Source: an uncultured Alphaproteobacteria bacterium (GTDB lineage: Bacteria > Pseudomonadota > Alphaproteobacteria > MPNO01 > UBA2964). Taken from it: DNA of 64,000 bases. The stretch covers positions 2,058,335-2,122,334 of the forward strand of contig OX638326.1 of NCBI GenBank assembly GCA_951812775.1, given 5' to 3'. The notes beneath the pieces are model-generated. The model did no database searches. It saw only the letters and a list, made by a program, of their open reading frames with translations, and had not been told where the DNA came from. Positions within the stretch are counted from its first letter, which is position 1. Each line of letters starts with the position of its first letter. Below, piece by piece: positions 1 to 64,000 of the stretch. The position numbers and the translations under genes are program-made.

Positions 1-2234
1 TCCAACTTGTTGCCATCGACAGTTGTCACTTTTCCATACCCAAACTTTTGGTGAAACACCCGAACACCGCGCTCTATGCCACCGGCAGAAGGCAGGCTTT
101 CAACGAGTTTTGCCCGACCATCTATGACGCCTGCTTCCTTGCCCTTGCCTCTTGCCGACTGCATTCGTTGAAAGTCTGGGCCGCGACCCGCTGCCGTCCA
201 TTCCCCGGCGGCATCATCTTCAAACCCGGACGTCGCCGGGTAGCTTCCGTAAAGCCCGGCATCCGTTTCCGCCTCGACATGATCCGATGGTAATTCCTCA
301 ACGAAAAGCGATGGTATGGAAGCCTGCCACTGATTATAGATCCTTCGGTTTGCCGCAAAGCTGACATGTGCCTGTTGCCGGGCCCGCGTTAGACCGACAT
401 AGGCCAGCCTGCGCTCTTCTTCCAGTGCGGGAGCACCACCTTCATCCATTGTCCGCTGATTGGGAAACACGCCTGCTTCCCACCCCGGGAGAAAAACAGT
501 GTCAAACTCGAGACCTTTCGCGGCATGCAGGGTCATCAGGCTTACCATCTCCCCACCATCTGCCTGTCCCGCCTCCATTACCAGACTCACATGCTCGAGA
601 AATCCGGACAGGTTCTCAAATTCTTCAAGGGCGCTTACGAGTTCACGCAAATTCTCCAGACGACCCGGCGCTTCGGGCGACTTATCATTCTGCCACATCT
701 CTGTGTAACCAGATTCATCCAGAACGGTTTCGGCCAATTCAACCTGATCTACCGTTTCAGCGAGTCCCGACCAACGATCAAAATCAGCCAATAGTGACGT
801 GATGGCGCGGCGAGCTTGCGGTCGCAACTCGTCGGTACTCGCCAGCCGCCTTGCAGCTTCTGTCAATGAAATCGACTGCGCCCGGGACAGGTGATGAATG
901 GCTTGCATGGTCGCTGCGCCAATACCGCGGCGCGGTACATTGATAATCCGTTCAAAAGCGAGGCCATCATCAGGCTGATTGATCACCCGCAAATAAGCGA
1001 TGGCATCGCGAATTTCCTGTCGTTCATAGAAGCGCGGGCCACCAATAACCCGATAAGGTATCCCGACCGTAATGAAGCGCTCTTCAAACTCACGCATCTG
1101 AAAGCTGGCCCGCACGAGAACCGCGACTTGATCCAGCGAGTGACCTTTGGCCTGTAGCGCTTCTATTTCATCGGTAATGGTACGGGCTTCCGCTTCACCA
1201 TCCCATACACCGCGCACCGTAATCTTTTCCCCGGCATCCCGTTCCGTCCAAAGCGTCTTGCCGAGACGCCCCGAATTGTGGGAGATGAGAGCGGAGGCTG
1301 CGGCGAGTATTTCGGGTGTGGATCGGTAGTTTTGCTCAAGCCGAAAAACCTCTGCGCCGGGAAAATCTTCCTCAAACCTGAGGATGTTGCCCACTTCCGC
1401 GCCGCGCCAGCTATAAATCGACTGATCATCATCGCCAACACAGCAAATATTTCTATTGGTTTGTGCAAGCAACCGTAGCCATAGATATTGCGCGACATTG
1501 GTATCCTGATACTCGTCCACCAGCACATATTTAAATCTGCGTTGATATTCAGCGAGGATCGTCTCATCGCGCGTAAACAGCGTGAGATTGTGGAGCATTA
1601 GGTCGCCAAAATCACAGGCGTTAAGCGTAATCAGGCGTTGTTGATAGTCCTTGTACAGTTCAAGCGCCTTGCCACCTGCGAATTCACCGACATCCGATGA
1701 AGAGACCTTTTCGGGAACCAGCCCACGATCTTTCCAGCGCTGAATGATCGCCAACAGCGCCCGCGCCGGCCATTTACTATGATCAATATCGTTGGCTTCC
1801 AGAATCTGCTTGAGAAGCCGCATCTGATCGTCTGAATCCAGAATTGTGAAATTAGACTTGAGGCCGATGATCTCGGCATGGCGCCGCAAAATTCGGGCCG
1901 CCACCGAATGAAAGGTTCCAATCCATAAATCTTCCGCAACAGGTCCAACAAGTTGGGCAACCCGTTCACGCATTTCCCGCGCTGCTTTATTGGTAAAGGT
2001 CACTGCCAATAATTGTCCGGGAAATGCTTTTCGCATCACCAGAATATGGGCGAGGCGCGTTGTCAGGACACGTGTCTTACCCGTCCCCGCGCCCGCAAGA
2101 ACCAGCACAGGACCGTCCACAGCCTCAACGGCGCCTCGTTGGACCGAATTTAACGCTGCCAGATAGGGCGGCGCGTTTTGCGAGGCCGGTGTTGGCGCAG
2201 TGCCCTGCGGTGATGTTTCAGCGATATCAGACAT
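1..2234 (-). CDS. uvrD: DNA helicase II, UvrD/PcrA family (3' end off the window)
   Basis: ATP-dependent 3'-5' superfamily 1 helicase of nucleotide excision repair, mismatch repair and replication fork maintenance. The frame is open for 744 codons from ATG 2234 down to base 1 and has no stop, so the C-terminus lies outside the window. Visible motifs are Walker A AGAGTGKT (about residues 48-55), motif II DEYQDTN, DDDQSIYSWRGA, QNYRSTPEIL, the late motif VSLMTLHAAKGLEFD and LAYVGLTRAR. The last residues (GVRVFHQKFGYGKV) are the start of the small PcrA/UvrD C-terminal beta domain, so only some tens of residues should be missing. The reading frame is intact, in contrast to several neighbours. Confidence 0.96.
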   Translation of the reverse strand, partial: MSDIAETSPQGTAPTPASQNAPPYLAALNSVQRGAVEAVDGPVLVLAGAGTGKTRVLTTRLAHILVMRKAFPGQLLAVTFTNKAAREMRERVAQLVGPVAEDLWIGTFHSVAARILRRHAEIIGLKSNFTILDSDDQMRLLKQILEANDIDHSKWPARALLAIIQRWKDRGLVPEKVSSSDVGEFAGGKALELYKDYQQRLITLNACDFGDLMLHNLTLFTRDETILAEYQRRFKYVLVDEYQDTNVAQYLWLRLLAQTNRNICCVGDDDQSIYSWRGAEVGNILRFEEDFPGAEVFRLEQNYRSTPEILAAASALISHNSGRLGKTLWTERDAGEKITVRGVWDGEAEARTITDEIEALQAKGHSLDQVAVLVRASFQMREFEERFITVGIPYRVIGGPRFYERQEIRDAIAYLRVINQPDDGLAFERIINVPRRGIGAATMQAIHHLSRAQSISLTEAARRLASTDELRPQARRAITSLLADFDRWSGLAETVDQVELAETVLDESGYTEMWQNDKSPEAPGRLENLRELVSALEEFENLSGFLEHVSLVMEAGQADGGEMVSLMTLHAAKGLEFDTVFLPGWEAGVFPNQRTMDEGGAPALEEERRLAYVGLTRARQQAHVSFAANRRIYNQWQASIPSLFVEELPSDHVEAETDAGLYGSYPATSGFEDDAAGEWTAAGRGPDFQRMQSARGKGKEAGVIDGRAKLVESLPSAGGIERGVRVFHQKFGYGKVTTVDGNKL

Positions 2235-2348
2235 GAGAACCCACAGTATATCAGCGACTGATACACCTCGGCGATTGCAGAATCGCGTTTTTTGATTCGA
2301 TTTCGTGAATTTCTTGGTCGTGTAAATGTGATTACAGGCCCGTTTTAG

Positions 2349-2906
2349 GCGATTGCCCTCCAATCACATCACGCTATATCGTTTGGTGCTGCTCTATTTT
2401 CCTCTAAAGGCAAACTCGTTGGTATCGGATCCCTAATTGTTGCAGATGCTGTAGAACCAGGTCACGCGACGCATGGCAACATGTTCGTCCCAATTGATCA
2501 ACTTAAGCCCATCCTGGGTGATTTGCTGGAAAAAGGCCGCGCTGCCGGACCCTATAGACCGTGGCTTGGCCTTTACGCACAGGAAATTCAGGGCCGCCTG
2601 TTCGTTTCCCGACTTGCCCGTGGAGGACCGGCGCAAACAGCCGGTATTAAACAGGGCGATCTCGTTGTTGGGGTTGGCAGTGAACCGGTCACCAGCCTGA
2701 TCGAGTATTATCGGCGGATTTGGAAACTGGGAAACGCTGGCGTTTCCGTACCGTTGGACATCCTGCAGGGCGCAAAAGTACGGTCCATTTCGATCAAGTC
2801 CAGTGATCGCTACAAATGGCTCAAGCTCGACCACAGCTATTGGATTAAAGCGCACCGTGTTCTTCTTCGCGGGCACGCACAATGGCGTTGTTATACGCCA
2901 GCATGA
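2349..2906 (+). pseudogene. 5'-truncated trypsin-like (S1C/HtrA-type) serine protease remnant with PDZ domain
   Basis: The frame is open only from 2349, just after a TAG at 2346. Its first residues (GAALFSSKGKLVGIGSLIV, then NMFVPIDQLKPIL) match the end of the S1C protease barrel; they are followed by a PDZ domain (WLGLYAQEI, LVVGVGSEPVTS). The N-terminal barrel with the His-Asp-Ser triad is missing, and the first ATG in frame is at 2481, inside the domain. The family usually ends shortly after a DRYxWLKL-type segment, which is seen at about 2805-2835. Here no stop follows, and the frame runs about 60 bases into the 3' end of the convergent ClC gene. I read it as a gene relic that has lost both its 5' part and its stop codon. 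Confidence 0.7.
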
Positions 2907-4638
2907 CTTCAACCTCATGGACGACGCCAATCATCTGCATGCTATCCGTGTTTTCAACCACGGCAATATGTTCTTCATGAACATCTTCCATGAGCTTAAT
3001 AGCAACTTCGAGATCAGTCTCGCGCATGAGGACCGGAGGGTCTGACCTCGTAACATCTGCAGCATTGACGAGACCATCCAAAGACGGATCATAGGCCGCC
3101 TCTGCGACGTCAAACAGCCCAATGGTCCCGACCAGGGCACCATTCTCGTCTAGAACAAACAATTGCGCGTTAGGGGCTTTATGAAGTTTCTCGCGAATTT
3201 CAGCGACGGGTGTATCGCGGGTAACGTTGATATAAGTCGTCGTCATGACGTCGCCGATATGAACCTCCGCGAGAAATCCGGTCTCTCGCCCTCGGTTCAC
3301 ATTCACACCGCGCCGTTGCAACTGCCAGGCAAAGAAAGAGCCGCCAAAGGCCTGCTGGGTAATCACAGATGCGATCACCACAGCAACCATCACGGCAATA
3401 ATAAACGAGTAATTGTTGGCCCCCGTCAGTTCGAAAACGATCAATATCGTCGACAGTGGCGCCCCCAATACGGCGCCGGCCACGGCCCCCATACCAACAA
3501 GCGTATAGGCACTATGTCCCGAAGACAGATGTGGGAAGGCCTCGGTTGCAATGATACCGAACGCACCGCCAAGCATCGCGCCGAGAAAGAGTGACGGGCT
3601 GAAGACGCCGCCGGCGAATCCGGAGCCCAAACTTATGGCCACAGCAGCGGTTTTCGCTGCCAACAAGGCCAAAAGCAGCTCCAACGCAATCTGTTCCTTC
3701 ATCGCAGCATCAGTTGCGCCGTAGCCAACGCCCAACACCTGTGGAAAGGCCAGTGCAATAATTCCAATGAGAAGGCCGCCAACTGCGGGGTGTAACCAGC
3801 GCGGTAGTGGCATTTTCTCCGACATATCCTGCGCAAAAATAATACTGCGCATCAAAATGATGGCGACGAGCGCGCTGACAACGCCGAGCAAGGCAAAGGC
3901 AGGAAACTCAAGGTAGGATATGATCGAGTGACTGGGGGCGACGAAGGCAGAGAAATCGCCAAAATGCCCTCGCGAAATAATGGTTCCGGTTACAGATGCC
4001 AACGCAATGGGGGCCAGAGCCGACAGCGCGTAATGTCCAATAATCACCTCCAAGGCAAAAATCGTTCCAGCGATCGGTGCGTTAAACGAAGCCGAGATGG
4101 CTGCCGCCGCGCCGCAGCCAAGCAAGTTAATCGTGATTATCCGACTAACGCCGAGTCGACGCGAAATCCACGAAGACAGTCCCGCCCCGAGATGTACAAC
4201 GGGTCCTTCCCGACCAACCGACCCGCCAACGCCAATGGACGCCGCGCTAACGACAGCAGCACCCATCGTCGATTTGATATCCATCCGCCCGGAATGCAGC
4301 GTGATGCCTTCCATGACATCCGCGACGCCACGCGGCCTACCACCGGGCATAAAGAAATGAATGAACAGACCAATAAAAAGCCCCCCTATTGTTGGGACGG
4401 CAATGACCTGCCAGGCAGGAAGATTTTGCGCGTGGGTATAGAGGGTCTCGGCAAAGGTGCCAAAGGATAGGCCCTGTACCAATCGATAAAGGTACCCAAA
4501 ACCGATGGCGCCATACGCCGCAACGGCACCCATGATGATGGCAAGAACCAGCAAAACGAGCTGGTCGTTGCGCAGGAACCGGCGCATTCCTTCTAATATG
4601 CGTCCTCGTGATTCATCACGACTGGACAACAAGCTCAC
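2845..4638 (-). CDS. ClC family chloride channel/antiporter with C-terminal CBS pair
   Basis: Polytopic inner-membrane ClC protein, 597 residues, starting at GTG 4638 after a GGAG. The second signature GREGPVVHLGA (residues 142-152) contains the gating glutamate (E144), and the GSGFAGGVFSPSLFLGA loop contains the third anion-binding motif. The first motif (usually GSGIP) is replaced by PRGVADVM, as in many bacterial ClC proteins that carry CBS domains. Two CBS domains follow at about residues 460-517 and 523-580 and probably sense nucleotides. Whether it is a channel or a Cl-/H+ exchanger cannot be settled by reading; I did not find an unambiguous proton glutamate. The 3' end overlaps the protease relic on the other strand. 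Confidence 0.93.
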   Translation of the reverse strand: MSLLSSRDESRGRILEGMRRFLRNDQLVLLVLAIIMGAVAAYGAIGFGYLYRLVQGLSFGTFAETLYTHAQNLPAWQVIAVPTIGGLFIGLFIHFFMPGGRPRGVADVMEGITLHSGRMDIKSTMGAAVVSAASIGVGGSVGREGPVVHLGAGLSSWISRRLGVSRIITINLLGCGAAAAISASFNAPIAGTIFALEVIIGHYALSALAPIALASVTGTIISRGHFGDFSAFVAPSHSIISYLEFPAFALLGVVSALVAIILMRSIIFAQDMSEKMPLPRWLHPAVGGLLIGIIALAFPQVLGVGYGATDAAMKEQIALELLLALLAAKTAAVAISLGSGFAGGVFSPSLFLGAMLGGAFGIIATEAFPHLSSGHSAYTLVGMGAVAGAVLGAPLSTILIVFELTGANNYSFIIAVMVAVVIASVITQQAFGGSFFAWQLQRRGVNVNRGRETGFLAEVHIGDVMTTTYINVTRDTPVAEIREKLHKAPNAQLFVLDENGALVGTIGLFDVAEAAYDPSLDGLVNAADVTRSDPPVLMRETDLEVAIKLMEDVHEEHIAVVENTDSMQMIGVVHEVEVMLAYNNAIVRAREEEHGAL

Positions 4639-4791
4639 TACACACTCCAGCGTTCGACTATGCGCATTCTACGCCACCTCTAGGCTAGCTCGCAGAAACA
4701 TAACGGAAAAGCGCAAACTTTCCATTATTGAAATGCTTCGATAAACGCCAGGCTCACCAGATGAAGTTTTCCTAAATTTGCAGGAGAAATT

Positions 4792-4839
4792 ATGGCCATC
4801 ACATTGCCGCCAGAATTCGAAGAACGGCTCGCTTCATAG
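4792..4839 (+). other. 15-residue mini-ORF with a strong ribosome binding site
   Basis: An AGGAGA eight bases before ATG 4792 introduces MAITLPPEFEERLAS and then TAG. The opening resembles the first strand of ribbon-helix-helix antitoxins (ParD-like, TLPPELExRL), but everything after residue 15 is missing. It may be an antitoxin stub or a chance ORF. It sits alone between the ClC gene and the 3' end of the thioesterase gene. Confidence 0.3.
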
Positions 4840-4845
4840 GCCCGA

Positions 4846-5337
4846 CTATTTCAACCTCAGCTCTGGAACTTTAATCACCCGTCCCAAGTTCTCGATTGTC
4901 GGCAAGGTGGCGTGCGCGTCCAGTAGATCAGAAAGAGGGCCCAGCTTTTCAGGCGGCATCGGTGCAACGCGTCTGGTTGCTAAGTCTACATGCAATGACA
5001 GGAATTCGCAGGTCGCCGCCAGATAACCGTCAGCAGCGTGATACATCTCGTGATAATGATGCAAGCGTTTATCATCAAAACCGACAAGCCGCGTTTCACA
5101 GCGTACTTCATCGCCCTCAACCACTTCCTTGATGTAGGTGATGTGATGCTCAACCGCGAACGTGCTGCCGGTGGTCTCATCTCGGTAGTCGCGACCAAGC
5201 CCGACATATGAAAAGAAAGCGTCAACCGCGTGATCAAACACCAACGTATAATAAGCGACATTCATATGCCGATTATAATCAGTCCATTCCGGCAGGATTG
5301 TCTCCTCCCATAGTCTCAAAGGTGCAGGATGTGCCAT
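4846..5337 (-). CDS. Hot-dog fold acyl-CoA thioesterase
   Basis: 163-residue thioesterase of the 4-hydroxybenzoyl-CoA thioesterase type, hydrolysing an acyl-CoA in the cytoplasm. The active-site region WTDYNRHMNVAYYTLVFDHA (about residues 17-36) has the Asp and the long hot-dog helix, and HHITYIKEVVEGDEV forms the central strand. This sequence type (ETILPEWTDYN) is known from carnitine/betaine degradation clusters, where it acts on betainyl-CoA, but no carnitine genes are seen here, so the substrate is open. It starts 12 bases after the stop of the acyl-CoA synthetase gene, so the two are probably cotranscribed and may act on the same acyl-CoA. Confidence 0.82.
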   Translation of the reverse strand: MAHPAPLRLWEETILPEWTDYNRHMNVAYYTLVFDHAVDAFFSYVGLGRDYRDETTGSTFAVEHHITYIKEVVEGDEVRCETRLVGFDDKRLHHYHEMYHAADGYLAATCEFLSLHVDLATRRVAPMPPEKLGPLSDLLDAHATLPTIENLGRVIKVPELRLK

Positions 5338-5349
5338 CGCGCTTTCGCC

Positions 5350-6747
5350 TCAGCCCTTCGCCAACCCTTTGCGACATTGGGTCATGATGTCCAGGACCTT
5401 AAACGGGTCTTCAATCCGCGGAAATGTCGGCACTCCCTTTGGTTCCAGAAAGGCCTTGGCGGCAGCGTTGCTATTCTCATCTCCTGAAAAGGAGACATAA
5501 ATCGGTTTGTCGGGAAATCTCTTTTTCTGATCAACAATGAAATCCAGCTTCATCTCTCCCAGCTCGTCCGCAAGAATTAAAATCGTGACGATGGAATCTA
5601 CATTGGGATCCTTCAACAAGGCGGTCATCGCCTCGCGCCAGGCAAACTCCATTCCATTGACCGTCGCAGAAGGAAAAACATCAACCGGATTCGTGATGTT
5701 GATAAATGGCGGGCTGATTTCTCCAAGCCGTTTCTGTGTCTTTGAAGTTACCTTGGCAAATTCCAACCCCGTGCGCTGCTTACAGATATCCAAGATGTGG
5801 ACAATAAAAGCGCCCGAAGGCGAAACAAATCCGACGCGATTGCCGGCGGGAACAGGCATCATCGCCGCCGCCTTTGCGGCAGTGAACAGGTGGGTAAATT
5901 CATCAATGCGGACGACACCAGCCTGTTTCAACGCGCCATCAAGAATATTGTCATCCGACCCTAGCGACGCCGTGTGCGACATCGCCGCCTTTGCTCCATC
6001 TTCGGTAGCGCCACCTTTGAGCATGACGACGGGTTTCTTCTTAGTAACCTTGCGGGCAATTTTCAGGAATTCCTGTGGCCGGCGAAGGCTTTCCAAATAA
6101 ACAAAGATGGCGCCGGTCTCAGGATCGTCAGCCAGAAATTCCAGAATATCCGCCTCATCAATATCCACTGCGTTGCCGAGACCGATACAACGTGCGACGC
6201 CGTAATGTTCACCCGACATGATGGAGCGCATCATCGCACCAGTGAAATTACCGGTTTGCGCAATATAGGAAATCGGACCCTTCGGTATGTCTCCTAGTGG
6301 AAAAAAACTGGATGTAAAATTCGCCGGGGTTGAAATATGCCCGGCGGTATTGGGCCCAAGGACCCGAACACCTGTCCGCTCGATGACCTCTTTTAACTCT
6401 GCTTGAAGATCTTCACCGGCATGATCCACTTCCGCAAAACCACCTGCCGCCAATACGACGGATTGAATACCTCGCTCAGCGCAATCGGCAATTGCCTGTG
6501 GCGTTTGCGCCGCGGGCAACATAACGATCCCCATATCCACGCCCTTTGGAAGATCGGAAATAGTCTCCGAAACCGCAAAACCACATATTTCTCCGCCGCG
6601 TGGGTTTACCGGATGAATCTTGCCCTTAAACCCGTTGGCAACAAGATTTTCAATAACCGTACGTCCGGGTTTACCGGGCGTCGCGGAAGCCCCCACCACT
6701 GCGACCGAGCGGGGGGCGAAGAAAGACGCAAGTTTTGATTTAGACAC
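5350..6747 (-). CDS. Acyl-CoA synthetase (NDP-forming), CoA-binding/ligase half
   Basis: 465-residue protein of the ADP-forming acetyl-CoA synthetase/succinyl-CoA ligase type, which makes or uses an acyl-CoA with a nucleoside di/triphosphate. An N-terminal CoA-binding Rossmann domain (FFAPRSVAVVGASATPGKPG, then HPVNPRGGEICG) precedes two flavodoxin-like ligase domains. MSHTASLGSDD contains the expected catalytic histidine. I chose GTG 6747 because homology begins there (SKSKLASFFAPRS); the frame stays open to 7059, but that part runs antisense through the divergent hydrolase gene and looks non-coding. The ATP-grasp beta domain, fused in many homologues, is absent and no separate beta subunit gene is in the window. 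Confidence 0.85.
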   Translation of the reverse strand: MSKSKLASFFAPRSVAVVGASATPGKPGRTVIENLVANGFKGKIHPVNPRGGEICGFAVSETISDLPKGVDMGIVMLPAAQTPQAIADCAERGIQSVVLAAGGFAEVDHAGEDLQAELKEVIERTGVRVLGPNTAGHISTPANFTSSFFPLGDIPKGPISYIAQTGNFTGAMMRSIMSGEHYGVARCIGLGNAVDIDEADILEFLADDPETGAIFVYLESLRRPQEFLKIARKVTKKKPVVMLKGGATEDGAKAAMSHTASLGSDDNILDGALKQAGVVRIDEFTHLFTAAKAAAMMPVPAGNRVGFVSPSGAFIVHILDICKQRTGLEFAKVTSKTQKRLGEISPPFINITNPVDVFPSATVNGMEFAWREAMTALLKDPNVDSIVTILILADELGEMKLDFIVDQKKRFPDKPIYVSFSGDENSNAAAKAFLEPKGVPTFPRIEDPFKVLDIMTQCRKGLAKG

Positions 6748-6846
6748 AAAGGAACCTGTTTTAGAATTTCGCCGCGGAGCATAGCGAATTCGTCGAAAGC
6801 GCGATAGGCTTATGCAAATCCATCGATAGAGCACGAGGTATAGAGA

Positions 6847-7569
6847 ATGTCGTATGAAGTCGTCACTCTGGACGTACAGGGCAGCGCTATGGATTGTCTT
6901 GTCTTTAAACCGGAAGGAAGCGGCCCGTTTCCTGGCGTCATCGCTGCCCAACATATCCCCAATGCCCATGACGGGTTGGAAGCCGACCCTTTTACGATCG
7001 ACATAGGCGACAAGTTCGCGGCAAAAGGATATGCCTGTGTCATCCCCTTCATTTTCCACTGGTGGCCAGCCGGTACCGATCTGGCGATAAAACGCGAGGA
7101 ATGGGACGATGCAAAGACCGTTGCGGATCTTGATGCAGCATTTGGCTTACTTACCAATATTGATGGAATCGACACGGACCGAATTGCCATCATGGGCCAT
7201 TGTTGGGGTGGACGTATGTCCTGGCTAGGCGCCTGTCACAATCCGCAATACAAGGTTTTGGGCACGCTCTATGGTGGGCGTATCAAGGTTGGCATGGGTG
7301 AGGGTAACCCATCGCCGATCGATCTTGTGAACAAGATGAACTGTTCCGTCATCGGAATTTTTGGCAAAGAGGATCAAAACCCCTCTCAGGAAGATGTTGC
7401 GGATCTCGATACAGCGCTCTCCGCCGCGGGGATCGAACACGAGTTCCACAGCTATGATGGCGCCGGCCACGGATTTCAGGACTTTGTTTCGGAAGACCGA
7501 TACCGCCCCGAAGCGACGGAGGATTCATGGGCAAAACTGTTTGCCTATTTTGACGCTCGCCTGCAATAG
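6847..7569 (+). CDS. Dienelactone hydrolase family protein
   Basis: 240-residue alpha/beta hydrolase of the carboxymethylenebutenolidase family. The nucleophile elbow is GHCWGG with Cys119, replacing serine as is normal for this family. The other triad members are probably the Asp in FGKEDQNPS and the His in GAGHGFQDF. The family opens lactone or ester rings, for example dienelactone in chloroaromatic breakdown, but many members have unknown substrates. Its start is 99 bases from the divergent acyl-CoA synthetase start. It ends in TAG just before the TPP riboswitch, so it lies outside that operon. No signal peptide is seen. Confidence 0.9.
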   Translation: MSYEVVTLDVQGSAMDCLVFKPEGSGPFPGVIAAQHIPNAHDGLEADPFTIDIGDKFAAKGYACVIPFIFHWWPAGTDLAIKREEWDDAKTVADLDAAFGLLTNIDGIDTDRIAIMGHCWGGRMSWLGACHNPQYKVLGTLYGGRIKVGMGEGNPSPIDLVNKMNCSVIGIFGKEDQNPSQEDVADLDTALSAAGIEHEFHSYDGAGHGFQDFVSEDRYRPEATEDSWAKLFAYFDARLQ

Positions 7570-7622
7570 GTCATACAGGGTCCGCTTGACCTTCAATCAG
7601 TGTCAGCCATAATAATTACCTG

Positions 7623-7731
7623 TTCCCAGGGGAGCCTCGCTGGGAGGCTGAGATCCCGCCGGTATTGCCGTCATAAGCAATACAATGCGGAGACCCTTCG
7701 AACCTGATCCGGGTTATGCCGGCGTAGGGAA
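7623..7731 (+). promoter_or_regulatory. TPP riboswitch (thi-box)
   Basis: The aptamer core is explicit: GGGGAGCC, then GGCTGAGATCCCGCC near 7646, then GACCCTTCGAACCTGATCCG and GGGTTATGCCGGCGTAGGGA across 7692-7730. The closing P1 stem is TTCCC (7623-7627) with GGGAA (7727-7731). A variable P3 hairpin is formed by GTATTGC and GCAATAC. It is on the plus strand, 85 bases before the GTG of the luxE-like gene, and nothing else lies between. After the aptamer, AAGGGAT can pair with ATCCCCTT, but there is no T-tract, so control of translation rather than termination is likelier. TPP riboswitches normally switch genes off when thiamine diphosphate is plentiful. Confidence 0.96.
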
Positions 7732-7816
7732 AGGGATATCGCGCAACATTCATCCCCTTCTCCGCATACCGGTTTTCTGAGTCAGTACGTCGATTACTGT
7801 ATGAAGGTGGTGTTTC

Positions 7817-8896
7817 GTGACCGAGGCGCAGATTATTGAGACTTTGCTGGAATTTATCGCTGCCGATAGCGCTGGCGAGAACGAATTCAACGCGTTCGCG
7901 TTACAGATATTTGCCTATCAATTTGAAAATAATGCACCCTATCAACGCTTTTGCCGCCAGCGCGAAAAAACACCACGTACGGTTCATTCCTGGCAAGCTA
8001 TCCCTGCGGTTCCCATCAACGGATACAAATATCTAACTCTTACCTGCTGCGACCCAGAAGTTGCTGAACGCGTTTTCATGACCAGTGGGACCACAAAAGA
8101 CGGCGTCCGAGGCAAATGCCACCATCCGACCCTGGAGGTATATGACGCTTCAATGACCACAGCCTTCCGGCAACGATTTATGCAGGACCACGACACCATA
8201 CGGATGGGCATATTATTTCCGACGGAACAGGCGATGCCCAACTCTTCTTTGGCACACTATCTGGCGTTGGCGCTCAGTGAATTTGGATCGGAGGGTAGCC
8301 GCTACCTCCTGACTGATGATGGGCTGGACATCGAACAACTCTTCTCTGAGTTGGACCGAGCGGTGCAAACAGGTGAACCCTATGCTCTCCTTGGGGCAAG
8401 CTTTAGCTTTGTGCACATCATGGACGAGATGGAACGTCTTGGGAAATCAGTAAATCTACCCCAAGGCAGCAGGATTCTCGATACAGGTGGGTTTAAAGGG
8501 CAGTCCCGCGAACTGGAACTCGACGAGTTCTACGATCTACTTCAAGCCCGCTTTGGGGTTCCCCGGGATCAATGCATCAATATGTATGGCATGACCGAGC
8601 TTAGCACCGAGTTCTATGATTGGGGAAACTCAACCTGTCCCTCCGTTAAATCCGGCCCGCACTGGATACGCAGCCGGATCGTCAATCCATTGACCGGCCT
8701 AGAGCTCCCGAAAGGAGAAATGGGTGTTCTCGTCCATTGTGATCTGGCCCATTTCAATTGTGTCTCTTCAATCCTGACCGAAGATGCCGGCATTGAGGTC
8801 GACAATGGATTCCTGTTACTGGGGCGCGCGGAAGGCGCCGAAGCAAAGGGGTGTTCGATGGCGGTCGACGAGTTCCTGAAGGCGGCACAAGGATAA
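7817..8896 (+). CDS. LuxE-like acyl-protein synthetase under TPP riboswitch control
   Basis: 359 residues from a GTG start preceded by AAGGTGGT. LuxE enzymes activate a carboxylic acid with ATP to acyl-AMP and move it to a C-terminal cysteine, from which it passes to LuxC. Visible are the adenylate-forming loop MTSGTTKDGVRGK, the YGMTELSTEFYDW motif typical of the ANL superfamily, and a C-terminal AKGCSMAVDE whose Cys346 corresponds to the acyl-accepting cysteine of LuxE. The next gene starts four bases after its stop and encodes the matching LuxC-type reductase. No luciferase genes are nearby, so light production is not the role. The riboswitch points to a thiamine-related acid as substrate (inference). 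Confidence 0.88.
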   Translation: MTEAQIIETLLEFIAADSAGENEFNAFALQIFAYQFENNAPYQRFCRQREKTPRTVHSWQAIPAVPINGYKYLTLTCCDPEVAERVFMTSGTTKDGVRGKCHHPTLEVYDASMTTAFRQRFMQDHDTIRMGILFPTEQAMPNSSLAHYLALALSEFGSEGSRYLLTDDGLDIEQLFSELDRAVQTGEPYALLGASFSFVHIMDEMERLGKSVNLPQGSRILDTGGFKGQSRELELDEFYDLLQARFGVPRDQCINMYGMTELSTEFYDWGNSTCPSVKSGPHWIRSRIVNPLTGLELPKGEMGVLVHCDLAHFNCVSSILTEDAGIEVDNGFLLLGRAEGAEAKGCSMAVDEFLKAAQG

Positions 8897-8900
8897 TCAG

Positions 8901-10352
8901 ATGACACTGAAAGCAGGATATCTCCCCGGTGTAAGCGACGACGATATTGAATGGCAAACACTAAGCTATAACCGCGACGGACAAGCGATTGACGTACGGG
9001 TACCGCTACTCAGCGATGAGCAGATGAAACACTTGTCAGCGCATATCAAGGAAAAGAGTCGGCATTATTTAAAATCGCTGCCGGTATCGGACATTACAGC
9101 CATTATCGACACCGCAATCACCCGACTTCTGGATCGCAACAACGCCTATCGCCAACAAGCGGAGGAGTACCTGCCGCTCATCACCGGATATGATGCCGAA
9201 ATGATCCGGTTGGGGCTAACCGGCTATCTCAAAACGTTCCGTCAGCCCGAACTTCGTCGATTTATCGCCGAGGACTTTGCAAACCCAAAGTTACTTGATG
9301 AATTCCAGCCACTGCCAAAGGGCGGATATGGTAGGGCCTACGGGCCTGACCTCCTCGCCCATATTTGGGCGGGGAACGTTCCCGGCCTGCCGCTATGGAG
9401 CCTCATTTCGGGTTTGCTGGTAAAGGCCGGAAATATTGGCAAGGTCGCAAGCGCGGAGCCCCTCATGGCGAGCTGGTTTACACAGCTGATCGCCGAAATT
9501 GATCCCGAACTTGGTGAATGCCTCGCTGTGGTCTGGTGGAAGGGCGGCGATGTCGAGCAGGAACAGGCTCTGCTCAATCAGGCTGACCTCGTAGTAGCCT
9601 ACGGCAATAACGAGACACTACAACAGATCCGTGATCGCACACCTATTACAACCCGCTGTCTCACATACAGCCACAAAGTCAGCTTTGGTATGATCTCCAA
9701 AACCGCCCTCGATATGGGCAAAGCCTGGGAAGTTGCCCATCAGGCGGCTTTTGACATTGTCCGCTACGACCAGCAGGGCTGTTATTCGCCGCACGTTTTC
9801 TTTGTCGAGCGTGGTGGAGCTGTAACGCCGCAGGAGTTCTCGCAATACGTTGCGAATGAACTGGATTGTTTCGAGGAGAAATACCCTCGGCGGACACTGA
9901 CCATCGAAGAGGCCGGCGGCGTAGCGGCATGGCGGCAATCGGAGGAAATGAAGGCCTTCGCCGACGAAAGCAACTCTCTTATAAGCAATGATGGGGGTAC
10001 CTGGAGCATTGCCTATTCAGCAGCCGTTGAGGATTTGGTGCCCTCTGGCCTAAATCGAACTGCCAAGGTTATCGCCGTCGACCAACTGGATGACGTCGCG
10101 GCCCGGATAGCGCCGTATAAGGCTTTCCTGCAGACCGTCGGTGTCGCAGCACCACCGGCGGAGTTACATCGCCTCGCTGGGTTGCTGGGAGCCGTCGGCG
10201 TGACCCGGATCAGCGCCCTTGAACATATGACCACGCCGGAAGCAGGATGGCACCATGACGGCCGATTTAACCTTCTCGACCTCGTGACAATGACAGAAGT
10301 CGAACGATCAGCTGAAATCGCCTCTGAGGCATTCCCAAACTATGTTGACTGA
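8901..10352 (+). CDS. LuxC-like acyl reductase (acyl-enzyme to aldehyde)
   Basis: 483-residue member of the LuxC family within the aldehyde dehydrogenase superfamily. LuxC accepts the acyl group from LuxE on a cysteine and reduces it with NADPH to an aldehyde. Here YDQQGCYSPHVFF places the catalytic cysteine at position 294; the Rossmann part includes HIWAGNVPGLPLWSLISGLL and LVVAYGNNETL. It follows the luxE-like gene after four bases, so the two are surely cotranscribed. The classical LuxCE pair makes long-chain aldehydes, but this pair is preceded by a TPP riboswitch. This argues for a different acid, for example an oxidised thiamine, thiazole or pyrimidine carboxylate (hypothesis). Confidence 0.9.
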   Translation: MTLKAGYLPGVSDDDIEWQTLSYNRDGQAIDVRVPLLSDEQMKHLSAHIKEKSRHYLKSLPVSDITAIIDTAITRLLDRNNAYRQQAEEYLPLITGYDAEMIRLGLTGYLKTFRQPELRRFIAEDFANPKLLDEFQPLPKGGYGRAYGPDLLAHIWAGNVPGLPLWSLISGLLVKAGNIGKVASAEPLMASWFTQLIAEIDPELGECLAVVWWKGGDVEQEQALLNQADLVVAYGNNETLQQIRDRTPITTRCLTYSHKVSFGMISKTALDMGKAWEVAHQAAFDIVRYDQQGCYSPHVFFVERGGAVTPQEFSQYVANELDCFEEKYPRRTLTIEEAGGVAAWRQSEEMKAFADESNSLISNDGGTWSIAYSAAVEDLVPSGLNRTAKVIAVDQLDDVAARIAPYKAFLQTVGVAAPPAELHRLAGLLGAVGVTRISALEHMTTPEAGWHHDGRFNLLDLVTMTEVERSAEIASEAFPNYVD

Positions 10353-10501
10353 GCGAAGGGACAATGGTGTCTCATCAATGACAACCGATTGCCATCAAAG
10401 CGCCGTCATTTCGTTAGACATGGTCAATTTCGGTCTTTTGGTGAGGTTTTCAGTATCATAGAGTCAATCGATGACAAGATTTGGAAATTGGATTTAATCC
10501 G

Positions 10502-11269
10502 ATGAATTTTGCAGGAAAAGTCGTCCTTGTGACCGGCTCAAGCCGCGGTATTGGTGCTGCCATAGCCGAGGCTTTTGCCGCTGAAGGTGCAACTGTTGTC
10601 GTCAACTATGTCCAAAATGCCAGCGCCGCAGAAGACGTCGTTGCCAAATGCAAAGAGGTTGGCGGTGACGCAACGGCCATTCAGGCAGATGTAACATCTG
10701 GCGAACAAATTCAGTTGCTGGTCGACCAATCATTGCAGGATTTCGCTAAGATCGACGTCGTGGTCAATAACGCCTTCAAGCCCTACACCTTCGACCCCGA
10801 TAACCGGAAGCAATTTGCGGATCTCGATTGGCAAGACTATCAGGGTCAGATCGACGGAGCGTTATTCTCTACTTACACGATGTGTCAGGCGGTACTCCCT
10901 GCCCTAAAAAAACGAACCCAGGGAAGTATCATTAATATTGCAAGCGACCTTGTCGCCCGTCCAACAATCCCCTACCACGATTACACAACCGCCAAATCGG
11001 CCCTGATAGGATTTAGCCGAAATCTCGCAGCAGAACTTGGGCCCCTCGGTATTCGAGTAAATTGTGTCGCCCCGGGCCTGGTATATCCCACCGATGCAAG
11101 CCGCAAGACCAAGGAACGCATCAAGGAAATGATTATCGCCCAAACACCGATGCGTCGCATCGCTTCACCGGAAGATGTCACGGGCCCCGTCCTGTTTCTT
11201 GCCTCCGACTGGAGCCGGTTTATGACTGGTCAGACACTTTATGTTGACGGCGGATTGGTGATGAAATGA
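10502..11269 (+). CDS. SDR family oxidoreductase (FabG-like)
   Basis: 255-residue classical short-chain dehydrogenase/reductase. TGSSRGIG (residues 11-18) binds the cofactor, NNAF is the structural motif, and Ser148, Tyr161 and Lys165 (YTTAK) form the catalytic triad; the C-terminal MTGQTLYVDGG is typical of FabG-like proteins. I chose ATG 10502, with GGA nine bases before it, over a TTG seven codons upstream, because the fold starts right there. It lies 149 bases after the luxC-like gene on the same strand and probably reduces the aldehyde made by LuxC to an alcohol (inference). Its last codons overlap the next start as ATGA. The 149-base gap could hold a second promoter. Confidence 0.88.
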   Translation: MNFAGKVVLVTGSSRGIGAAIAEAFAAEGATVVVNYVQNASAAEDVVAKCKEVGGDATAIQADVTSGEQIQLLVDQSLQDFAKIDVVVNNAFKPYTFDPDNRKQFADLDWQDYQGQIDGALFSTYTMCQAVLPALKKRTQGSIINIASDLVARPTIPYHDYTTAKSALIGFSRNLAAELGPLGIRVNCVAPGLVYPTDASRKTKERIKEMIIAQTPMRRIASPEDVTGPVLFLASDWSRFMTGQTLYVDGGLVMK

Positions 11270-11814
11270 AGACTCGAATGCGCAAAATTCTCCAGCTCAT
11301 CTGCCTTTTCGCCCTCATTGCAAGCGCCCAGACTGTTTCCTCACCAGCGAGTGCCTTTTGCGTCATAAACAAATGGAAAGAGACAATTCACGGCAGGCTT
11401 AAAACCTATAATCCCCTGGGAAATTTTCATCGCATGATCAAAGCCAATGAACAGGCCTGTTGCGAATGGTTTGACCGGAGTTGCAATCCCACAGCATCCC
11501 GCACCGGCCAGTTGGTTTTTGACATCCGGAGCCGGAGCAAAAAACCCAAGGAATTTTATTGCTCAACCGGCTTACAGAAACGTGTACCAGCCGTTGGTGG
11601 TGGAAAGATTACTGTTGAGGAAAGCATCACCCGGATTGGGGGACTTAAATGCAACAGCATCGATTATCTTTCCCGCCCTGTACAGAACACCTTACCGCCA
11701 AACAACTATGGCGTACCGATCTTCAGCGTTCCGAACCAGATCGCCCCGCCGGGTAATAGCGAAGCGGAAAAAGAAAATTCCGGTGCACCCACCACCGCAC
11801 CAACAGCTCCATAA
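11266..11814 (+). CDS. Secreted cysteine-containing protein of unknown function
   Basis: 182 residues with a clear Sec signal peptide: basic MKTRMRK, a hydrophobic stretch, then a signal peptidase I site after SPASA. The mature part has conserved-looking cysteines (FCVINKW, ACCEWFDRSC, EFYCSTG, LKCNS) suggesting disulphides in the periplasm, and ends in a proline/threonine/alanine-rich tail. I do not recognise the family. The start overlaps the SDR stop by four bases (ATGA), so translation is coupled to the operon that begins at the TPP riboswitch. It may therefore be a periplasmic partner of that pathway, such as a binding protein, but nothing in the sequence shows this. It ends three bases before the convergent metH stop. 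Confidence 0.75.
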   Translation: MKTRMRKILQLICLFALIASAQTVSSPASAFCVINKWKETIHGRLKTYNPLGNFHRMIKANEQACCEWFDRSCNPTASRTGQLVFDIRSRSKKPKEFYCSTGLQKRVPAVGGGKITVEESITRIGGLKCNSIDYLSRPVQNTLPPNNYGVPIFSVPNQIAPPGNSEAEKENSGAPTTAPTAP

Positions 11815-11817
11815 ACT

Positions 11818-14800
11818 TCAGGGATTGTACCCGAGGTTCGGAGCCAGCCAGCGTTCCATTTCCTCAAACGCCATATCTTTACGCCGGGCGTAATCCTCGA
11901 CCTGATCGCGATTAATCTTACCCACACCAAAATAATGCGCTTCAGGATTCCAGAAGTACCAACCTGAAACCGCCGCACCTGGATGCATTGCAAATGATTC
12001 CGTCAATGTAATTCCCAACCGATCCGCATCAAGGAGACGAAACAGCGTTTCTTTTTCCGTATGATCAGGACAGGCGGGATAACCCGGCGCAGGGCGAATA
12101 CCCTGGTAACGCTCCTGAATCAGATCTTCATTCTCGATAGCCTCATCGCGTGCGAAGCCCCAATACTCTTTACGAACTCGCTCATGCAACCGTTCGGCAA
12201 ATGCTTCCGCCAAGCGATCCGCCAACGCTTTGATCATAATCGCATTATAGTCGTCATTATCCGCTTCATACTGCGCTGCCAGCTCATCAGCGCCAAAGAT
12301 AGCAACCGAAAAACCACCGAACCAATCAGCAATACCTGTTTCCTTAGGCGCAACGAAGTCTGCGAGCGCATAATGCGGACGACCAGCAGATTTCTTCCCC
12401 TGCTGACGCAGGGTATGGACCGTAGCCAGAATTTCCGCGCGTTTAACGTCATCGTAGAGCATGATGTCATCGCCATCGGCGTTGGCCGGCCAAAAGCCAA
12501 TCATGCCTCGAGCGGTAAGCAGTCCCTCCGAGACAATTTTTTCCAGCATTTGACGACCATCAGCAAACAGGCTCCTTGCTGATTCACCAATGACGTCATC
12601 CTCCAGGATTCGCGGATACGCGCCATGCAGTTCCCAAGCATGGAAAAACGGCGTCCAGTCAATCCGGGCAACCAGTTCCTCCAGCGGATAATCTTCAAAA
12701 TCCCAAGTACCGAGGAGTTTCGGTCGCGGCGGCAACACTTCGGACCAATCAATCGCAAACTTATTGGCCCGGGCGTCTTCTACTGAAACGCCGCGCTCGC
12801 CATCATCGGCTCCTTCATAGCGGGCACGCACTGTCTCATAATCTTCACGTACAGACTGAACGAAAGGTTCACGACCATCTTCCGAGGTCAGTGATGAAAC
12901 GACTCCCACACTTCGAGAGGCATCAAGGACATGTACCACAGGCGCATGGTAAGCAGGTTCAATCTTAACCGCCGTATGAACCTTGGACGTGGTCGCACCG
13001 CCGATCAGCAATGGCAACTCAAGCCCTTGCCGTTCCATTTCCGAAGCGACATGCACCATTTCGTCGAGAGACGGCGTGATAAGCCCGGAAAGGCCAATCA
13101 CATCGGCCTTCTCTTCAATAGCCGTATCAAGAATTTTTTGTGCCGGGACCATAACCCCGAGATCAATAACCTCGTAATTATTGCACTGCATGACGACGCC
13201 AACGATGTTCTTGCCAATATCATGGACATCGCCTTTTACCGTCGCCATGACAATCTTACCTTTGGCCTGTTGGGCAAGACCTGATTTCTCTTTCTCTTCT
13301 TCGATAAAAGGAATGAGGTGACCAACTGCCTGCTTCATGACGCGGGCGCTTTTAACAACCTGGGGCAAGAACATTTTGCCAGCGCCGAACAGATCGCCGA
13401 CAACATTCATGCCGTCCATAAGCGGCCCTTCTATGACTTCAATAGGGCGATCAAAGAGCAGTCTGGCTTCTTCCGTATCTTCAATGACGTAGGCATTTAT
13501 GCCGTTGACCAACGCGTGGCTCAAACGTTCTGCGACGGGGGCTTCACGCCAGGAGATATCTTCTTCCTTTGCCGTCCCGCCACCAACAAACTGATCGGCA
13601 ACTTCGAGTAAACGTTCGGTTGCATCGTCACGACGATTTAGAATGACATCTTCAACACGCTCTCTAAGGTCGTCAGGAATATCCGCATAAACAGTCAGTT
13701 GCCCTGCATTGACGATACCCATCGTCATGCCTGCTTCGACCGCGTAATACAGAAAAACCGAATGCATCGCGCGGCGAACCGGCTCATTACCGCGAAATGA
13801 GAACGATATGTTGCTTAAACCACCGGAAACCTGAACATGGGGCAAGGTTTCACGAATGCGCCTCGTTGCCTCGATGAAATCGACGGCGTAGTTATTGTGT
13901 TCTTCAATCCCGGTAGCAACCGCAAAAATATTCGGATCAAAGATAATGTCTTCGGGCGGGAACCCAACCTGATTGACCAAAATATCATAAGCCCGGGCGC
14001 TAATATCCAGCTTGCGTTCTTCCGTATCGGCCTGACCTTCCTCGTCAAACGCCATAACGATCACCGCCGCACCATATCGCCGTACCAATCGTGCTTGCTC
14101 AATAAAGGCCGCCTCACCTTCCTTCATGCTAATGGAATTGACGATTGGTTTGCCTTGAACACATTTTAGTCCGGCTTCAATCACTGACCATTTAGACGAG
14201 TCGATCATTACCGGTACGCGACTAATATCCGGTTCGGCGGCAATTAAATTGAGAAAAGTCACCATCGCCGCTTCAGAATCGAGCAACCCTTCATCCATAT
14301 TGACATCAACAATCTGCGCGCCGTTCTCAACCTGTTGCAACGCAACTTCGGTCGCCGTTTGATAATCATTTTCCTTAATCAGTTTGGCGAACCGAGCAGA
14401 GCCCGTGACATTGGTACGCTCACCGACATTCACAAAGAGTGCATCCGGTCCGATGTTTTGAGGCTCGAGCCCCGATAAACGCAGTTGGCGATCTATCTCG
14501 GGAATTTCACGGGCAGGCAAACCTTCAACCGCATCGGCGATTGCAGCTATGTGATCAGGCGTCGTTCCGCAGCACCCGCCAACCATATTAAGGAAACCCG
14601 ACTGCGCAAACTCACCCAACGTCTCTGCCATCATTTCGGGAGTTTCGTCATATCCGCCAAAAGCATTTGGCAGGCCAGCGTTTGGATGACAGGAGACATG
14701 GGTATCGGCGATACGCGAAAGCTCCACGATATAGGGCCGCAAATCCTTTGCGCCCAACGCACAATTCAGCCCTATTGAAATCGGTTTTGCATGTCGGACC

Positions 14801-15582
14801 GAATTCCAGAAGGCTTCAGTCGTCTGACCGGTTAATGTTCTGCCGCTTTGATCCGTGATCGTGCCCGAAATCATTACAGGCACTTCGAAGTCAAAACCTT
14901 CGACCACACGATCAATGGCAAACAGGGCGGCCTTGCAATTCAGCATATCAAAAACTGTTTCAACCAGGATCAGATCTGCGCCCCCCTCCAGTAGACCCTG
15001 GACAGCTTCAGCGTAGGTCTCGACCAGCTCATCAAACTTTACATTTCGGAAACCGGGATCATTGACATCGGGCGAAATCGAGGCTGTCCGGTTCGTAGGA
15101 CCAAGAACGCCAGCCACAAATCTGGGACGTGTTTCGTCTTGAGCCGTTACAGCATCTGCCGCCTCGCGCGCAAGCCTGGCACCGTCACGGTTCAAATCGA
15201 AAACCGCGTCTTCCATCATATAGTCTGCTTGCGCGATCCGAGTTGAGGAAAAAGTGTTGGTCTCAAGAATATCAACACCAGCCTGAAGATACGCCGTATG
15301 CATATCGCGAATGAGAGCAGGTTGTGTCAAAATCAAAAGATCATTGTTACCTTTGACCGGACAGGGATGATCGGCAAATTGATCCCCTCGAAACGACTTT
15401 TCGGCCAGCTCATGGCCCTGAATCATCGTTCCCATCGCGCCATCGATAACGACAATCCGGTTATCGAGCTGCTCACGTAATTTCCGAACACGTTCCGCAC
15501 GAGTTGCCGGGTCGAGCGCTCCAGGTAAAGCCTCGGATGGCTGGCCAGATTCCTTTAACAACGAGGTACTCGCACTACTCAT
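11818..15582 (-). CDS. metH: Cobalamin-dependent methionine synthase
   Basis: 1254 residues, the full length expected. It transfers the methyl group of 5-methyl-tetrahydrofolate to homocysteine through methylcobalamin. Domains in order: homocysteine-binding barrel ([10 protein letters not shown]; zinc cysteines in LNCALG and [11 protein letters not shown]), pterin-binding barrel ([15 protein letters not shown]), cobalamin-binding cap and Rossmann domain ([10 protein letters not shown], about residue 770, with the cobalt-ligating His), and the SAM-dependent reactivation domain ([15 protein letters not shown]). It starts two bases after the metF stop and is the last gene of an operon with metF and an ArsR-type regulator. 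Its presence means the cell needs cobalamin for this route. No cobalamin riboswitch is seen in front of the operon. Confidence 0.98.
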
Positions 15583-15584
15583 AA

Positions 15585-16514
15585 TTAGGCGTCTTTCGAA
15601 TTAATCGATAAATTTTGGGGTCGCAATCCAAGGATATGCGCTATGGCATAGGTTAAATCAGCCCGGTTAAGCGTATAAAAATGGAACGCCGTGATACCCT
15701 GAGCATGCAACTGACGGCATTGTTCCGCTGCTACCGTCGCGGCGACAAGTCGCCTCGATTCAGGATCATCATCAAGGCCCTCAAATAGCTCAGCCATCCA
15801 GCCAGGGACATTTGTCCCGGACATTTCACTGAATTTGACCACCTGCGCAAAGTTCTGAACCGGCAGAATCCCGGGAACAACCGGTGCCTCTATCCCCGCA
15901 CCCCGCACACGATCCATATACCGTAGAAAGGGTTCTGCCCCAAAGAAATACTGGGTAATCGCCCGATCAGCGCCTGCATCAAGTTTGCGTTTCAAATTAT
16001 CAATATCGGACTCCATGCTTTCCGCCTGGGGGTGTCCCTCCGGATAGGCAGCAACACTAATATCGAAATCTGCGATTTTTTTGAGACCCTCAACAAGATC
16101 AACGGCATATGCATATCCATCCGGATGCGGTTCATAGGTTTCTTCGCCATCGGGCGGATCACCGCGCAAAGCAACGATATGGCGAACACCGGCCTCCCGG
16201 TAATCATGGGCGACGGTGTTAACTTCTTCCTTCGTCGCATTTACACAGGTCAGATGAGCCGCAGGCGTCAAACTGGTTTCCTTAAGAATTCGTACGACGG
16301 TGGCGTGGGTTCGTTCTCGCGTTGACCCGCCTGCACCATAGGTGACAGACACAAAACGCGGCTGCAAAGGCTCAAGACGCTGAATCGATGCCCAGAGCGT
16401 TTCAGACATTTTTTCGGTTTTGGGTGGAAAAAACTCGAATGAAACTTTCAGATCGCGCGGTGCTCCGGCGGGAAATGGTAGTTCAGATGAAATTTTGTTC
16501 TCTTCATCGGACAT
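15585..16514 (-). CDS. metF: Methylenetetrahydrofolate reductase (NAD(P)H)
   Basis: 309-residue flavin TIM-barrel enzyme that reduces 5,10-methylene-tetrahydrofolate to the 5-methyl form used by MetH. Visible are [11 protein letters not shown] at the N-terminus with the catalytic Glu, [27 protein letters not shown] and [10 protein letters not shown]. Either ATG 16514 or TTG 16520 could be the start; the AGGAG lies ten bases before the TTG and sixteen before the ATG. I give the ATG but cannot exclude the TTG. The stop of the regulator gene at 16517 is next to this start, so the three genes regulator-metF-metH form one tight unit. Confidence 0.96.
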
Positions 16515-16516
16515 GA

Positions 16517-17494
16517 TCAATACGCCTGTTCTCCTGTCTCATGAAATTCTGTTTGGAGGTGAACCGACGGCCGCGTCGCCGTCCACAAAGCCACGGTCAA
16601 AGGGGTGCCCACCAGTTTGTTTACCGGACCGACGGCTAAGCCGGCACTGGAGAACCAATCTGAGATTTCGTTATCGTCGAAACCCAGTCGTAAATGCGCG
16701 TGCTCTTCCCGCAAGGACTCCAAATTGTGAGGTGAGAAATCCGCGACGACCAAAACACCACCAGGCCGCAGAACTCTCGCAGATTCTGAAATAACGCGCG
16801 CAGGGTTTTCCGAATAATGAAGGACTTGATGGATAACCACGCCATCAATGGACTCATCTTCGAGTGACAGACGATACATATCGCCGAGCCGAACATGACA
16901 ATGGCGGACGCCCATCGTCTCGAGGTTAGCCCGTGCTACAGCCAACATATCTCGTGATGTATCTATGCCGACGCCGCGATCAACCCGGTCGGCAAATAGC
17001 TGCAGCATTCGCCCGGTTCCCGTTCCGACATCAAGAAGGTCACTAAAGTGCACCGGAAAGCACTCTAATAAGGCGCTTTCGACATCGCTTTCCTGGACAT
17101 GCAGGGATCTGACACTATCCCATTCCTCAGCATTCGCCCGAAAATACTCAGCGGCTGCCGTTGCGCGTTGTTCCTTAATTTCTTCAAGTCTTTCCTGGTC
17201 CTGACCTGTCTGCTGGTCCTTTTCTGGCAAAAGGCTGATTAGTTGCCGCGCAATCCGTCCTTCTTCTCCAGAATCATCTGCCAAGCAGTAAAACACCCAG
17301 CTTCCCTCGCGATATCGATCCAGGAGACCCGCATCACATAAAAGCTTTAGATGTCTTGAAACCCGTGGCTGGCTTTGACCCAAAATCCCGGTGAGATCGC
17401 TTACATTCATGTCACTCGCCGCGCACAAGGCAAGCAAACGCAGCCTTGTCGGCTCCGCAGCAGCTCGCAAACATGCAAGAACTCTATCCATCAC
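16517..17494 (-). CDS. ArsR-family regulator fused to a SAM-dependent methyltransferase domain
   Basis: 325 residues. The N-terminal 90 form a winged helix of the ArsR type (AAEPTRLRLLALCAASDMNVSDL, then SQPRVSRHLKLLCDAGLL). The C-terminal part is a class I methyltransferase fold (LLDVGTGTGRMLQLFADR, GIDTSRDMLAVARANL, ARVLRPGGVLVVADF). No metal-binding cysteine pair is seen in the HTH domain, so it is not a metal sensor. In Alphaproteobacteria such fusions next to metF and metH are known or predicted to sense S-adenosylhomocysteine (SahR type) and repress methionine-cycle genes; applying this here is inference from position. The AT-rich dyad upstream is a likely operator. Confidence 0.88.
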   Translation of the reverse strand: MMDRVLACLRAAAEPTRLRLLALCAASDMNVSDLTGILGQSQPRVSRHLKLLCDAGLLDRYREGSWVFYCLADDSGEEGRIARQLISLLPEKDQQTGQDQERLEEIKEQRATAAAEYFRANAEEWDSVRSLHVQESDVESALLECFPVHFSDLLDVGTGTGRMLQLFADRVDRGVGIDTSRDMLAVARANLETMGVRHCHVRLGDMYRLSLEDESIDGVVIHQVLHYSENPARVISESARVLRPGGVLVVADFSPHNLESLREEHAHLRLGFDDNEISDWFSSAGLAVGPVNKLVGTPLTVALWTATRPSVHLQTEFHETGEQAY

Positions 17495-17551
17495 TGAGAT
17501 CTGTTAGCGATATCGTCAGGCGTCAAATTTAAAGACTATGGGCTAATAAAA

Positions 17552-17564
17552 CATTAATATAATG
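17552..17564. promoter_or_regulatory. AT-rich dyad upstream of the regulator-metF-metH operon
   Basis: CATTA-ATA-TAATG is a perfect inverted repeat with a three-base spacer, set in a very AT-rich stretch (about 17545-17590) some 60 bases before the regulator start at 17494. Position and symmetry fit an operator for autoregulation by the ArsR-type protein. It was found by eye and no known consensus was compared. Confidence 0.4.
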
Positions 17565-17699
17565 ATATTGTTATATGTCAATGTTTAATGTAGTTATAGC
17601 CCCCCAAATCAATCAATTTTTTGGGCGGCATAAGGAGAAAGGCATACCATTTGTTGACGAAATATATACGCTTCCCATGTTCAAAATCTCTTCTGGCCG

Positions 17700-17728
17700 T
17701 TGACAGGTACCGGGGGTACCGCGATACA
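17700..17728 (+). promoter_or_regulatory. Sigma-70-like promoter for mlaC with a palindrome filling the spacer
   Basis: A perfect -35 box TTGACA (17700-17705) is followed after 17 bases by GATACA as a weak -10. The spacer is occupied by the perfect dyad GGTACC-GGG-GGTACC (17706-17720). The mlaC-like start is about 50 bases further on. A protein bound to the dyad would block or twist the promoter. Confidence 0.45.
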
Positions 17729-17779
17729 TTTTGCAACAGATCAAGTTTCGATATCCTGGATTTTAATTTTTAGCGTGAG

Positions 17780-18397
17780 ATGATCCCGATGCGACCCAAG
17801 CTGATCCACAACCGTTCTTGTTTATTTATTTTCCTGCTGACAGCCTGCGTAGCATTCCCGCAGCTTTCTCAAGCGGCTGGTGAACCTGATGATTTCATTC
17901 GTTCTGTTGGGCAAAACGCTATCAATTCTCTTACAAATAAAGAGATAACGCAGGATCAGAGAGAAGACCGCTTCCGCAAGATTCTCAACGACAAGTTCGA
18001 GTTAAAGTTGCTCGCCCGTTTTATGCTAGGTCGCTTTTGGCGTCGCGCCAGTGAAAAGCAGCAAAAAGAATATACCAGTCTGTTTGAAGATTTTATTGTA
18101 AAAGCCTATGCCGCACGTTTCGCCGATTACAAAAGCGAGAACTTTGTTGTCGGAAAAGTCCGAAACATAAACGAACGCGATAATCTGGTGCAGTCAGAAG
18201 TCATCCTCACCGACGGTCGGAAAATTCCCGTCCATTGGCGGGTTCGAAATGGCAAACAGTTAAAGATTGTTGACGTCCTGGTTGAAGGCGTCAGCATGGC
18301 GATTACGCAGCGAGATGAATTTTCAGCGATCATTAGTCAAAATGGCGGAAAAATTGACGGATTGCTGGCGGCCCTTCGTAAAAAGACCGGAAAATAA
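17780..18397 (+). CDS. mlaC: MlaC-type phospholipid carrier (Ttg2D family)
   Basis: 205 residues with a Sec signal peptide (LFIFLLTACVAFPQLSQAA). The periplasmic MlaC protein shuttles phospholipid between the outer membrane and the MlaFEDB transporter. Family features are RFRKILNDKFELKLLARFMLGRFWR, KEYTSLFEDFIVKAYAARF and the late VEGVSMAITQRDEFSAII. The start may be ATG 17780 or ATG 17789; both leave a good signal peptide. No other mla genes are in the window, so the gene is on its own here. It is convergent with ettA, with 21 bases between stops and no obvious terminator hairpin. Confidence 0.88.
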   Translation: MIPMRPKLIHNRSCLFIFLLTACVAFPQLSQAAGEPDDFIRSVGQNAINSLTNKEITQDQREDRFRKILNDKFELKLLARFMLGRFWRRASEKQQKEYTSLFEDFIVKAYAARFADYKSENFVVGKVRNINERDNLVQSEVILTDGRKIPVHWRVRNGKQLKIVDVLVEGVSMAITQRDEFSAIISQNGGKIDGLLAALRKKTGK

Positions 18398-18418
18398 TTC
18401 CGCAACAACGAAAGCAGG

Positions 18419-20101
18419 TTAGTTCCTGGTCAAGGGCTTGTATTTAATACGGTGCGGCTGAGTAGCTGCATCGCCAAGACGTCGTTTGCGATCCTCCTCA
18501 TAATCCTCATAGTTGCCTTCAAACCATTCAACATGGCTGTCGCCTTCGAAGGCCAGAATGTGGGTCGCAATGCGATCAAGAAACCAACGATCATGGCTAA
18601 TAACGACGGCGCAACCGGCAAATTCCAGTAATGCCTCTTCAAGCGCCCGCAGCGTTTCCACATCAAGGTCGTTCGTTGGCTCATCGAGCAGGATGACATT
18701 GGCGCCGGATTTCAACATTTTAGCGAGATGAACCCGGTTTCGTTCCCCGCCCGACAACTGTCCAACCTTTTTCTGCTGATCCGGGCCCCGGAAATTAAAG
18801 GCGCCGACATAGGCGCGGCTCTGCACCTTACGTTTGCCAAGATCGACCTCAGCCTCACCTTCGGAAATTTCTTCCCAGACAGTGCTGGCATCGTTTAACG
18901 AATCCCGCGACTGATCCACATAACCGAGTTTTACGCTATCGCCGAGCCGTAGTTCACCGCTATCCGGTGTCTCATTTCCCGTGATCATTCGAAACAGCGT
19001 CGTCTTGCCAGCGCCATTGGCGCCGATCACGCCGACGATACCGCCGGGCGGTAGTTTGAAATCCAACCTATCAACCAAAAGCCGATCTTCATAGCCTTTG
19101 GAGACACCAGTGGCTTCGATCACCAGGTCCCCCAGCCTTTCACCCGCCGGAATCACGATCTGAGCACCACTGGACGCAGCGCCACCGGACTGAGCGAGCA
19201 ACTCTTCATAGGATGCCAGGCGTGCCTTGCTTTTAGCCTGCCTTGCGCGTGGGCTCGACCGAACCCATTCGAGTTCCTTGGCCAAAGTCTTTTGGCGGGC
19301 GCCTTCTTCGCGCTCTTCCTGAGCCAGCCGAGCTGCCTTCTGCTCCAGCCAGGACGAGTAGTTTCCTTCAAACGGGAGCGCCCGACCCCGATCCAGCTCC
19401 AGAATCCACCCTGCTACGTTATCCAGGAAATACCGATCATGGGTCACAGCAACAACAGTACCCGGATAGTCATCCAGAAAACGTTCAAGCCAGGCAACGG
19501 ACTCCGCATCTAGATGGTTCGTCGGCTCATCGAGTAACAACATGTCTGGCTTCTGAAGAAGCAAACGACAAAGCGCCACCCGCCGCCGCTCCCCACCAGA
19601 CAGTTTGGTCACATCGGCATCTCCGGGCGGACACCGCAAGGCATCCATCGCAATTTCGACAGGGCGCTCCAACTCCCAGCCGTCCACGGCATCGATTTTT
19701 TCCTGTAGTTCCGCCTGCTCCTCAATGAGCGCGTTCATTTCGTCATCTTCGAGAGGTTCGGCAAACTTGTTACTGACCTCCTCAAAGCGCTGCAGCAGCG
19801 CATGGGTTTCCTGCATGCCTTCCAAAACATTGCCAAATACATCTTTGTCAGGATCAAGGTCCGGTTCCTGTGACAGATAGCCAACCGATGTTCCCTCTGC
19901 CGCCCAGGCCTCACCGGTGTAGTCATTATCAAGGCCAGCCATGATTTTCAGGACCGTCGACTTGCCCGCGCCATTTACCCCGAGAACACCGATCTTCGCA
20001 CCGGGCAAAAACGCCAGCGTTACATTCTTCACAATCTCGCGGCCACCAGGATAAATCTTGGATAAATCCTGCATCACATAGATGTATTTGTTAGACGCCA
20101 T
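18419..20101 (-). CDS. ettA: Energy-dependent translational throttle protein EttA (ABC-F ATPase)
   Basis: 560 residues with two ATP-binding cassettes and no membrane segments. Walker A motifs are GVNGAGKST and GANGAGKTT, signatures [15 protein letters not shown] and [15 protein letters not shown], and Walker B motifs [11 protein letters not shown] and [11 protein letters not shown]. The linker between cassettes carries the basic arm expected for ABC-F proteins. The opening ([23 protein letters not shown]) is that of EttA, which binds the ribosomal E site and couples the first translation step to the ATP/ADP ratio. It is intact and of normal length; about 230 bases separate it from the divergent phoX-like start. 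Confidence 0.95.
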
Positions 20102-20329
20102 AAAGGTACTCCGGACAGTTGAGGATTTGCGGCGGTTCTAGCCAAATCAAACGATGCTGGCAATGGTTTGGAAGCATATGCGCGCATACGAAACATTGGC
20201 ATTTGGCATACGTCATCCAAGCGCAACAAAACCACAACAAAACAGACACCTGGGAACTCTATTCTACACTGGTTGGTGGCGACCCACGGGGGTCGCAATT
20301 ATCACCTTCGTCAGAAATGGAAATATAGC

Positions 20330-22240
20330 ATGACATACGACCCGCACATTTCAGCCTCGGCACAATACGAAGAATCCGAAAATACTCCGGTCAATCCGAC
20401 GGATAGCCCGACAATCGGAGACATAATCAACAAACGATTTAATCGCCGGAATGTCCTGAGGGGCACGCCAGGAGTCACCGCCATGACTTCTTTAGCCGCT
20501 AGCCCACCGGCGCTTGTCTCGAACGGCAACGAGGCCTTCGCACACGGTTTCTCTGTTTCGTTCTCCGAAATTTCCCATAGTGCTGATGAAAAACACCATG
20601 TCGCAGAAGGATACGATGCTGATATCCTAATCCGCTGGGGCGACCCGGTTCTTCCTGGCGCGCGAAAATTTGACCCGGCAACGCTTACAGCTGACGATCA
20701 GGAAGGATTGTTCGGCTACAATAACGATTTCGTCGGATTTGTTTCATTGCCATTCGGGTCAAGCAATCCAAATCATGGCTTGCTGTGCGTAAACCACGAA
20801 TACACCGATGAAGAGCTCATGTTCCCTGGGTTAGGCAAGTACGCCAAAAACATGCTCCGGGACACCAAAGTCACCAAGCCTATTACCGAAATAGAAATGG
20901 CAGCGCATGGCGGCTCAATTATTGAAATAAAACGCGATAGCGCCAATTCGAAATGGCAAATCGTTGACAATAGCCGTTATGCACGTCGAATTTCCGCCCG
21001 GCAAACCTAGATGGTTTTGGACGGAACCGCGGCGGGCCATCGACGTTTGATGACGTCCGAGGATCCATCCGGCACACGTGTAATTGGTACTGTTAACGAC
21101 TGTGCGGGTGGAATCACACCTTGGGGAACCTATTTGATGGCAGAAGAAAACATCCATGGGTATTTCTGGGGCGAGAAGAAAGGTAAACCGCCAGCAGATC
21201 ATCCTGAAGCCAATCGATTTGGCTGGATTGTCGAAGTGGACCCTCTAGACCCTGCATCAACGCCCCGCAAACACACTGCTTTAGGCCGATTCAAACATGA
21301 AGGGGCAGAAGCAATCGGCAATAAGGACGGACGTGTCGTGATCTATTCCGGTGACGACCAAAGGTTTGACTATCTCTACAAATTTGTCAGCCACGGGCGC
21401 TACGATCCAAACAACCGCCGGGCAAATATGGACCTTTTGGAAGCCGGTATTCTTTATGTCGCAAAATTCGGCGCGGATGGCATGGTAGATTGGTTACCTC
21501 TTGTCTTCGGTACGCGCGACCTGCCGCCAGAGAACGGCTTTGAAAGCCAGGCTGATGTGTTGATTGAAACCCGCCGTGCGGCGGACCTCCTAGGCGCAAC
21601 ACCAATGGATCGACCCGAAGACGTGGAGCCCAATCCGAAAAACGGAAAGGTTTACGTCATGCTAACCAACAACAAACGGAAACCCGGCAAAGAAGATGCT
21701 GCAAATACGCGCGCTAAAAACATCCGGGGACAAATCATCGAAATGGTTCCCCCAAACGGCGACCACACGTCGCTCGTGCACAAATGGGAAATTCTAGTCC
21801 AGGCCGGTAATTCCGCCAATCCGAAAGCTAAAGCGAGTCGGAACAAGCTGACCAGCGAAAACGGTTGGTTCTCCTGCCCCGACAACGCTTCTGTTGACTC
21901 AGGCGGGCGGCTGTGGATCTCGACGGATCAGGGTAAAAATTGGGCGAAGGCTTCCGGAACAACTGATGGTTTATGGGCTTTGGAAACCGAGGGCCCGGCA
22001 CGGGGCGCAGGAAGAATGTTCTTCCGGGTTCCGGGTCCTCGCTTTACACCTGATGACAAAACACTGTTCCTTGCCGTTCAACACCCTGCAACAGACGGAA
22101 CAAAACACTTCAAAGGGTTCGCCCGGGCATCGACTTTCGAAGACCCGGCCACCCGCTGGCCAGACTTCGACCCTGAAATGCCACCGAGACCTTCTATCGT
22201 TGTTGTCACGAAGAAAGACGGCGGCACAATCGGTTCCTGA
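20330..22240 (+). pseudogene. phoX: PhoX-type (DUF839) Tat-exported alkaline phosphatase interrupted by an in-frame TAG
   Basis: Starting at ATG 20330 (GGA nine bases before) the protein has a twin-arginine signal (RRNVLRGTPG), then PhoX features such as GYNNDFVGF, GLLCVNHEYTDEELMFPG and, later, GGITPWGTYLMAEEN and SENGWFSCPDNASVDSGG. PhoX enzymes are calcium/iron-dependent periplasmic phosphomonoesterases used under phosphate limitation. At 21008-21010 the codon is TAG, followed in the same frame by ATG GTT TTG and the whole rest of the protein to 22240. Upstream part 226 codons, downstream 409, with no other disruption. It is thus one substitution from intact. Either it is a recent nonsense mutation, or the two halves are made by readthrough or restart at ATG 21011. 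Confidence 0.85.
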
Positions 22241-22267
22241 CCCCCACTCCCCGTGGGAAATCTCTGG

Positions 22268-22302
22268 GCAGGTGAAGGCAATATGCCTTCCCTGCTTTTT
22301 TT
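22268..22302 (+). terminator. Rho-independent terminator after the phoX-like gene
   Basis: GCAGGTGAAGGC (22268-22279), loop AATAT, GCCTTCCCTGC (22285-22295), then seven T. The stem has one bulged T. It lies 27 bases after the phoX-like stop and before the next gene, which supports the later ATG (22364) as the start of that gene. Confidence 0.85.
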
Positions 22303-22363
22303 GCGAAACCACTTCTTCCGGCGTTCGCTAGACGATAGCGACGCGCTATGCCAGAGTTACTTT

Positions 22364-23335
22364 ATGTTGAAAGAAATTTCTTTGGCGATTGATCGCTATG
22401 ACCGCCACTTCCCGTTTTTTGACGGAACACTCGACGTTCCCAACAGTTTAAACCTGACCGTTCTTCAGGCCGGTGAAACCTCCGCCCAGCGTGACGGGGC
22501 GCATCGGCACAAAAGGATGCTTCGGGACGGAGAGTTTGACGCCGCAGAAGTTTCGTTTTCCTCCTTTATTATGGGCAAAGCGCGTGGATTACCGTATTAC
22601 GCAATTCCAGCATTTCCACGACGTTTGTTCAGCCAGACTCAAATGTATGTTCCAACTGGCTCAAACATCACAGAGCCCGCCGCGTTGGCGGGTAAACGCA
22701 TTGGGCTACAGAGTTTCCAAACCACGCTGGCGGTTCTGGCCAAGGGTGATCTCGCTCATGAATATGGCGTCGATTTGAAATCGGTAACCTGGGTGACACG
22801 TGCCAACGAAACTGTCGCTTTCGAACCAAAACCCGGCTGGAACATCGAATATGTCGCCGCCGATGCGGATCTAGGCATTATGCTCGCTGACGGTGATATT
22901 GACGCATTATTTTTCTCCCGCGCGCCGTCAACACTCGAAACCGGTAAAGCGCGTCGTCTCTTCCCGGATCCGAAAGCCGCCTGCGCCGACTTCTTTGGTC
23001 GCAACAAGTTCTTCCCGATAATGCATGTGATCGCCCTGAAGGACGAAGTCATCGCCGCCAACCCCGATCTGCCACAACAAATTCTCGACCTCTATGGTCA
23101 GGCAAAATCCATTGCCGAAACTTACATGGATGACCCTGGCTGGTCCCAACTGCCGTGGGCACGCATGGCGAGAGAAGAGCAATCAGGTCTTCTGGGCGAT
23201 GACATTTGGCCAATTGGCTTCGCCGCCAACCGCGCAAATATTGAGCGGTTTATTGGTTACTCCTTTGGTCAGGAGCTGATCGACCGGCAGCTCGATCCAG
23301 AGGAACTGTTTCACGACAGCGTTCTAAAAAGCTAG
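22364..23335 (+). CDS. 4,5-dihydroxyphthalate decarboxylase family protein (periplasmic-binding-like fold)
   Basis: 323 residues from ATG 22364. The frame is open upstream, but that part lies across a terminator hairpin and encodes nothing family-like. Sequence features of the family are FEVSFSSFIMG-like AAEVSFSSFIMGKARGLPYYAIPAFPRR, LAGKRIGLQSFQTTLAVLAKG and the C-terminal DIWPIGFAANRANIERFIGYS. Relatives fold like ABC-transporter binding proteins; the named enzyme decarboxylates 4,5-dihydroxyphthalate, but most homologues are uncharacterised. No signal peptide is seen, so it is probably cytoplasmic. The glutamine amidotransferase gene starts 11 bases after its TAG stop, hinting at an operon. 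Confidence 0.75.
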   Translation: MLKEISLAIDRYDRHFPFFDGTLDVPNSLNLTVLQAGETSAQRDGAHRHKRMLRDGEFDAAEVSFSSFIMGKARGLPYYAIPAFPRRLFSQTQMYVPTGSNITEPAALAGKRIGLQSFQTTLAVLAKGDLAHEYGVDLKSVTWVTRANETVAFEPKPGWNIEYVAADADLGIMLADGDIDALFFSRAPSTLETGKARRLFPDPKAACADFFGRNKFFPIMHVIALKDEVIAANPDLPQQILDLYGQAKSIAETYMDDPGWSQLPWARMAREEQSGLLGDDIWPIGFAANRANIERFIGYSFGQELIDRQLDPEELFHDSVLKS

Positions 23336-23346
23336 AGAGCACACAG

Positions 23347-24165
23347 ATGTGCCGATGGCTTGCTTATAGCGGACCGCCCATCTTTCCTGATACGGTTTTG
23401 TTCCGGCCGGAAAACTCTTTAATTCGCCAATCGCTTCAGGCCCGTGAGAGCCGTTCGGTGACGAATGGCGACGGTTTTGGGGTTGGCTGGTACCGCCACC
23501 ACGGGAAGCCAGGCCTGTTTCGCGATATTCATCCGGCGTGGAATGACGAGAATTTGCGCAGTCTTGCAGAGCAAATACAGGCCCGAACTTTTCTCGCCCA
23601 CGTCAGAGCATCAACAGGAACGCCGACGTCGCGGTCTAACTGTCATCCCTTTCGTCATGGAAATTATCTTTTCATGCATAACGGCCAGATTGGTGAATTC
23701 GAAAAGGTCCGCCGTGATTTAATGATCGCCGTTCGTCCTGATCTGTTTACAAACATGAAAGGGGCAACCGATAGTGAGCTATTCTTTCATCTGCTTTTGG
23801 GAAACGGGATTGAGGACGACGTTCCCGCTGCTTTCGCCCAAACGATTAAAACGGTAGAGGAGGCACGTAAGGCAAATAATGTTTCAGAGCCATTCTTGTT
23901 GACCGCAGCCCTATGTGACGGTGAGACAATTTATGCCATCCGCTATGCCAGCAACAATCAACCGGCAAGCCTCTATTTTGGGACCGACTTACCGTTGTCC
24001 GATATCGTCAATTCTCCGGACGACGTTCAGGAAAAAGCTATCCTCATCCTGTCAGAACCACTAGAGGACATCCGTGAAAACCGGACAGACGTTCCTGAAA
24101 ACAGCCTCGTCGTCGCGGCGGAAAACCGCGCCTGTATTCTCCCTTTCGATGCCACCGTATCGTAA
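23347..24165 (+). CDS. Class II glutamine amidotransferase (YafJ type)
   Basis: 272 residues. It begins MCRWLAYSGPP, so Cys2 becomes the N-terminal nucleophile after methionine removal, as in all Ntn-type glutamine amidotransferases. GDGFGVGWY, TFLAHVRASTGTP, NCHPFRHGNYLFMHNGQIGEF and ATDSELFFHLLL are the substrate-binding motifs. No synthetase domain is fused, so the ammonia acceptor is unknown; relatives are annotated as YafJ or EgtC. EgtC works in ergothioneine synthesis, but no other egt genes are present. It follows the decarboxylase-like gene closely. Confidence 0.87.
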   Translation: MCRWLAYSGPPIFPDTVLFRPENSLIRQSLQARESRSVTNGDGFGVGWYRHHGKPGLFRDIHPAWNDENLRSLAEQIQARTFLAHVRASTGTPTSRSNCHPFRHGNYLFMHNGQIGEFEKVRRDLMIAVRPDLFTNMKGATDSELFFHLLLGNGIEDDVPAAFAQTIKTVEEARKANNVSEPFLLTAALCDGETIYAIRYASNNQPASLYFGTDLPLSDIVNSPDDVQEKAILILSEPLEDIRENRTDVPENSLVVAAENRACILPFDATVS

Positions 24166-24170
24166 CCCTT

Positions 24171-25358
24171 TTAAATAACGCCACGCTCTCGATAGCTGGC
24201 AATCGTCGCCTCGTCATAGCCTGCGGCGCCAAGGACATCATCGGTATCTTCGCCGCACTCAGGCGTGGCCTTGCGAATGGCCGGATCAGAACCGCTAAGC
24301 TGAAATGGTTGACCCACGACGGTCATATTACCGTGCTTGGGATGCTCGAAACTGCGGGCAATACCCAGATGTTTTACCTGTGGATCGGCAAAAGTCTCAT
24401 CCACCTTATATATCGGCCCACAGGGAACACCTTTTTCGTTGAGCAACTCAACCCACTCTGTGCTGGTTTTCGTAACCGTGTATTCCGCAATGCTCTCATT
24501 CAACTGGTCCCGATGCGCGAGCCGGTCGGCAGCGGTTTTATAGTCTGGATTATCGAACATCGGCTGCGCATCCAGCCCCTCACAGAGCCGGCTCCACATC
24601 TGCTGCCCACCTGCGGCTATATTGATGTGACCATCCTTTGTTTCGAAAACGCCGGTGGGAGTCGATTTTGGATGATTGTTGCCAGCCTGCGGTGGAACAT
24701 CATCCTCAATCAGATAGCGCGCCATCTGAAAATCCATTAAAGCAATCTGGGACTCCAGAAGCGACGTATGTACCCACTGCCCCTCACCGGTTTCCTCGCG
24801 TTGCAATAGCGCAATAAGGATCGCCATCGCACAATTCATACCGCAGGTAAGATCGGCAATGGCTGTTCCGGCTCTGACCGGCCCCTGCCCCGGCAATCCG
24901 GTTACCGACATAAAGCCCCCCATACCCTGGGCAATCTGGTCGACGCCGGGTCGCCCAGCATAGGGACCGTCCTGACCAAACCCGGAGATGCTGCCAAGAA
25001 TTATCCGTGGGTTTATGGCCTTAAGGGCATCGTAGTCGATCCCTAGACGGTTTTTGACATCAGGGCGGTAGTTTTCGACGACGACATCAGCATCTTCGAC
25101 CAACTTGTAGAAAATCGCTTTGCCATCATCCTCTTTTAAATTAAGGGTCATTGACCGCTTATTGCGATGCAGATTCTGGAAATCCGCCGATTCCCGACTG
25201 CCAGTATAGCCGTCGTCCTGCCCCGGCTTCGGCGGCATCTCAATTTTGATTACGTCGGCGCCCCAATCCGCCAAAACCTTTACGCAGGTCGGACCGGATC
25301 GCACCCGAGTCAGGTCCAGCACTTTAAAGCGGGCGAGCGGCAACGAACTATTAGGCAT
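24171..25358 (-). CDS. Family III CoA-transferase (CaiB/BaiF type)
   Basis: 395 residues from ATG 25358, preceded by AGGAGA at ideal spacing; a longer frame upstream has no such site. Family III enzymes move CoA between acids. Visible are LPLARFKVLDLTRVRSGPT, GADVIKIEMP, NKRSMTLNLK, VVVENYRPDV and GFGQDGPYAGRPGVDQIAQG; the last holds the catalytic Asp. The substrate pair cannot be read from the sequence. Its stop is five bases from that of the convergent amidotransferase gene. The upstream region is shared with the divergent Bcr/CflA transporter, so the two may be co-controlled. Confidence 0.9.
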   Translation of the reverse strand: MPNSSLPLARFKVLDLTRVRSGPTCVKVLADWGADVIKIEMPPKPGQDDGYTGSRESADFQNLHRNKRSMTLNLKEDDGKAIFYKLVEDADVVVENYRPDVKNRLGIDYDALKAINPRIILGSISGFGQDGPYAGRPGVDQIAQGMGGFMSVTGLPGQGPVRAGTAIADLTCGMNCAMAILIALLQREETGEGQWVHTSLLESQIALMDFQMARYLIEDDVPPQAGNNHPKSTPTGVFETKDGHINIAAGGQQMWSRLCEGLDAQPMFDNPDYKTAADRLAHRDQLNESIAEYTVTKTSTEWVELLNEKGVPCGPIYKVDETFADPQVKHLGIARSFEHPKHGNMTVVGQPFQLSGSDPAIRKATPECGEDTDDVLGAAGYDEATIASYRERGVI

Positions 25359-25493
25359 TGTATTCTCCTGTAAGAGCAGTATCGTCTTCCTGTGAAACGA
25401 CAGGATACATGACATAGGGAGCAGCTAAAAGCGCTGCGCTCATACTGGAGTGCTCCACTATCTCCTCTCTCTAAACCATGCTAAGTGGCGTAG

Positions 25494-26711
25494 ATGAGCG
25501 AAGCTCCCCCCCGACACAAACTGATTTTTGTAACGCTTGTCGCGATCACCTTCATATCGCCTTTAGCGAACCACATGTTCATTCCAGCCATGCCGCTGGT
25601 GAAAGAGGAATTCGGCATTGGTGATGAACTCGCCTTTGCCACGTTATCGCTCGTCATGATGACAATGGCGGTGACCTCGCTGATTTATGGCGGTGTTTCA
25701 GATCAATGGGGACGAAAGAGAGTTCTTCTGAGCGGCCTCGCGCTCTACACGATCGGCGCAGAGCTTTGCTGGTTTGCCCAGAACATCGAAATGCTTTTGG
25801 GCGGCAGAATTCTGCAAGGTGCAGGCGCCGGCTGCGGCATCGTTTTGGCACGTGCGATTGCGCGCGATGTCTATGGGATGGAGAGTATCTCGGCTGTTAT
25901 CGCGAATCTGACAGCGGCATACGTGCTGGGCCCACTTCTTGCTCCTACGCTCGGTGGCTTTCTTGTCGGTTGGGAAGGCTGGCGATTTCTCTTCATTCCC
26001 ATATCGATTATTGGCCTAACCCTGATCGGCATCGTCTATTTCGGCCTGCCTGAAACAAATGCGCCCAAGGCTCGCAAAGAGCGGTTTTCGGTGATCCTCC
26101 TCAATATGATGCGCAACTATACGCAACTATTGAAAATACCCCGGTTCACTGCGTATGCCCTGATGCCCGGATGTGTATCTGGCGTTTTCTTTGCCAATGC
26201 GACGGCATCTGCATTCCTTGCGAAGGAAGCGTTGGGCATGTCGACAGAACTGTTTGGCATTTGGTTTTTGTGGATGCCAATTGGTTTTATGGCGGGCAAC
26301 CTGATTTCCGGACAAATTGGTAATCGTCTGTCGATAGGGCTTATGACAATTGGCGGTGCCGGCCTCTGCCTGTCAATTGTGGGGGGGCAGTGGATCTGGC
26401 ATGCGACCTACGGGCTTTCCATCGCTGGGATCATGATCCCCGGCGCCGCACTCGGTATCGCGCAGGGGATGTGCATGCCTTATGCGCAAACCGGTGCCTT
26501 GCGGGTCAACCCCGCACTCGCCGGCAGCGCTTCTGGAGCCGTTGTCTTTAGCCAGCTCTTCTTTGCTGGCGCCGCAGAGCAATCCGTTGGATTTCTCTCC
26601 GACGGCACTCTCATTCCGGTGATGTATGTAATGTTCGGTTTTGCCATCACAGCACTGATGGCAGCGATCTTTGCCGAAATTTCACGCGCACGAAACGCGC
26701 CAAACGACTGA
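25494..26711 (+). CDS. MFS drug efflux transporter, Bcr/CflA family
   Basis: 405 residues with about twelve hydrophobic segments. The loop after helix 2 reads YGGVSDQWGRKRVLLSGLALY, the MFS signature (GxxSDxxGRK), and helix 4-5 has GRILQGAGAGCGIVLARAIARDV, typical of the DHA1 Bcr/CflA proton-driven drug exporters. Substrate unknown. It is divergent from the CoA-transferase gene and convergent with the dioxygenase pair, five bases from the next stop. Confidence 0.9.
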   Translation: MSEAPPRHKLIFVTLVAITFISPLANHMFIPAMPLVKEEFGIGDELAFATLSLVMMTMAVTSLIYGGVSDQWGRKRVLLSGLALYTIGAELCWFAQNIEMLLGGRILQGAGAGCGIVLARAIARDVYGMESISAVIANLTAAYVLGPLLAPTLGGFLVGWEGWRFLFIPISIIGLTLIGIVYFGLPETNAPKARKERFSVILLNMMRNYTQLLKIPRFTAYALMPGCVSGVFFANATASAFLAKEALGMSTELFGIWFLWMPIGFMAGNLISGQIGNRLSIGLMTIGGAGLCLSIVGGQWIWHATYGLSIAGIMIPGAALGIAQGMCMPYAQTGALRVNPALAGSASGAVVFSQLFFAGAAEQSVGFLSDGTLIPVMYVMFGFAITALMAAIFAEISRARNAPND

Positions 26712-26716
26712 GGGTG

Positions 26717-27781
26717 TTACGCGGGAACCGGCACATCCAATGGCGTATTGAGCTCTACCCCTTCAAGCTCGATACCGCTAATCGCCCTTTTATATTCGCT
26801 CATCAACGGTCGACCGGCCTCATCACGCAGCCACAATCGCAATAAATGACGACGCTTTTCAAGTTCAGGCCAGTCCTCAAAACCGCGACGTGAATGCAAA
26901 ATTACATGGTTGTGCAGGATTTGAATAACGCCCGGACGGAATTCCATATCGAAGGACAGTTTTTCAACCGTTGCCTTGAAATAGTCCAAAGCCTCATGCT
27001 GATGATCGGTGTAGTCAGGCACACCCTCCATGCCCTGCGATTTATATATTTGCGTACTCACACCGCGAATACAGATATGCCCATCATCAAAACTAAACAC
27101 CGGCATCAGATAGAACGGTCCGAGACCTGGCGGAATTTCGCCAATGCGCGACCAGTAAAAATCTTTGCACAGCTCCTCGACTAAATCTGGTCGTTCCGCG
27201 AGCATCTTGTTATAGAGCGAAACCGAACTGGCAATGCGGCTTTCACCACCAGATTTCGATGTTTGCAAGCAAAGCAGCGCCACATAATCGCAGCGATCCG
27301 CATGAAATCCCATCTGGGCGTTCGATAGGTAACCCCGCGTATTTTTGTCGGCATAGTCACCACCAACGTCTTTAACATGTCCAAGTAAATGGCCCTGTCC
27401 GTTTTGTGACACTGCGCGCCCAAGATGGGCGCCGATCCCCCAGAAGGCAATCGCCGACTGGGCCCGCGTCATCTCCATGACCGGCAAACCACGGATCAGG
27501 ACGAAGCCACGACCATTTTGGAACTCATCGCGGATATCCGCGAGATCATCTTGAAAACCGTTCAATTTGAAATCGCTTTTGCGAATATCCTTTATGTCCA
27601 GCCCAAGACTTTCAACTTCACTGACGGCATCGGCAACCTGATCGCACTCAGCGCCTGACAATTCGTATATCCAATCCTCATTGGCGGCGAGCTCTTCCGG
27701 TAACCAGCCCGCTGGATCAACAACCGGTTCCATCGGCGCAGCAGGTTTGCGGTCGCGCATGGCGCGCGGTGCATATGTCAT
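26717..27781 (-). CDS. TauD/TfdA-type Fe(II)/2-oxoglutarate dioxygenase, copy 1
   Basis: 354 residues. These enzymes hydroxylate a small substrate with O2 and 2-oxoglutarate. The metal site is visible as GFHADRCDYVALLCL (His-X-Asp) and the distal His in VILHSRRGFED; the C-terminal Arg that binds 2-oxoglutarate is probably in HLLRLWLRD. Its start overlaps the stop of the next copy by one base (TGATG), and both share the same plan: long N-terminal part, then GRGFVLIRGLPV. The two are diverged paralogues, clearly cotranscribed. The substrate is unknown; taurine and 2,4-D are only the name-givers of the family. Confidence 0.87.
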   Translation of the reverse strand: MTYAPRAMRDRKPAAPMEPVVDPAGWLPEELAANEDWIYELSGAECDQVADAVSEVESLGLDIKDIRKSDFKLNGFQDDLADIRDEFQNGRGFVLIRGLPVMEMTRAQSAIAFWGIGAHLGRAVSQNGQGHLLGHVKDVGGDYADKNTRGYLSNAQMGFHADRCDYVALLCLQTSKSGGESRIASSVSLYNKMLAERPDLVEELCKDFYWSRIGEIPPGLGPFYLMPVFSFDDGHICIRGVSTQIYKSQGMEGVPDYTDHQHEALDYFKATVEKLSFDMEFRPGVIQILHNHVILHSRRGFEDWPELEKRRHLLRLWLRDEAGRPLMSEYKRAISGIELEGVELNTPLDVPVPA

Positions 27782-28833
27782 CAGGCGGCCTCCTCAGCAT
27801 CTAGCGGTGCACGGGGAACAAATCCATCGAGCACCACACCTTTTAAGTTCTTTCTTACAGTTTCCGGCAAAGGCCGCAAATCCTCATTTTCAATCCACAG
27901 CCGATACAGATGGCGTTTTTGATCTGGATCTTCCCAATCTTCATAGGGCCGACGCGAATGCAAGGTGACATGGCTGTTGAGAATTTGCAGATCACCTTTT
28001 TGGAAAGGTAGATCCGCCGCCATTTGAGGCACTAACTCCTGAAACAAAGCGACGGCTTCCTGGCGCAAAGCACTCCAGGGCTCCGCCCCCGGTAAATCCT
28101 GCGCCTTACGGGCGTGGGTAGAAGCGCCCTTTGCGCTAAATCGATCCCCTTCAAAGAAGAAGACAGGCAGCTTATACCAGGGGTCTTCGCCGGGTGAGTA
28201 TTCGCCATGCTTGGTCCAGTAAAACTCTTCACACAAATCCGCCACCAATTCCGGTCGTCTCTTGAGCATTTCATTGTACAACGACACCGAGCTGGCCACG
28301 CGGCTTTCCCCGCCTGACTTCGCCGGATTAATGCAAAGCAGCGCTACCATATCGCAGGGATCGGCATGAAAGGTCATCGCTGCCTTGGTCTGATAGCCCC
28401 GAACCATCGGGTCCTGGTAATCCTTGCCAAGGTCCTTCACATGGCCAAGCAGATGACCTTCCGGGTTTTGCGACAAGGCTTGCCCAAAATGCGTTCCAAT
28501 ACCCCATAGGACAATAGCGGTTTCCTCTCTGGTAAGGTCATCAACAGGGAGGCCTCGCATTTGCACGAAACCTCTGCCGTTTTTGAGTTCATCATAAATT
28601 TCCGCAAGGGCCTGCCCCGTAGTGGGTAAAGGAAAATCGTTTTTGGTAATCGATATAAGATCAGCGCCAGTTGCGACGAGCGATTGTGCCCGTCCGAGTA
28701 TCTCGTCAATCTCGCTATCCGAAAACTGATAGACCCAGCCATCGCTGTTTTCCATGTCGGCAGCGTCCCAGGCAGCGGGATCTATTACCGGCTTTAGCTT
28801 CTTAGCTGGTTCACGCGTACGGTTTGTAGCCAT
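27781..28833 (-). CDS. TauD/TfdA-type Fe(II)/2-oxoglutarate dioxygenase, copy 2
   Basis: 350 residues, first gene of the tandem pair. GRGFVQMRGLPVDDLTREE, TFHADPCDMVALLCI (His-X-Asp) and the distal VTLHSRRPYEDW match copy 1 in position, while the rest has diverged. Like copy 1 it carries the GQALSQNPEGHLLGHVKDLG stretch. Having two linked paralogues suggests either a heteromeric enzyme or two successive oxidations. A gene for a DMT exporter follows on the other side of a 60-base gap in the same direction but upstream; whether it belongs to the same transcript is not clear. Confidence 0.87.
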   Translation of the reverse strand: MATNRTREPAKKLKPVIDPAAWDAADMENSDGWVYQFSDSEIDEILGRAQSLVATGADLISITKNDFPLPTTGQALAEIYDELKNGRGFVQMRGLPVDDLTREETAIVLWGIGTHFGQALSQNPEGHLLGHVKDLGKDYQDPMVRGYQTKAAMTFHADPCDMVALLCINPAKSGGESRVASSVSLYNEMLKRRPELVADLCEEFYWTKHGEYSPGEDPWYKLPVFFFEGDRFSAKGASTHARKAQDLPGAEPWSALRQEAVALFQELVPQMAADLPFQKGDLQILNSHVTLHSRRPYEDWEDPDQKRHLYRLWIENEDLRPLPETVRKNLKGVVLDGFVPRAPLDAEEAA

Positions 28834-28897
28834 GACACAACCTCACGGGCTTTTGGTATTCGGGAATTATGCCACAAATCAGGGTAGTTACTAGCCG

Positions 28898-29800
28898 TTA
28901 GGTATCCTGTTTTTTGCGAGATGTTGAAATACGCGTAAGCCAAACCGAGGCTAAGAAAATGACCATCCCACCAACCCAGGTCCAGATATCGGGTATTTCC
29001 GCAAAAAACAGATAACCGAACAAAGCGGCCCAGATTAGCCGGGTGAAGTTAAAGGGCAGCACGACAGTCGCATCTGCTAACACCATCGATCTGTTAAAGG
29101 CGCACTGTATTACCGTGCCAAGATACCCCAATGCGACCATCCACAATACATCCTGCCAGCTGGGGGTCACCCAGACGATGATTGCCGGAACCAGGCCGAG
29201 AACCGTATGCGACACAAATAGCCAGGCCGCGACGGTGTCAGAGGAATCATGCTTGAGAAGCCCCTTGATCAACATCGCTACCGCTGACCCGGCTATTACA
29301 GATGCCACCGCCAGAAGCAGACCTGGATTAAAACCTGCCATGCCAGGTCGAATAACAATCAAAGCCCCAGCAAATCCTGCAAGTGTTGCCATCCATTGCC
29401 ACAGGCTGGTTTTCTCACGAAAAAATAAAACCGCCAAAATTGAGGCGACAATCGGCATCATAAATGTAATGGCCGAGACATCAGCGACTGGCGCCACAGC
29501 CAAGGCACCGAAAAGAAACCAGACATTCGCTGCGGAAAACAATCCCCGCACGGCGTGCATGCCGAAATGGCTTGTCCGCATGGCGCTCAGCCCAACCCGC
29601 ATCAACCACGGGATCATAAAAGCCACAGCAAACACATTACGACCGAGCGCAACTTCGAATACCGGCAAATGCTCTGTCAGATGATGCGCAATGCCTATCG
29701 ATGCTGCATAGGCAAAAGCGCTCAGTGTCATCCACCAAGCGGCCTGAACAACAACCGGCAAAGCATTGAACCGGTCTGAAAAAATTTGGAGAAGCGCCAT
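28898..29800 (-). CDS. DMT superfamily (EamA) transporter
   Basis: 300 residues with about ten membrane segments in two EamA repeats (first half with GLFSAANVWFLFGALAVAPVADVSAITF, second half with GYLGTVIQCAFNRSMVLADATVVLPFNFTRLIWA). Members export metabolites such as amino acids or purines, or serve as riboflavin or other permeases; this one cannot be assigned. It lies upstream of the dioxygenase pair on the same strand. Confidence 0.88.
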   Translation of the reverse strand: MALLQIFSDRFNALPVVVQAAWWMTLSAFAYAASIGIAHHLTEHLPVFEVALGRNVFAVAFMIPWLMRVGLSAMRTSHFGMHAVRGLFSAANVWFLFGALAVAPVADVSAITFMMPIVASILAVLFFREKTSLWQWMATLAGFAGALIVIRPGMAGFNPGLLLAVASVIAGSAVAMLIKGLLKHDSSDTVAAWLFVSHTVLGLVPAIIVWVTPSWQDVLWMVALGYLGTVIQCAFNRSMVLADATVVLPFNFTRLIWAALFGYLFFAEIPDIWTWVGGMVIFLASVWLTRISTSRKKQDT

Positions 29801-29848
29801 ACGGGCCGTTATAGGGTGTTTAACCTAAGGGCGAAATGGCGGCCAACC

Positions 29849-30289
29849 CTACCACGCCCCGGTATTTTCCATAGATGCCCAGGGTTCTGTTGACGGTAAG
29901 GCTTCACCCCGCTGCAGCAACTCAATAGAAATGCCGTCAGGCGAACGAACAAAGGCCATATGCCCATCTCGCGGTGGGCGGCTAATCGTGACACCGCCAT
30001 CCATCAGGCGCTGACAAACGCCGTAAATATCATCCACACGATAGGCAAGATGACCAAAATTCCGCCCGCCGTCATACTCTTCTGGGTCCCAGTTATAGGT
30101 GAGTTCCACTGTAGGGCTGCGGGTTTCCTTCGCCGCTTCAGCGTCACCGGGGGCCGCAAGGAATATCAGCGTAAATCGGCCTTTCTCACTGTCTTTGCGA
30201 CTAACTTCAACCAGCCCCAAAAGATTGCAGTAAAAATTCAGCGATGCATCGATATCGCGGACGCGAACCATAGTATGTAGATATTCCAT
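29849..30289 (-). CDS. gloA: Glyoxalase I-like VOC family protein (lactoylglutathione lyase)
   Basis: 146 residues of the vicinal oxygen chelate fold. MEYLHTMVRVRDIDASLNFYCNLLGL and RFTLIFLAAPGD form the first half; VELTYNWDPEEYDGGRNFGHLAYRVDDI and FVRSPDGISIELLQRG the second. Metal ligands fit His5, Glu (VELTYNW), His (FGHLAY) and Glu (SIELLQ), as in nickel/zinc glyoxalase I. It converts the methylglyoxal-glutathione adduct to lactoylglutathione. It is a single gene ending in TAG 49 bases upstream (in map order) of the DMT gene's start. Confidence 0.86.
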   Translation of the reverse strand: MEYLHTMVRVRDIDASLNFYCNLLGLVEVSRKDSEKGRFTLIFLAAPGDAEAAKETRSPTVELTYNWDPEEYDGGRNFGHLAYRVDDIYGVCQRLMDGGVTISRPPRDGHMAFVRSPDGISIELLQRGEALPSTEPWASMENTGAW

Positions 30290-30368
30290 CTGGCGGCACT
30301 CCGATTCAAAAGGCGAACTATCTCCACTATAAAAGACCCGTCGAACATTAGCACCCGAACGCGGTGCG

Positions 30369-31534
30369 TTAAATTCGGTCTTTCAGAATCAGGAAGGGTT
30401 TCTCTACGGCATAGTGAACGAATAATGCCGCTGTCAAAGACAGCACAGCGAACACTGTAAGGAACGCAAGAAAGGACGGACTGTTTCCACTAAGAGCAGA
30501 TGCCAAGGGAATAAGGGGTAAATGGATCAAATAGAGGGGATAGGATATGCGTGACAGAAACAACAGGCTATCGCTCTTGAGATAACAACTCTCACCCGCA
30601 CCGTGCAAAACGCTGAGCAAGATGGCTGCAAAGGCGAGCGCTATAACCGTCGGCTGAAAAATTTTATCGAATAACGTGACATCACCAAGCAGGTTCTCAA
30701 CCGACAAAAATCCGACAATCACGATGCAACCAAACCAAAAAATATAATGCGGTCGGTTTCCTAATGAGAGCCAGGCTGACAGTTTTTCATCTCGGTATAC
30801 CGTGGCGCATAATACCCCAAGAAGTAACCCGTCATACGACAGGTGAAAAGGGCTTCGAAAGACGCGGAAATACTCAGGGTATGAGGTTAGCTCCGGATAT
30901 GACACTGCAGTACAAAATCGGAGAATAACGGCCACAACGACTGCGAAAAGAAGGAATCCAAGGCGCTGAGATGAATGCGGCAAAGCTGCCAGAGCAATCA
31001 GCAAAAATGGGGCGAGAAGATAGAATTTTTCTTCAACGCCGAGAGACCAAAAGGCTACCACAATGTTTGCAGGGAGATAATCCTGCAGAAACAGAAGATG
31101 GTATCCAATACGAAAACCGAGATGCTCTTCAACAATTCTGTAACCAGGAATTAGCCCGGCAATGACCACGAACATCACGAAGAAATAGGCGGGCACAATC
31201 CTTAGGGCGCGCTTGGTCAAATACGGGCGCCAACGCCAAACACCATCATAGCGATCCCGACTACGCATAATATGGTACGCAATCAGAAATCCGCTGAGAA
31301 CGAAAAAAGATCAACGCCGACCCAGCCATTTATAAAGATCGTCGCCGCATCCCAGCCGAAGATAGGCAGGATCGGTTCTCCCTGACCCTGATAGGGCAAA
31401 GTCGCGTGGCGCAGCAGGACCAGTAAAACCGCAATTCCACGCAACCCGTCCAGGGCAGAGATCGCACCCTTAACCCGTTCAAATCGAAAATATCCGGGAA
31501 TCGGTGCAGTGATCGACAGGAAACGCTGTGTCAC
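30369..31534 (-). pseudogene. Acyltransferase family 3 (OafA/YrhL type) with a one-base frameshift
   Basis: Integral membrane O-acyltransferase that modifies sugars or lipids at the cell surface. From GTG 31534, which overlaps the stop of the preceding gene as GTGA, the frame gives ISALDGLRGIAVLLVLLRH and INGWVGVDLF, then fails. The rest, FVLSGFLIAYHIM then RSRDRYDG, is in another frame and runs to 30369 (FWSLGVEEKFYLL). The break is a run of six T on the minus strand (31303-31308); seven T would restore about 388 residues. A homopolymer slip, phase-variable switch or sequencing error would all look like this. Confidence 0.85.
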
Positions 31535-32556
31535 GAAGCTGCCCGACGACGCCAGATCACCGCATCGACGATGTAGTGATGGAAATTGACGGTTTGATAG
31601 AGCAAGAGAAGAACCGGGGTGCCGACAATACCCGCTGAAGCCACGGCGAAATCGATTCCGCGCAAACCGATATGGAAAATTGTCGCTATGCCGAAACATA
31701 TCAGAAAATATCGCCAAAGATTCCTGCGCTGACACAGCTTGTTCCAACCGCTTGCCATTCGATTGGTCTTCCCGCCGAATTGACGGTTATTAAACAGCCA
31801 GACGAACAAGATATATTGCGCGTTGTGCCAGATATTGAGCACCAGCCATCCAAAAGTGACATTTTCGACCAGCAGATAGCCGATAAAAAAGATGACATGG
31901 TGGCTGGCGATATAAAGCGTGTGGGCCAGGACATTCTCCCCCGTACGCCAGCGTTGGAAACGCATCACCGCCCAGCAACCCAGCGCCGCGATCACACATA
32001 ACCCAACGCCATCAACCAAAAGACCTGGCACCGGCAATGTCTTGAACTCCATGCCAAGAAACTTTTCCGGCGCCTGCCAGGATCGATGTAAAATTCCCCA
32101 TAATGGCGGCAGGTAAAAGGCTAGCTTTGTCACCACAGCGCTTTCGCTAGCCAGATCAGCGGACCGTCGATACATCTGGCTGGTGCCCCAGCTTTGCCGG
32201 GTATAATGAAACCATTGCCAGTAAAAATAGATTGTCCCGATGATCCAGAAACCGGCCATCCACGCGGCGCCGAATGTCATCAGCAATACAATTGGCGGCA
32301 GGCCATACAGGAGAAAGCGATAACGTGCCCGATCCTCAGCGGTAAAACACAACCGCGTAAAGGTCGAGACAACATGATGCTGACCCAACAGCCACAAATC
32401 GAGCAACAGAATAGGCGCGAACAGGCGGGGTTCCGTGACAACGAAAGCACCGGTCGCGACGGCGAGCACAGCCGTGCCCACGATAAAATTCAGATCAAAA
32501 TGCGCATCGCGTAACCACCCGGCTACAGGGGGCTCTGCCGTTAAGGCGATTGTCAT
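31531..32556 (-). CDS. Uncharacterised polytopic membrane protein with conserved-looking histidine clusters
   Basis: 341 residues with about nine hydrophobic segments. I do not recognise a named family. Histidine motifs recur at membrane edges: LLGQHHVVSTFTRL, WQWFHYTRQSWG, IASHHVIFFIG, LNIWHNAQYILF and the C-terminal NFHHYIVDAVIWRRR. Such a pattern recalls membrane di-iron or heme proteins, but no standard desaturase box is present. It overlaps the acyltransferase start by four bases, so the two are translationally coupled and probably act together on a surface molecule. Confidence 0.7.
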   Translation of the reverse strand: MTIALTAEPPVAGWLRDAHFDLNFIVGTAVLAVATGAFVVTEPRLFAPILLLDLWLLGQHHVVSTFTRLCFTAEDRARYRFLLYGLPPIVLLMTFGAAWMAGFWIIGTIYFYWQWFHYTRQSWGTSQMYRRSADLASESAVVTKLAFYLPPLWGILHRSWQAPEKFLGMEFKTLPVPGLLVDGVGLCVIAALGCWAVMRFQRWRTGENVLAHTLYIASHHVIFFIGYLLVENVTFGWLVLNIWHNAQYILFVWLFNNRQFGGKTNRMASGWNKLCQRRNLWRYFLICFGIATIFHIGLRGIDFAVASAGIVGTPVLLLLYQTVNFHHYIVDAVIWRRRAAS

Positions 32557-32701
32557 CCTATGTCTTCCTGATTGGTCTACTAAAGACCGCTACAGAAGTA
32601 TGGACGCACCCGCTTTTGCGATGTCACCGTCCGTCTGAAGACAATGGCGTTAAAATGTAAAGGGATGTTTAGAGGAGCTGGTTAAATCCCGTTAACCGTA
32701 A

Positions 32702-33976
32702 TCATGTGGAAGACTCCTTTTCCTGTTCGATCACTGCTAACCGCATCGCGTCCCGACGCGTAAACACAAATATGGCGACAACCGCACTAACTGCCACACC
32801 GACGAGCAAGGGCAACGGAAAACCCCAGAATTCAGCGAGGCCACCAATCAAAAGGGCGCCCACAGCGGGACCTGATCGGTTTAACAGACCCCAAAGCGAC
32901 ATTACCCGACCGCGTAGATCACCCCGCACGGATCCCTGAACCGTAACCTGACCAGCTATATTGACGCCCACCTGCGCCGTACTCAGAAAGACCGTACAGA
33001 TTAAGGCAAACCAGAAATTGGTTGTTGATACAAACAGCGCCATGAAGAACAACGATCCGAAAACAGATGCCATGTAGGCATTCAGAATCGCAGTTGGTTT
33101 TCGGAGGTTGCCGATTAGAAGTGAAGCGATGACAGCACCCACCCCCGCTGCTGCCACCAGCAGCGGCACTCCTTCCCCCGGATCATAACCGAACACCGTT
33201 TCAGAAAGCCCTGGAAGCAATTCCATGTACGCACGGAGTAACAGGGAAGCAAAAATCATATTCAGAAACAGATATTTTATAACGGGATGCGCCACAGCAT
33301 ACTGCACGCCCTCGACAAGATGGCTCCCCATCGACCGGCCGGCCGCTGCCTTGCGATCCGGATTGATCAATGTGACGCCAAACAACGCAACACAGAAAAT
33401 CAAATTGGCCGCAGCATTGACGGCAAAGACACCACCGGCTCCCCAGGCGGCCATTACCGGCGGCACGACCAGGGCGGGTCCAAGCGTACGACCCAGGTTA
33501 AAAAGTATGGAATGGCTGGCAATTGCAGCTGACAGATCTTCGCGCGGCACAAGGTTCGGCGCGATTGACATTCTCACCGGTGTCCAAAACCCTGTGCAGG
33601 TCCCATGCAGAACAGCGAACAGGGTCAACATCCATATATCCACCAGCCCGGCAAAGGTTATTGCGGCAAGAAGACCGGTGACGGCCATCATGGCTCCCTG
33701 CACAATACGCGCCATGACCAGCCGATTATGCTGGTCGGCCAGGGCGCCTGCTATTGGCGAAATGAGAATACCAGGTCCAGCCTCTGCAATTGCAATGACG
33801 CCCAGCCACCAACCGGATTTTGTTAATTGCCAGGCGAGGACCGCCAATCCGATGCGATAAAACCACACGCCGGCACCCGCTAACCAGCCAGCGGCTTCGA
33901 CGATCGCAAAATCGCGATGACGAAAAGCCCGAAAGGTGCTCTTGGTCATTATTGTGTCGATTAAAGAACGGAACAT
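32702..33976 (-). CDS. MFS transporter (DHA3/enterobactin exporter-like)
   Basis: 424 residues and about twelve membrane segments. SPIAGALADQHNRLVMARIVQG is the cytoplasmic loop signature, and TGFWTPVRMSIAPNLVPREDLSAAIASHSILFNLGRTLGPALV is typical of the DHA3 group of drug or siderophore exporters. The start may be ATG 33976 or the ATG ten codons in (33949), which directly precedes the amphipathic TFRAFRHRDFAIVEAAGW. It is divergent from gmhB. Substrate unknown. Confidence 0.88.
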   Translation of the reverse strand: MFRSLIDTIMTKSTFRAFRHRDFAIVEAAGWLAGAGVWFYRIGLAVLAWQLTKSGWWLGVIAIAEAGPGILISPIAGALADQHNRLVMARIVQGAMMAVTGLLAAITFAGLVDIWMLTLFAVLHGTCTGFWTPVRMSIAPNLVPREDLSAAIASHSILFNLGRTLGPALVVPPVMAAWGAGGVFAVNAAANLIFCVALFGVTLINPDRKAAAGRSMGSHLVEGVQYAVAHPVIKYLFLNMIFASLLLRAYMELLPGLSETVFGYDPGEGVPLLVAAAGVGAVIASLLIGNLRKPTAILNAYMASVFGSLFFMALFVSTTNFWFALICTVFLSTAQVGVNIAGQVTVQGSVRGDLRGRVMSLWGLLNRSGPAVGALLIGGLAEFWGFPLPLLVGVAVSAVVAIFVFTRRDAMRLAVIEQEKESST

Positions 33977-34067
33977 AAACGGGCTTTTCCTTCTCGGCGC
34001 CGCGGCAGTGCTGTAGAGTATCGTGCGGAGAAGTGACTAGATAGGCCAGTCACAGAAAAGAACAGTT

Positions 34068-34589
34068 TTGTCGGAGGCGACGCTGAACAAAGCGATATTT
34101 TTTGATCGGGATGGGACGCTGAATGTCGATACGGGCTATGTCCATGACTGGGACAGATTTGAATGGATTCCCGGTGCCCGTGAGGCGATCAAACTCTCAA
34201 ATAAGTGCGGCTATCTGGTTTTCGTCGTTACCAACCAATCCGGTATCGGTCGGGGTTATTATAACGAGGATGCTGTTCACAGATTACACGCGCAGATGAA
34301 CGCTGATCTTGAGGAAATCGACGCCCATATCGATGGCTTCGCCTTCTGCCCGCATCATCCGGCGGAAGCCCAACCCGAATATCTAAAGAAATGCTCTTGC
34401 CGCAAACCGGCACCGGGTATGCTCCTGAAATTGATTGAAGAATGGCAAATTGACCCTGCGCAGAGCGTAATGATCGGCGATAATGATACAGACGTTGCCG
34501 CGGCGACGGCAGCCAATGTCTTGGGACATCTATTTGTCGAAGGCAACCTTCACGACTTTCTGACACCACTCATAAACAGCCCTGACTAA
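34068..34589 (+). CDS. gmhB: D-glycero-D-manno-heptose 1,7-bisphosphate 7-phosphatase (HAD-IIIA)
   Basis: 173 residues. IFFDRDGTLNVDTGY has the HAD nucleophile Asp and acid/base Asp, FVVTNQSGIGRGYY is motif II, and CPHHPAEAQPEYLKKCSCRKPAPGM carries the zinc-binding Cys/His loop specific to GmhB, followed by MIGDNDTDVAAATAAN. The enzyme makes heptose 1-phosphate for ADP-heptose in LPS core synthesis. The start is uncertain: TTG 34068 is used here, while CTG 34083 sits behind GGAGG. Other heptose genes are not in the window. Its 3' end overlaps the convergent exporter gene by four bases. Confidence 0.88.
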   Translation: MSEATLNKAIFFDRDGTLNVDTGYVHDWDRFEWIPGAREAIKLSNKCGYLVFVVTNQSGIGRGYYNEDAVHRLHAQMNADLEEIDAHIDGFAFCPHHPAEAQPEYLKKCSCRKPAPGMLLKLIEEWQIDPAQSVMIGDNDTDVAAATAANVLGHLFVEGNLHDFLTPLINSPD

Positions 34590-35341
34590 CCGGCATATTT
34601 AATCAGGGCTGATAGACCGATATAGGTACCCAAAATCACCAGCGCTATCAGGAACACCCGACGAAATACATCTTCAGACATGTGTTGACGTATGCGCTGT
34701 CCGAATACCATCCCGACCAAGGCCGGTATCAGCCCTGCCGCCGACAAAGCTCCTAGCTCAACGGACAATAACGCGTTGCTCTGCAGGGAAATCGCGACAC
34801 CCAATGTTGATAGGGTAAAAAGTATCCCCATCGCCTGAATTAATTGATCTCGCTTGAGACCCAACGCCTGCAGATAGAGAACGCCGGGAAAAGCGAATGA
34901 TCCCGTCATGCCGGTAAACACGCCGTTGATAAACCCGATGACGGGCCCCGCCCAGCCTTCGTGATTTGTTTGGATAGATATCCGATAGTTTGACAAGCCA
35001 GACGCGCCATAGAGAACAAGCAGAATTCCGAGGAGTGCCGACAACAACGCCAGATCCACAGTCACGAGCGCCTGTCCCCCGATCCAGACCGCCCCGAATG
35101 CCAGGACAAAAAAAACGGGCAGTCTTTTGAGAAGAGCCAGACCGTTGCCGCCAACGACAGCTTGCCAAACATTGGTGACAAAGGAAGGCACCAACATCAA
35201 TGCCATCGCGGTTGGCAAATCAAGCAATGCCGTGAGCAATGCGAGGCTAACCGTCGGCAATCCCATACCGACGACGCCTTTAACCGCCCCTGCCAGCAAA
35301 AAGGTGACGACAATCGCCGACAAAGTGAACGGATCAGTCAA
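34586..35341 (-). CDS. TauE/SafE family membrane permease
   Basis: 251 residues with about eight membrane segments in two repeats. KGVVGMGLPTVSLALLTALLDLPTAMALMLVPSFVTNVWQ and GFINGVFTGMTGSFAFPGVLYLQALGL are the repeated family motifs. Members are proposed to export sulfite, sulfoacetate or related organic anions; the substrate here is unknown. It starts 12 bases after the GST gene stop, so the two may be cotranscribed. Confidence 0.87.
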   Translation of the reverse strand: MTDPFTLSAIVVTFLLAGAVKGVVGMGLPTVSLALLTALLDLPTAMALMLVPSFVTNVWQAVVGGNGLALLKRLPVFFVLAFGAVWIGGQALVTVDLALLSALLGILLVLYGASGLSNYRISIQTNHEGWAGPVIGFINGVFTGMTGSFAFPGVLYLQALGLKRDQLIQAMGILFTLSTLGVAISLQSNALLSVELGALSAAGLIPALVGMVFGQRIRQHMSEDVFRRVFLIALVILGTYIGLSALIKYAG

Positions 35342-35353
35342 ATGTTCAGACCG

Positions 35354-35998
35354 TTAAGCGGCCTTGGCAAATTCCGCCTGAACCTCTTTTTCAAAGGCCA
35401 GGAGTTTCTGAACACTCGGCCGGGTCTCCATCCGGTCAAAATGCGCCTGACAGTTCTTGAAGGCCGACAGGTCGAGCTCAAACTGGCCGGCCCGGCGAAA
35501 ACACCAATAGAAATTGGTATCCGGCGCCGTAAACCGGTCAAAGAAATACTCTTTTCCGTCGAGAAGGTCCTCGGCTATCTGGAAACACTCAAAAACATGC
35601 TCAGCAGCATGATTGCGGATATTCTCTTCGGTCCCCGCAATGTCACACACTTTGGGAGGCCCATTGATCACTCGCAAATAGGGGTGGATGCCCGAGGAAC
35701 ACCAAGAGACTAGCGACACCGCCTGCAATTCATCCCAAGGATCGTCCGGCAGTAAATTGGCATCCGGGAAGCTTCGCGCAATCCATTGCTGAATGGCGAC
35801 ATTCTCGGTCATTTTCTGACCATCTACGACCAGCAATGGCACCTTATGTTTCGGATTAATCGCCATGTATTCCGCCGACATGTGCTGCTGCTTGCGAAAG
35901 TTGAGTGGCACCGCTTCAAAATCAGCCCCCGCTTCGGTCAAAGTAATATACGGCGCCAGCGCGCAGGTGATCGGGGCGTAGTAAAGTTGGATATCCAT
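35354..35998 (-). CDS. Glutathione S-transferase family protein
   Basis: 214 residues from ATG 35998, which has GGAG at good spacing; a longer frame upstream is not needed. The thioredoxin-like N-terminal half reads MDIQLYYAPITCALAPYITLTEAG, with HKVPLLVVDGQKMTENVAIQQWI containing the cis-Pro and the glutathione-gamma-glutamyl site (TENVAI). Cys10 may be the catalytic residue as in beta-class enzymes. The helical C-terminal half is complete. It could detoxify electrophiles; precise role unknown. Confidence 0.87.
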   Translation of the reverse strand: MDIQLYYAPITCALAPYITLTEAGADFEAVPLNFRKQQHMSAEYMAINPKHKVPLLVVDGQKMTENVAIQQWIARSFPDANLLPDDPWDELQAVSLVSWCSSGIHPYLRVINGPPKVCDIAGTEENIRNHAAEHVFECFQIAEDLLDGKEYFFDRFTAPDTNFYWCFRRAGQFELDLSAFKNCQAHFDRMETRPSVQKLLAFEKEVQAEFAKAA

Positions 35999-36064
35999 GT
36001 TCGTCTCCGAGATTAAGTCGTTGACCAAACTATAGACGGAAATTATTCCAGCGCTAGCTATGTC

Positions 36065-36829
36065 TTATTTCGGAATAAAGATGAAATTCTTGACGTAACT
36101 TCCGGCCGTACCGCGCTCGGCGTTTATCTGGTGTTCTTCGAGTGACAGCTGGCTGATATTCCGCAACACACCGTCGATCAGCGCGAAACCATCGTAATCA
36201 AGCCTTTTCATCATATCGAAAACATCGGTGACACCTTCACCGGCATGCGTGAATTCATTTTCAACAAACAGGTTGGGCCGATCACGCGCCAGAGTCTCCT
36301 GCGCGCCTTCGAGGACCGACTTCTCATGCCCTTCGACATCAATTTTGATAAAGCCGATATCCTTATATTCCAGATCATCAATCCGGCTACCCGGTACTTT
36401 GACGACATGGCCTTCATCTTCAGCATACTCAATGCTGGCCCCGTTGCTCGACCAGCCTTTGCGTCCCTTGGGCACCACCAGTTCCGCCTCGCCGGTTTTA
36501 TCTGACAGCGCCATTTGCAGGACGGTGACATTCTTGTCCGCGACATGGTGCAATATCCGTAACGGGATTGGGTTGGGCTCAAACGCATAAACATGCGGCG
36601 AATAGCGCGACAGAAAATAGGTAAACAGCCCGAGATTAGCCCCGACATCCAGGCAAATACGTTTGGGATCAACAATAAATTTCAGCAGTCCCATCTCGGG
36701 ATCGATTTTGCGCATATATTTGTGCGAGCGGTGCCGGTAATACCCGCGAAAAGGCACGTACCGGAACTTTAAATCGAGCCGAATATCATTGATCAAATCG
36801 CGAAAATTTTCTCGAGGAAGTGTGCTCAT
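36065..36829 (-). CDS. FkbM family methyltransferase
   Basis: 254 residues, class I SAM-dependent methyltransferase. ICLDVGANLGLFTYFLSRY is motif I, VYAFEPNPIPLRILH motif II, and IGFIKIDVEGHEKSVLEGA is the FkbM hallmark. Members O-methylate sugars, polyketides or lipids. The insert with GAEASIEYAEDEG-like charged residues is usual. It is a single gene at the left border of the accessory island. No partner genes for a glycan pathway lie beside it except the broken acyltransferase 5 kb away. Confidence 0.88.
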   Translation of the reverse strand: MSTLPRENFRDLINDIRLDLKFRYVPFRGYYRHRSHKYMRKIDPEMGLLKFIVDPKRICLDVGANLGLFTYFLSRYSPHVYAFEPNPIPLRILHHVADKNVTVLQMALSDKTGEAELVVPKGRKGWSSNGASIEYAEDEGHVVKVPGSRIDDLEYKDIGFIKIDVEGHEKSVLEGAQETLARDRPNLFVENEFTHAGEGVTDVFDMMKRLDYDGFALIDGVLRNISQLSLEEHQINAERGTAGSYVKNFIFIPK

Positions 36830-37220
36830 CGCCGCAAATTTCTCAAACTAATCAGGTTAGAAGAAGTGTATCACAAATTGCTGAATCAGCGCAGGTGAAC
36901 ACGGTCCAAATTGCCCTGTTAAATTGATAAACGGTAATTGCAACCTAGAGAAGACAAACCAATATTCAAATTAAACGATCAGAAACAGTCAACGATCACC
37001 GGAAATCTGCGCTGAAAGGGACTAGTTCAAATGGCTATGGCTACTTTCGTTTGGCCATTGATGCGGGAATAAACGGAAGTTAACGGGAATTGCTGGGACA
37101 AGGATTACCCATAAGACAAGAGGAAGCTGCTATCACACCTGCCAAACGAAATGTATACGTCTATCTCAAAGAGAACCAAAACCTAAAGCCTGAAGCTTTC
37201 ACATGAGTATAGCCAAAGGG
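36830..37220. other. Non-coding border between chromosome and accessory island
   Basis: 391 bases. No ORF with recognisable protein features, tRNA, or terminator hairpin is seen. It is AT-richer than the left flank and precedes the 3' end of the Detocs-like operon. It probably contains the left edge of the inserted DNA, but no convincing direct repeat could be picked out by eye. Confidence 0.5.
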
Positions 37221-38462
37221 TTACTGAAAGACCCAACGTTTTCTCAGTATTTCGACTACTGCTGACGAAGAAATTTCACTGCATGCTTCATGTAAATCAT
37301 CGCCTTTTTCTCCATTGCAGTAGTCCGACACGGATTTTATGCAAATGAATTGTGGCCGGATCACGTTAGTGTTTTTACCTGCATGATAAAAACCGTAACA
37401 TTCCATATCAACAGCCCAGATTGAATCGTTGAGACCTCTAATTTGTAGAATGATTTCGTCGTTCGCCACTACCGCAGATCCAGACCCTGTAGGACAGAGG
37501 TGGAGCGAAACCTCTCCCAGTTTACCCTTAGTCAGATCTTTATTCTTTTTCTGAATTTCTTGGCTTTTTCCGAAATTGGATTGAACCATATCGCGAGCAA
37601 CGCGATGCGTTTCTTGGTCCATGATATCGATGGGGTTAGGGCGCGACAAAAACACCGACCGAGCTCCCCCATTTTCGGCTGATTCCTCCGACCATTTTCC
37701 ATAATCCCAAGCATAGGCTGATTCGAAAAAAACCAAATCACCTAATGAGACCTTTGAAATAACACCACCACAATAGCCCGACATCAGCGCTAGCTGCGGT
37801 CGGAATGACGTGATAAGCGCTTGAGACATTGATGCGGCGGAAGGTTGTCCAGAGCGTCCGATTGAATAGGCGATGCCTTTACGGGATTTACCGCAACTGT
37901 CCTTAAACAAAAACTCTTTGGCGCCGGGAAAATGCGCTACATTATTCATTTCGAAATGCGCTTCGTATGGTCGCATTTCTTTGTCCATAGCAGTTACAAT
38001 GAGCGCGTCATAAAGGTAGTGGCGGTTAACGCTGATTGAACGAGTGTCCGCCGCGCGTTGTGCGTAAACTATTTTATCGCACAGATACTCCGCCCACAGG
38101 CCTTCCTGATCTTCTTCAATCATCACCATCAAATGTGGGCCTAAAGAAGTGTTCACAAGTTTTAGCGCGTCACAGTCACGCGTCATGCCGATGACATCAC
38201 CCGGAATATTAAGCGTGCCCAACGAGAAAAGTTCAGTCAACAATTCATCAACGGCCCTGTAATCTACTGGGGTTTTTCCTTTAATTGCCGGGATAGTGAG
38301 ATCAATGATTAGAAGGTCATAAATCGTTTTTGAGAGGTGCTGACGTGCCAAGTGGGAATCCTCCACTTTGTCTATTTCGGAGCTATGCCCAAGGACATTT
38401 CGTACAAGTGTACAAACTTTTTGCGCCACATCCTCTCTATCATGAACAACAAGAACTTTCAT
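37221..38462 (-). CDS. dtcC: Receiver domain fused to a nucleoside phosphorylase/nucleosidase domain (DtcC-like Detocs effector)
   Basis: 413 residues. Residues 1-125 form a response-regulator receiver (MKVLVVHDRED; phosphoacceptor Asp54 in LLIIDLTIP; GMTRDCDA). Residues 150-413 form a PNP/UDP-phosphorylase domain (YDALIVTAMDKEM, MSGYCGGVISKVSLGDLV, AVDMECYGFYHAG, FICIKSVSDYCN), with the Glu and Asp of nucleosidases. In the Detocs anti-phage system the effector DtcC has exactly this architecture and cleaves ATP once phosphorylated. It is the last gene of the operon and overlaps the stand-alone receiver gene by four bases. Assignment to Detocs rests on architecture and gene order, not on a search. 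Confidence 0.8.
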   Translation of the reverse strand: MKVLVVHDREDVAQKVCTLVRNVLGHSSEIDKVEDSHLARQHLSKTIYDLLIIDLTIPAIKGKTPVDYRAVDELLTELFSLGTLNIPGDVIGMTRDCDALKLVNTSLGPHLMVMIEEDQEGLWAEYLCDKIVYAQRAADTRSISVNRHYLYDALIVTAMDKEMRPYEAHFEMNNVAHFPGAKEFLFKDSCGKSRKGIAYSIGRSGQPSAASMSQALITSFRPQLALMSGYCGGVISKVSLGDLVFFESAYAWDYGKWSEESAENGGARSVFLSRPNPIDIMDQETHRVARDMVQSNFGKSQEIQKKNKDLTKGKLGEVSLHLCPTGSGSAVVANDEIILQIRGLNDSIWAVDMECYGFYHAGKNTNVIRPQFICIKSVSDYCNGEKGDDLHEACSEISSSAVVEILRKRWVFQ

Positions 38463-38974
38463 TTAAAGAGAACCTCACTTGTCAACTGCGAAAAATCAGA
38501 CTTCCAGTCAGCATCGCCATACCTAACGCATCCACAAAAAGCTGTACCCAGAATTTTGGATGCGCTTTCTCGGACGTCTTCTAGCCCAAGCACCTCTGCC
38601 ACGCCTTGCCTACCCTCGGCGGACGGGAACGCATCGAATGCTGTTACGATAATTGTCGGTGCTTCACGACCGAGTAGGAACATTTTATTTGCTATGCGTA
38701 ATCCACCTAACGTGTCGTGACCGCCGCTTTTCGGTCCGACTATGCTCGCTGTGATGTCCATTGAAATATCGAGTACGATCAGGTCCCAACTGTCATTGCT
38801 CACAGCCTTTTCCGCATCAACCAGTGTCCCAGCCCGAGTAATTGTTATGGCGTTGTTTTTAAGAGTAATCAGTGCGCCCTCCACCTCCTTCCACTTACTC
38901 TCACTGTCTTCGATCACAAGTACACGTTTTGCATCAGGTGACCGCTCAGCACCTTGAAATGTCGTGTCACTCAT
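38459..38974 (-). CDS. dtcB: Stand-alone response-regulator receiver protein (DtcB-like)
   Basis: 171 residues with a single receiver domain. RVLVIEDSESKWKE gives the acidic pocket (Glu22, Asp23), Asp69 in DLIVLDISM is the phosphoacceptor, and IIVTAFDAF contains the switch Thr. A loop of about 20 residues after the phosphoacceptor is longer than usual (ITASIVGPKSGGHDTLGG). There is no output domain. In Detocs, DtcB is a receiver-only protein that draws phosphate off the kinase and so prevents false activation. It overlaps both neighbours (four and eight bases), consistent with strict co-expression. Confidence 0.78.
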   Translation of the reverse strand: MSDTTFQGAERSPDAKRVLVIEDSESKWKEVEGALITLKNNAITITRAGTLVDAEKAVSNDSWDLIVLDISMDITASIVGPKSGGHDTLGGLRIANKMFLLGREAPTIIVTAFDAFPSAEGRQGVAEVLGLEDVRESASKILGTAFCGCVRYGDADWKSDFSQLTSEVLFK

Positions 38975-40277
38975 TTTCTTTCCAAATTGGTACTGCTAGG
39001 TGAAAGGAACGGTGTCGTCTGTAAGCTACGAGTTCAGTGTCTTGTCCAATCAAAGTGGCAACTAAAGCTGCGATTTTGGGTAGCCCGGAGTTGCCTTCGC
39101 GAAAAATCGCATCGGTTTGAGAGGTGTAACGTCTCCCTTCTATGCGTATGATCTCCTCTATGCGTATGACCTCCGCAGCCGCAGGTGTGGTCAGATTTGA
39201 GAAGATAAAGCCTGTCAATCCGCCACTACTAAAAGGCCATATCCGGAGGCGGACGAAAGTTTCACCATTGTGTTTGCAAGCGTTGGAGAAGACTTCGCTA
39301 ATAAGATCAAAGCATAGTCTGACCTTATCGGAGGGGATTTGCCGGTTCACATTTTCGCAGGGGGCTATGACTGAGCCAAACGTTTTTCGTGCTATTTCCG
39401 TTTCGAATAGTCCATCTGCAGCCTGCTTTACCTCGCCAAAAGAAAGTGGCAGCCGATCATCACCTGTCGAGCTGCTAAACCAGTTGGTAAGTTCTTCTAC
39501 GCGTCGAGATATAGCAGTTTCAAGAGCCGTCGTTACACGCCGGACGTCATCGGTTCGGTATATGTTTTGATCTTGAATTTCATCTCGTTGTTTTTTTATG
39601 CTGTCTCCAAGTAATAGCCCCATCTCAATTTGGAATATTTCACAAGCCTTTTCCAATTGGATATCGAGGCGTTGTCGTAACCAATCAATGACGTGGTCTA
39701 TAATCTCGTTGAATTTTTCGACTGAAGAAAATTTAGCCACGAGTTCATTCAGATCCTCCTGTGAAAGGGTTAGATCAAACAAAGCATCGGGGCGTTCTGG
39801 TCTGTTCGAATGAAGTCTGCGGTCAAGCCAATTATCTATTTCGTTGGGAAACAAAATTACCAACTGTTCAATAATCCTTCGCTGGATGTTATTAGATACC
39901 CCCGTGATATGATGTTCGCTGACCTCCGCAACGGCGCGAACAATCTCGCGTCTGAGCGTGTCATGCCTAAATCGCGTTGATAGCAAGACTTCTAGGCCGA
40001 AAGAAGGATGTTGGAGAAAGTCTTCAACTATAGAGATTAAAAGATTGGCAAAAGGCCAAACACGTGTCTGCAATGTATAGTTGACAACCTTGCCATTGCG
40101 ATAGCGATGTGGTGTCGAGATACGAGCATTACTCAGCAGCTGAAAAATTTCATCCTGAGATGTGAGGGCTACGAATGCGTCGAATAAATCTTTTTGTTTT
40201 GCTGCGACATCCCTGCGAAATATATCCCAGGGTATTTCGAATTGTCCGGCATTTACCTTTCTAAGTAGAAGGGCCAC
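38967..40277 (-). CDS. dtcA: Histidine-kinase-like protein with C-terminal GHKL ATPase domain (DtcA-like kinase part)
   Basis: 436 residues, no membrane segments. The C-terminal third is a GHKL ATP-binding domain: N-box LISEVFSNACKHNGE (about 328-340) and a glycine box EGNSGLPKIAAL (394-405). The N-terminal half is helical. RFRHDTLRREI around His105 looks like an H-box and is my candidate phosphoacceptor, but its distance from the N-box is larger than in standard kinases, so this is uncertain. Position just before two receiver genes makes it the kinase of the system. In described Detocs operons one DtcA protein carries both sensor and kinase; here the sensor may be the separate protein encoded upstream. 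Confidence 0.7.
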   Translation of the reverse strand: MALLLRKVNAGQFEIPWDIFRRDVAAKQKDLFDAFVALTSQDEIFQLLSNARISTPHRYRNGKVVNYTLQTRVWPFANLLISIVEDFLQHPSFGLEVLLSTRFRHDTLRREIVRAVAEVSEHHITGVSNNIQRRIIEQLVILFPNEIDNWLDRRLHSNRPERPDALFDLTLSQEDLNELVAKFSSVEKFNEIIDHVIDWLRQRLDIQLEKACEIFQIEMGLLLGDSIKKQRDEIQDQNIYRTDDVRRVTTALETAISRRVEELTNWFSSSTGDDRLPLSFGEVKQAADGLFETEIARKTFGSVIAPCENVNRQIPSDKVRLCFDLISEVFSNACKHNGETFVRLRIWPFSSGGLTGFIFSNLTTPAAAEVIRIEEIIRIEGRRYTSQTDAIFREGNSGLPKIAALVATLIGQDTELVAYRRHRSFHLAVPIWKENE

Positions 40278-40289
40278 TGTTAGGGCCTT

Positions 40290-42122
40290 CTACTCTTGCT
40301 CAAACAGCTCAAAGCTCAACAAATTGCTGAAGCCAAATTTCTTTACGCAGGCTTCTAGCGCAAACACTCGAGCCGCAAGTGCTGCGGTTTCATTTGGCGT
40401 AACGCGCAAGAGTAAAATAATCTCTGGGGTAAGGAAATAACGAACGAAGGCAGTGGCTTCTTCGTTAAATTCGTCTATTAGCCATTGAATGACTTCCTGT
40501 GGGCTACACCCTCCAATAATAGGTTCAATGGCAGTTCTTAGAACGGTAGGGTCTCGGTCTGGCTCCTCAATCTGCATTAACAAAAGCGCGTAAATACCGT
40601 CTGCATTACCGGCAAATGGCTGCAGTCGTACAACTTTTATGATGTTATCGATCCATGACCAATCAATCCCAGTCAGAAATGAAGGAGCGATTCGGATGTC
40701 TTGCCGCACGGTAGCTAGCCATTCCGTAACTCGCATGTTTTGTTCCGGTCGTCGTAGATTCCATTGGACGGATTTGATCCACATTCGATCCTTATACTTT
40801 GCACTATCGCTGATGTTCAGATCGCAAAGCGTTTCAAATTCAACTTCTTCATCAGTATTATTTAAGTCGAGTCTAAGTGCAGGTATGCCTGATGGTGAGG
40901 CAGCGATGAAAGGGCATATCTCGCCTATAAACATCCGTAGCCGAAGTAATTCACGTATTTCGCAGATGCTCTCACGTCGATTTAGCAAATAGAGTGAATT
41001 GAGAAGGGCATTCAGTAATCGACCCGCCTCGGTAAATCGCCATTTTTGTGCTGAGGGCACCAGATAATCAAAATCTTTCACGCTAGGGTACGGAGAGCTA
41101 CGCATTCGGTCTAACGCGGCAAGTGGCCTCGACAAGTTGGTAGGAGATTTTTCGTATGAAGGAGCCGTTTGCATGAATTCGAGGATAAAGCGGGCAATTT
41201 GCGGGGCGAATTTATAACGCTCGGTAAGGGCAGGACCTGTCGGTATCGCAACCCGAGGGACATGCTTACGATTCACCATGTCGCTCATTGCCGCGACTCG
41301 TGCATTGGGGATCACAGCACGGATAGCATCTAAAGCCTCACGCACCTGGGAATCAACAAAACCTGATTTTGCGAACTCTATTTCGACGTGGTCGAGCAAA
41401 ATTTCGCAGGCATCGTAAGGGTGACAGAGCAGAGCTACATAGGCTTTGAATGCTAGTGGATCGTCGTAACAGATATCGTCACGTAGCAGAAATCGCATTG
41501 TTGCACGCTCGGAATCAACTTCCTCGCCTGTAATGACATACGAAAGGAATATGTCCAGATAAGTGTCGGCCGGACAGTTAATTGCGTGATATATTAGTGG
41601 GTAGAGGAAGCGTTGGCGCAACCATTCTGTTTTAAAATTTCGTTTGAAATAATCTGTGAGTTGTTCACTCGAATGCGAGTGTAGCGCGCAGACGATACGA
41701 AAAGTAAATAGTGATTGCTGATCATCAGCATCAAATTGATCAAGCTCTACGGCGATGCTTGAGCCATCGTCATTTATGACAGCGGATGAGATCGCGGTAT
41801 GTCGATCATACAATGCAGCGACGCGAGGAGCGTTGGCGATGATGTATCGAGTCAATAATCGTAAATAGGATATGTCGTAAGCTTCATCGCATCTGTCCCG
41901 AATTTGACCCAGTGTGCGCCAGTCCCGCGAGTCGAATGCCAATGCTACCCACTTATTTTTCTGGAGTTTGAATAACTCCGTCTCTAAAAAAGGGTTCAGG
42001 TTGTCAGAGTATTTCTCGTGCAATGAGAGAATTTGGTTGGCTATCTTGTGCCGCGCCTGACGATACGGAACTCGCCCGCGAGCAATATTTTTGAGACCAG
42101 TCCTATTCTTGGATTTAGGCAT
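40290..42122 (-). CDS. Large helical protein of unknown function, first gene of the Detocs-like operon
   Basis: 610 residues. I do not recognise a family. The N-terminus is strongly basic (MPKSKNRTGLKNIARGRVPY); the rest is predicted by eye to be alpha-helical with HEAT/TPR-like periodicity (for example AFKAYVALLCHPYDACEILL and EATAFVRYFLTPEIILLL), and it has no signal peptide, membrane helix or catalytic motif I can see. It starts the four-gene operon, ending 12 bases before the kinase gene. A role as infection sensor that controls the kinase is plausible from position only. Confidence 0.6.
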   Translation of the reverse strand: MPKSKNRTGLKNIARGRVPYRQARHKIANQILSLHEKYSDNLNPFLETELFKLQKNKWVALAFDSRDWRTLGQIRDRCDEAYDISYLRLLTRYIIANAPRVAALYDRHTAISSAVINDDGSSIAVELDQFDADDQQSLFTFRIVCALHSHSSEQLTDYFKRNFKTEWLRQRFLYPLIYHAINCPADTYLDIFLSYVITGEEVDSERATMRFLLRDDICYDDPLAFKAYVALLCHPYDACEILLDHVEIEFAKSGFVDSQVREALDAIRAVIPNARVAAMSDMVNRKHVPRVAIPTGPALTERYKFAPQIARFILEFMQTAPSYEKSPTNLSRPLAALDRMRSSPYPSVKDFDYLVPSAQKWRFTEAGRLLNALLNSLYLLNRRESICEIRELLRLRMFIGEICPFIAASPSGIPALRLDLNNTDEEVEFETLCDLNISDSAKYKDRMWIKSVQWNLRRPEQNMRVTEWLATVRQDIRIAPSFLTGIDWSWIDNIIKVVRLQPFAGNADGIYALLLMQIEEPDRDPTVLRTAIEPIIGGCSPQEVIQWLIDEFNEEATAFVRYFLTPEIILLLRVTPNETAALAARVFALEACVKKFGFSNLLSFELFEQE

Positions 42123-42523
42123 TGATGCTTAAGCCTTCGCCGAAAACAAAATCATGCAAAATACAATGCCTCTCATGATTTAGGTCCATGGCTTTAAGGA
42201 ATGTGGGCACTCTGATCTTGCTCCTTTTTCCATATTTTTCTCAATGCAATACCACCTTTAGGACGTTAAAGAGGGGAGCTTTATGGTCTGTTATTGCGGT
42301 TCTAATACTGACCTTTTGCATTTTGCACCAAGCCCCTTGTTTGCTGCGATTGCGTGAGAGTAAAGCATTTCGACCAATTTGCTACCCAGGGTAGTTGTGA
42401 CAGGTATTTTTTTCTGACGAGTTATTGTGCCCAGATGCTTACTTGTAGGCGAATGATAGAACATTGGGAGGTTCAACGATGGGGTCCCATGCGGGCGACA
42501 AGTGCCGAAATTTGAATTCGTTA
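42123..42523. other. Intergenic stretch between the Detocs-like operon and the Mu-like remnant
   Basis: 401 bases with no convincing gene on either strand. Short frames exist but lack ribosome sites and protein-like composition. It should contain the promoter of the minus-strand operon just above 42122 (AT-rich CATGCAAAATACAATGC-like region), and possibly decayed phage sequence. Confidence 0.45.
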
Positions 42524-43091
42524 TCAACTCTTAGGCCTCCTGTTTTGACCATCGCTGCCCAAGGCCTGCTTGGATAGAGTTTCATCGGCAGAGCCTGTAG
42601 AGGGCAATAGTTTTGCACACCGCCGCCGGATAGATCTACTGTCGACATCCATCAACATTGCGATTGCAGATGCAGACACGCCTGCTTCCCTCGCGTTTAC
42701 GATCGTAACATTTTGGTAAATAGCAAATACTTTGGTGCAACGAGGTACGTTAATTCTTAGATCGCCAAACATTTTTATGAGCTTTTCAGTTGCCCCTTCA
42801 CCGATGATGCAGTTGATCAATGTAAATACTTCGCTTCGCTGCAAAGACGATGGAATATAAAGACGATGGAATATATAGTTGCCGACCGCCGTGCAAAAAT
42901 GAAAATGCAAACGCGGATTTAAAACCGGTCGCCTGAGCGAACTCAGCGATGTCAAATGGCAACGCAGAGAGCACATGCCCACGATTATCCTCACACCATT
43001 TCAAAAATGGCGGGTTCAACCGCCCTGTTTCGAGAAAACAGTCAGCACGAGAAATCGGTATGTTATCGCAGGGTCCCATGCGAACGATCAA
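42524..43091 (-). pseudogene. Mor-like (Mu middle-gene activator) regulator broken by a 16-bp tandem duplication
   Basis: Two overlapping frames join to one protein. The upstream frame from 43091 gives PPFLKWCEDNRGHVLSALP, then HGGRQLYIPSS; the downstream frame continues QRSEVFTLINCIIGEGATEK, then LIKMFGDLRINVP and a helix-turn-helix-like end (NAREAGVSASAIAMLMDVDS, then RSIRRR). The pattern GEGATEKLIKMFGDLRINVP resembles the beta-hairpin part of the Mor/C family of Mu activators. The frame changes exactly at a perfect 16-base tandem repeat (42843-42874); removing one copy restores a single frame of roughly 180 residues. It lies after gemA in the orientation expected for mor in Mu-like phages. 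Confidence 0.6.
42843..42874. repeat. Perfect 16-bp tandem duplication inside the mor-like gene
   Basis: AAAGACGATGGAATAT occurs twice in direct succession (42843-42858 and 42859-42874). Sixteen is not a multiple of three, so the second copy shifts the frame. This looks like a slipped-strand event. Confidence 0.95.
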
Positions 43092-43346
43092 AGCATAGGG
43101 CGGACAAATGTCTCGCCCGGGACAGGTGTCCGGGGACTAGATAAAGCAAGATTGTTTTTATAGGAAATCCGGTGCGGTCGATGGAGGAGGAAAACACCAC
43201 CATGGACCCGAAGGCTACCCAGCGTCCATTGCCCGACCGCAAGTTATATTTTAGAGGCATCTTCGGTGAGATCAATATGTTCCGTGAAGGGGCGTAGAGC
43301 GCTCGACTCTCTATCTTTAGGTAGACTGCCCGGTAAAACGCCGAGA

Positions 43347-43374
43347 CCCCGTTTAAAAAACGATTTAAATGGGG
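43347..43374. other. Imperfect hairpin downstream of gemA
   Basis: CCCCGTTTAAA and TTTAAATGGGG (arms 43347-43357 and 43364-43374) can pair with one G-T, around a six-base loop. It lies just after the gemA stop in the direction of transcription. There is no T-run, so a terminator role is doubtful. Confidence 0.3.
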
Positions 43375-43387
43375 GGTAGCGTTGCGA

Positions 43388-43849
43388 CTATGAAGGTAAG
43401 TTATCCCTCGATTTGTCTTTGCGAAGGATTTTTCGATTTTTCCAACTCTGTAGGCCTGTAATTACCTTGCGAGCGGTTGGACTATCCACGAACCGAAGAG
43501 CAGATAGTTTGAAACGCGATTCCAGCCATTTGTTGAGCGCCGCATCGGTACCGTCTCCGTCAGTCACTTCTGACCATAGCTGCCGAATGAGATCAACTTG
43601 GCGCGGTGATGCCATCCCTTGGTAACGCCGTCCTTGTTCACTACCAAATGCAGCAGCCTTATGCCGGTCAGATTCAAAACCGAGTTTTCTATATGCATCC
43701 ATTACGGCTCCATAACCCTCGTCATCCAACTCCGTTGAACTGAGGACGCCAGCCGCCGCGAACAAAATATCGCGGCGGGTATCGTCATCGATCCCTAGCT
43801 GACTTGCAGCAATATGGATCAGGGCTATCTTGCTACGCGACAAAGCCAT
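43388..43849 (-). CDS. gemA: GemA/Mu gp16 family phage protein (DUF1018)
   Basis: 153 residues. The opening SKIALIHIAASQLGIDDDTRRDIL and the middle GMASPRQVDLIRQLWSEVTD match the Mu gp16 (GemA) family, encoded in the early or middle region of Mu-like transposable phages; in Mu it affects host gene expression and DNA supercoiling. The frame is intact and the 86-residue ORF ends one base before its start. With the MuB-like ATPase gene upstream it marks this stretch as phage-derived. Confidence 0.82.
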   Translation of the reverse strand: MALSRSKIALIHIAASQLGIDDDTRRDILFAAAGVLSSTELDDEGYGAVMDAYRKLGFESDRHKAAAFGSEQGRRYQGMASPRQVDLIRQLWSEVTDGDGTDAALNKWLESRFKLSALRFVDSPTARKVITGLQSWKNRKILRKDKSRDNLPS

Positions 43850-43850
43850 T

Positions 43851-44111
43851 TCAATCTCGAAGTTCTATTTCGTCAGAAAGGTGTTCCAGACGAGTACTAA
43901 TCTCAATTGCTGAAAGACGAGCAAACTTGAATACGGTTGCTACTCTGTCCTGTAGTTCGAGCGCCGTGATAGTTTTACCTGGATTCGCCAGTAGAAGCTC
44001 TTCCCCCGCCCAAACAAGGTCACCTAGATTTCGAACGTCATCACATGCTTGTTCCAATTTTTTTGAAAACTCTTGATTGTGGGTGTTCATGCCGCTGCTC
44101 CCTTTATGCAA
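43851..44111 (-). CDS. Small phage protein with heptad-like helices, unknown function
   Basis: 86 residues, acidic and helical (FSKKLEQACDDVRNLGDLVWAGEELL, ALELQDRVATVFKFARLSAIEISTRLEHLSDEIEL). It overlaps the MuB-like gene by 25 bases if read from 44111; an internal start (ATG at 44090, residue 8) would almost remove that overlap. It sits between muB and gemA, where Mu-like phages have several small early genes of unknown role. No catalytic motif is visible. Confidence 0.6.
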   Translation of the reverse strand: MHKGSSGMNTHNQEFSKKLEQACDDVRNLGDLVWAGEELLLANPGKTITALELQDRVATVFKFARLSAIEISTRLEHLSDEIELRD

Positions 44112-44818
44112 TTAGCCATTGCGAAATGTTCCATTGAGGGTTCCTCTTCACCTGCGATCTCACGAGCGATCCGGATCGCTGACGCGACGTTTCGCAAAGC
44201 ACCGGGTTGATTGGCTTGGAAATTCAAATACCTTTTAATGCCCTGATCAGAAATGCCATGAGCTTCAATAAGAGCCTTCACATCTCCTGGATCTGCATTT
44301 GGTAGAGCAATTTGGATACCAATTCGGCTTTCCAATTGAACGAAGGGTACAGTGCGTCGCTTTAAGGCGCGATTACCGGCAAGTGCTACGGCTATCCCGG
44401 TTCGGTCATGAATACCGCGCAATTCTTCAAGTGAGTCCGCGCTTAAGTGATGCGCTTCATCGACGATAAGTAGGCATTTGCCTTCGCCATCTTCCTTAGC
44501 CAGCAGTTGGCATTTTTCGACTTGCTCCATCGCCCGCTTGGCAGCGGTGTAACGTCCTCGCCTATAAGAATACTCGGAGCGATCTCCCATGGTTACGCTG
44601 AGTTCGATCATAAATGGACCTTGCTCCCCCCTTACGGGAGTTAAAGTCATCATCCAGGTATGAGGCATCGAACTTGCATAATTCTTGAGCCCAGTTGTTT
44701 TACCCGTACCGGATTCACCAATGATCAATGCCATTGACCGAAATTCTTGTGCGGCTCTAAGTGCATCGCGAATGCGTTGCGCGGTTGGTGCCGTCTCGAT
44801 TATGGTTTCGTGTTTCAT
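44087..44818 (-). CDS. MuB-like transposition ATPase (AAA family, ExeA/TniB type)
   Basis: 243 residues from ATG 44818, which has AGGAG at good spacing (the frame is open further up). Walker A is GESGTGKTTGLKNYA, Walker B CLLIVDEAHHLS, sensor-like ALAGNRALKRR. MuB proteins bind target DNA in an ATP-dependent manner and deliver it to the MuA transposase. C-terminal residues (NQPGALRNVASAIRIAREIAGEE) resemble the MuB C-terminal domain region. It is followed by the small ORF and gemA in the Mu order; upstream, only a C-terminal scrap remains where a transposase gene is expected. Confidence 0.83.
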   Translation of the reverse strand: MKHETIIETAPTAQRIRDALRAAQEFRSMALIIGESGTGKTTGLKNYASSMPHTWMMTLTPVRGEQGPFMIELSVTMGDRSEYSYRRGRYTAAKRAMEQVEKCQLLAKEDGEGKCLLIVDEAHHLSADSLEELRGIHDRTGIAVALAGNRALKRRTVPFVQLESRIGIQIALPNADPGDVKALIEAHGISDQGIKRYLNFQANQPGALRNVASAIRIAREIAGEEEPSMEHFAMANCIKGAAA

Positions 44819-44889
44819 CCTGCTTTCTCCTTTGCTGAGGGTTGGATGGGACAGGGTCGGGGTGGTACGAACACCTCGGCCCATTTAAG

Positions 44890-45075
44890 TTAGTAGGTAC
44901 CGTAATTCCGAAGCACCTTCTCCCAAGGCGCGGGGGCAGCCTCATCGTCTAAACTTTGATTATTTGTAAGCTCTCTACCGCGAAGACTGAGCAACAAGCG
45001 AAAACTTGGCGACTGAAGCACCTTTTCCAGCCACACGCGGTCAGATTCATTGCCATTGCTTATACTAAGGTATAG
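44890..45075 (-). pseudogene. C-terminal scrap of a gene upstream of muB, possibly the Mu-like transposase
   Basis: The minus strand is open from a TAA at 45076 to a TAA at 44890, encoding ESDRVWLEKVLQSPSFRLLL and ending APWEKVLRNYGTY. It has protein-like composition, no start codon or N-terminus, and directly precedes muB in the same orientation, which is the place of MuA. The island edge therefore probably lies near 45075. The family cannot be shown from 60 residues; transposase is inference from position. Confidence 0.4.
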
Positions 45076-45097
45076 TTAGTGCTATTACGCGGTTTTG

Positions 45098-45949
45098 ATG
45101 AAAGTATTAGGTAAAGGATTAGCGTATGTTGCTACCTTGTGGTTGTAACAAATGCGAACGCGTATCCGGCACTTCAATTGGATATCCTGGGCGGCACCTA
45201 TGATACCAACACGGAATCCGTATCGACCGACAAAGAATCATTTACGCTAATTGCGTTAGCGACGCCGACTAGTAACACCACTGCTACGGAAATTTTAGCG
45301 GACACCTACTATCTCTCAATCGGTATAAATTCTGGGCCCGAACAAAATTCAAGTTATGACGCTGGATCGTTCATTGTTAACGGTAACACAGTTGAGGCCA
45401 CCGACTCCGGGATGCAGTATGGGACGCCGCCACAATCGCCATGACCCGGTCTCCAACTTTAAAGTTGAGGCCACCGACTCCGGGATGCAGTATGGGACGC
45501 CACCTATTGATGCGGCGCATAACCATGATTTACCTAACCACGGAATTTATCCGACATACTTTCACGAGGTATCTTTTAATTTTGATCCAAACGACACGAC
45601 GACGAGCTATAACTCACAAGATGATACAGGAGGGATTTTATTTGACGAAAACGGAGTTGGCTCTTTTTTTGTAAAGTTTGAAATCAGCACCGGTGGCCTA
45701 ATTGGGGAGACCTTACATTTCGATTTGTATAACACAGCGCTTAGAAATAACGATGACACAGCTGTAGACAACTTCGCACCATTTTCACACGACGCGCAAA
45801 CCACGTTCCGTACAACCAGCGACGACCCCAACAGCGATATTCCTGAACCCGGTTCCTTTGTCATCTTTCTCTTTAGCCTTGCATTCCTGATATACCTCAG
45901 ACGGTACCGCGTAAAATTCCCCCCGGTTACACACCTCTTGGCCGCATAA
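45098..45949 (+). pseudogene. PEP-CTERM surface/exported protein (choice-of-anchor N-like), doubly frameshifted
   Basis: ATG 45098 begins a signal peptide MKVLGKGLAYVATL that breaks after a CC at 45135-45136; adding one base gives VVVTNANA as the end of the signal and the mature start YPALQLDILGGTYD. The protein continues to VEATDSGMQYGTPP, where a 38-base repeat offset by 73 bases shifts the frame again; the second copy resumes the protein as IDAAHNHDLPNHG. The C-terminus is a classic PEP-CTERM anchor: DIPEPGS, a hydrophobic helix, then RRYR. Such proteins are processed by exosortase and often belong to the extracellular matrix. Two lesions make it a pseudogene as it stands. Confidence 0.8.
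45391..45501. repeat. 38-bp direct repeat offset by 73 bp inside the PEP-CTERM gene
   Basis: The same 38 bases, starting GTTGAGGCCACCGACTCCGG, occur at 45391-45428 and 45464-45501 without mismatch. The 35 bases between them are not repeated. Seventy-three is not a multiple of three, so the duplication breaks the reading frame. Confidence 0.95.
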
Positions 45950-46057
45950 AAATCGCAAAATACTCATCGCTGTATCTGATTGGTTGATGCCGCGCTAAGG
46001 ACAGGTTATCAACAGCCCGCGAATAATGAGGTCAGACAATATTTCAGAAGAAAATTT

Positions 46058-46338
46058 ATGGCCCAGGCTGAAGCAAGACTATTCTGGTTGATACTGAAGA
46101 GCTTTGTGAACAGCTCAAATCTCAAATAGCGGGTGGCGCCGATTTCGCCGACCTCGCAAAAGAGCATTCTTCCTGCCCTTCAGGCGCCAGCGGTGGCGCC
46201 CTCGGTTCCTTCGGCCCTGGCCAGATGGTTCCCGAGTTTGATCAGGTTGTATTCAGCGCACCGGTCAATGAAGTGCAGGGCCCGGTGAAAACCCAATTTG
46301 GCTTTCACCTGCTTGAAGTCACCAGCCGTACCGACTGA
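46058..46338 (+). pseudogene. Parvulin-type peptidyl-prolyl isomerase (PpiC-like) with a one-base deletion
   Basis: From ATG 46058 the frame gives MAQAEAR and is then lost; from about 46080 the next frame gives ILVDTEELCEQLKSQIAGG, then ADFADLAKEHSSCPSGASGG, GSFGPGQMVPEFDQVVF and FGFHLLEVTSRTD up to the TGA at 46336. Parvulins normally read ARHILV here; the sequence lacks one A (AGACTATT instead of AGACATATT). With it, a single-domain cytoplasmic parvulin of 93 residues would result, the normal size. All catalytic-region motifs are otherwise intact, so the lesion is recent or an error in the sequence. Confidence 0.85.
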
Positions 46339-46371
46339 TTAGCTATCTAAGAATTTGATGCGGGGGCGGCC

Positions 46372-47820
46372 TTACAGGTCGTACCCCGCCATCAGATCAT
46401 CGACGATGGTATCTAGCTCGTCCCAACCGGCGAGCTGATAGCTATAGAGATCCATCACAAAACCCGGCCCAGCGTAGAATTTTTCATAGAGCGCATGACG
46501 ACCGGCAAATTCTGTACCCAGAATATCCCACGCAAGTCGAAACAGTTTCATTCTGTCCTTGGCACTCTGATCGGGTAAAGACCAATAAGTCTCAAACTTC
46601 TTATTGAGCTCTGCATCTTCCATGACGGTTGAGTCTGCAGGCATCTGGATTGGTCCACCTCCCATCAATTCACGCACGATATCGCAAATCGCGGAATGGT
46701 TATTCGTGCACCAGTGCAAGGTGGCATACATAAAACGCCGATTCACGGTCTTGTAGCCACCGGGCATATCCTCACAATCAAGAAGCTGGCCACGGATCAT
46801 GCCGTCCAGCGCCGCCAGCTGAGCAGCCAAATTACCTAATGTGCTTTGTACCGCTGGGATAGCACCTGCCTTGTTTGATTCCGTCAGCTTGTGCGCCATA
46901 GCCACAATTAAACGCAGTTTTTCGGCAAAGCGGATATTGGCCTGATGATTGGCGAGCGAATGGCCCGGTGTCCTGAAATAAATCTCCCGCGTCATAAGGA
47001 CGTTATTGTGTAGAAAGACCCGTTCCCAGGGCACTTTCACGTTTTCAAAAAGGATCGCGGCATCGGTCTCGTCATAGCGTGCCGAAAGGGGCATATCGAA
47101 TTCGCTATTCGCCGTCGCCTCATACGGTTTGCGCGACCAAATAGAAACGCCCTCAGCATTCAGTGGGGCGGCTGCGGTAATGGTCTCTGCCTCCTGTCCT
47201 GGTGACACAGGTTGTAAGTTACCCACCCATGTTTCATGGCAATAGATTGAGCCGGTTCCAATCATCTTGAGACCGTTGATCGTCACCCCTTCATCATCTT
47301 CGGCGACCACTCTGAGGGTAGGCGACACGATCCCCGCCTCTTCCATTTCACCACCCGCCCGGCGTGACCCCTGGGGGTTGGTGACAGCGTGAGACAAGAA
47401 AAGGTCTTCCCGCCGTGCCTTGCGGTAATAGGCGTCAAGATTGTTGCCCGCCCCTTCACGCATCTCGTTAAACAAATCGGGCTGGGTCGCGAGTCCAGTT
47501 AAATAGCTCGGAAAATTATCCGGTGAGCGCCCCATAAACCCGTGCGTCCAGGCGGCAATTCGGCGATGGGTTTCATAACGTTTTTCGAGATCATCGCGCG
47601 ATTGAGGTTTTAGAAAATAGGTCGAAAACTCTTCACCATCTTCTTCACTGACCATTACATCGCGATTTTCGGGCGCTGCTTTGCGGTCATAAATCATCGC
47701 GATCGATTCCGCGCCTTTGGCAAAGGCGGGATGGCTGGTGACATCATTGACCAGCTCTTTGCCGATATAAACCCGACGGCCGTCGCGGATAGATTCGAAA
47801 TACTCTTTACCGGATAACAT
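46372..47820 (-). CDS. HpaB-type flavin-dependent hydroxylase (4-hydroxyphenylacetate 3-monooxygenase family)
   Basis: 482 residues. The large oxygenase component uses FADH2 supplied by a separate reductase to hydroxylate phenols. Recognisable are MLSGKEYFESIRDGRRVYIGKELV, LFLSHAVTNPQGSRRAG, MIGTGSIYCHETWVGN, KVPWERVFLHNN and the C-terminal FYAGPGFVMDLYSYQLAGWDE. No HpaC-type reductase gene is in the window. It begins ten bases after the broken cyclase gene with a GAGG site, so they form an operon. Divergent or adjacent PrpD, LLM and FAD oxygenase genes suggest an aromatic or heterocyclic breakdown cluster; the substrate is unknown. Confidence 0.9.
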   Translation of the reverse strand: MLSGKEYFESIRDGRRVYIGKELVNDVTSHPAFAKGAESIAMIYDRKAAPENRDVMVSEEDGEEFSTYFLKPQSRDDLEKRYETHRRIAAWTHGFMGRSPDNFPSYLTGLATQPDLFNEMREGAGNNLDAYYRKARREDLFLSHAVTNPQGSRRAGGEMEEAGIVSPTLRVVAEDDEGVTINGLKMIGTGSIYCHETWVGNLQPVSPGQEAETITAAAPLNAEGVSIWSRKPYEATANSEFDMPLSARYDETDAAILFENVKVPWERVFLHNNVLMTREIYFRTPGHSLANHQANIRFAEKLRLIVAMAHKLTESNKAGAIPAVQSTLGNLAAQLAALDGMIRGQLLDCEDMPGGYKTVNRRFMYATLHWCTNNHSAICDIVRELMGGGPIQMPADSTVMEDAELNKKFETYWSLPDQSAKDRMKLFRLAWDILGTEFAGRHALYEKFYAGPGFVMDLYSYQLAGWDELDTIVDDLMAGYDL

Positions 47821-47830
47821 ATTTATTGCC

Positions 47831-48470
47831 TCACATTGTAGTCAGGATAGCGCGCACCGGCGCCCCATCAGCACCGGCAATCTTCATTGGAAGACAGGTA
47901 AGATTATAAGGTCCCGGTGCTATTTCGCGAAGGTCCAGCCCCTCGACAATAATGACCTCCGCCCCAAGCAATACGAGATGGGTTGTCGAGACCGCATCCG
48001 CGAATAGCTGGATGGAAAGATAATCGATTCCAATCAGTCCAATCCCACGATCCACCACCCATTGCGCACCATCGGCGGTCAGAGCCGCAAACTCTTCGTA
48101 AAACGGATGGTTTGGTGTTTCCCACAGGGCGGAATTATCGGTTTTAAGCAAGAGTCTTTGGGTGCCGTCGGGAATTTGCAACGCCTCAAGATGATCCGGC
48201 GTAATTTCCATAACACCCGGGATTTCTCCCACATAACAGGGCCCGATCAGGAGATTGGGATCAAGCGCCTCAACGGCTTTACCGCCTTCGATAAAATGAC
48301 AGGGAGCATCAAGATGTGTCCCAAAATGCACCCCGGTATCCAGCCGTGTAACATTGCAGCGATAACCGCCTTCCTGACTTTTCATCAAAGACAGGCTCGG
48401 CGCCAGGATCCCCTGGCCATAACGGCAAATCGGTTCGGAACGACACCGTTATATCTTTTATCTCATCCAT
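47831..48470 (-). pseudogene. Cyclase/kynurenine formamidase-like metal hydrolase with a one-base frameshift
   Basis: From ATG 48470 (GGGGA before it) one frame gives MDEIKDITVSFRTDLPLWPG and then DPGAEPVFDE; the other continues SQEGGYRCNVTRLDTGVHFG, with metal-binding HFGTHLDAPCHF, to 47831. The frames meet at four A on the minus strand (48379-48382); three A would restore a 212-residue protein, the normal size for this manganese/zinc-dependent family. The family opens N-formyl or lactone/isatin-type amide bonds (KynB, isatin hydrolase). It precedes the HpaB-type gene. A sequencing slip in the A-run is possible, since everything else is intact. Confidence 0.83.
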
Positions 48471-48551
48471 TCCCCTATTCCTCGCTCGGGACATTTGCGC
48501 AGACGGGGTGCGCACGGTTATTGTGCCGCAAACCTAACACAGGAGAAACGC

Positions 48552-49904
48552 ATGTCGCAGGGGACAACCGAAAAACTCGCTGAATTTGCAGCATCATTGC
48601 GCCCAAATGACATCCCGGGAGACATAAAAAGTTCAACAATCGCCCTCCTCACAGATGCCTTGGCCTGCGCCCTTGCCGGTCATCAGGGCGAAGAGACCAA
48701 CCAACTGCATGCGATGGCCTCTGCGCTTGGCCAGTCGGCGGAAAGCAGCATCATCGGCGGCAACCATATGTCTCTGGTCGGCGCCACGATGATGAATGGC
48801 TATTTAATCACTGCTGTGACCATGTGTGATGTCCACCGAGCCACACTTACACATATTACTCCTGAGGTTGTGCCCCCTGCCCTCGCCATTGCCGAGCGCG
48901 ATGATCTTTCCGGTGCCGCCTTGCTTGCTTCCCTCGCCGCAGGATTTGAAGTCACCACACGGGTTGGTATTGGCCTCGACTATCCAAAGTTTCGCGGAAA
49001 AGGCTGGCATGGGCCGGGCGTTATCGGGCCGTTTGGGTCTGCTGCAGCTGTCGGGAGCCTACGGGGCTTCAGCACGGATACCATGGCGCGGGCTTTCGGG
49101 CTTGCTGGCAGTCAGTCCGCCGGGACATTCGCCGCCTGGGGCACCCCAACGGTGAAATTCCATCAATGTCGCGCAGCTTTATCGGGATTGATGGCTGCCC
49201 TTCTTGCAGAACAGGATTTCGTCGCAACCAAAGAGTTTCTGACCACTGAAGATGGCGGGCTATACAACACCTATGCCGAAGGTGGGTTGCCCGACGCCGT
49301 AACCGGCGGTCTCGGTGACCGTTGGGAACTACAACGTATCGCCCTTCGCATGTGGCCCTCCGCTACGGCGCTTCAGGAAGTCATTACGTCATTGTTCAAC
49401 GTCGTCCAGGAACACGACGTCGCGTTTAACGATGTCGCCAAGGTTCGATTGAGGCTTAGCCAGACGCCATACAAAATGCATGGCGGGTTTTCAACTTACA
49501 CCGCCAAGTTCGAGGCGTTACTCTCCGCACATTATGTCGCGGGGATTTATTTAAAAGACCGCAAAGTCACGCTCGACCAGTTTGAGCCGGAATATTACGA
49601 CAATCCGGTTCTGCGGGATTTTGCCGCCAACAAGGTTGAGATTATCGCCGATGATGACCTCGGAAATGGCCAGGCGATCGCGGAGGTGGACACGAATAAT
49701 GGCAACACTGTCAGTGCCCGCTGTGACTACCCGCTGGGCGCGCCTGAAAACCCTCTTTCGACAGACCAGTTGGAGGAGAAGCTACGCATCTGCGCCGGAT
49801 ATTGCCTTGCTGATAACAAGATCGATGAGTTGGCAGCGGCGATCAACGATATTGAGAATGTTAGCTCAGTTCGTGACCTGTTGACGATGATGCGAAGCAG
49901 TTAA
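48552..49904 (+). CDS. MmgE/PrpD family protein
   Basis: 450 residues from ATG 48552, after AGGAGA. The family includes 2-methylcitrate dehydratase, cis-aconitate decarboxylase and an iminodisuccinate epimerase; the overall fold is an all-helical domain with a small lid. Visible are ALTDALACALAGHQG, CDVHRATLTHITPEVVPPAL, GPGVIGPFGSAAAVG and KFHQCRAALSGLMAALLA. No prpB or prpC lies nearby, so a role in propionate breakdown is unlikely. It diverges from the cyclase-HpaB operon with about 80 bases between starts, implying shared control. Confidence 0.88.
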   Translation: MSQGTTEKLAEFAASLRPNDIPGDIKSSTIALLTDALACALAGHQGEETNQLHAMASALGQSAESSIIGGNHMSLVGATMMNGYLITAVTMCDVHRATLTHITPEVVPPALAIAERDDLSGAALLASLAAGFEVTTRVGIGLDYPKFRGKGWHGPGVIGPFGSAAAVGSLRGFSTDTMARAFGLAGSQSAGTFAAWGTPTVKFHQCRAALSGLMAALLAEQDFVATKEFLTTEDGGLYNTYAEGGLPDAVTGGLGDRWELQRIALRMWPSATALQEVITSLFNVVQEHDVAFNDVAKVRLRLSQTPYKMHGGFSTYTAKFEALLSAHYVAGIYLKDRKVTLDQFEPEYYDNPVLRDFAANKVEIIADDDLGNGQAIAEVDTNNGNTVSARCDYPLGAPENPLSTDQLEEKLRICAGYCLADNKIDELAAAINDIENVSSVRDLLTMMRSS

Positions 49905-49914
49905 CGCGAAGGGC

Positions 49915-51255
49915 CTATTCCGGAAAGAACTGGTTGGAAGGCCGCGGCAGTCCCATGTTCTCGCGCAGCGTCTTGCCTTCATATTCTTTACGGAACAATC
50001 CACGGTCCTGAAGGACGGGCACAAGACGATCGACGAAGTCATCGATGCCTTCGGGCACGTAGGGGAACTGAATAGTGAACCCGTCACTGCCACCGGTCAT
50101 CAGCCATTCTTCCATTTGATCGGCTACTTCCTCTGGTGTTCCCATCAGGCACAGGCTTGAATGCCCTCCAAGGCGCTGGGCAAGTTCGCGAACGGTCAGA
50201 TTGTCTTCCTTGGCCGCGCGAATAGCACGTTCTCGACTGCTCTGCCCCGCTTCAGTTTCCGGAATATCATCCGGGTGCGGCCCGTCCTGATCAAATTTTG
50301 AGGCATCGACGCCAAGCGCAATGGAAAGCGCCGCGATGGCACTTTCATAATGCACTAAGCTATCGAGTTTCATCCGTTTCGCTCGCGCTTCTTCACGCGA
50401 ATCCGCGATAATGACCATGCAGGCGGGCAGTATCTTCATGTGATCCGGGTTTCGGCCGACAGCTTTCATGCGCCCTTTTACATCAGCGTAGAATGCCTGA
50501 CCGGCAACGAGGTCGCTCTGGGCGGTAAACACGGCTTCGGCGGTCTCTGCCGCTAGTTGCCGCCCGGCATTGGAAGCCCCGGCCTGAACAATCACTGGAT
50601 GTCCCTGAATGGGGCGACCGATATTTAGCGGTCCCCGAACTTTCAGATATTTTCCCTCATGATTGAGGACATGCATTTTGTCCGGGTCAAAGAACACGCC
50701 GCTTTCCTGATCACGGATAAAGGCATCATCGGCCCAGCTATCCCACAGCCCCGTGACAACATCATAGAACTCCCGGGCGCGGTTATAGCGTTCGTCATGC
50801 TCCATCTGATCATCGCGACCAAAATTCATCGAGGCGTTTGGATTTGACGTTGTGACCACGTTCCACCCGGCGCGCCCACCACTTATGTGATCCAGCGATG
50901 CAAAGCGCCGAGCGACATGATAGGGCTCGTCATAGGTGGTCGATCCGGTGGCTACCAACCCGATATTTTCTGTCATCATGGCCAGAGCTGGCAGCAGCGT
51001 CATTGGCTCGAATGACGTCGGGGTTGAAGAGCGTTTGAGCGCATCCATTGGCATATTCAACACGGCCAGATGGTCCGCCATAAAGAAGGCATCAAACTTT
51101 CCGCGCTCAAGCTTCTGCGTGAAATCAACGATATGTTTGAAATTAAAATTCGCGTCGGCATAGGCGCCCGGGTAACGCCACGCACCGGCATGGATGGTCA
51201 CCGGTCGCATAAAGGCCCCGAGGTGGAGCTTTCGGTCTTCGCTCATCGTAGTCAC
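49915..51255 (-). CDS. LLM class flavin-dependent monooxygenase (NtaA/SnaA/DszA type)
   Basis: 446 residues of the bacterial-luciferase-like TIM barrel fold; the group oxidises substrates such as nitrilotriacetate, EDTA or dibenzothiophene sulfone using FMNH2 from a partner reductase. Motifs: LHLGAFMRPVTIHAGAWRYP, FDAFFMADHLAVL, GSTTYDEPYHVARRFASLDH, GRAGWNVVTTSNPNASMNFG and HPVIVQAGASNAGR. ATG 51255 is used; ATG 51246 is also possible. It is clearly not LuxA/LuxB, so it does not supply a luciferase for the lux-like genes at 8-10 kb. It diverges from the FAD monooxygenase gene. Confidence 0.9.
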   Translation of the reverse strand: MTTMSEDRKLHLGAFMRPVTIHAGAWRYPGAYADANFNFKHIVDFTQKLERGKFDAFFMADHLAVLNMPMDALKRSSTPTSFEPMTLLPALAMMTENIGLVATGSTTYDEPYHVARRFASLDHISGGRAGWNVVTTSNPNASMNFGRDDQMEHDERYNRAREFYDVVTGLWDSWADDAFIRDQESGVFFDPDKMHVLNHEGKYLKVRGPLNIGRPIQGHPVIVQAGASNAGRQLAAETAEAVFTAQSDLVAGQAFYADVKGRMKAVGRNPDHMKILPACMVIIADSREEARAKRMKLDSLVHYESAIAALSIALGVDASKFDQDGPHPDDIPETEAGQSSRERAIRAAKEDNLTVRELAQRLGGHSSLCLMGTPEEVADQMEEWLMTGGSDGFTIQFPYVPEGIDDFVDRLVPVLQDRGLFRKEYEGKTLRENMGLPRPSNQFFPE

Positions 51256-51391
51256 TACTTTCTCGGCCCGATCAGCACAAATGTCTGTGGGGCAGTAAAT
51301 TCAATTACAGTGAGGTTAATCCTCCTGGTCAAAGAAGACCATAGTCGTTGCTTCCGTTGACTTACACGATCGTTGCAGACACATTTTTCAA

Positions 51392-52621
51392 ATGACAAAC
51401 TACAAACCCGACATACTGATTATAGGTGGTGGCATTGGGGGGCTGACCCTCGCCCTTTCGCTGCATAAGCGCGGCATTCCATGCCAGATATTTGAAGCCG
51501 CCGCTGAATTCAGGCCGCTGGGTGTGGGCATCAATATGATGCCCCATGCCATCCGGGTTCTGACTTCTCTCGGTCTGCAATCGACATTGGAAAAATACGG
51601 CGTTGAAGCCAAGGAATTTAGCTTCTTCAATCGGCATGGCCAGTTCATTCTGGCGGAGCCTTGCGGTAAATATGCTGGCTATGAATACCCTCATTTTTCG
51701 ATCCATCGGGGTGATCTGCACAAGGTTCTCTTCGAGGCTGTGACGAAACGTCTTGGTCTTGAAGCCATCCATCTTGGTCACCGTTGTCGTGGTGTTGATC
51801 AGGATGAGGACAGCGTCACCGTTCATTTCGAAAACGCTGAGTCCCGGAAAGGCTCAATCGCTATAGCCGTCGACGGGTTTTACTCCGCTGTAAGACATCA
51901 GTTTTACCCCAATGAAGGCGCCCCGCATTTCGGCGGCATCAATATGTGGCGCGGTGTCACACGCCGAAAACCGTTTCTGTCCGGCGCCAGTGTCACCCGT
52001 ATCGGCACCGTCGCGCGCGGCAAGATGACGATATATCCCATCCGAAATTTCGATGATGGCACGCAGCTCATCAACTGGAATACCGAGCAACCACGCGATG
52101 ACCACAAGCCCAATGACTGGGCAACACCGGGGTTGATAGAAGATTTTATTGAGCCTTTCAAAAATTGGGATTTCGACTGGCTTGATGTCCCTAGCCTGAT
52201 CGCTGATGCAGAGTTCATTCTCGAATATCCGATGGTTGATCGGGATCCGGTCGATAAATGGACCTTTGGCCGGATTACACTCCTTGGCGATGCAGCGCAT
52301 CCGATGTACCCCTGCGGCGGCAATGGCGGCGCCCAGGCAATCCTCGATGCAGAGGTTATCGCAAGACTACTGGATGAGATGGATGATCCGATTGCGGCAC
52401 TTAAGGTCTATGAGGGTGAGCGGCTGGAAGCCACCAGCAATATTGTCATGACCAACCGGGCACAGCCCCCGGATGTCATCATTGAGAAGGTCGAAGAACT
52501 GACCGATGGCGAACCATTTGAACGTCTTGAAGACCTTATTGACCCGGCAGATTTAGTAGCAATATCTGAAAGCTACAAGAATACCGCAGGATACAGTCTG
52601 GACGCCGTGCGGCAGCCTTAA
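51392..52621 (+). CDS. FAD-dependent aromatic monooxygenase (salicylate/6-hydroxynicotinate hydroxylase-like)
   Basis: 409 residues. The dinucleotide motif is ILIIGGGIGGLTLALSLHKRG, the NAD(P)H-linked DG motif is present as AVDGFYSAVRHQFYP, and the second FAD motif is ITLLGDAAHPMYPCGGNGGAQAI. Class A flavoprotein hydroxylases of this type oxidise hydroxylated aromatic or N-heteroaromatic acids. The extended length and the GVGINMMPHAIRVL stretch fit the flavin oxidoreductase subgroup often annotated as salicylate hydroxylase. The exact substrate cannot be read. The 136 bases to the divergent LLM gene probably hold both promoters. Confidence 0.9.
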   Translation: MTNYKPDILIIGGGIGGLTLALSLHKRGIPCQIFEAAAEFRPLGVGINMMPHAIRVLTSLGLQSTLEKYGVEAKEFSFFNRHGQFILAEPCGKYAGYEYPHFSIHRGDLHKVLFEAVTKRLGLEAIHLGHRCRGVDQDEDSVTVHFENAESRKGSIAIAVDGFYSAVRHQFYPNEGAPHFGGINMWRGVTRRKPFLSGASVTRIGTVARGKMTIYPIRNFDDGTQLINWNTEQPRDDHKPNDWATPGLIEDFIEPFKNWDFDWLDVPSLIADAEFILEYPMVDRDPVDKWTFGRITLLGDAAHPMYPCGGNGGAQAILDAEVIARLLDEMDDPIAALKVYEGERLEATSNIVMTNRAQPPDVIIEKVEELTDGEPFERLEDLIDPADLVAISESYKNTAGYSLDAVRQP

Positions 52622-52663
52622 TCAAAAAAGTCGACAAGACTCACAGGCCGATTGCCAATCTAT

Positions 52664-53371
52664 CTAGCTCGATGGCGTACTCTGAAGCCGTTTTTTGCTA
52701 ATTTTTGCTGGCGTAGAATTTGGCGCTTTGGGAGTTTTTTTGATCAATCCTTTAACTTTGTCGATCAGATTCTCGACACCCAGTTTGAATACCTTGTGCC
52801 AATCTTCCGAAGTAATCGCCATCCCGGTTACGCGTGCTTTTGCATCGACTGTCCGACTGGACCCTGCTAGCGGCCAATCCCCTTTTAACACGACCTGATT
52901 TTCATGCTCGGCAACGACTTCCCAGGCACCGGGCCGAAACCAACCCCAAAATTTTAATATATCTGCTTGCAGAGCACGCGCATCTGAGAAACCCGGATAT
53001 CCTTCAATAAGGACTCGAACGCCAGATTCTCATAGGGCTTTTACAAGTGCCTCCCGTACAACCGCTTCTACAGTTCGACCCTTCGGAAGCAGGATATCCC
53101 CAAGAGCTGCACCAAATGCATTACGTTTTCTCGCAACCGCTCTTTTCGTTACCGAAGAATCACTAATTTCTCCGTCCTTGAGCGATGGGATGTTAGCTTT
53201 TCGAGGGTTCTTCTCGAAAACACGGCGGTCGCTTATCTCTGTCAGTTTAACCACTACCGAAGAGTCAGGGTTTGTTATTTCGGGGACAGCGATATCAACT
53301 TCTCCCCGCGTGAGAGCACACCCACTAAACAACAAACATGACAAGATAAGCATCGCAATCCGACTTTTCAT
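52664..53371 (-). pseudogene. YajG-like outer-membrane lipoprotein interrupted by an in-frame TGA
   Basis: ATG 53371 starts a lipoprotein signal (MLILSCLLFSGCALTRG; lipobox LFSGC), followed by VDIAVPEI, VVVKLTEISDRRVFE and TVEAVVREALVKAL. A TGA at 53030-53032 ends the frame there, but the same frame continues without shift as ESGVRVLIEGYPGFSDAR, then LQADILKFWGWFRPGAWEV and on to the TAG at 52664. YajG-type proteins normally have this second half, so the gene carries one nonsense codon (probably CGA to TGA, restoring KALRESGVRV). Total with the stop is 235 codons. It stands alone between two oxidoreductase loci. Confidence 0.75.
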
Positions 53372-53555
53372 ATTACGCCCCCATTGCACTTTATAGGTGA
53401 GAAACACTCTATCTACCGTATCGATAGCAAGCCCTATCATCAAGAACCTCACGAGAAAAGATAACCGACAATTAGTGACAAACTTGCCAATCATCTCTTC
53501 TCAAGGCACGCTTGCCGCAACGATTTTTGCGTGAAATTGATGAAAGTATTAGAAG

Positions 53556-56159
53556 ATGCCGGAAAGTCCGAACCCTCGAAAAGTCTATGTATCCCACCCG
53601 GGAAGCGGGCTGGCTCGTTCAAATTTTCCACTCGAATGTCATGTTGAAGATGGGGAGATTGTTCGCTCCTTGCCATTTCATATACCAGATGATGTCCGGC
53701 TCTATGAAATCGAGACGACAGATCGCGGTTCCTATTCCCGCCCGCGCAAAGAAGTGCAAATGCCGCTTGCCCTCGCCGCCAAGCAACGGGTGCATGCCAA
53801 CACGCGCGTGAAGTATCCGCTATTGCGCGACGGCTGGAGCCCGGAGTCCCCAAACGGCGCGGGACGTGGCAGCGACAGTTTCACGCCGATCAGCTGGGAT
53901 AAGGCTCTCGATATAATCGTCAGCCAGCTAGGGCGTATTCGCGAAAAATACGGATCCATGGAACCAGTTCTCGTTCAGGCCGATGGACATGGCCAGAGCG
54001 GCTACCTGCAATCACTACATTTCTGGGGCCATTACCTTTTCGACATGCTGCGCGAGCATAAGGGCTGGGGCTGGTGGACCCAGCAGGTCCGCAATCCTGA
54101 TAGCTGGGAAGGCTATTACTGGGGCGCCAAACATGTCTGGGGCTTCGACGATTCACTCGGCGAGCCAATGCAGGACGCCGTTTGGGACGACGTCCTGGAA
54201 CATGCGGAAATGGTCATTTTCTCGGGGTGTGATGCAGAGGCCACCGGATTTGGCATGTCCGGTGGCATTGCATTGGAGATGCCAAAATGGCTCAAGAAGG
54301 CTGGCATCAAGATCGTCTCCATTTCACCCGACCTCAATCACGCCTCTGCCGTCCATGCCGACACCTGGATACCGATCAAACCCAATACAGATGCGGCGCT
54401 CTACCTCGCTGTTGCCCATGTCTGGCTGGCCGAAGGGACATATGACAAAGACTATATCGACACCCATACGGTCGGCTTCGAAGCGCTGGAAGCGCATGTG
54501 CGTGGCGATGATGACGGGATTGAGAAAAGCCCGGCCTGGGGCGAAAAAGTCACGGGTATTCCTGCAGCCACTATTAAGGCGCTGGCCCGGGAATGGGCGG
54601 CAAAGAAAACCACGCTATCTGTTTATTTTGGCGGCCCGAAAATAAGGGGAACCCTGTCGCACCTTGCAGCACGGATGGAAGCCTATGTGCTGGCCATGCA
54701 AGGAGTTGGCAGCCCTGGCCGTCAATTTCTCAGGATCGGCGCCCCGTCCTTTTACAAAAAGAATATCGCACAAGTCCCGCGCTATCCCGATGTCGACTTC
54801 CATGGCCTCGCCTTTAGCCCGATGATCGAATACGCGATAGGACGTGGCCCGAAATCGCCGGTCTTTATCCCGCGCTCGCTCGCCGCTGAAGCCATTCAGC
54901 AGCGGAAAATCAGCTGGAAGAGCACCACAGCCGCCCTCGCCAAGGCCGAGGATCAGTTCACCAGCTATCAATATCCCCCATCGGAGGATCATCCTGGCAT
55001 CCGGATGGTCTGGAATGAGAATGGTAGCCAACCGGGCAGCTGGGGTCATGGCTGGAACTGGCTTGAAGCTTTACGCAGTGATGATCTTGATTTCGTTGTT
55101 GGGGTTCATCCCTGGCTGGAAAATGACTTGACCTTTTCCGACCTGATCCTGCCGGCGCAGACCAATTATGAGCATGAAGATCTCGTCGTCGTGCAGCGCA
55201 GTGATGTGCTTGGCCTATTCTATCAGGAAGCGGCTGTAGAGCCCGTTGGCGAATCCAAAAGCGACTATGAGATACACCGCATGATTGGTCAGCGGCTCGG
55301 GCTTGATGATGCTTTCCCGCCTGTCGATGACTGGCTTAAAGCGTCTTACGAAGAAACCCTGGCCGCGACGCGCGACGACATCTCATGGGATGAATTCAAG
55401 GATAGAAAATATGTCATCTATGACTGCCCAACCTGGAAGGAATGGGTCGATATCAAAAAGGAATTTGGCTATAGCGAGCATACCGGTGGCCTGCACTGGT
55501 TTTGGGACAAAGCTGACGGGTTAGAGACCCCGAGCGGCAAAATTGAATTCGTTTCTGAACGGATATCCAAACTTGACCCAGACAGCGAAGAGCGCCCACC
55601 CCTTGCGAAATGGATAGCGCATGCCGAGTTGGGGGATTCCGCCAAGGCAAAAAGCTATCCATTAATCGTTATGTCGAATCACCCGAAATACCGTTTCCAT
55701 GTTCAAGGAGATGACATTGAGTGGATTCGCGAACTTGGCAAAATAAAAGGTGTGGACGGCTATTACTATGAACCCTGCTGGATGCACCCGGAAGACGCCG
55801 CGGCGCGTGGCATTGAGCATGGTGATATCATAATGGTTCATAATGATCGCGGCGCCATCCTGTTTGCCGCGCTGGTTACCGAACGCATCATCCCCGGCGC
55901 GCTTTCGATTGATCACGGTGCCAAGATTGATTTCGGTCTGCTCGATAATCGTAAAATCGACCGTGGTGGCTGCATTAACCTCATCGCGCCGACTGTTCAG
56001 GAAAAATACGAGAAAGGGGCAGAGATTGAGGTTCCCGAGATGAACATTAGCGGGTTCCTGGTTGATGCCGAAAAAATCGACCCGTTACGCATCGAACCCG
56101 GTGCGGGCGTTAATTTTGAAACAGTAACAGGCGGCAACCAGACTGGAGACGCCGCATGA
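53556..56159 (+). CDS. Molybdopterin oxidoreductase, large subunit of the pyrogallol transhydroxylase/resorcinol hydroxylase type
   Basis: 867 residues, close to the size of the known transhydroxylase alpha subunit. It belongs to the DMSO reductase family but has no N-terminal iron-sulfur cysteine motif and no Tat signal, as in transhydroxylase, so it acts in the cytoplasm. Visible are VSHPGSGLARSNFPLECHVE, ISWDKALDIIVSQL, GQSGYLQSLHFWGHYL, VHADTWIPIKPNTDAALYLA and KSYPLIVMSNHPKYRFHVQ. Known relatives hydroxylate phenols without O2 (pyrogallol to phloroglucinol; resorcinol to hydroxyhydroquinone). The small subunit gene overlaps its stop as ATGA. Substrate inferred to be a phenolic or related ring; not proven. 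Confidence 0.87.
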   Translation: MPESPNPRKVYVSHPGSGLARSNFPLECHVEDGEIVRSLPFHIPDDVRLYEIETTDRGSYSRPRKEVQMPLALAAKQRVHANTRVKYPLLRDGWSPESPNGAGRGSDSFTPISWDKALDIIVSQLGRIREKYGSMEPVLVQADGHGQSGYLQSLHFWGHYLFDMLREHKGWGWWTQQVRNPDSWEGYYWGAKHVWGFDDSLGEPMQDAVWDDVLEHAEMVIFSGCDAEATGFGMSGGIALEMPKWLKKAGIKIVSISPDLNHASAVHADTWIPIKPNTDAALYLAVAHVWLAEGTYDKDYIDTHTVGFEALEAHVRGDDDGIEKSPAWGEKVTGIPAATIKALAREWAAKKTTLSVYFGGPKIRGTLSHLAARMEAYVLAMQGVGSPGRQFLRIGAPSFYKKNIAQVPRYPDVDFHGLAFSPMIEYAIGRGPKSPVFIPRSLAAEAIQQRKISWKSTTAALAKAEDQFTSYQYPPSEDHPGIRMVWNENGSQPGSWGHGWNWLEALRSDDLDFVVGVHPWLENDLTFSDLILPAQTNYEHEDLVVVQRSDVLGLFYQEAAVEPVGESKSDYEIHRMIGQRLGLDDAFPPVDDWLKASYEETLAATRDDISWDEFKDRKYVIYDCPTWKEWVDIKKEFGYSEHTGGLHWFWDKADGLETPSGKIEFVSERISKLDPDSEERPPLAKWIAHAELGDSAKAKSYPLIVMSNHPKYRFHVQGDDIEWIRELGKIKGVDGYYYEPCWMHPEDAAARGIEHGDIIMVHNDRGAILFAALVTERIIPGALSIDHGAKIDFGLLDNRKIDRGGCINLIAPTVQEKYEKGAEIEVPEMNISGFLVDAEKIDPLRIEPGAGVNFETVTGGNQTGDAA

Positions 56160-56965
56160 GCAACAAGAATTTTCTCATCGATGTTGATAAATGTACTGGC
56201 TGCAACCTCTGCGTCGTCGCGTGCAAGGACGAGCATGTCGATAGCAACTACGAACCCTGGACCCAGCCGCAACCCGAAGGCGGTCATTTCTGGATGAATG
56301 TTAAACCGCTGGAACGCGGCACGATTCCGCGGGTACGGATGAACTTCTTGCCAACGTTGTGCCAACATTGTGAGGATGCCCCCTGTATTCCGGCCTGTCC
56401 GGAAGGTGCCATCAAGACCCGCGACGACGGGCTGGTATGGATCGATGCCGCGCTCTGTACTGGCTGCGGCGACTGTCAGCCCGCCTGCCCGTATGATGTG
56501 ATTTATAAAAACGATAATCTGAACATCGCGCAGAAATGCACGGGCTGTGCCCATCGCATAGACGAAGGCGAGCTGCCGCGTTGTGCCGATGCCTGCCCCC
56601 ACGACGCTATTGTTTTTGGTGAACTCGGCGATGAGTCTTCGCTTGAAGAGCTGCATCCCGAATTTGACGCTAAGCCCCGCGTTCGCTGGAAAGGACTACC
56701 ACAGCCCTGGATCACGGGGTTGTTGATAGATGTAAACGCTGATGAAGTCGTCATCGGCGCCACGGTGACCGCTACTGATCTCAATGACGGGACCATTATA
56801 ACAACGACATCAGGTGCTTTTGGCGAATTCTGGATTAAAGACCTAGCAGCAGGCCACGACTATCGCGTTGAGATAAGTCATCCGACCTATGAGCTATCCT
56901 CAGCGCCTGTCACCGCAGATGGTGATACGGACCTTGGGACCCTGGAACTCAAAGCATCGCCGTAA
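56156..56965 (+). CDS. Iron-sulfur subunit of the transhydroxylase-type molybdoenzyme, with C-terminal Ig/transthyretin-like domain
   Basis: 269 residues. Cysteine motifs for several [4Fe-4S] clusters are CTGCNLCVVACKDEH, CQHCEDAPCIPACPEGA, CTGCGDCQPACPYDV and CTGCAHRIDEGELPRCADAC. Residues from about 190 form a carboxypeptidase-regulatory-like beta domain (GLLIDVNADEVVIGATVTAT, GEFWIKDLAAGHDYRVEISH). The beta subunit of pyrogallol transhydroxylase is of this size and has the same extra C-terminal beta domain, which supports the assignment of the pair over a generic DMSO reductase. Expression is coupled to the large subunit by the ATGA overlap. No membrane anchor gene follows. Confidence 0.88.
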   Translation: MSNKNFLIDVDKCTGCNLCVVACKDEHVDSNYEPWTQPQPEGGHFWMNVKPLERGTIPRVRMNFLPTLCQHCEDAPCIPACPEGAIKTRDDGLVWIDAALCTGCGDCQPACPYDVIYKNDNLNIAQKCTGCAHRIDEGELPRCADACPHDAIVFGELGDESSLEELHPEFDAKPRVRWKGLPQPWITGLLIDVNADEVVIGATVTATDLNDGTIITTTSGAFGEFWIKDLAAGHDYRVEISHPTYELSSAPVTADGDTDLGTLELKASP

Positions 56966-57013
56966 GTCGATCCTCTTTCTACGCCCATGTTTGACCAATT
57001 TGGTCCACAATGG

Positions 57014-57727
57014 TCAAGAGACCTTGATCAGAATTTCTGTCAGCTCGTCAGGCATTTCCACCATTATGTAATGATGACAGGGGAGGTCGAACACCCGCCA
57101 GCTCGGGGCCGATTTGCATTCATTGTAACTGGCGACAAAAGGAGGATTATTGTAGGCGGTCGACAGAATGAAGGATTTCTTCGCCACCCGATCACGAGCA
57201 CCGGTAAGCTGAATAGGCTGCAGCGAAACGCCGATTGGCTGTGGTGTCAGTTTGGAATCGACCCAGGCAAGATCTTCTCCAACAAGCCCATATTTCGCAG
57301 CTGACCCTGCATCGCGCGAGAATTCACCCGCTGCGAAGGCCTTTTCGACGGCCTTTCGAGAGTCCTCCGACTGCGTATCCGTACCTTTATCGCCATCTTC
57401 CGGCATGAAAGCATCGAGGTAGACGATTGACGAGATGGTCTCTGGCACCTGCTCCACGACGCCGGAAATCACCCAGCCGCCATAGGAGTGCCCACATAAC
57501 ACAATATCTGAAAGACCTTCCCACTTTATGACATTGACGACATCAGTGATGTGGGTGTCGAGATTGATGTCAGCACTCATCAGATGCGATCGCTCACCCA
57601 CCCCCGTCAATGTCGGCGTAAACACACTATGGCCCAGCGCTCGAAGACGTTCTGCGACCCGCACCCAGCACCAACCACCGTGCGCCGTGCCGTGAACGAG
57701 AACAAAGGTTTTTGTTTCCTGTTCCAT
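57014..57727 (-). CDS. Alpha/beta hydrolase (EstC/hydroxynitrile lyase-like)
   Basis: 237 residues. KTFVLVHGTAHGGWCWVRVAERL provides the oxyanion-hole HG, LCGHSYGGWVISG the nucleophile Ser, SIVYLDAFMPEDG the strand with the usual Asp region, and LPCHHYIMVEMPDEL the catalytic His. This branch contains esterases and plant-like hydroxynitrile lyases or methylesterases. It is convergent with the molybdoenzyme genes and could hydrolyse an ester intermediate, but the link is only positional. It lies seven bases from the 3' end of the decayed export operon, in the same direction. Confidence 0.88.
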   Translation of the reverse strand: MEQETKTFVLVHGTAHGGWCWVRVAERLRALGHSVFTPTLTGVGERSHLMSADINLDTHITDVVNVIKWEGLSDIVLCGHSYGGWVISGVVEQVPETISSIVYLDAFMPEDGDKGTDTQSEDSRKAVEKAFAAGEFSRDAGSAAKYGLVGEDLAWVDSKLTPQPIGVSLQPIQLTGARDRVAKKSFILSTAYNNPPFVASYNECKSAPSWRVFDLPCHHYIMVEMPDELTEILIKVS

Positions 57728-57733
57728 TCGAGA

Positions 57734-59901
57734 TTAAAATCCACTTTCCCGGATCAGTACCGCCGCAACTGATCGCCAGGCCCGATCTATAAGCCGCGTC
57801 GCAGGCCCGTCGAGGACAACCCAGCCACGCCGAATCTGCTTGGGTGCACCATTTGCCCCATCTATTTTCAGAAACATCCGATAGACCGGCGTATCGGGGC
57901 TTAGCTCACCTTTCGAGCCTGTTCGCACTTCGATGTCCCCGCCATGTTCGCTGGACAGTTCGAGCCGCTCGAAGCGGCCCGTCGCCGTTGTATCAATTGC
58001 CGTTACTGTGACCGAGGCTGGGTCATTAATGTCTGATTCAATGTAGAATTTACCCTTGGCTCCCACCTGTACGCGATTGATGTCCGACGCACTGAGATAG
58101 GCCTCTACAAGCGCTGGGCCGTCGGCGACAATAGTTGCAAGTCTGTCATCCTTATTTACCCACCGTCCAGAGGTCATGCCATCGCCAACTTCCGCGACGA
58201 CACCTTTCACAGACGAGACGATTGTTAATCTCGAGAGTTCACGGTTATGACCATCCCGCTCTGCCAATGTCTTGGCCAGTTCTTCCCTCAATACACCGCC
58301 GCGTTCGCGCAATTCATTTTGTGTACGCTCGCGTTGAATTTGCAGTTCAAGAGTATCAATGCGGCGTTCCGACTGTCCTTTCACGAACACCAAATCCGGT
58401 GCTTCCAAAGAGGCGATAGGTGTTTGCGGCGAAACACGATCTCCAACGGAGACCGGCAAAGTTTTTAATCTGGCTTCAAATGGTGGATAAATCGCCTGCG
58501 TTTGGCGAGCCAATAACAATGCTGGAGCTTGAATCGTTGTACTCCAGGGCACCACGAGGAGAACGCAAATTCCTCCAAACACAAACAGGGTACGACGAGA
58601 TTTAGATTAAGTCGAAACAATGTACGACGCTCCCACCAGCGGCGAAACTCTCGCCAGATTGGCAATAGGATAAAAAATATGATCTCCGCCGCCATCAAAA
58701 AAATGCCGAGGGCCTTGAACACCATATAGTAAACGAGGACGGCGATACCGATGAATAAAATGAGCCTATATATCCACGTTCCCCAGGCATAGAAAATCAG
58801 GAAGTTACGAAGTCGATCGGGCAAACCCTCCGGACAGGATTCCCGAAGACCGAACAGAGTTTTTCGGAGCTGCCAGCGCGCCAGATCAAAACTGCGGTCC
58901 TGGAGATTCTCAACTTCAAGGGCATCGGATAGCAGGTAGTATCCATCAAATCTCATGAAAGGGTTGAGGTTTACCGCGAGTGTTGCGATCCAGGTTACGG
59001 CGGCCAACGCAAAGACAGCTCCCTGAATTTGGCCGGGCGGCAACAACAACCATAAATTCAGAGCAAAAGCCGCGAGCATTAACTCCGCAGCCATCCCGGT
59101 ACCACCGATCTCCTACCGGGCGCGCCGATTAGTCAACTTCCAGGCCTCTGACGTATCAGTGTACAAGACCAGCCACAAAACCATCAAAGCGATACCCATC
59201 GACGGCACTCGTAAACCATGCTTTGCGGCAACCAACCCATGCCCTAGCTCACGTAAGATTTTGGCAAAAATGATAGCAGCGCCGTAAAGAACAGCGCCCT
59301 CTGCCGTTACGAATTCCGGGGCGGAGCTGATAAAGGCATCCCACTGACGGAGAACCATAATGCTGCCAAACACGGCAAACAAAATCGTCCAATTCAAAGC
59401 TGCCCGCGTCATCAGAAAACGCGCTACAGGCATAAGAATTCTGAGAAGCGCGTCAGGCCGCAAGAGGTGCAAACGGACAAACAGATAATTGTGTAACAGC
59501 CAGCTTGTCCAATGACGTTTCTGAACCTGAAGCGCGTTACGCCAAGCACCTTTGTCTTGTTCGCCTGTTAACAACAGCAGTCCGCTTTTTGCCAAAAATT
59601 CGCTGACGGCGCCAACATCCTCACCGTCAATCTTAGCAGACGTGTCGCGATTGATTTGTTCGGCGATTGCGTCCGCTGACCGCAAGCGCCAGCGTCGCAG
59701 AATCTCAAACTCTACCCAGCCAATTCGAAAAAACTTATTGCGTGCACGGTCCTGCAAAACCCACGAAGGGGATCCGTCAGAGAGTCGAGCCGCTGGATGA
59801 ATGTCGACATCCTCTCGAAGTGGGGGCAAGGGCGGCGAAGAAGGGGGCGCCTCATCAGCATCCGCAACGTTGCCAAGAACTGACCCTGTTTCCGTGGCCA
59901 T
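57734..59901 (-). pseudogene. M50-like membrane protein with N-terminal PqqD-like and C-terminal HlyD-like parts, multiply disrupted
   Basis: Three segments join to about 722 codons. First (59901-59113): PqqD-like winged-helix part (SWVLQDRARNKFFRIGWVEF) and a membrane part with ILRELGHGLVAAKHG and VLYTDTSEAWKL. A TAG (59113-59115) follows, then the same frame goes on with EIGGTGMAAELMLAAFALNL and LNPFMRFDGYYLLSDALEV. Near 58608 one base is missing, and the last segment (FGGICVLLVVPW, then a lipoyl/HlyD part with PPFEARLKTLPVSVGDRVSP) ends at 57734. Where related proteins have the zinc motif HExxH, this one has RELGH, so the protease site is gone too. It is the last gene of the export operon. 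Confidence 0.75.
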
Positions 59902-59915
59902 ATTCTAAAGCCTCA

Positions 59916-61166
59916 TCAGAACCCGATAGTGCGGCGCCGCGCTGCGATCGGCCGACGCATTATGAAAAGGAATAGCGAGACCCCCTCACCATAGACTTTG
60001 GCTGTTCCCTGCAAACCAATTCGAAGGTTTGATGTTTTATTAGTCAACCTTGCCTTTACGCGATAGGCGAGCACTTTTGTTGGGGTCAATTCAGCTTCAT
60101 AGGCGGCTCGCACCAGCTCAGCTTTAACCGGGTTCAACGGATCGGTATCAAGGAACAGTAATATTTCCGCTCCAGGCTTAAGGCTAATCGCATCATTTAC
60201 GGGCACCCAGATGGTGAGTTCCAATGCCGCCGGGTCAGCAATTGCCATAACCTTTTCCCCCAGCCGCATTGGTTTTCCGAGCCAGTCACTTTTATCAGCA
60301 TAAATGACAATACCTGAACGGCCGGCAGTTACTTCTGCGCGTTCCAGAAGTTCCCGCGAATAGGCAAGCTCAGCTTGTTTCTGAGCAACTTTAGCCGCCA
60401 GAAGGGACACCTCACCTTTCGATTTTGGGTCGTTAAAAGCCTTTTGCCGAGCCCGCTGGAAATCAGCCTGCACCACGGCCACAGCTTTTTCCGCGACGCT
60501 GGTTCGGTTTCTCAAAGTCGTACGATCAAAGGTAAAGAGGCGCGCTCCCTGCCCGACCGGCTCATTCGGTTTCACATGTAAAGTTTCAATAACACCATCA
60601 ATTGGCGCTGTTACGACGAGTGGATCAAGTGGTGTAATTTCTGCGGGCGCCAATGCCGACTGACGAACTGGCAGGAACATTGCCATTCCGACAAGCAACC
60701 ATGCAATCAGGGCAAAAACCCTGCCACGAGATTTACCATTCGATTTTCGCCGACCCTGACCACGTGGATCGAGCGCCCACCAGGCAAAGCCATAAGCATC
60801 GGAAAGGCGACGGATAAGGTTGATATCGCCTTCCGCAAAAGGTTCAGGGCGGAATAAAATTATGCCAGCATCAATGGCACCATCGCGTGGTTTAAACGGG
60901 CACCAGACCGAGTGCCCCGGCGACCACTCCTCCCATTCAGCAGCCACTTTCTTGGGAAGGGTCGTCTGTTCTATTACGTGGGCCGTCGCCGAATTTTCCG
61001 ATTTCAGTAAAGCGGTAACCAGCCGGTTGGCCCAAACAACGAAAGGGGCCCGTGGATCTGGAACCGGAATCCCTGAAATTGCTGAGACTTTAGGGCCGCG
61101 CGCTCCCCGCCGTGTCCAGACAACGGCCTGCTCGTACGGCAAAAGACGATGGGTTTCATTAATGGA
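59916..61166 (-). pseudogene. HlyD-family periplasmic adaptor with GAF-like N-terminal part, 5' end deleted
   Basis: The protein-like frame begins about 61166 with INETHRLLPYEQAVVW (GAF-like), has one membrane helix (VFALIAWLLVGMAMFLPV), then the two lipoyl half-motifs around a coiled coil (VVTAPIDGVIETLHVKPNEP, AEVTAGRSGIVIYADKSDWL) and a beta-barrel end. It has no start codon of its own; the frame upstream encodes unlike residues because it lies over the preceding gene. A deletion has fused it out of frame to the first adaptor. In function it would bridge an inner-membrane protein and the TolC-like outer-membrane lipoprotein. Confidence 0.75.
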
Positions 61167-61596
61167 GAACCGCCAAAACCTCTTCCAGCGCGGCACGTGC
61201 TTTGAGCTGTTCCGCGCGCGCGAGTTCGAGTTGAAGCAGCGATCCGGATTGCAATTTACTGAGCTGCGTACGGTTTTCAAAAGTCTTGGTTGCCGCCAAT
61301 AACGAGGCCTGTGCTTTACGGCGTTGCGCACGATGGGCCCAGCAATCGAAAGAGACAAGCTTTTGCCCCTACTTAAAAGCAATTCCTGGTTCAGGGCCAA
61401 TTGAAATTATGCGGGCGGTAATCCGGCTGGACAGTTTCGCCTCTCGGCGCGGCACGACCAATGCCCGCACTTCGTTGGGGCTCGCCGCGCGTGCAAGATT
61501 ACCCTTTTCAGGGGCTTTCGAGGTTTGAGCGGAACTTCCCGCCGCCGAGACAACAACCGCGAGAGCGATTAGCGCAAGGCGGAATACAGGCGTCAT
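61159..61596 (-). pseudogene. First periplasmic adaptor of the export operon: in-frame TAG and lost C-terminus
   Basis: ATG 61596 overlaps the stop of the TolC-like frame as ATGA. A signal peptide (MTPVFRLALIALAVVVSAAG) leads into LVVPRREAKLSSRITARIIS and IGPEPGIAFK, then TAG at 61369-61371. The frame continues GQKLVSFDCWAHRAQRRKAQ and a coiled coil (ELARAEQLKARAALEEVLAVLH) to a TAA at 61159. RND/HlyD adaptors would go on with the second lipoyl half and barrel, which are absent; the sequence instead passes into the next adaptor gene. One nonsense codon and one deletion are thus visible. Confidence 0.75.
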
Positions 61597-63374
61597 TGCA
61601 GTCGGATAGTTACCGGTAAATTCCACAATTCGGGATCATCCGCCAGCGGGTCCTGGACCTGATAGACGATGTAGGACGCCGAACTCAAACTACCCGAAAT
61701 CTGCTTTGGCGGTGCGCTTAAAGCCGGTCTAGACACCAGTAGCGCCCTTTCCGGAACAGATGGTGTGTTCCGGGGCAGCATCAAAGCGGGGTTGGGCACT
61801 TCATCATGAATTTGCGGATCATCTTCGACCGCGGATTACGTCGGCAAGCTGGCGAGACCATAAAGCTCGCGATGGCGAGCTGAATCATCCTCGGAGACAA
61901 TTTTTGCAAGGCCATACAGGTTAGTTGGTTTCTGGTCGAGCGGTAATGGGTCACGACCAATCGCATTATATATGCGACCAAACGAATTTTGGACCTCTGC
62001 ATAGGAGAAATACAGCTTGATCAATGACAACGCTCGATTGGATGATCGTTTAATGAGTTCCAGATCATCCGTCATATTCGCTGTATTGAGGTCTTTGCTG
62101 AGCTTCAATATCCGGGAATCAACGGCTTCAAGCTCGGTGATGAAACGATGCTTTTGCGCAGCAACGCGATACTGGTGATAGGCAATGCGAACCTGCGCCA
62201 TGATGGCCATGGTCAAAGCATAGCGTCGCGCCCGGGACACGCTGAGCGGCGCCTTGGCAACATCAATTTCCGCGGGCCCTTGGAACAGGCGGATCAGGTT
62301 ATAGCTGAGGCGAACGTTATATTCGGCCCATTCATTGTTAAACAAAAAGCTGTTGCTGTCCGTGGCCATGGCACCTTCAAGTTCCAGCCGGGGGAACATT
62401 TTGAAATAGGCCTTGCGGACTTCCGTCAAGTGAATGCGATCAATGTAATGTTCTTCACGCAGTTCCGGACGATCAATCAGGGCCTTTTGCTCTAGATACT
62501 TAACCCGAGCCGTGAAAACGGGCGGTCGCCGTACATCATAGCGCGGCAGCTTCAATTTATATTTTTCGCCAGGGCGCAGGTTCATCAGGGCAGCAAGTTT
62601 GGCTTTTGCGACGCCGAGTTCCTTTCGTGCGTCCGTTAGTTCTTCAAGACGTTCGAGTAATTCGCGCTGAAAGGACAGCGCTTCCATTGTCGGCTGAAGA
62701 CGCTTTTTCTCAAGCTCACGCGACCGGTCAATAGCCGAGCGAACCCTGACAATCAGCCTGTCGACTTCCGGGAGGAAGCTCTAAGCAGCCACGGCGCACC
62801 AATAAGCGTTACGGACATCGAGCATCACGTTGTCGAGCACGCGGCGCACCCGCTCGCGGGCGATCAAAATCTGGTCAGAGCTTTGCTGAGCCCGCGCATA
62901 AGCGACGCCAAAATCGAGCACGTTCCATACAGCAGACAACCGACCGGTAATACGATCACGGTCCTGGGAGGTTGACGCTTCCAGCGATTGTTCGCCGGTC
63001 AGAAGAGAAGTGCTGGTAGAACCGCTATGGTTGGTGCGGCCCGCATATCCCGATTGTCCGACAATGCGCGGTAACATGTCATAGCGCGCAAGACGGAACT
63101 CACCGGCGGCAAAGGCCTGCTCAACGATTTTAAGGCGATGGTCAAGGTTATACCGCACCGCACGGGCGACGACTTCACCGAAATCCATAGCACCGGTTAC
63201 CGGCTCCTGATCCGTGAACATCATCTTCAGATCAGATTACGCGTTTTTCTTTCGTTCAGCGTCGGTATGCGGTTCAGTATAGACCGAGCAACCAGCGACA
63301 AACGCAAGGAGCGGCAACAGGAGGGCAGCCTTTGCCTTCCTGCGCACGTGCAGTCCAAAATTCGTCCTATTCAT
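61593..63374 (-). pseudogene. TolC-like outer-membrane efflux lipoprotein with three in-frame stop codons
   Basis: ATG 63374 (AGGGG before it) starts a lipoprotein signal with lipobox LAFVAGC. The frame is open to 61593 apart from TAA at 63237-63239, TAG at 62781-62783 and TAA at 61836-61838; there is no frameshift. The segments read as an outer-membrane efflux protein: AMDFGEVVARAVRYNLDHRL, LQPTMEALSFQRELLERLEE with long coiled coils, LSYNLIRLFQGPAEI, and the C-terminal ISGSLSSASYIVYQVQDPLA. Together 593 codons. Three independent nonsense codons exclude a single base-calling error and show real decay. It precedes the adaptor genes in the operon. Confidence 0.82.
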
Positions 63375-63526
63375 TTGCCCCTATCAGACCCCTTGTCCTT
63401 ACCCTACGAGTCCAACCCTAACTCTAATTCACTTAATTAAACCTTATAGTTAACGCACTCATACCACTTCGTGTCGCAGATGCCCAGTAAAGATTACCGC
63501 GCCAATTACACGGCCGGTTTTACAGA

Positions 63527-64000
63527 TCAGGCGGCAACAGCTTCAGTAGTGTCCAGTGATGCAAGCAATTCAGCCCGGCGTTCATCAAATGCTTGCGCTT
63601 CGGAATCAAGCTGCATCGACAAACCCGGTACGCCCAGCCCGACATCGGATTCAAGGCTTGAAAGCCCTCCACTACCAATCAAAGGCTGCGTATTACCATC
63701 CACATCGCGATTGAGGAGGTTTTCTGAAGGACTCCATTGTTGACCACTATCGTTGGATTGCCCTTGAATATTTCCATTCTGGAAGAGAAAGAATCTCTCA
63801 GTCGGCCGTGGTTGTAGGCTGTCCTGGCCTGGCGTCCGGCGATCAAGACCAAGAAGGGCCCGTTCCTCTGCAGGATTCAGAAGCTGGCCGGTCGGCCGGT
63901 TAACCGGATCAACCCTCTGAAGGAAGCTATCTCCGCCAGAGCCCTGTTGCCGGGTAATCCCGCCATTGCTAAGGCCAAATCTTTCCGCTGGGCCTGTATT
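63527..64000 (-). CDS. C-terminal part of a large, probably extracellular, protein (5' end off the window)
   Basis: The frame enters at base 64000 and is open for 157 codons to a TGA at 63527. Composition is Gly/Gln/Asn/Ser-rich with low complexity (RQQGSGGDSFLQRVDPVNRP, QNGNIQGQSNDSGQQWSPSE, GLGVPGLSMQLDSEAQAFDE), ending LLASLDTTEAVAA. I do not recognise a domain. It lies 150 bases upstream of the TolC-like gene in the same direction. In related Alphaproteobacteria TolC/HlyD/M50 gene sets often accompany giant repeat proteins, so this may be the tail of the cargo of that system (inference). Confidence 0.6.
   Translation of the reverse strand, partial: NTGPAERFGLSNGGITRQQGSGGDSFLQRVDPVNRPTGQLLNPAEERALLGLDRRTPGQDSLQPRPTERFFLFQNGNIQGQSNDSGQQWSPSENLLNRDVDGNTQPLIGSGGLSSLESDVGLGVPGLSMQLDSEAQAFDERRAELLASLDTTEAVAA

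Follow-up and report, generated by a model that had tools for sequence, protein, structure and literature searches.

A TPP riboswitch before luxE- and luxC-like genes: a probable carboxylate-reduction route to the pyrimidine half of thiamine

What does a TPP riboswitch control when the genes behind it belong to the LuxE and LuxC families? An operon of this kind lies in a 64 kb window of DNA (the whole stretch analysed), whose source genome is a single contig of 4.15 Mb and 99.6% complete. A sequence-only reading of the locus had proposed a TPP-controlled thiamine salvage pathway in which LuxE, LuxC and an SDR turn an acid into an alcohol, and comparative genomics strongly supports this general idea. 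The operon is probably a TPP-repressed supply of the pyrimidine half of thiamine, acting through reduction of a pyrimidine carboxylate to HMP. With slightly less assurance, it can be placed in a widespread, partly plasmid-borne salvage system of Proteobacteria and Bacilli in which LuxE, LuxC and the SDR likely reduce 4-amino-2-methylpyrimidine-5-carboxylic acid to HMP.

Riboswitch leader and gene order

The riboswitch aptamer (THI element) occupies positions 7618..7748 of the forward strand, on which all features of the operon lie. It matches the RF00059 covariance model over its full length (1-105) at 69.6 bits (E 1.2e-11), where the gathering score is 54.3, and RF00059 is the sole Rfam family above its gathering threshold within the window. 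The covariance model thereby accepts the complete thi-box that had been read directly before the LuxE-like gene. A proposed expression platform, read from the sequence, follows at 7752..7811. Here we infer only that a CCCCUUC stretch (about 7752-7760) can pair with the ribosome-binding site GAAGGUGGU (7803-7811); sequestration of the Shine-Dalgarno GAAGGUGG by CCCCUUC is a weak prediction for the leader. The CCCCUUC/GAAGGUGGU pairing occurs in the minimum-energy fold of 7739-7822, a fold no more stable than those of shuffled sequences (z -0.65). Folding energy, not being supportive by itself, was discarded as stand-alone support for sequestration.

The luxE-like gene (7817..8896) begins with GTG and encodes an acid-activating enzyme, or acyl-protein synthetase, of 359 aa (PF04443). 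Four bases after its stop, the spacing given by the sequence-only reading, begins the gene for a luxC-like acyl reductase of 483 aa (8901..10352; PF05893). A non-coding gap of 149 bases (10353..10501), occupied in most relatives by transporter genes, separates luxC from the gene for an SDR oxidoreductase of 255 aa (10502..11269). The listed SDR reading frame spans 10481-11269, and relatives support the start at the ATG at 10502. The last gene of the operon (11266..11814) encodes a secreted or periplasmic protein of 182 aa with an N-terminal signal peptide recognized by inspection. It overlaps the SDR stop by 4 bases and is predicted to be translationally coupled to the SDR, in agreement with the earlier description of an SDR and a coupled secreted protein downstream. 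Family profile searches with the secreted protein gave no match, and the protein is confined to the window's genus (five loci, 57-74% conserved). Gene-by-gene annotation of 5350-15582 yielded a CoA-binding protein, a DLH hydrolase, luxE, luxC, the SDR, the secreted protein and a methionine synthase, the last named from reading its translation. Neither luxA, luxB nor luxD is among these genes, as expected from the earlier remark that luciferase genes are not near.

The SDR passes the NCBIfam model PRK08642 ('3-oxoacyl-ACP reductase'), and nearly all loci that reach far enough downstream carry, in the operon, an SDR 55-92% identical to it. Rodionov's early comparative study of 2002 reportedly gave the name oarX to a 3-oxoacyl-ACP reductase under TPP regulation, and this SDR may be that enzyme. 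A literature search for oarX together with thiamin returned no result.

The LuxE- and LuxC-like enzymes

Both proteins are related to the subunits of the luciferase fatty acid reductase of PDB 7xc6. The LuxE-like protein scores 64.1 bits against a PF04443 cut-off of 24.9 (E 1.5e-17) and matches LuxE of 7xc6, while the LuxC-like protein scores 298 bits against a PF05893 cut-off of 21 (E 1.1e-88) and matches LuxC. Near the LuxE C-terminus, Cys346 is kept in all 69 aligned rows, at the position of the KGCS cysteine in 7xc6 LuxE. Cys294 of LuxC, present in 64/64 aligned rows, sits in a YDQQ-G-C motif aligned with YDQQAC of LuxC in 7xc6. Both cysteines are taken to be the acyl-carrying residues, in line with what is established for the Lux reductase. 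The adenylating-enzyme motifs TSGTT and YGMTE are likewise retained in LuxE.

The LuxE model (pLDDT 90) has PaaK-type aryl acid adenylating enzymes as its closest PDB folds, a match to a broad family that any LuxE might show. Such a fold is compatible with, and not proof of, a heteroaromatic acid substrate. Automatic annotation at NCBI names these proteins long-chain fatty acid-CoA ligases and acyl-CoA reductases. Against the NCBIfam LuxE and LuxC equivalog models, the two proteins reach 69.2 and 93.5 bits, below cut-offs of 550 and 750.

A riboswitch-luxE arrangement conserved across phyla

A scan of species genomes recovered relatives of this LuxE at 65 loci, and 11/13 genomes of the window's own family have it. 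RF00059 was mapped in 49 genomes (the window's and 48 others), and gene neighbours were called by tblastn with reference proteins. In 42/48 of the other genomes and in the window's, luxE has a same-strand riboswitch no more than 300 nt upstream. This arrangement is not due to chance, since it recurs in 43/49 genomes. Three further genomes (L046, L063 and L064) place the riboswitch before thiD, with luxE following after 26-44 nt; the riboswitches of L046 and L063 score 53.6 bits, just under the gathering cut-off. The RF00059 search detected no riboswitch in L021, L062 and L074. A simple motif search had missed the Comamonadaceae riboswitches that the covariance model recovered.

The LuxE clade ranges over Alpha-, Beta- and Gammaproteobacteria and Bacilli and is frequently plasmid-borne. 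Plasmid records extend it to Azospirillum, Pantoea, Pseudomonas, Priestia, Niallia and two lactobacilli, and RF00059 lies upstream in 7/7 plasmid loci examined (the Priestia copy at 49 bits, under the cut-off). No riboswitch precedes the LuxE homologues outside the clade (Bacteroidetes and KSB1; L071, L072 and L076-L078) or the divergent L068.

Several copies also adjoin known thi genes. In four loci, thiD and luxE share an operon, thiD coming first with 26-44 nt between them, and in several Comamonadaceae it is convergent with the SDR gene. In one genome (G026/L028), a thiC with its own riboswitch stands immediately upstream of the luxE riboswitch.

These data bear on whether LuxE and LuxC make fatty aldehydes as in bioluminescence, with TPP control being incidental or a report of metabolic stress. 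Membership in the LuxE and LuxC families and the automatic name of long-chain fatty acid-CoA ligase speak for such a role, yet the equivalog scores fall far short of the cut-offs, the operons are linked to thiD, thiC and a thiamin/pyrimidine-type SBP, and the riboswitch is conserved across phyla in this LuxE clade only. Fatty aldehyde synthesis is therefore a very improbable function, and its bioluminescence-type form was rejected on context and equivalog scores.

Transporters in related operons

In most relatives, luxE and luxC are followed by genes for an ABC ATPase, a permease and a binding protein, and then by the SDR gene. The binding protein, a member of PF09084 (NMT1/THI5-like), has an AlphaFold model (pLDDT 85) that best matches the thiamin-bound SBP 4nmy (TM 0.80/0.86) and the FAMP-binding ThiY 3ix1 (TM 0.80/0.85), followed by sulfonate binders and yeast Thi5, a match within a broad family in which SsuA/TauA-type sulfonate binders are also near. 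In Niallia and the two lactobacilli, an NCS2 xanthine/uracil-type nucleobase permease replaces the ABC genes. The transporters are of pyrimidine/nucleobase type. This wider operon, with its ABC or NCS2 transporter and its thiD/thiC linkage, had been overlooked in the sequence-only reading. In the LuxE tree, the NCS2 group forms a single clade, and the presence of ABC genes has switched several times. One relative (G018) carries the ABC genes outside the luxE operon under their own TPP riboswitch.

The ThiY-like binding protein, ABC permease and ATPase present in most relatives are absent from the window's operon. Relocation of the ABC transporter elsewhere was considered and is not supported: an orthologous binding protein was not found anywhere in the window's complete genome. 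Several genomes that lack ThiC, among them the window's, possess the core enzymes but not the cognate binding protein, and the invariant part of the system is the reductase core. Both observations would suit a cassette that acts on another pyrimidine-type acid or an internal intermediate, in an alternative de novo route to the pyrimidine rather than in salvage. Most copies nevertheless come with an importer of their own, encoded either within the operon or separately behind a further TPP riboswitch, and the adjoining genes show no candidate enzyme for making the acid, which leaves the de novo route unlikely.

Thiamine genes and the choice of substrate

The sequence-only reading had named three candidate acids: thiamine acetic acid, 4-methylthiazole-5-acetic acid and the pyrimidine 5-carboxylate. 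The thi genes of the window's genome and its relatives help to choose among them. The ThiC search gave no match in the window's complete genome; the same search was positive in 25/49 genomes and in 13/14 control genomes. ThiD and ThiG are present in the window's genome, ThiG also in most of the others. A second riboswitch in the window's genome (51.2 bits, just below the gathering score) precedes thiO-thiS-thiG-thiE, so that it governs the thiazole branch and TMP synthase. Because thiOSGE and ThiD are present and ThiC is absent, the pyrimidine is the missing half in this genome. Judged by its gene content, the window's cell should be able to make the thiazole and join the two halves, with no known source of the pyrimidine. 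The TENA_THI-4 superfamily gave only weak matches there (37 and 29 bits).

At the order level, 15/16 genomes at least 90% complete lack ThiC and 12/16 carry this LuxE, absence calls being subject to MAG incompleteness, though not the call for the window's genome. Among the cassette genomes, 25/49 also have ThiC, and in those the cassette is thus an extra supply route and not a simple replacement of ThiC. Salvage systems usually act as such extra routes.

Reduction of 4-methylthiazole-5-acetic acid to hydroxyethylthiazole would suit both the acid-to-alcohol chemistry and TPP control, but it would require ThiM, which was not found in the window's complete genome and gave strong matches in only four of the 49 genomes (Pantoea and Bosea). 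Moreover, the thiazole is made de novo where ThiG is present, and the operons are linked to thiD and thiC instead; this substrate is the most doubtful of all. Reduction of thiamine acetic acid to thiamine, by which the whole oxidised vitamin would be salvaged and not a pyrimidine fragment, is quite unlikely on similar grounds. It shares the fit to TPP control and acid-to-alcohol chemistry, and in fold the binding protein comes nearest to an SBP with bound thiamin. Its product would be free thiamine, yet the search for thiamin pyrophosphokinase (TPK) matched in 0/49 genomes, the window's included, although lactobacilli may have TPK. In addition, the thi gene common to these operons is thiD, and an NCS2 nucleobase permease is unlikely as the importer. 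With ThiM and TPK missing and the operons linked to thiD and thiC, neither the thiazole nor the thiamine acetic acid makes a good candidate. The evidence favours the pyrimidine 5-carboxylate because thiC is missing, thiD is present and in some operons, and the transporters are of pyrimidine/nucleobase type.

Proposed pathway

Reduction of a pyrimidine carboxylate can be laid out as a sequence of putative steps. At low TPP, the riboswitch would permit expression of the operon, and from this mode of control an anabolic direction follows. In most relatives, the dedicated ABC importer or the NCS2 permease would bring in the acid. LuxE would adenylate a carboxylated pyrimidine, most probably 4-amino-2-methylpyrimidine-5-carboxylic acid, an oxidised product of thiamine breakdown, and the acyl group would be loaded on Cys346. 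It would then pass to Cys294 of LuxC, where reduction with NAD(P)H should release the 5-aldehyde. The SDR would carry out the last reduction, from the aldehyde to HMP. ThiD would phosphorylate HMP to HMP-PP, and ThiE would join HMP-PP to the thiazole made by thiOSG.

The exact acid, 4-amino-2-methylpyrimidine-5-carboxylic acid, is inferred from gene content, and another thiamine-related acid would fit the genomics nearly as well. The compound is a thiamine metabolite in rat urine, as the work of Neal and Pearson (1964) is cited in PMC7780320. Literature searches did not find its occurrence in the environments of these bacteria.

Implications

The pyrimidine precursors usually counted are HMP, AmMP and FAMP, and pyrimidine repair is known from ThiXYZ-YlmB-TenA, where formyl and amino groups are taken off. 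Literature searches found no link of LuxE or LuxC to TPP riboswitches or thiamine, in keeping with the earlier statement that no role of LuxCE in thiamine metabolism had been described. The evidence suggests that known enzyme families here serve TPP-controlled precursor salvage by carboxylate reduction, a role that these searches did not find described.

Many bacteria, marine ones included, lack ThiC and need pyrimidine precursors (PMC10881298, PMC12442306). If the proposed pathway is correct, these surveys left unmeasured a vitamer that cells can use, the oxidised pyrimidine carboxylate, and it could support growth of bacteria now classed as strict HMP auxotrophs. Repair of the thiamine pyrimidine would then include a new type of chemistry, carboxylate reduction, and LuxE-LuxC proteins would have a defined, non-luminescent role outside luminous bacteria.

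Comparison with known systems

The operon shares with the luciferase fatty acid reductase LuxC-LuxE (PDB 7xc6) both families, the adjacency of luxE and luxC, and both acyl-carrying cysteines. Unlike that system, the operon has across the clade a context of TPP riboswitch, thiD, pyrimidine/thiamin-type transporter and SDR. It also differs in that luciferase genes were not seen around it, its scores lie far under the Lux equivalog cut-offs, and its proposed substrate is a heteroaromatic acid. PaaK-type aryl acid adenylating enzymes, the nearest PDB folds to the LuxE model at 12-17% identity, act through formation of a CoA thioester, unlike the reaction proposed for LuxE here.

Among thiamine pathways, ThiXYZ-YlmB-TenA, which handles FAMP and AmMP from base-degraded thiamin, resembles the proposed system in TPP-controlled import through a binding protein of NMT1/THI5 fold and in repair of a degraded pyrimidine to HMP. 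Its chemistry is deformylation and aminohydrolysis, whereas carboxylate reduction is proposed here, and the binding protein of the relatives is only about 17% identical to ThiY. The THI5/NMT1 HMP-P synthase of yeast and Legionella is similar in binding-protein fold and in supplying the pyrimidine without ThiC. In contrast to that synthase, the THI5-like protein of the relatives, which the window's genome lacks, is secreted and adjoins ABC permease and ATPase genes.

The window's own genome (G000) carries a thiO-thiS-thiG-thiE operon, without thiC, under riboswitch control (contig C1, 1663780-1666722; minus strand, 3281-6118 of locus L133). Its riboswitch scores 51.2 bits, slightly under the gathering cut-off. 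Two TENA_THI-4 superfamily proteins of the same genome (L134, 550-1323; L135, 222-914) score weakly and are probably not canonical TenA. A second, distant LuxE-like match (28% identity) lies at a contig end without a riboswitch (L014, G000:C1:4148332-4148913). The secreted protein coupled to the SDR (window 11266-11814) was found only in the window's genus (L015-L019) and contains several cysteines; a search for a family match to it found none.

Elsewhere, translations read by eye place a second TPP riboswitch of genome G025 (L137, G025:C5:72540-72649 and downstream, minus strand) at the head of a Liv (branched-chain-amino-acid-type) ABC transporter operon, possibly another thiamine-related importer. 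The LuxE of 'Pantoea sp. 18069' (L056, NZ_CACSJA010000031.1) clusters with Acidovorax rather than with other Pantoea, reflecting either horizontal transfer or a mislabelled genome.

In Niallia taxi pMEGANia (L131), two TPP aptamers stand in tandem (5697-5805 and 5884-5993) upstream of an NCS2 permease-luxE-luxC-SDR operon. A riboswitch-NCS2 permease-luxE-luxC-SDR cassette also occurs in different lactobacilli, carried by a pair of small plasmids of 10 and 21 kb (L129, NZ_CP035118.1, 1390-6321; L130, NZ_CP050546.1, 2947-7878). Its protein accessions are the same in both, and it is a mobile cassette for which we propose a role in vitamin salvage.
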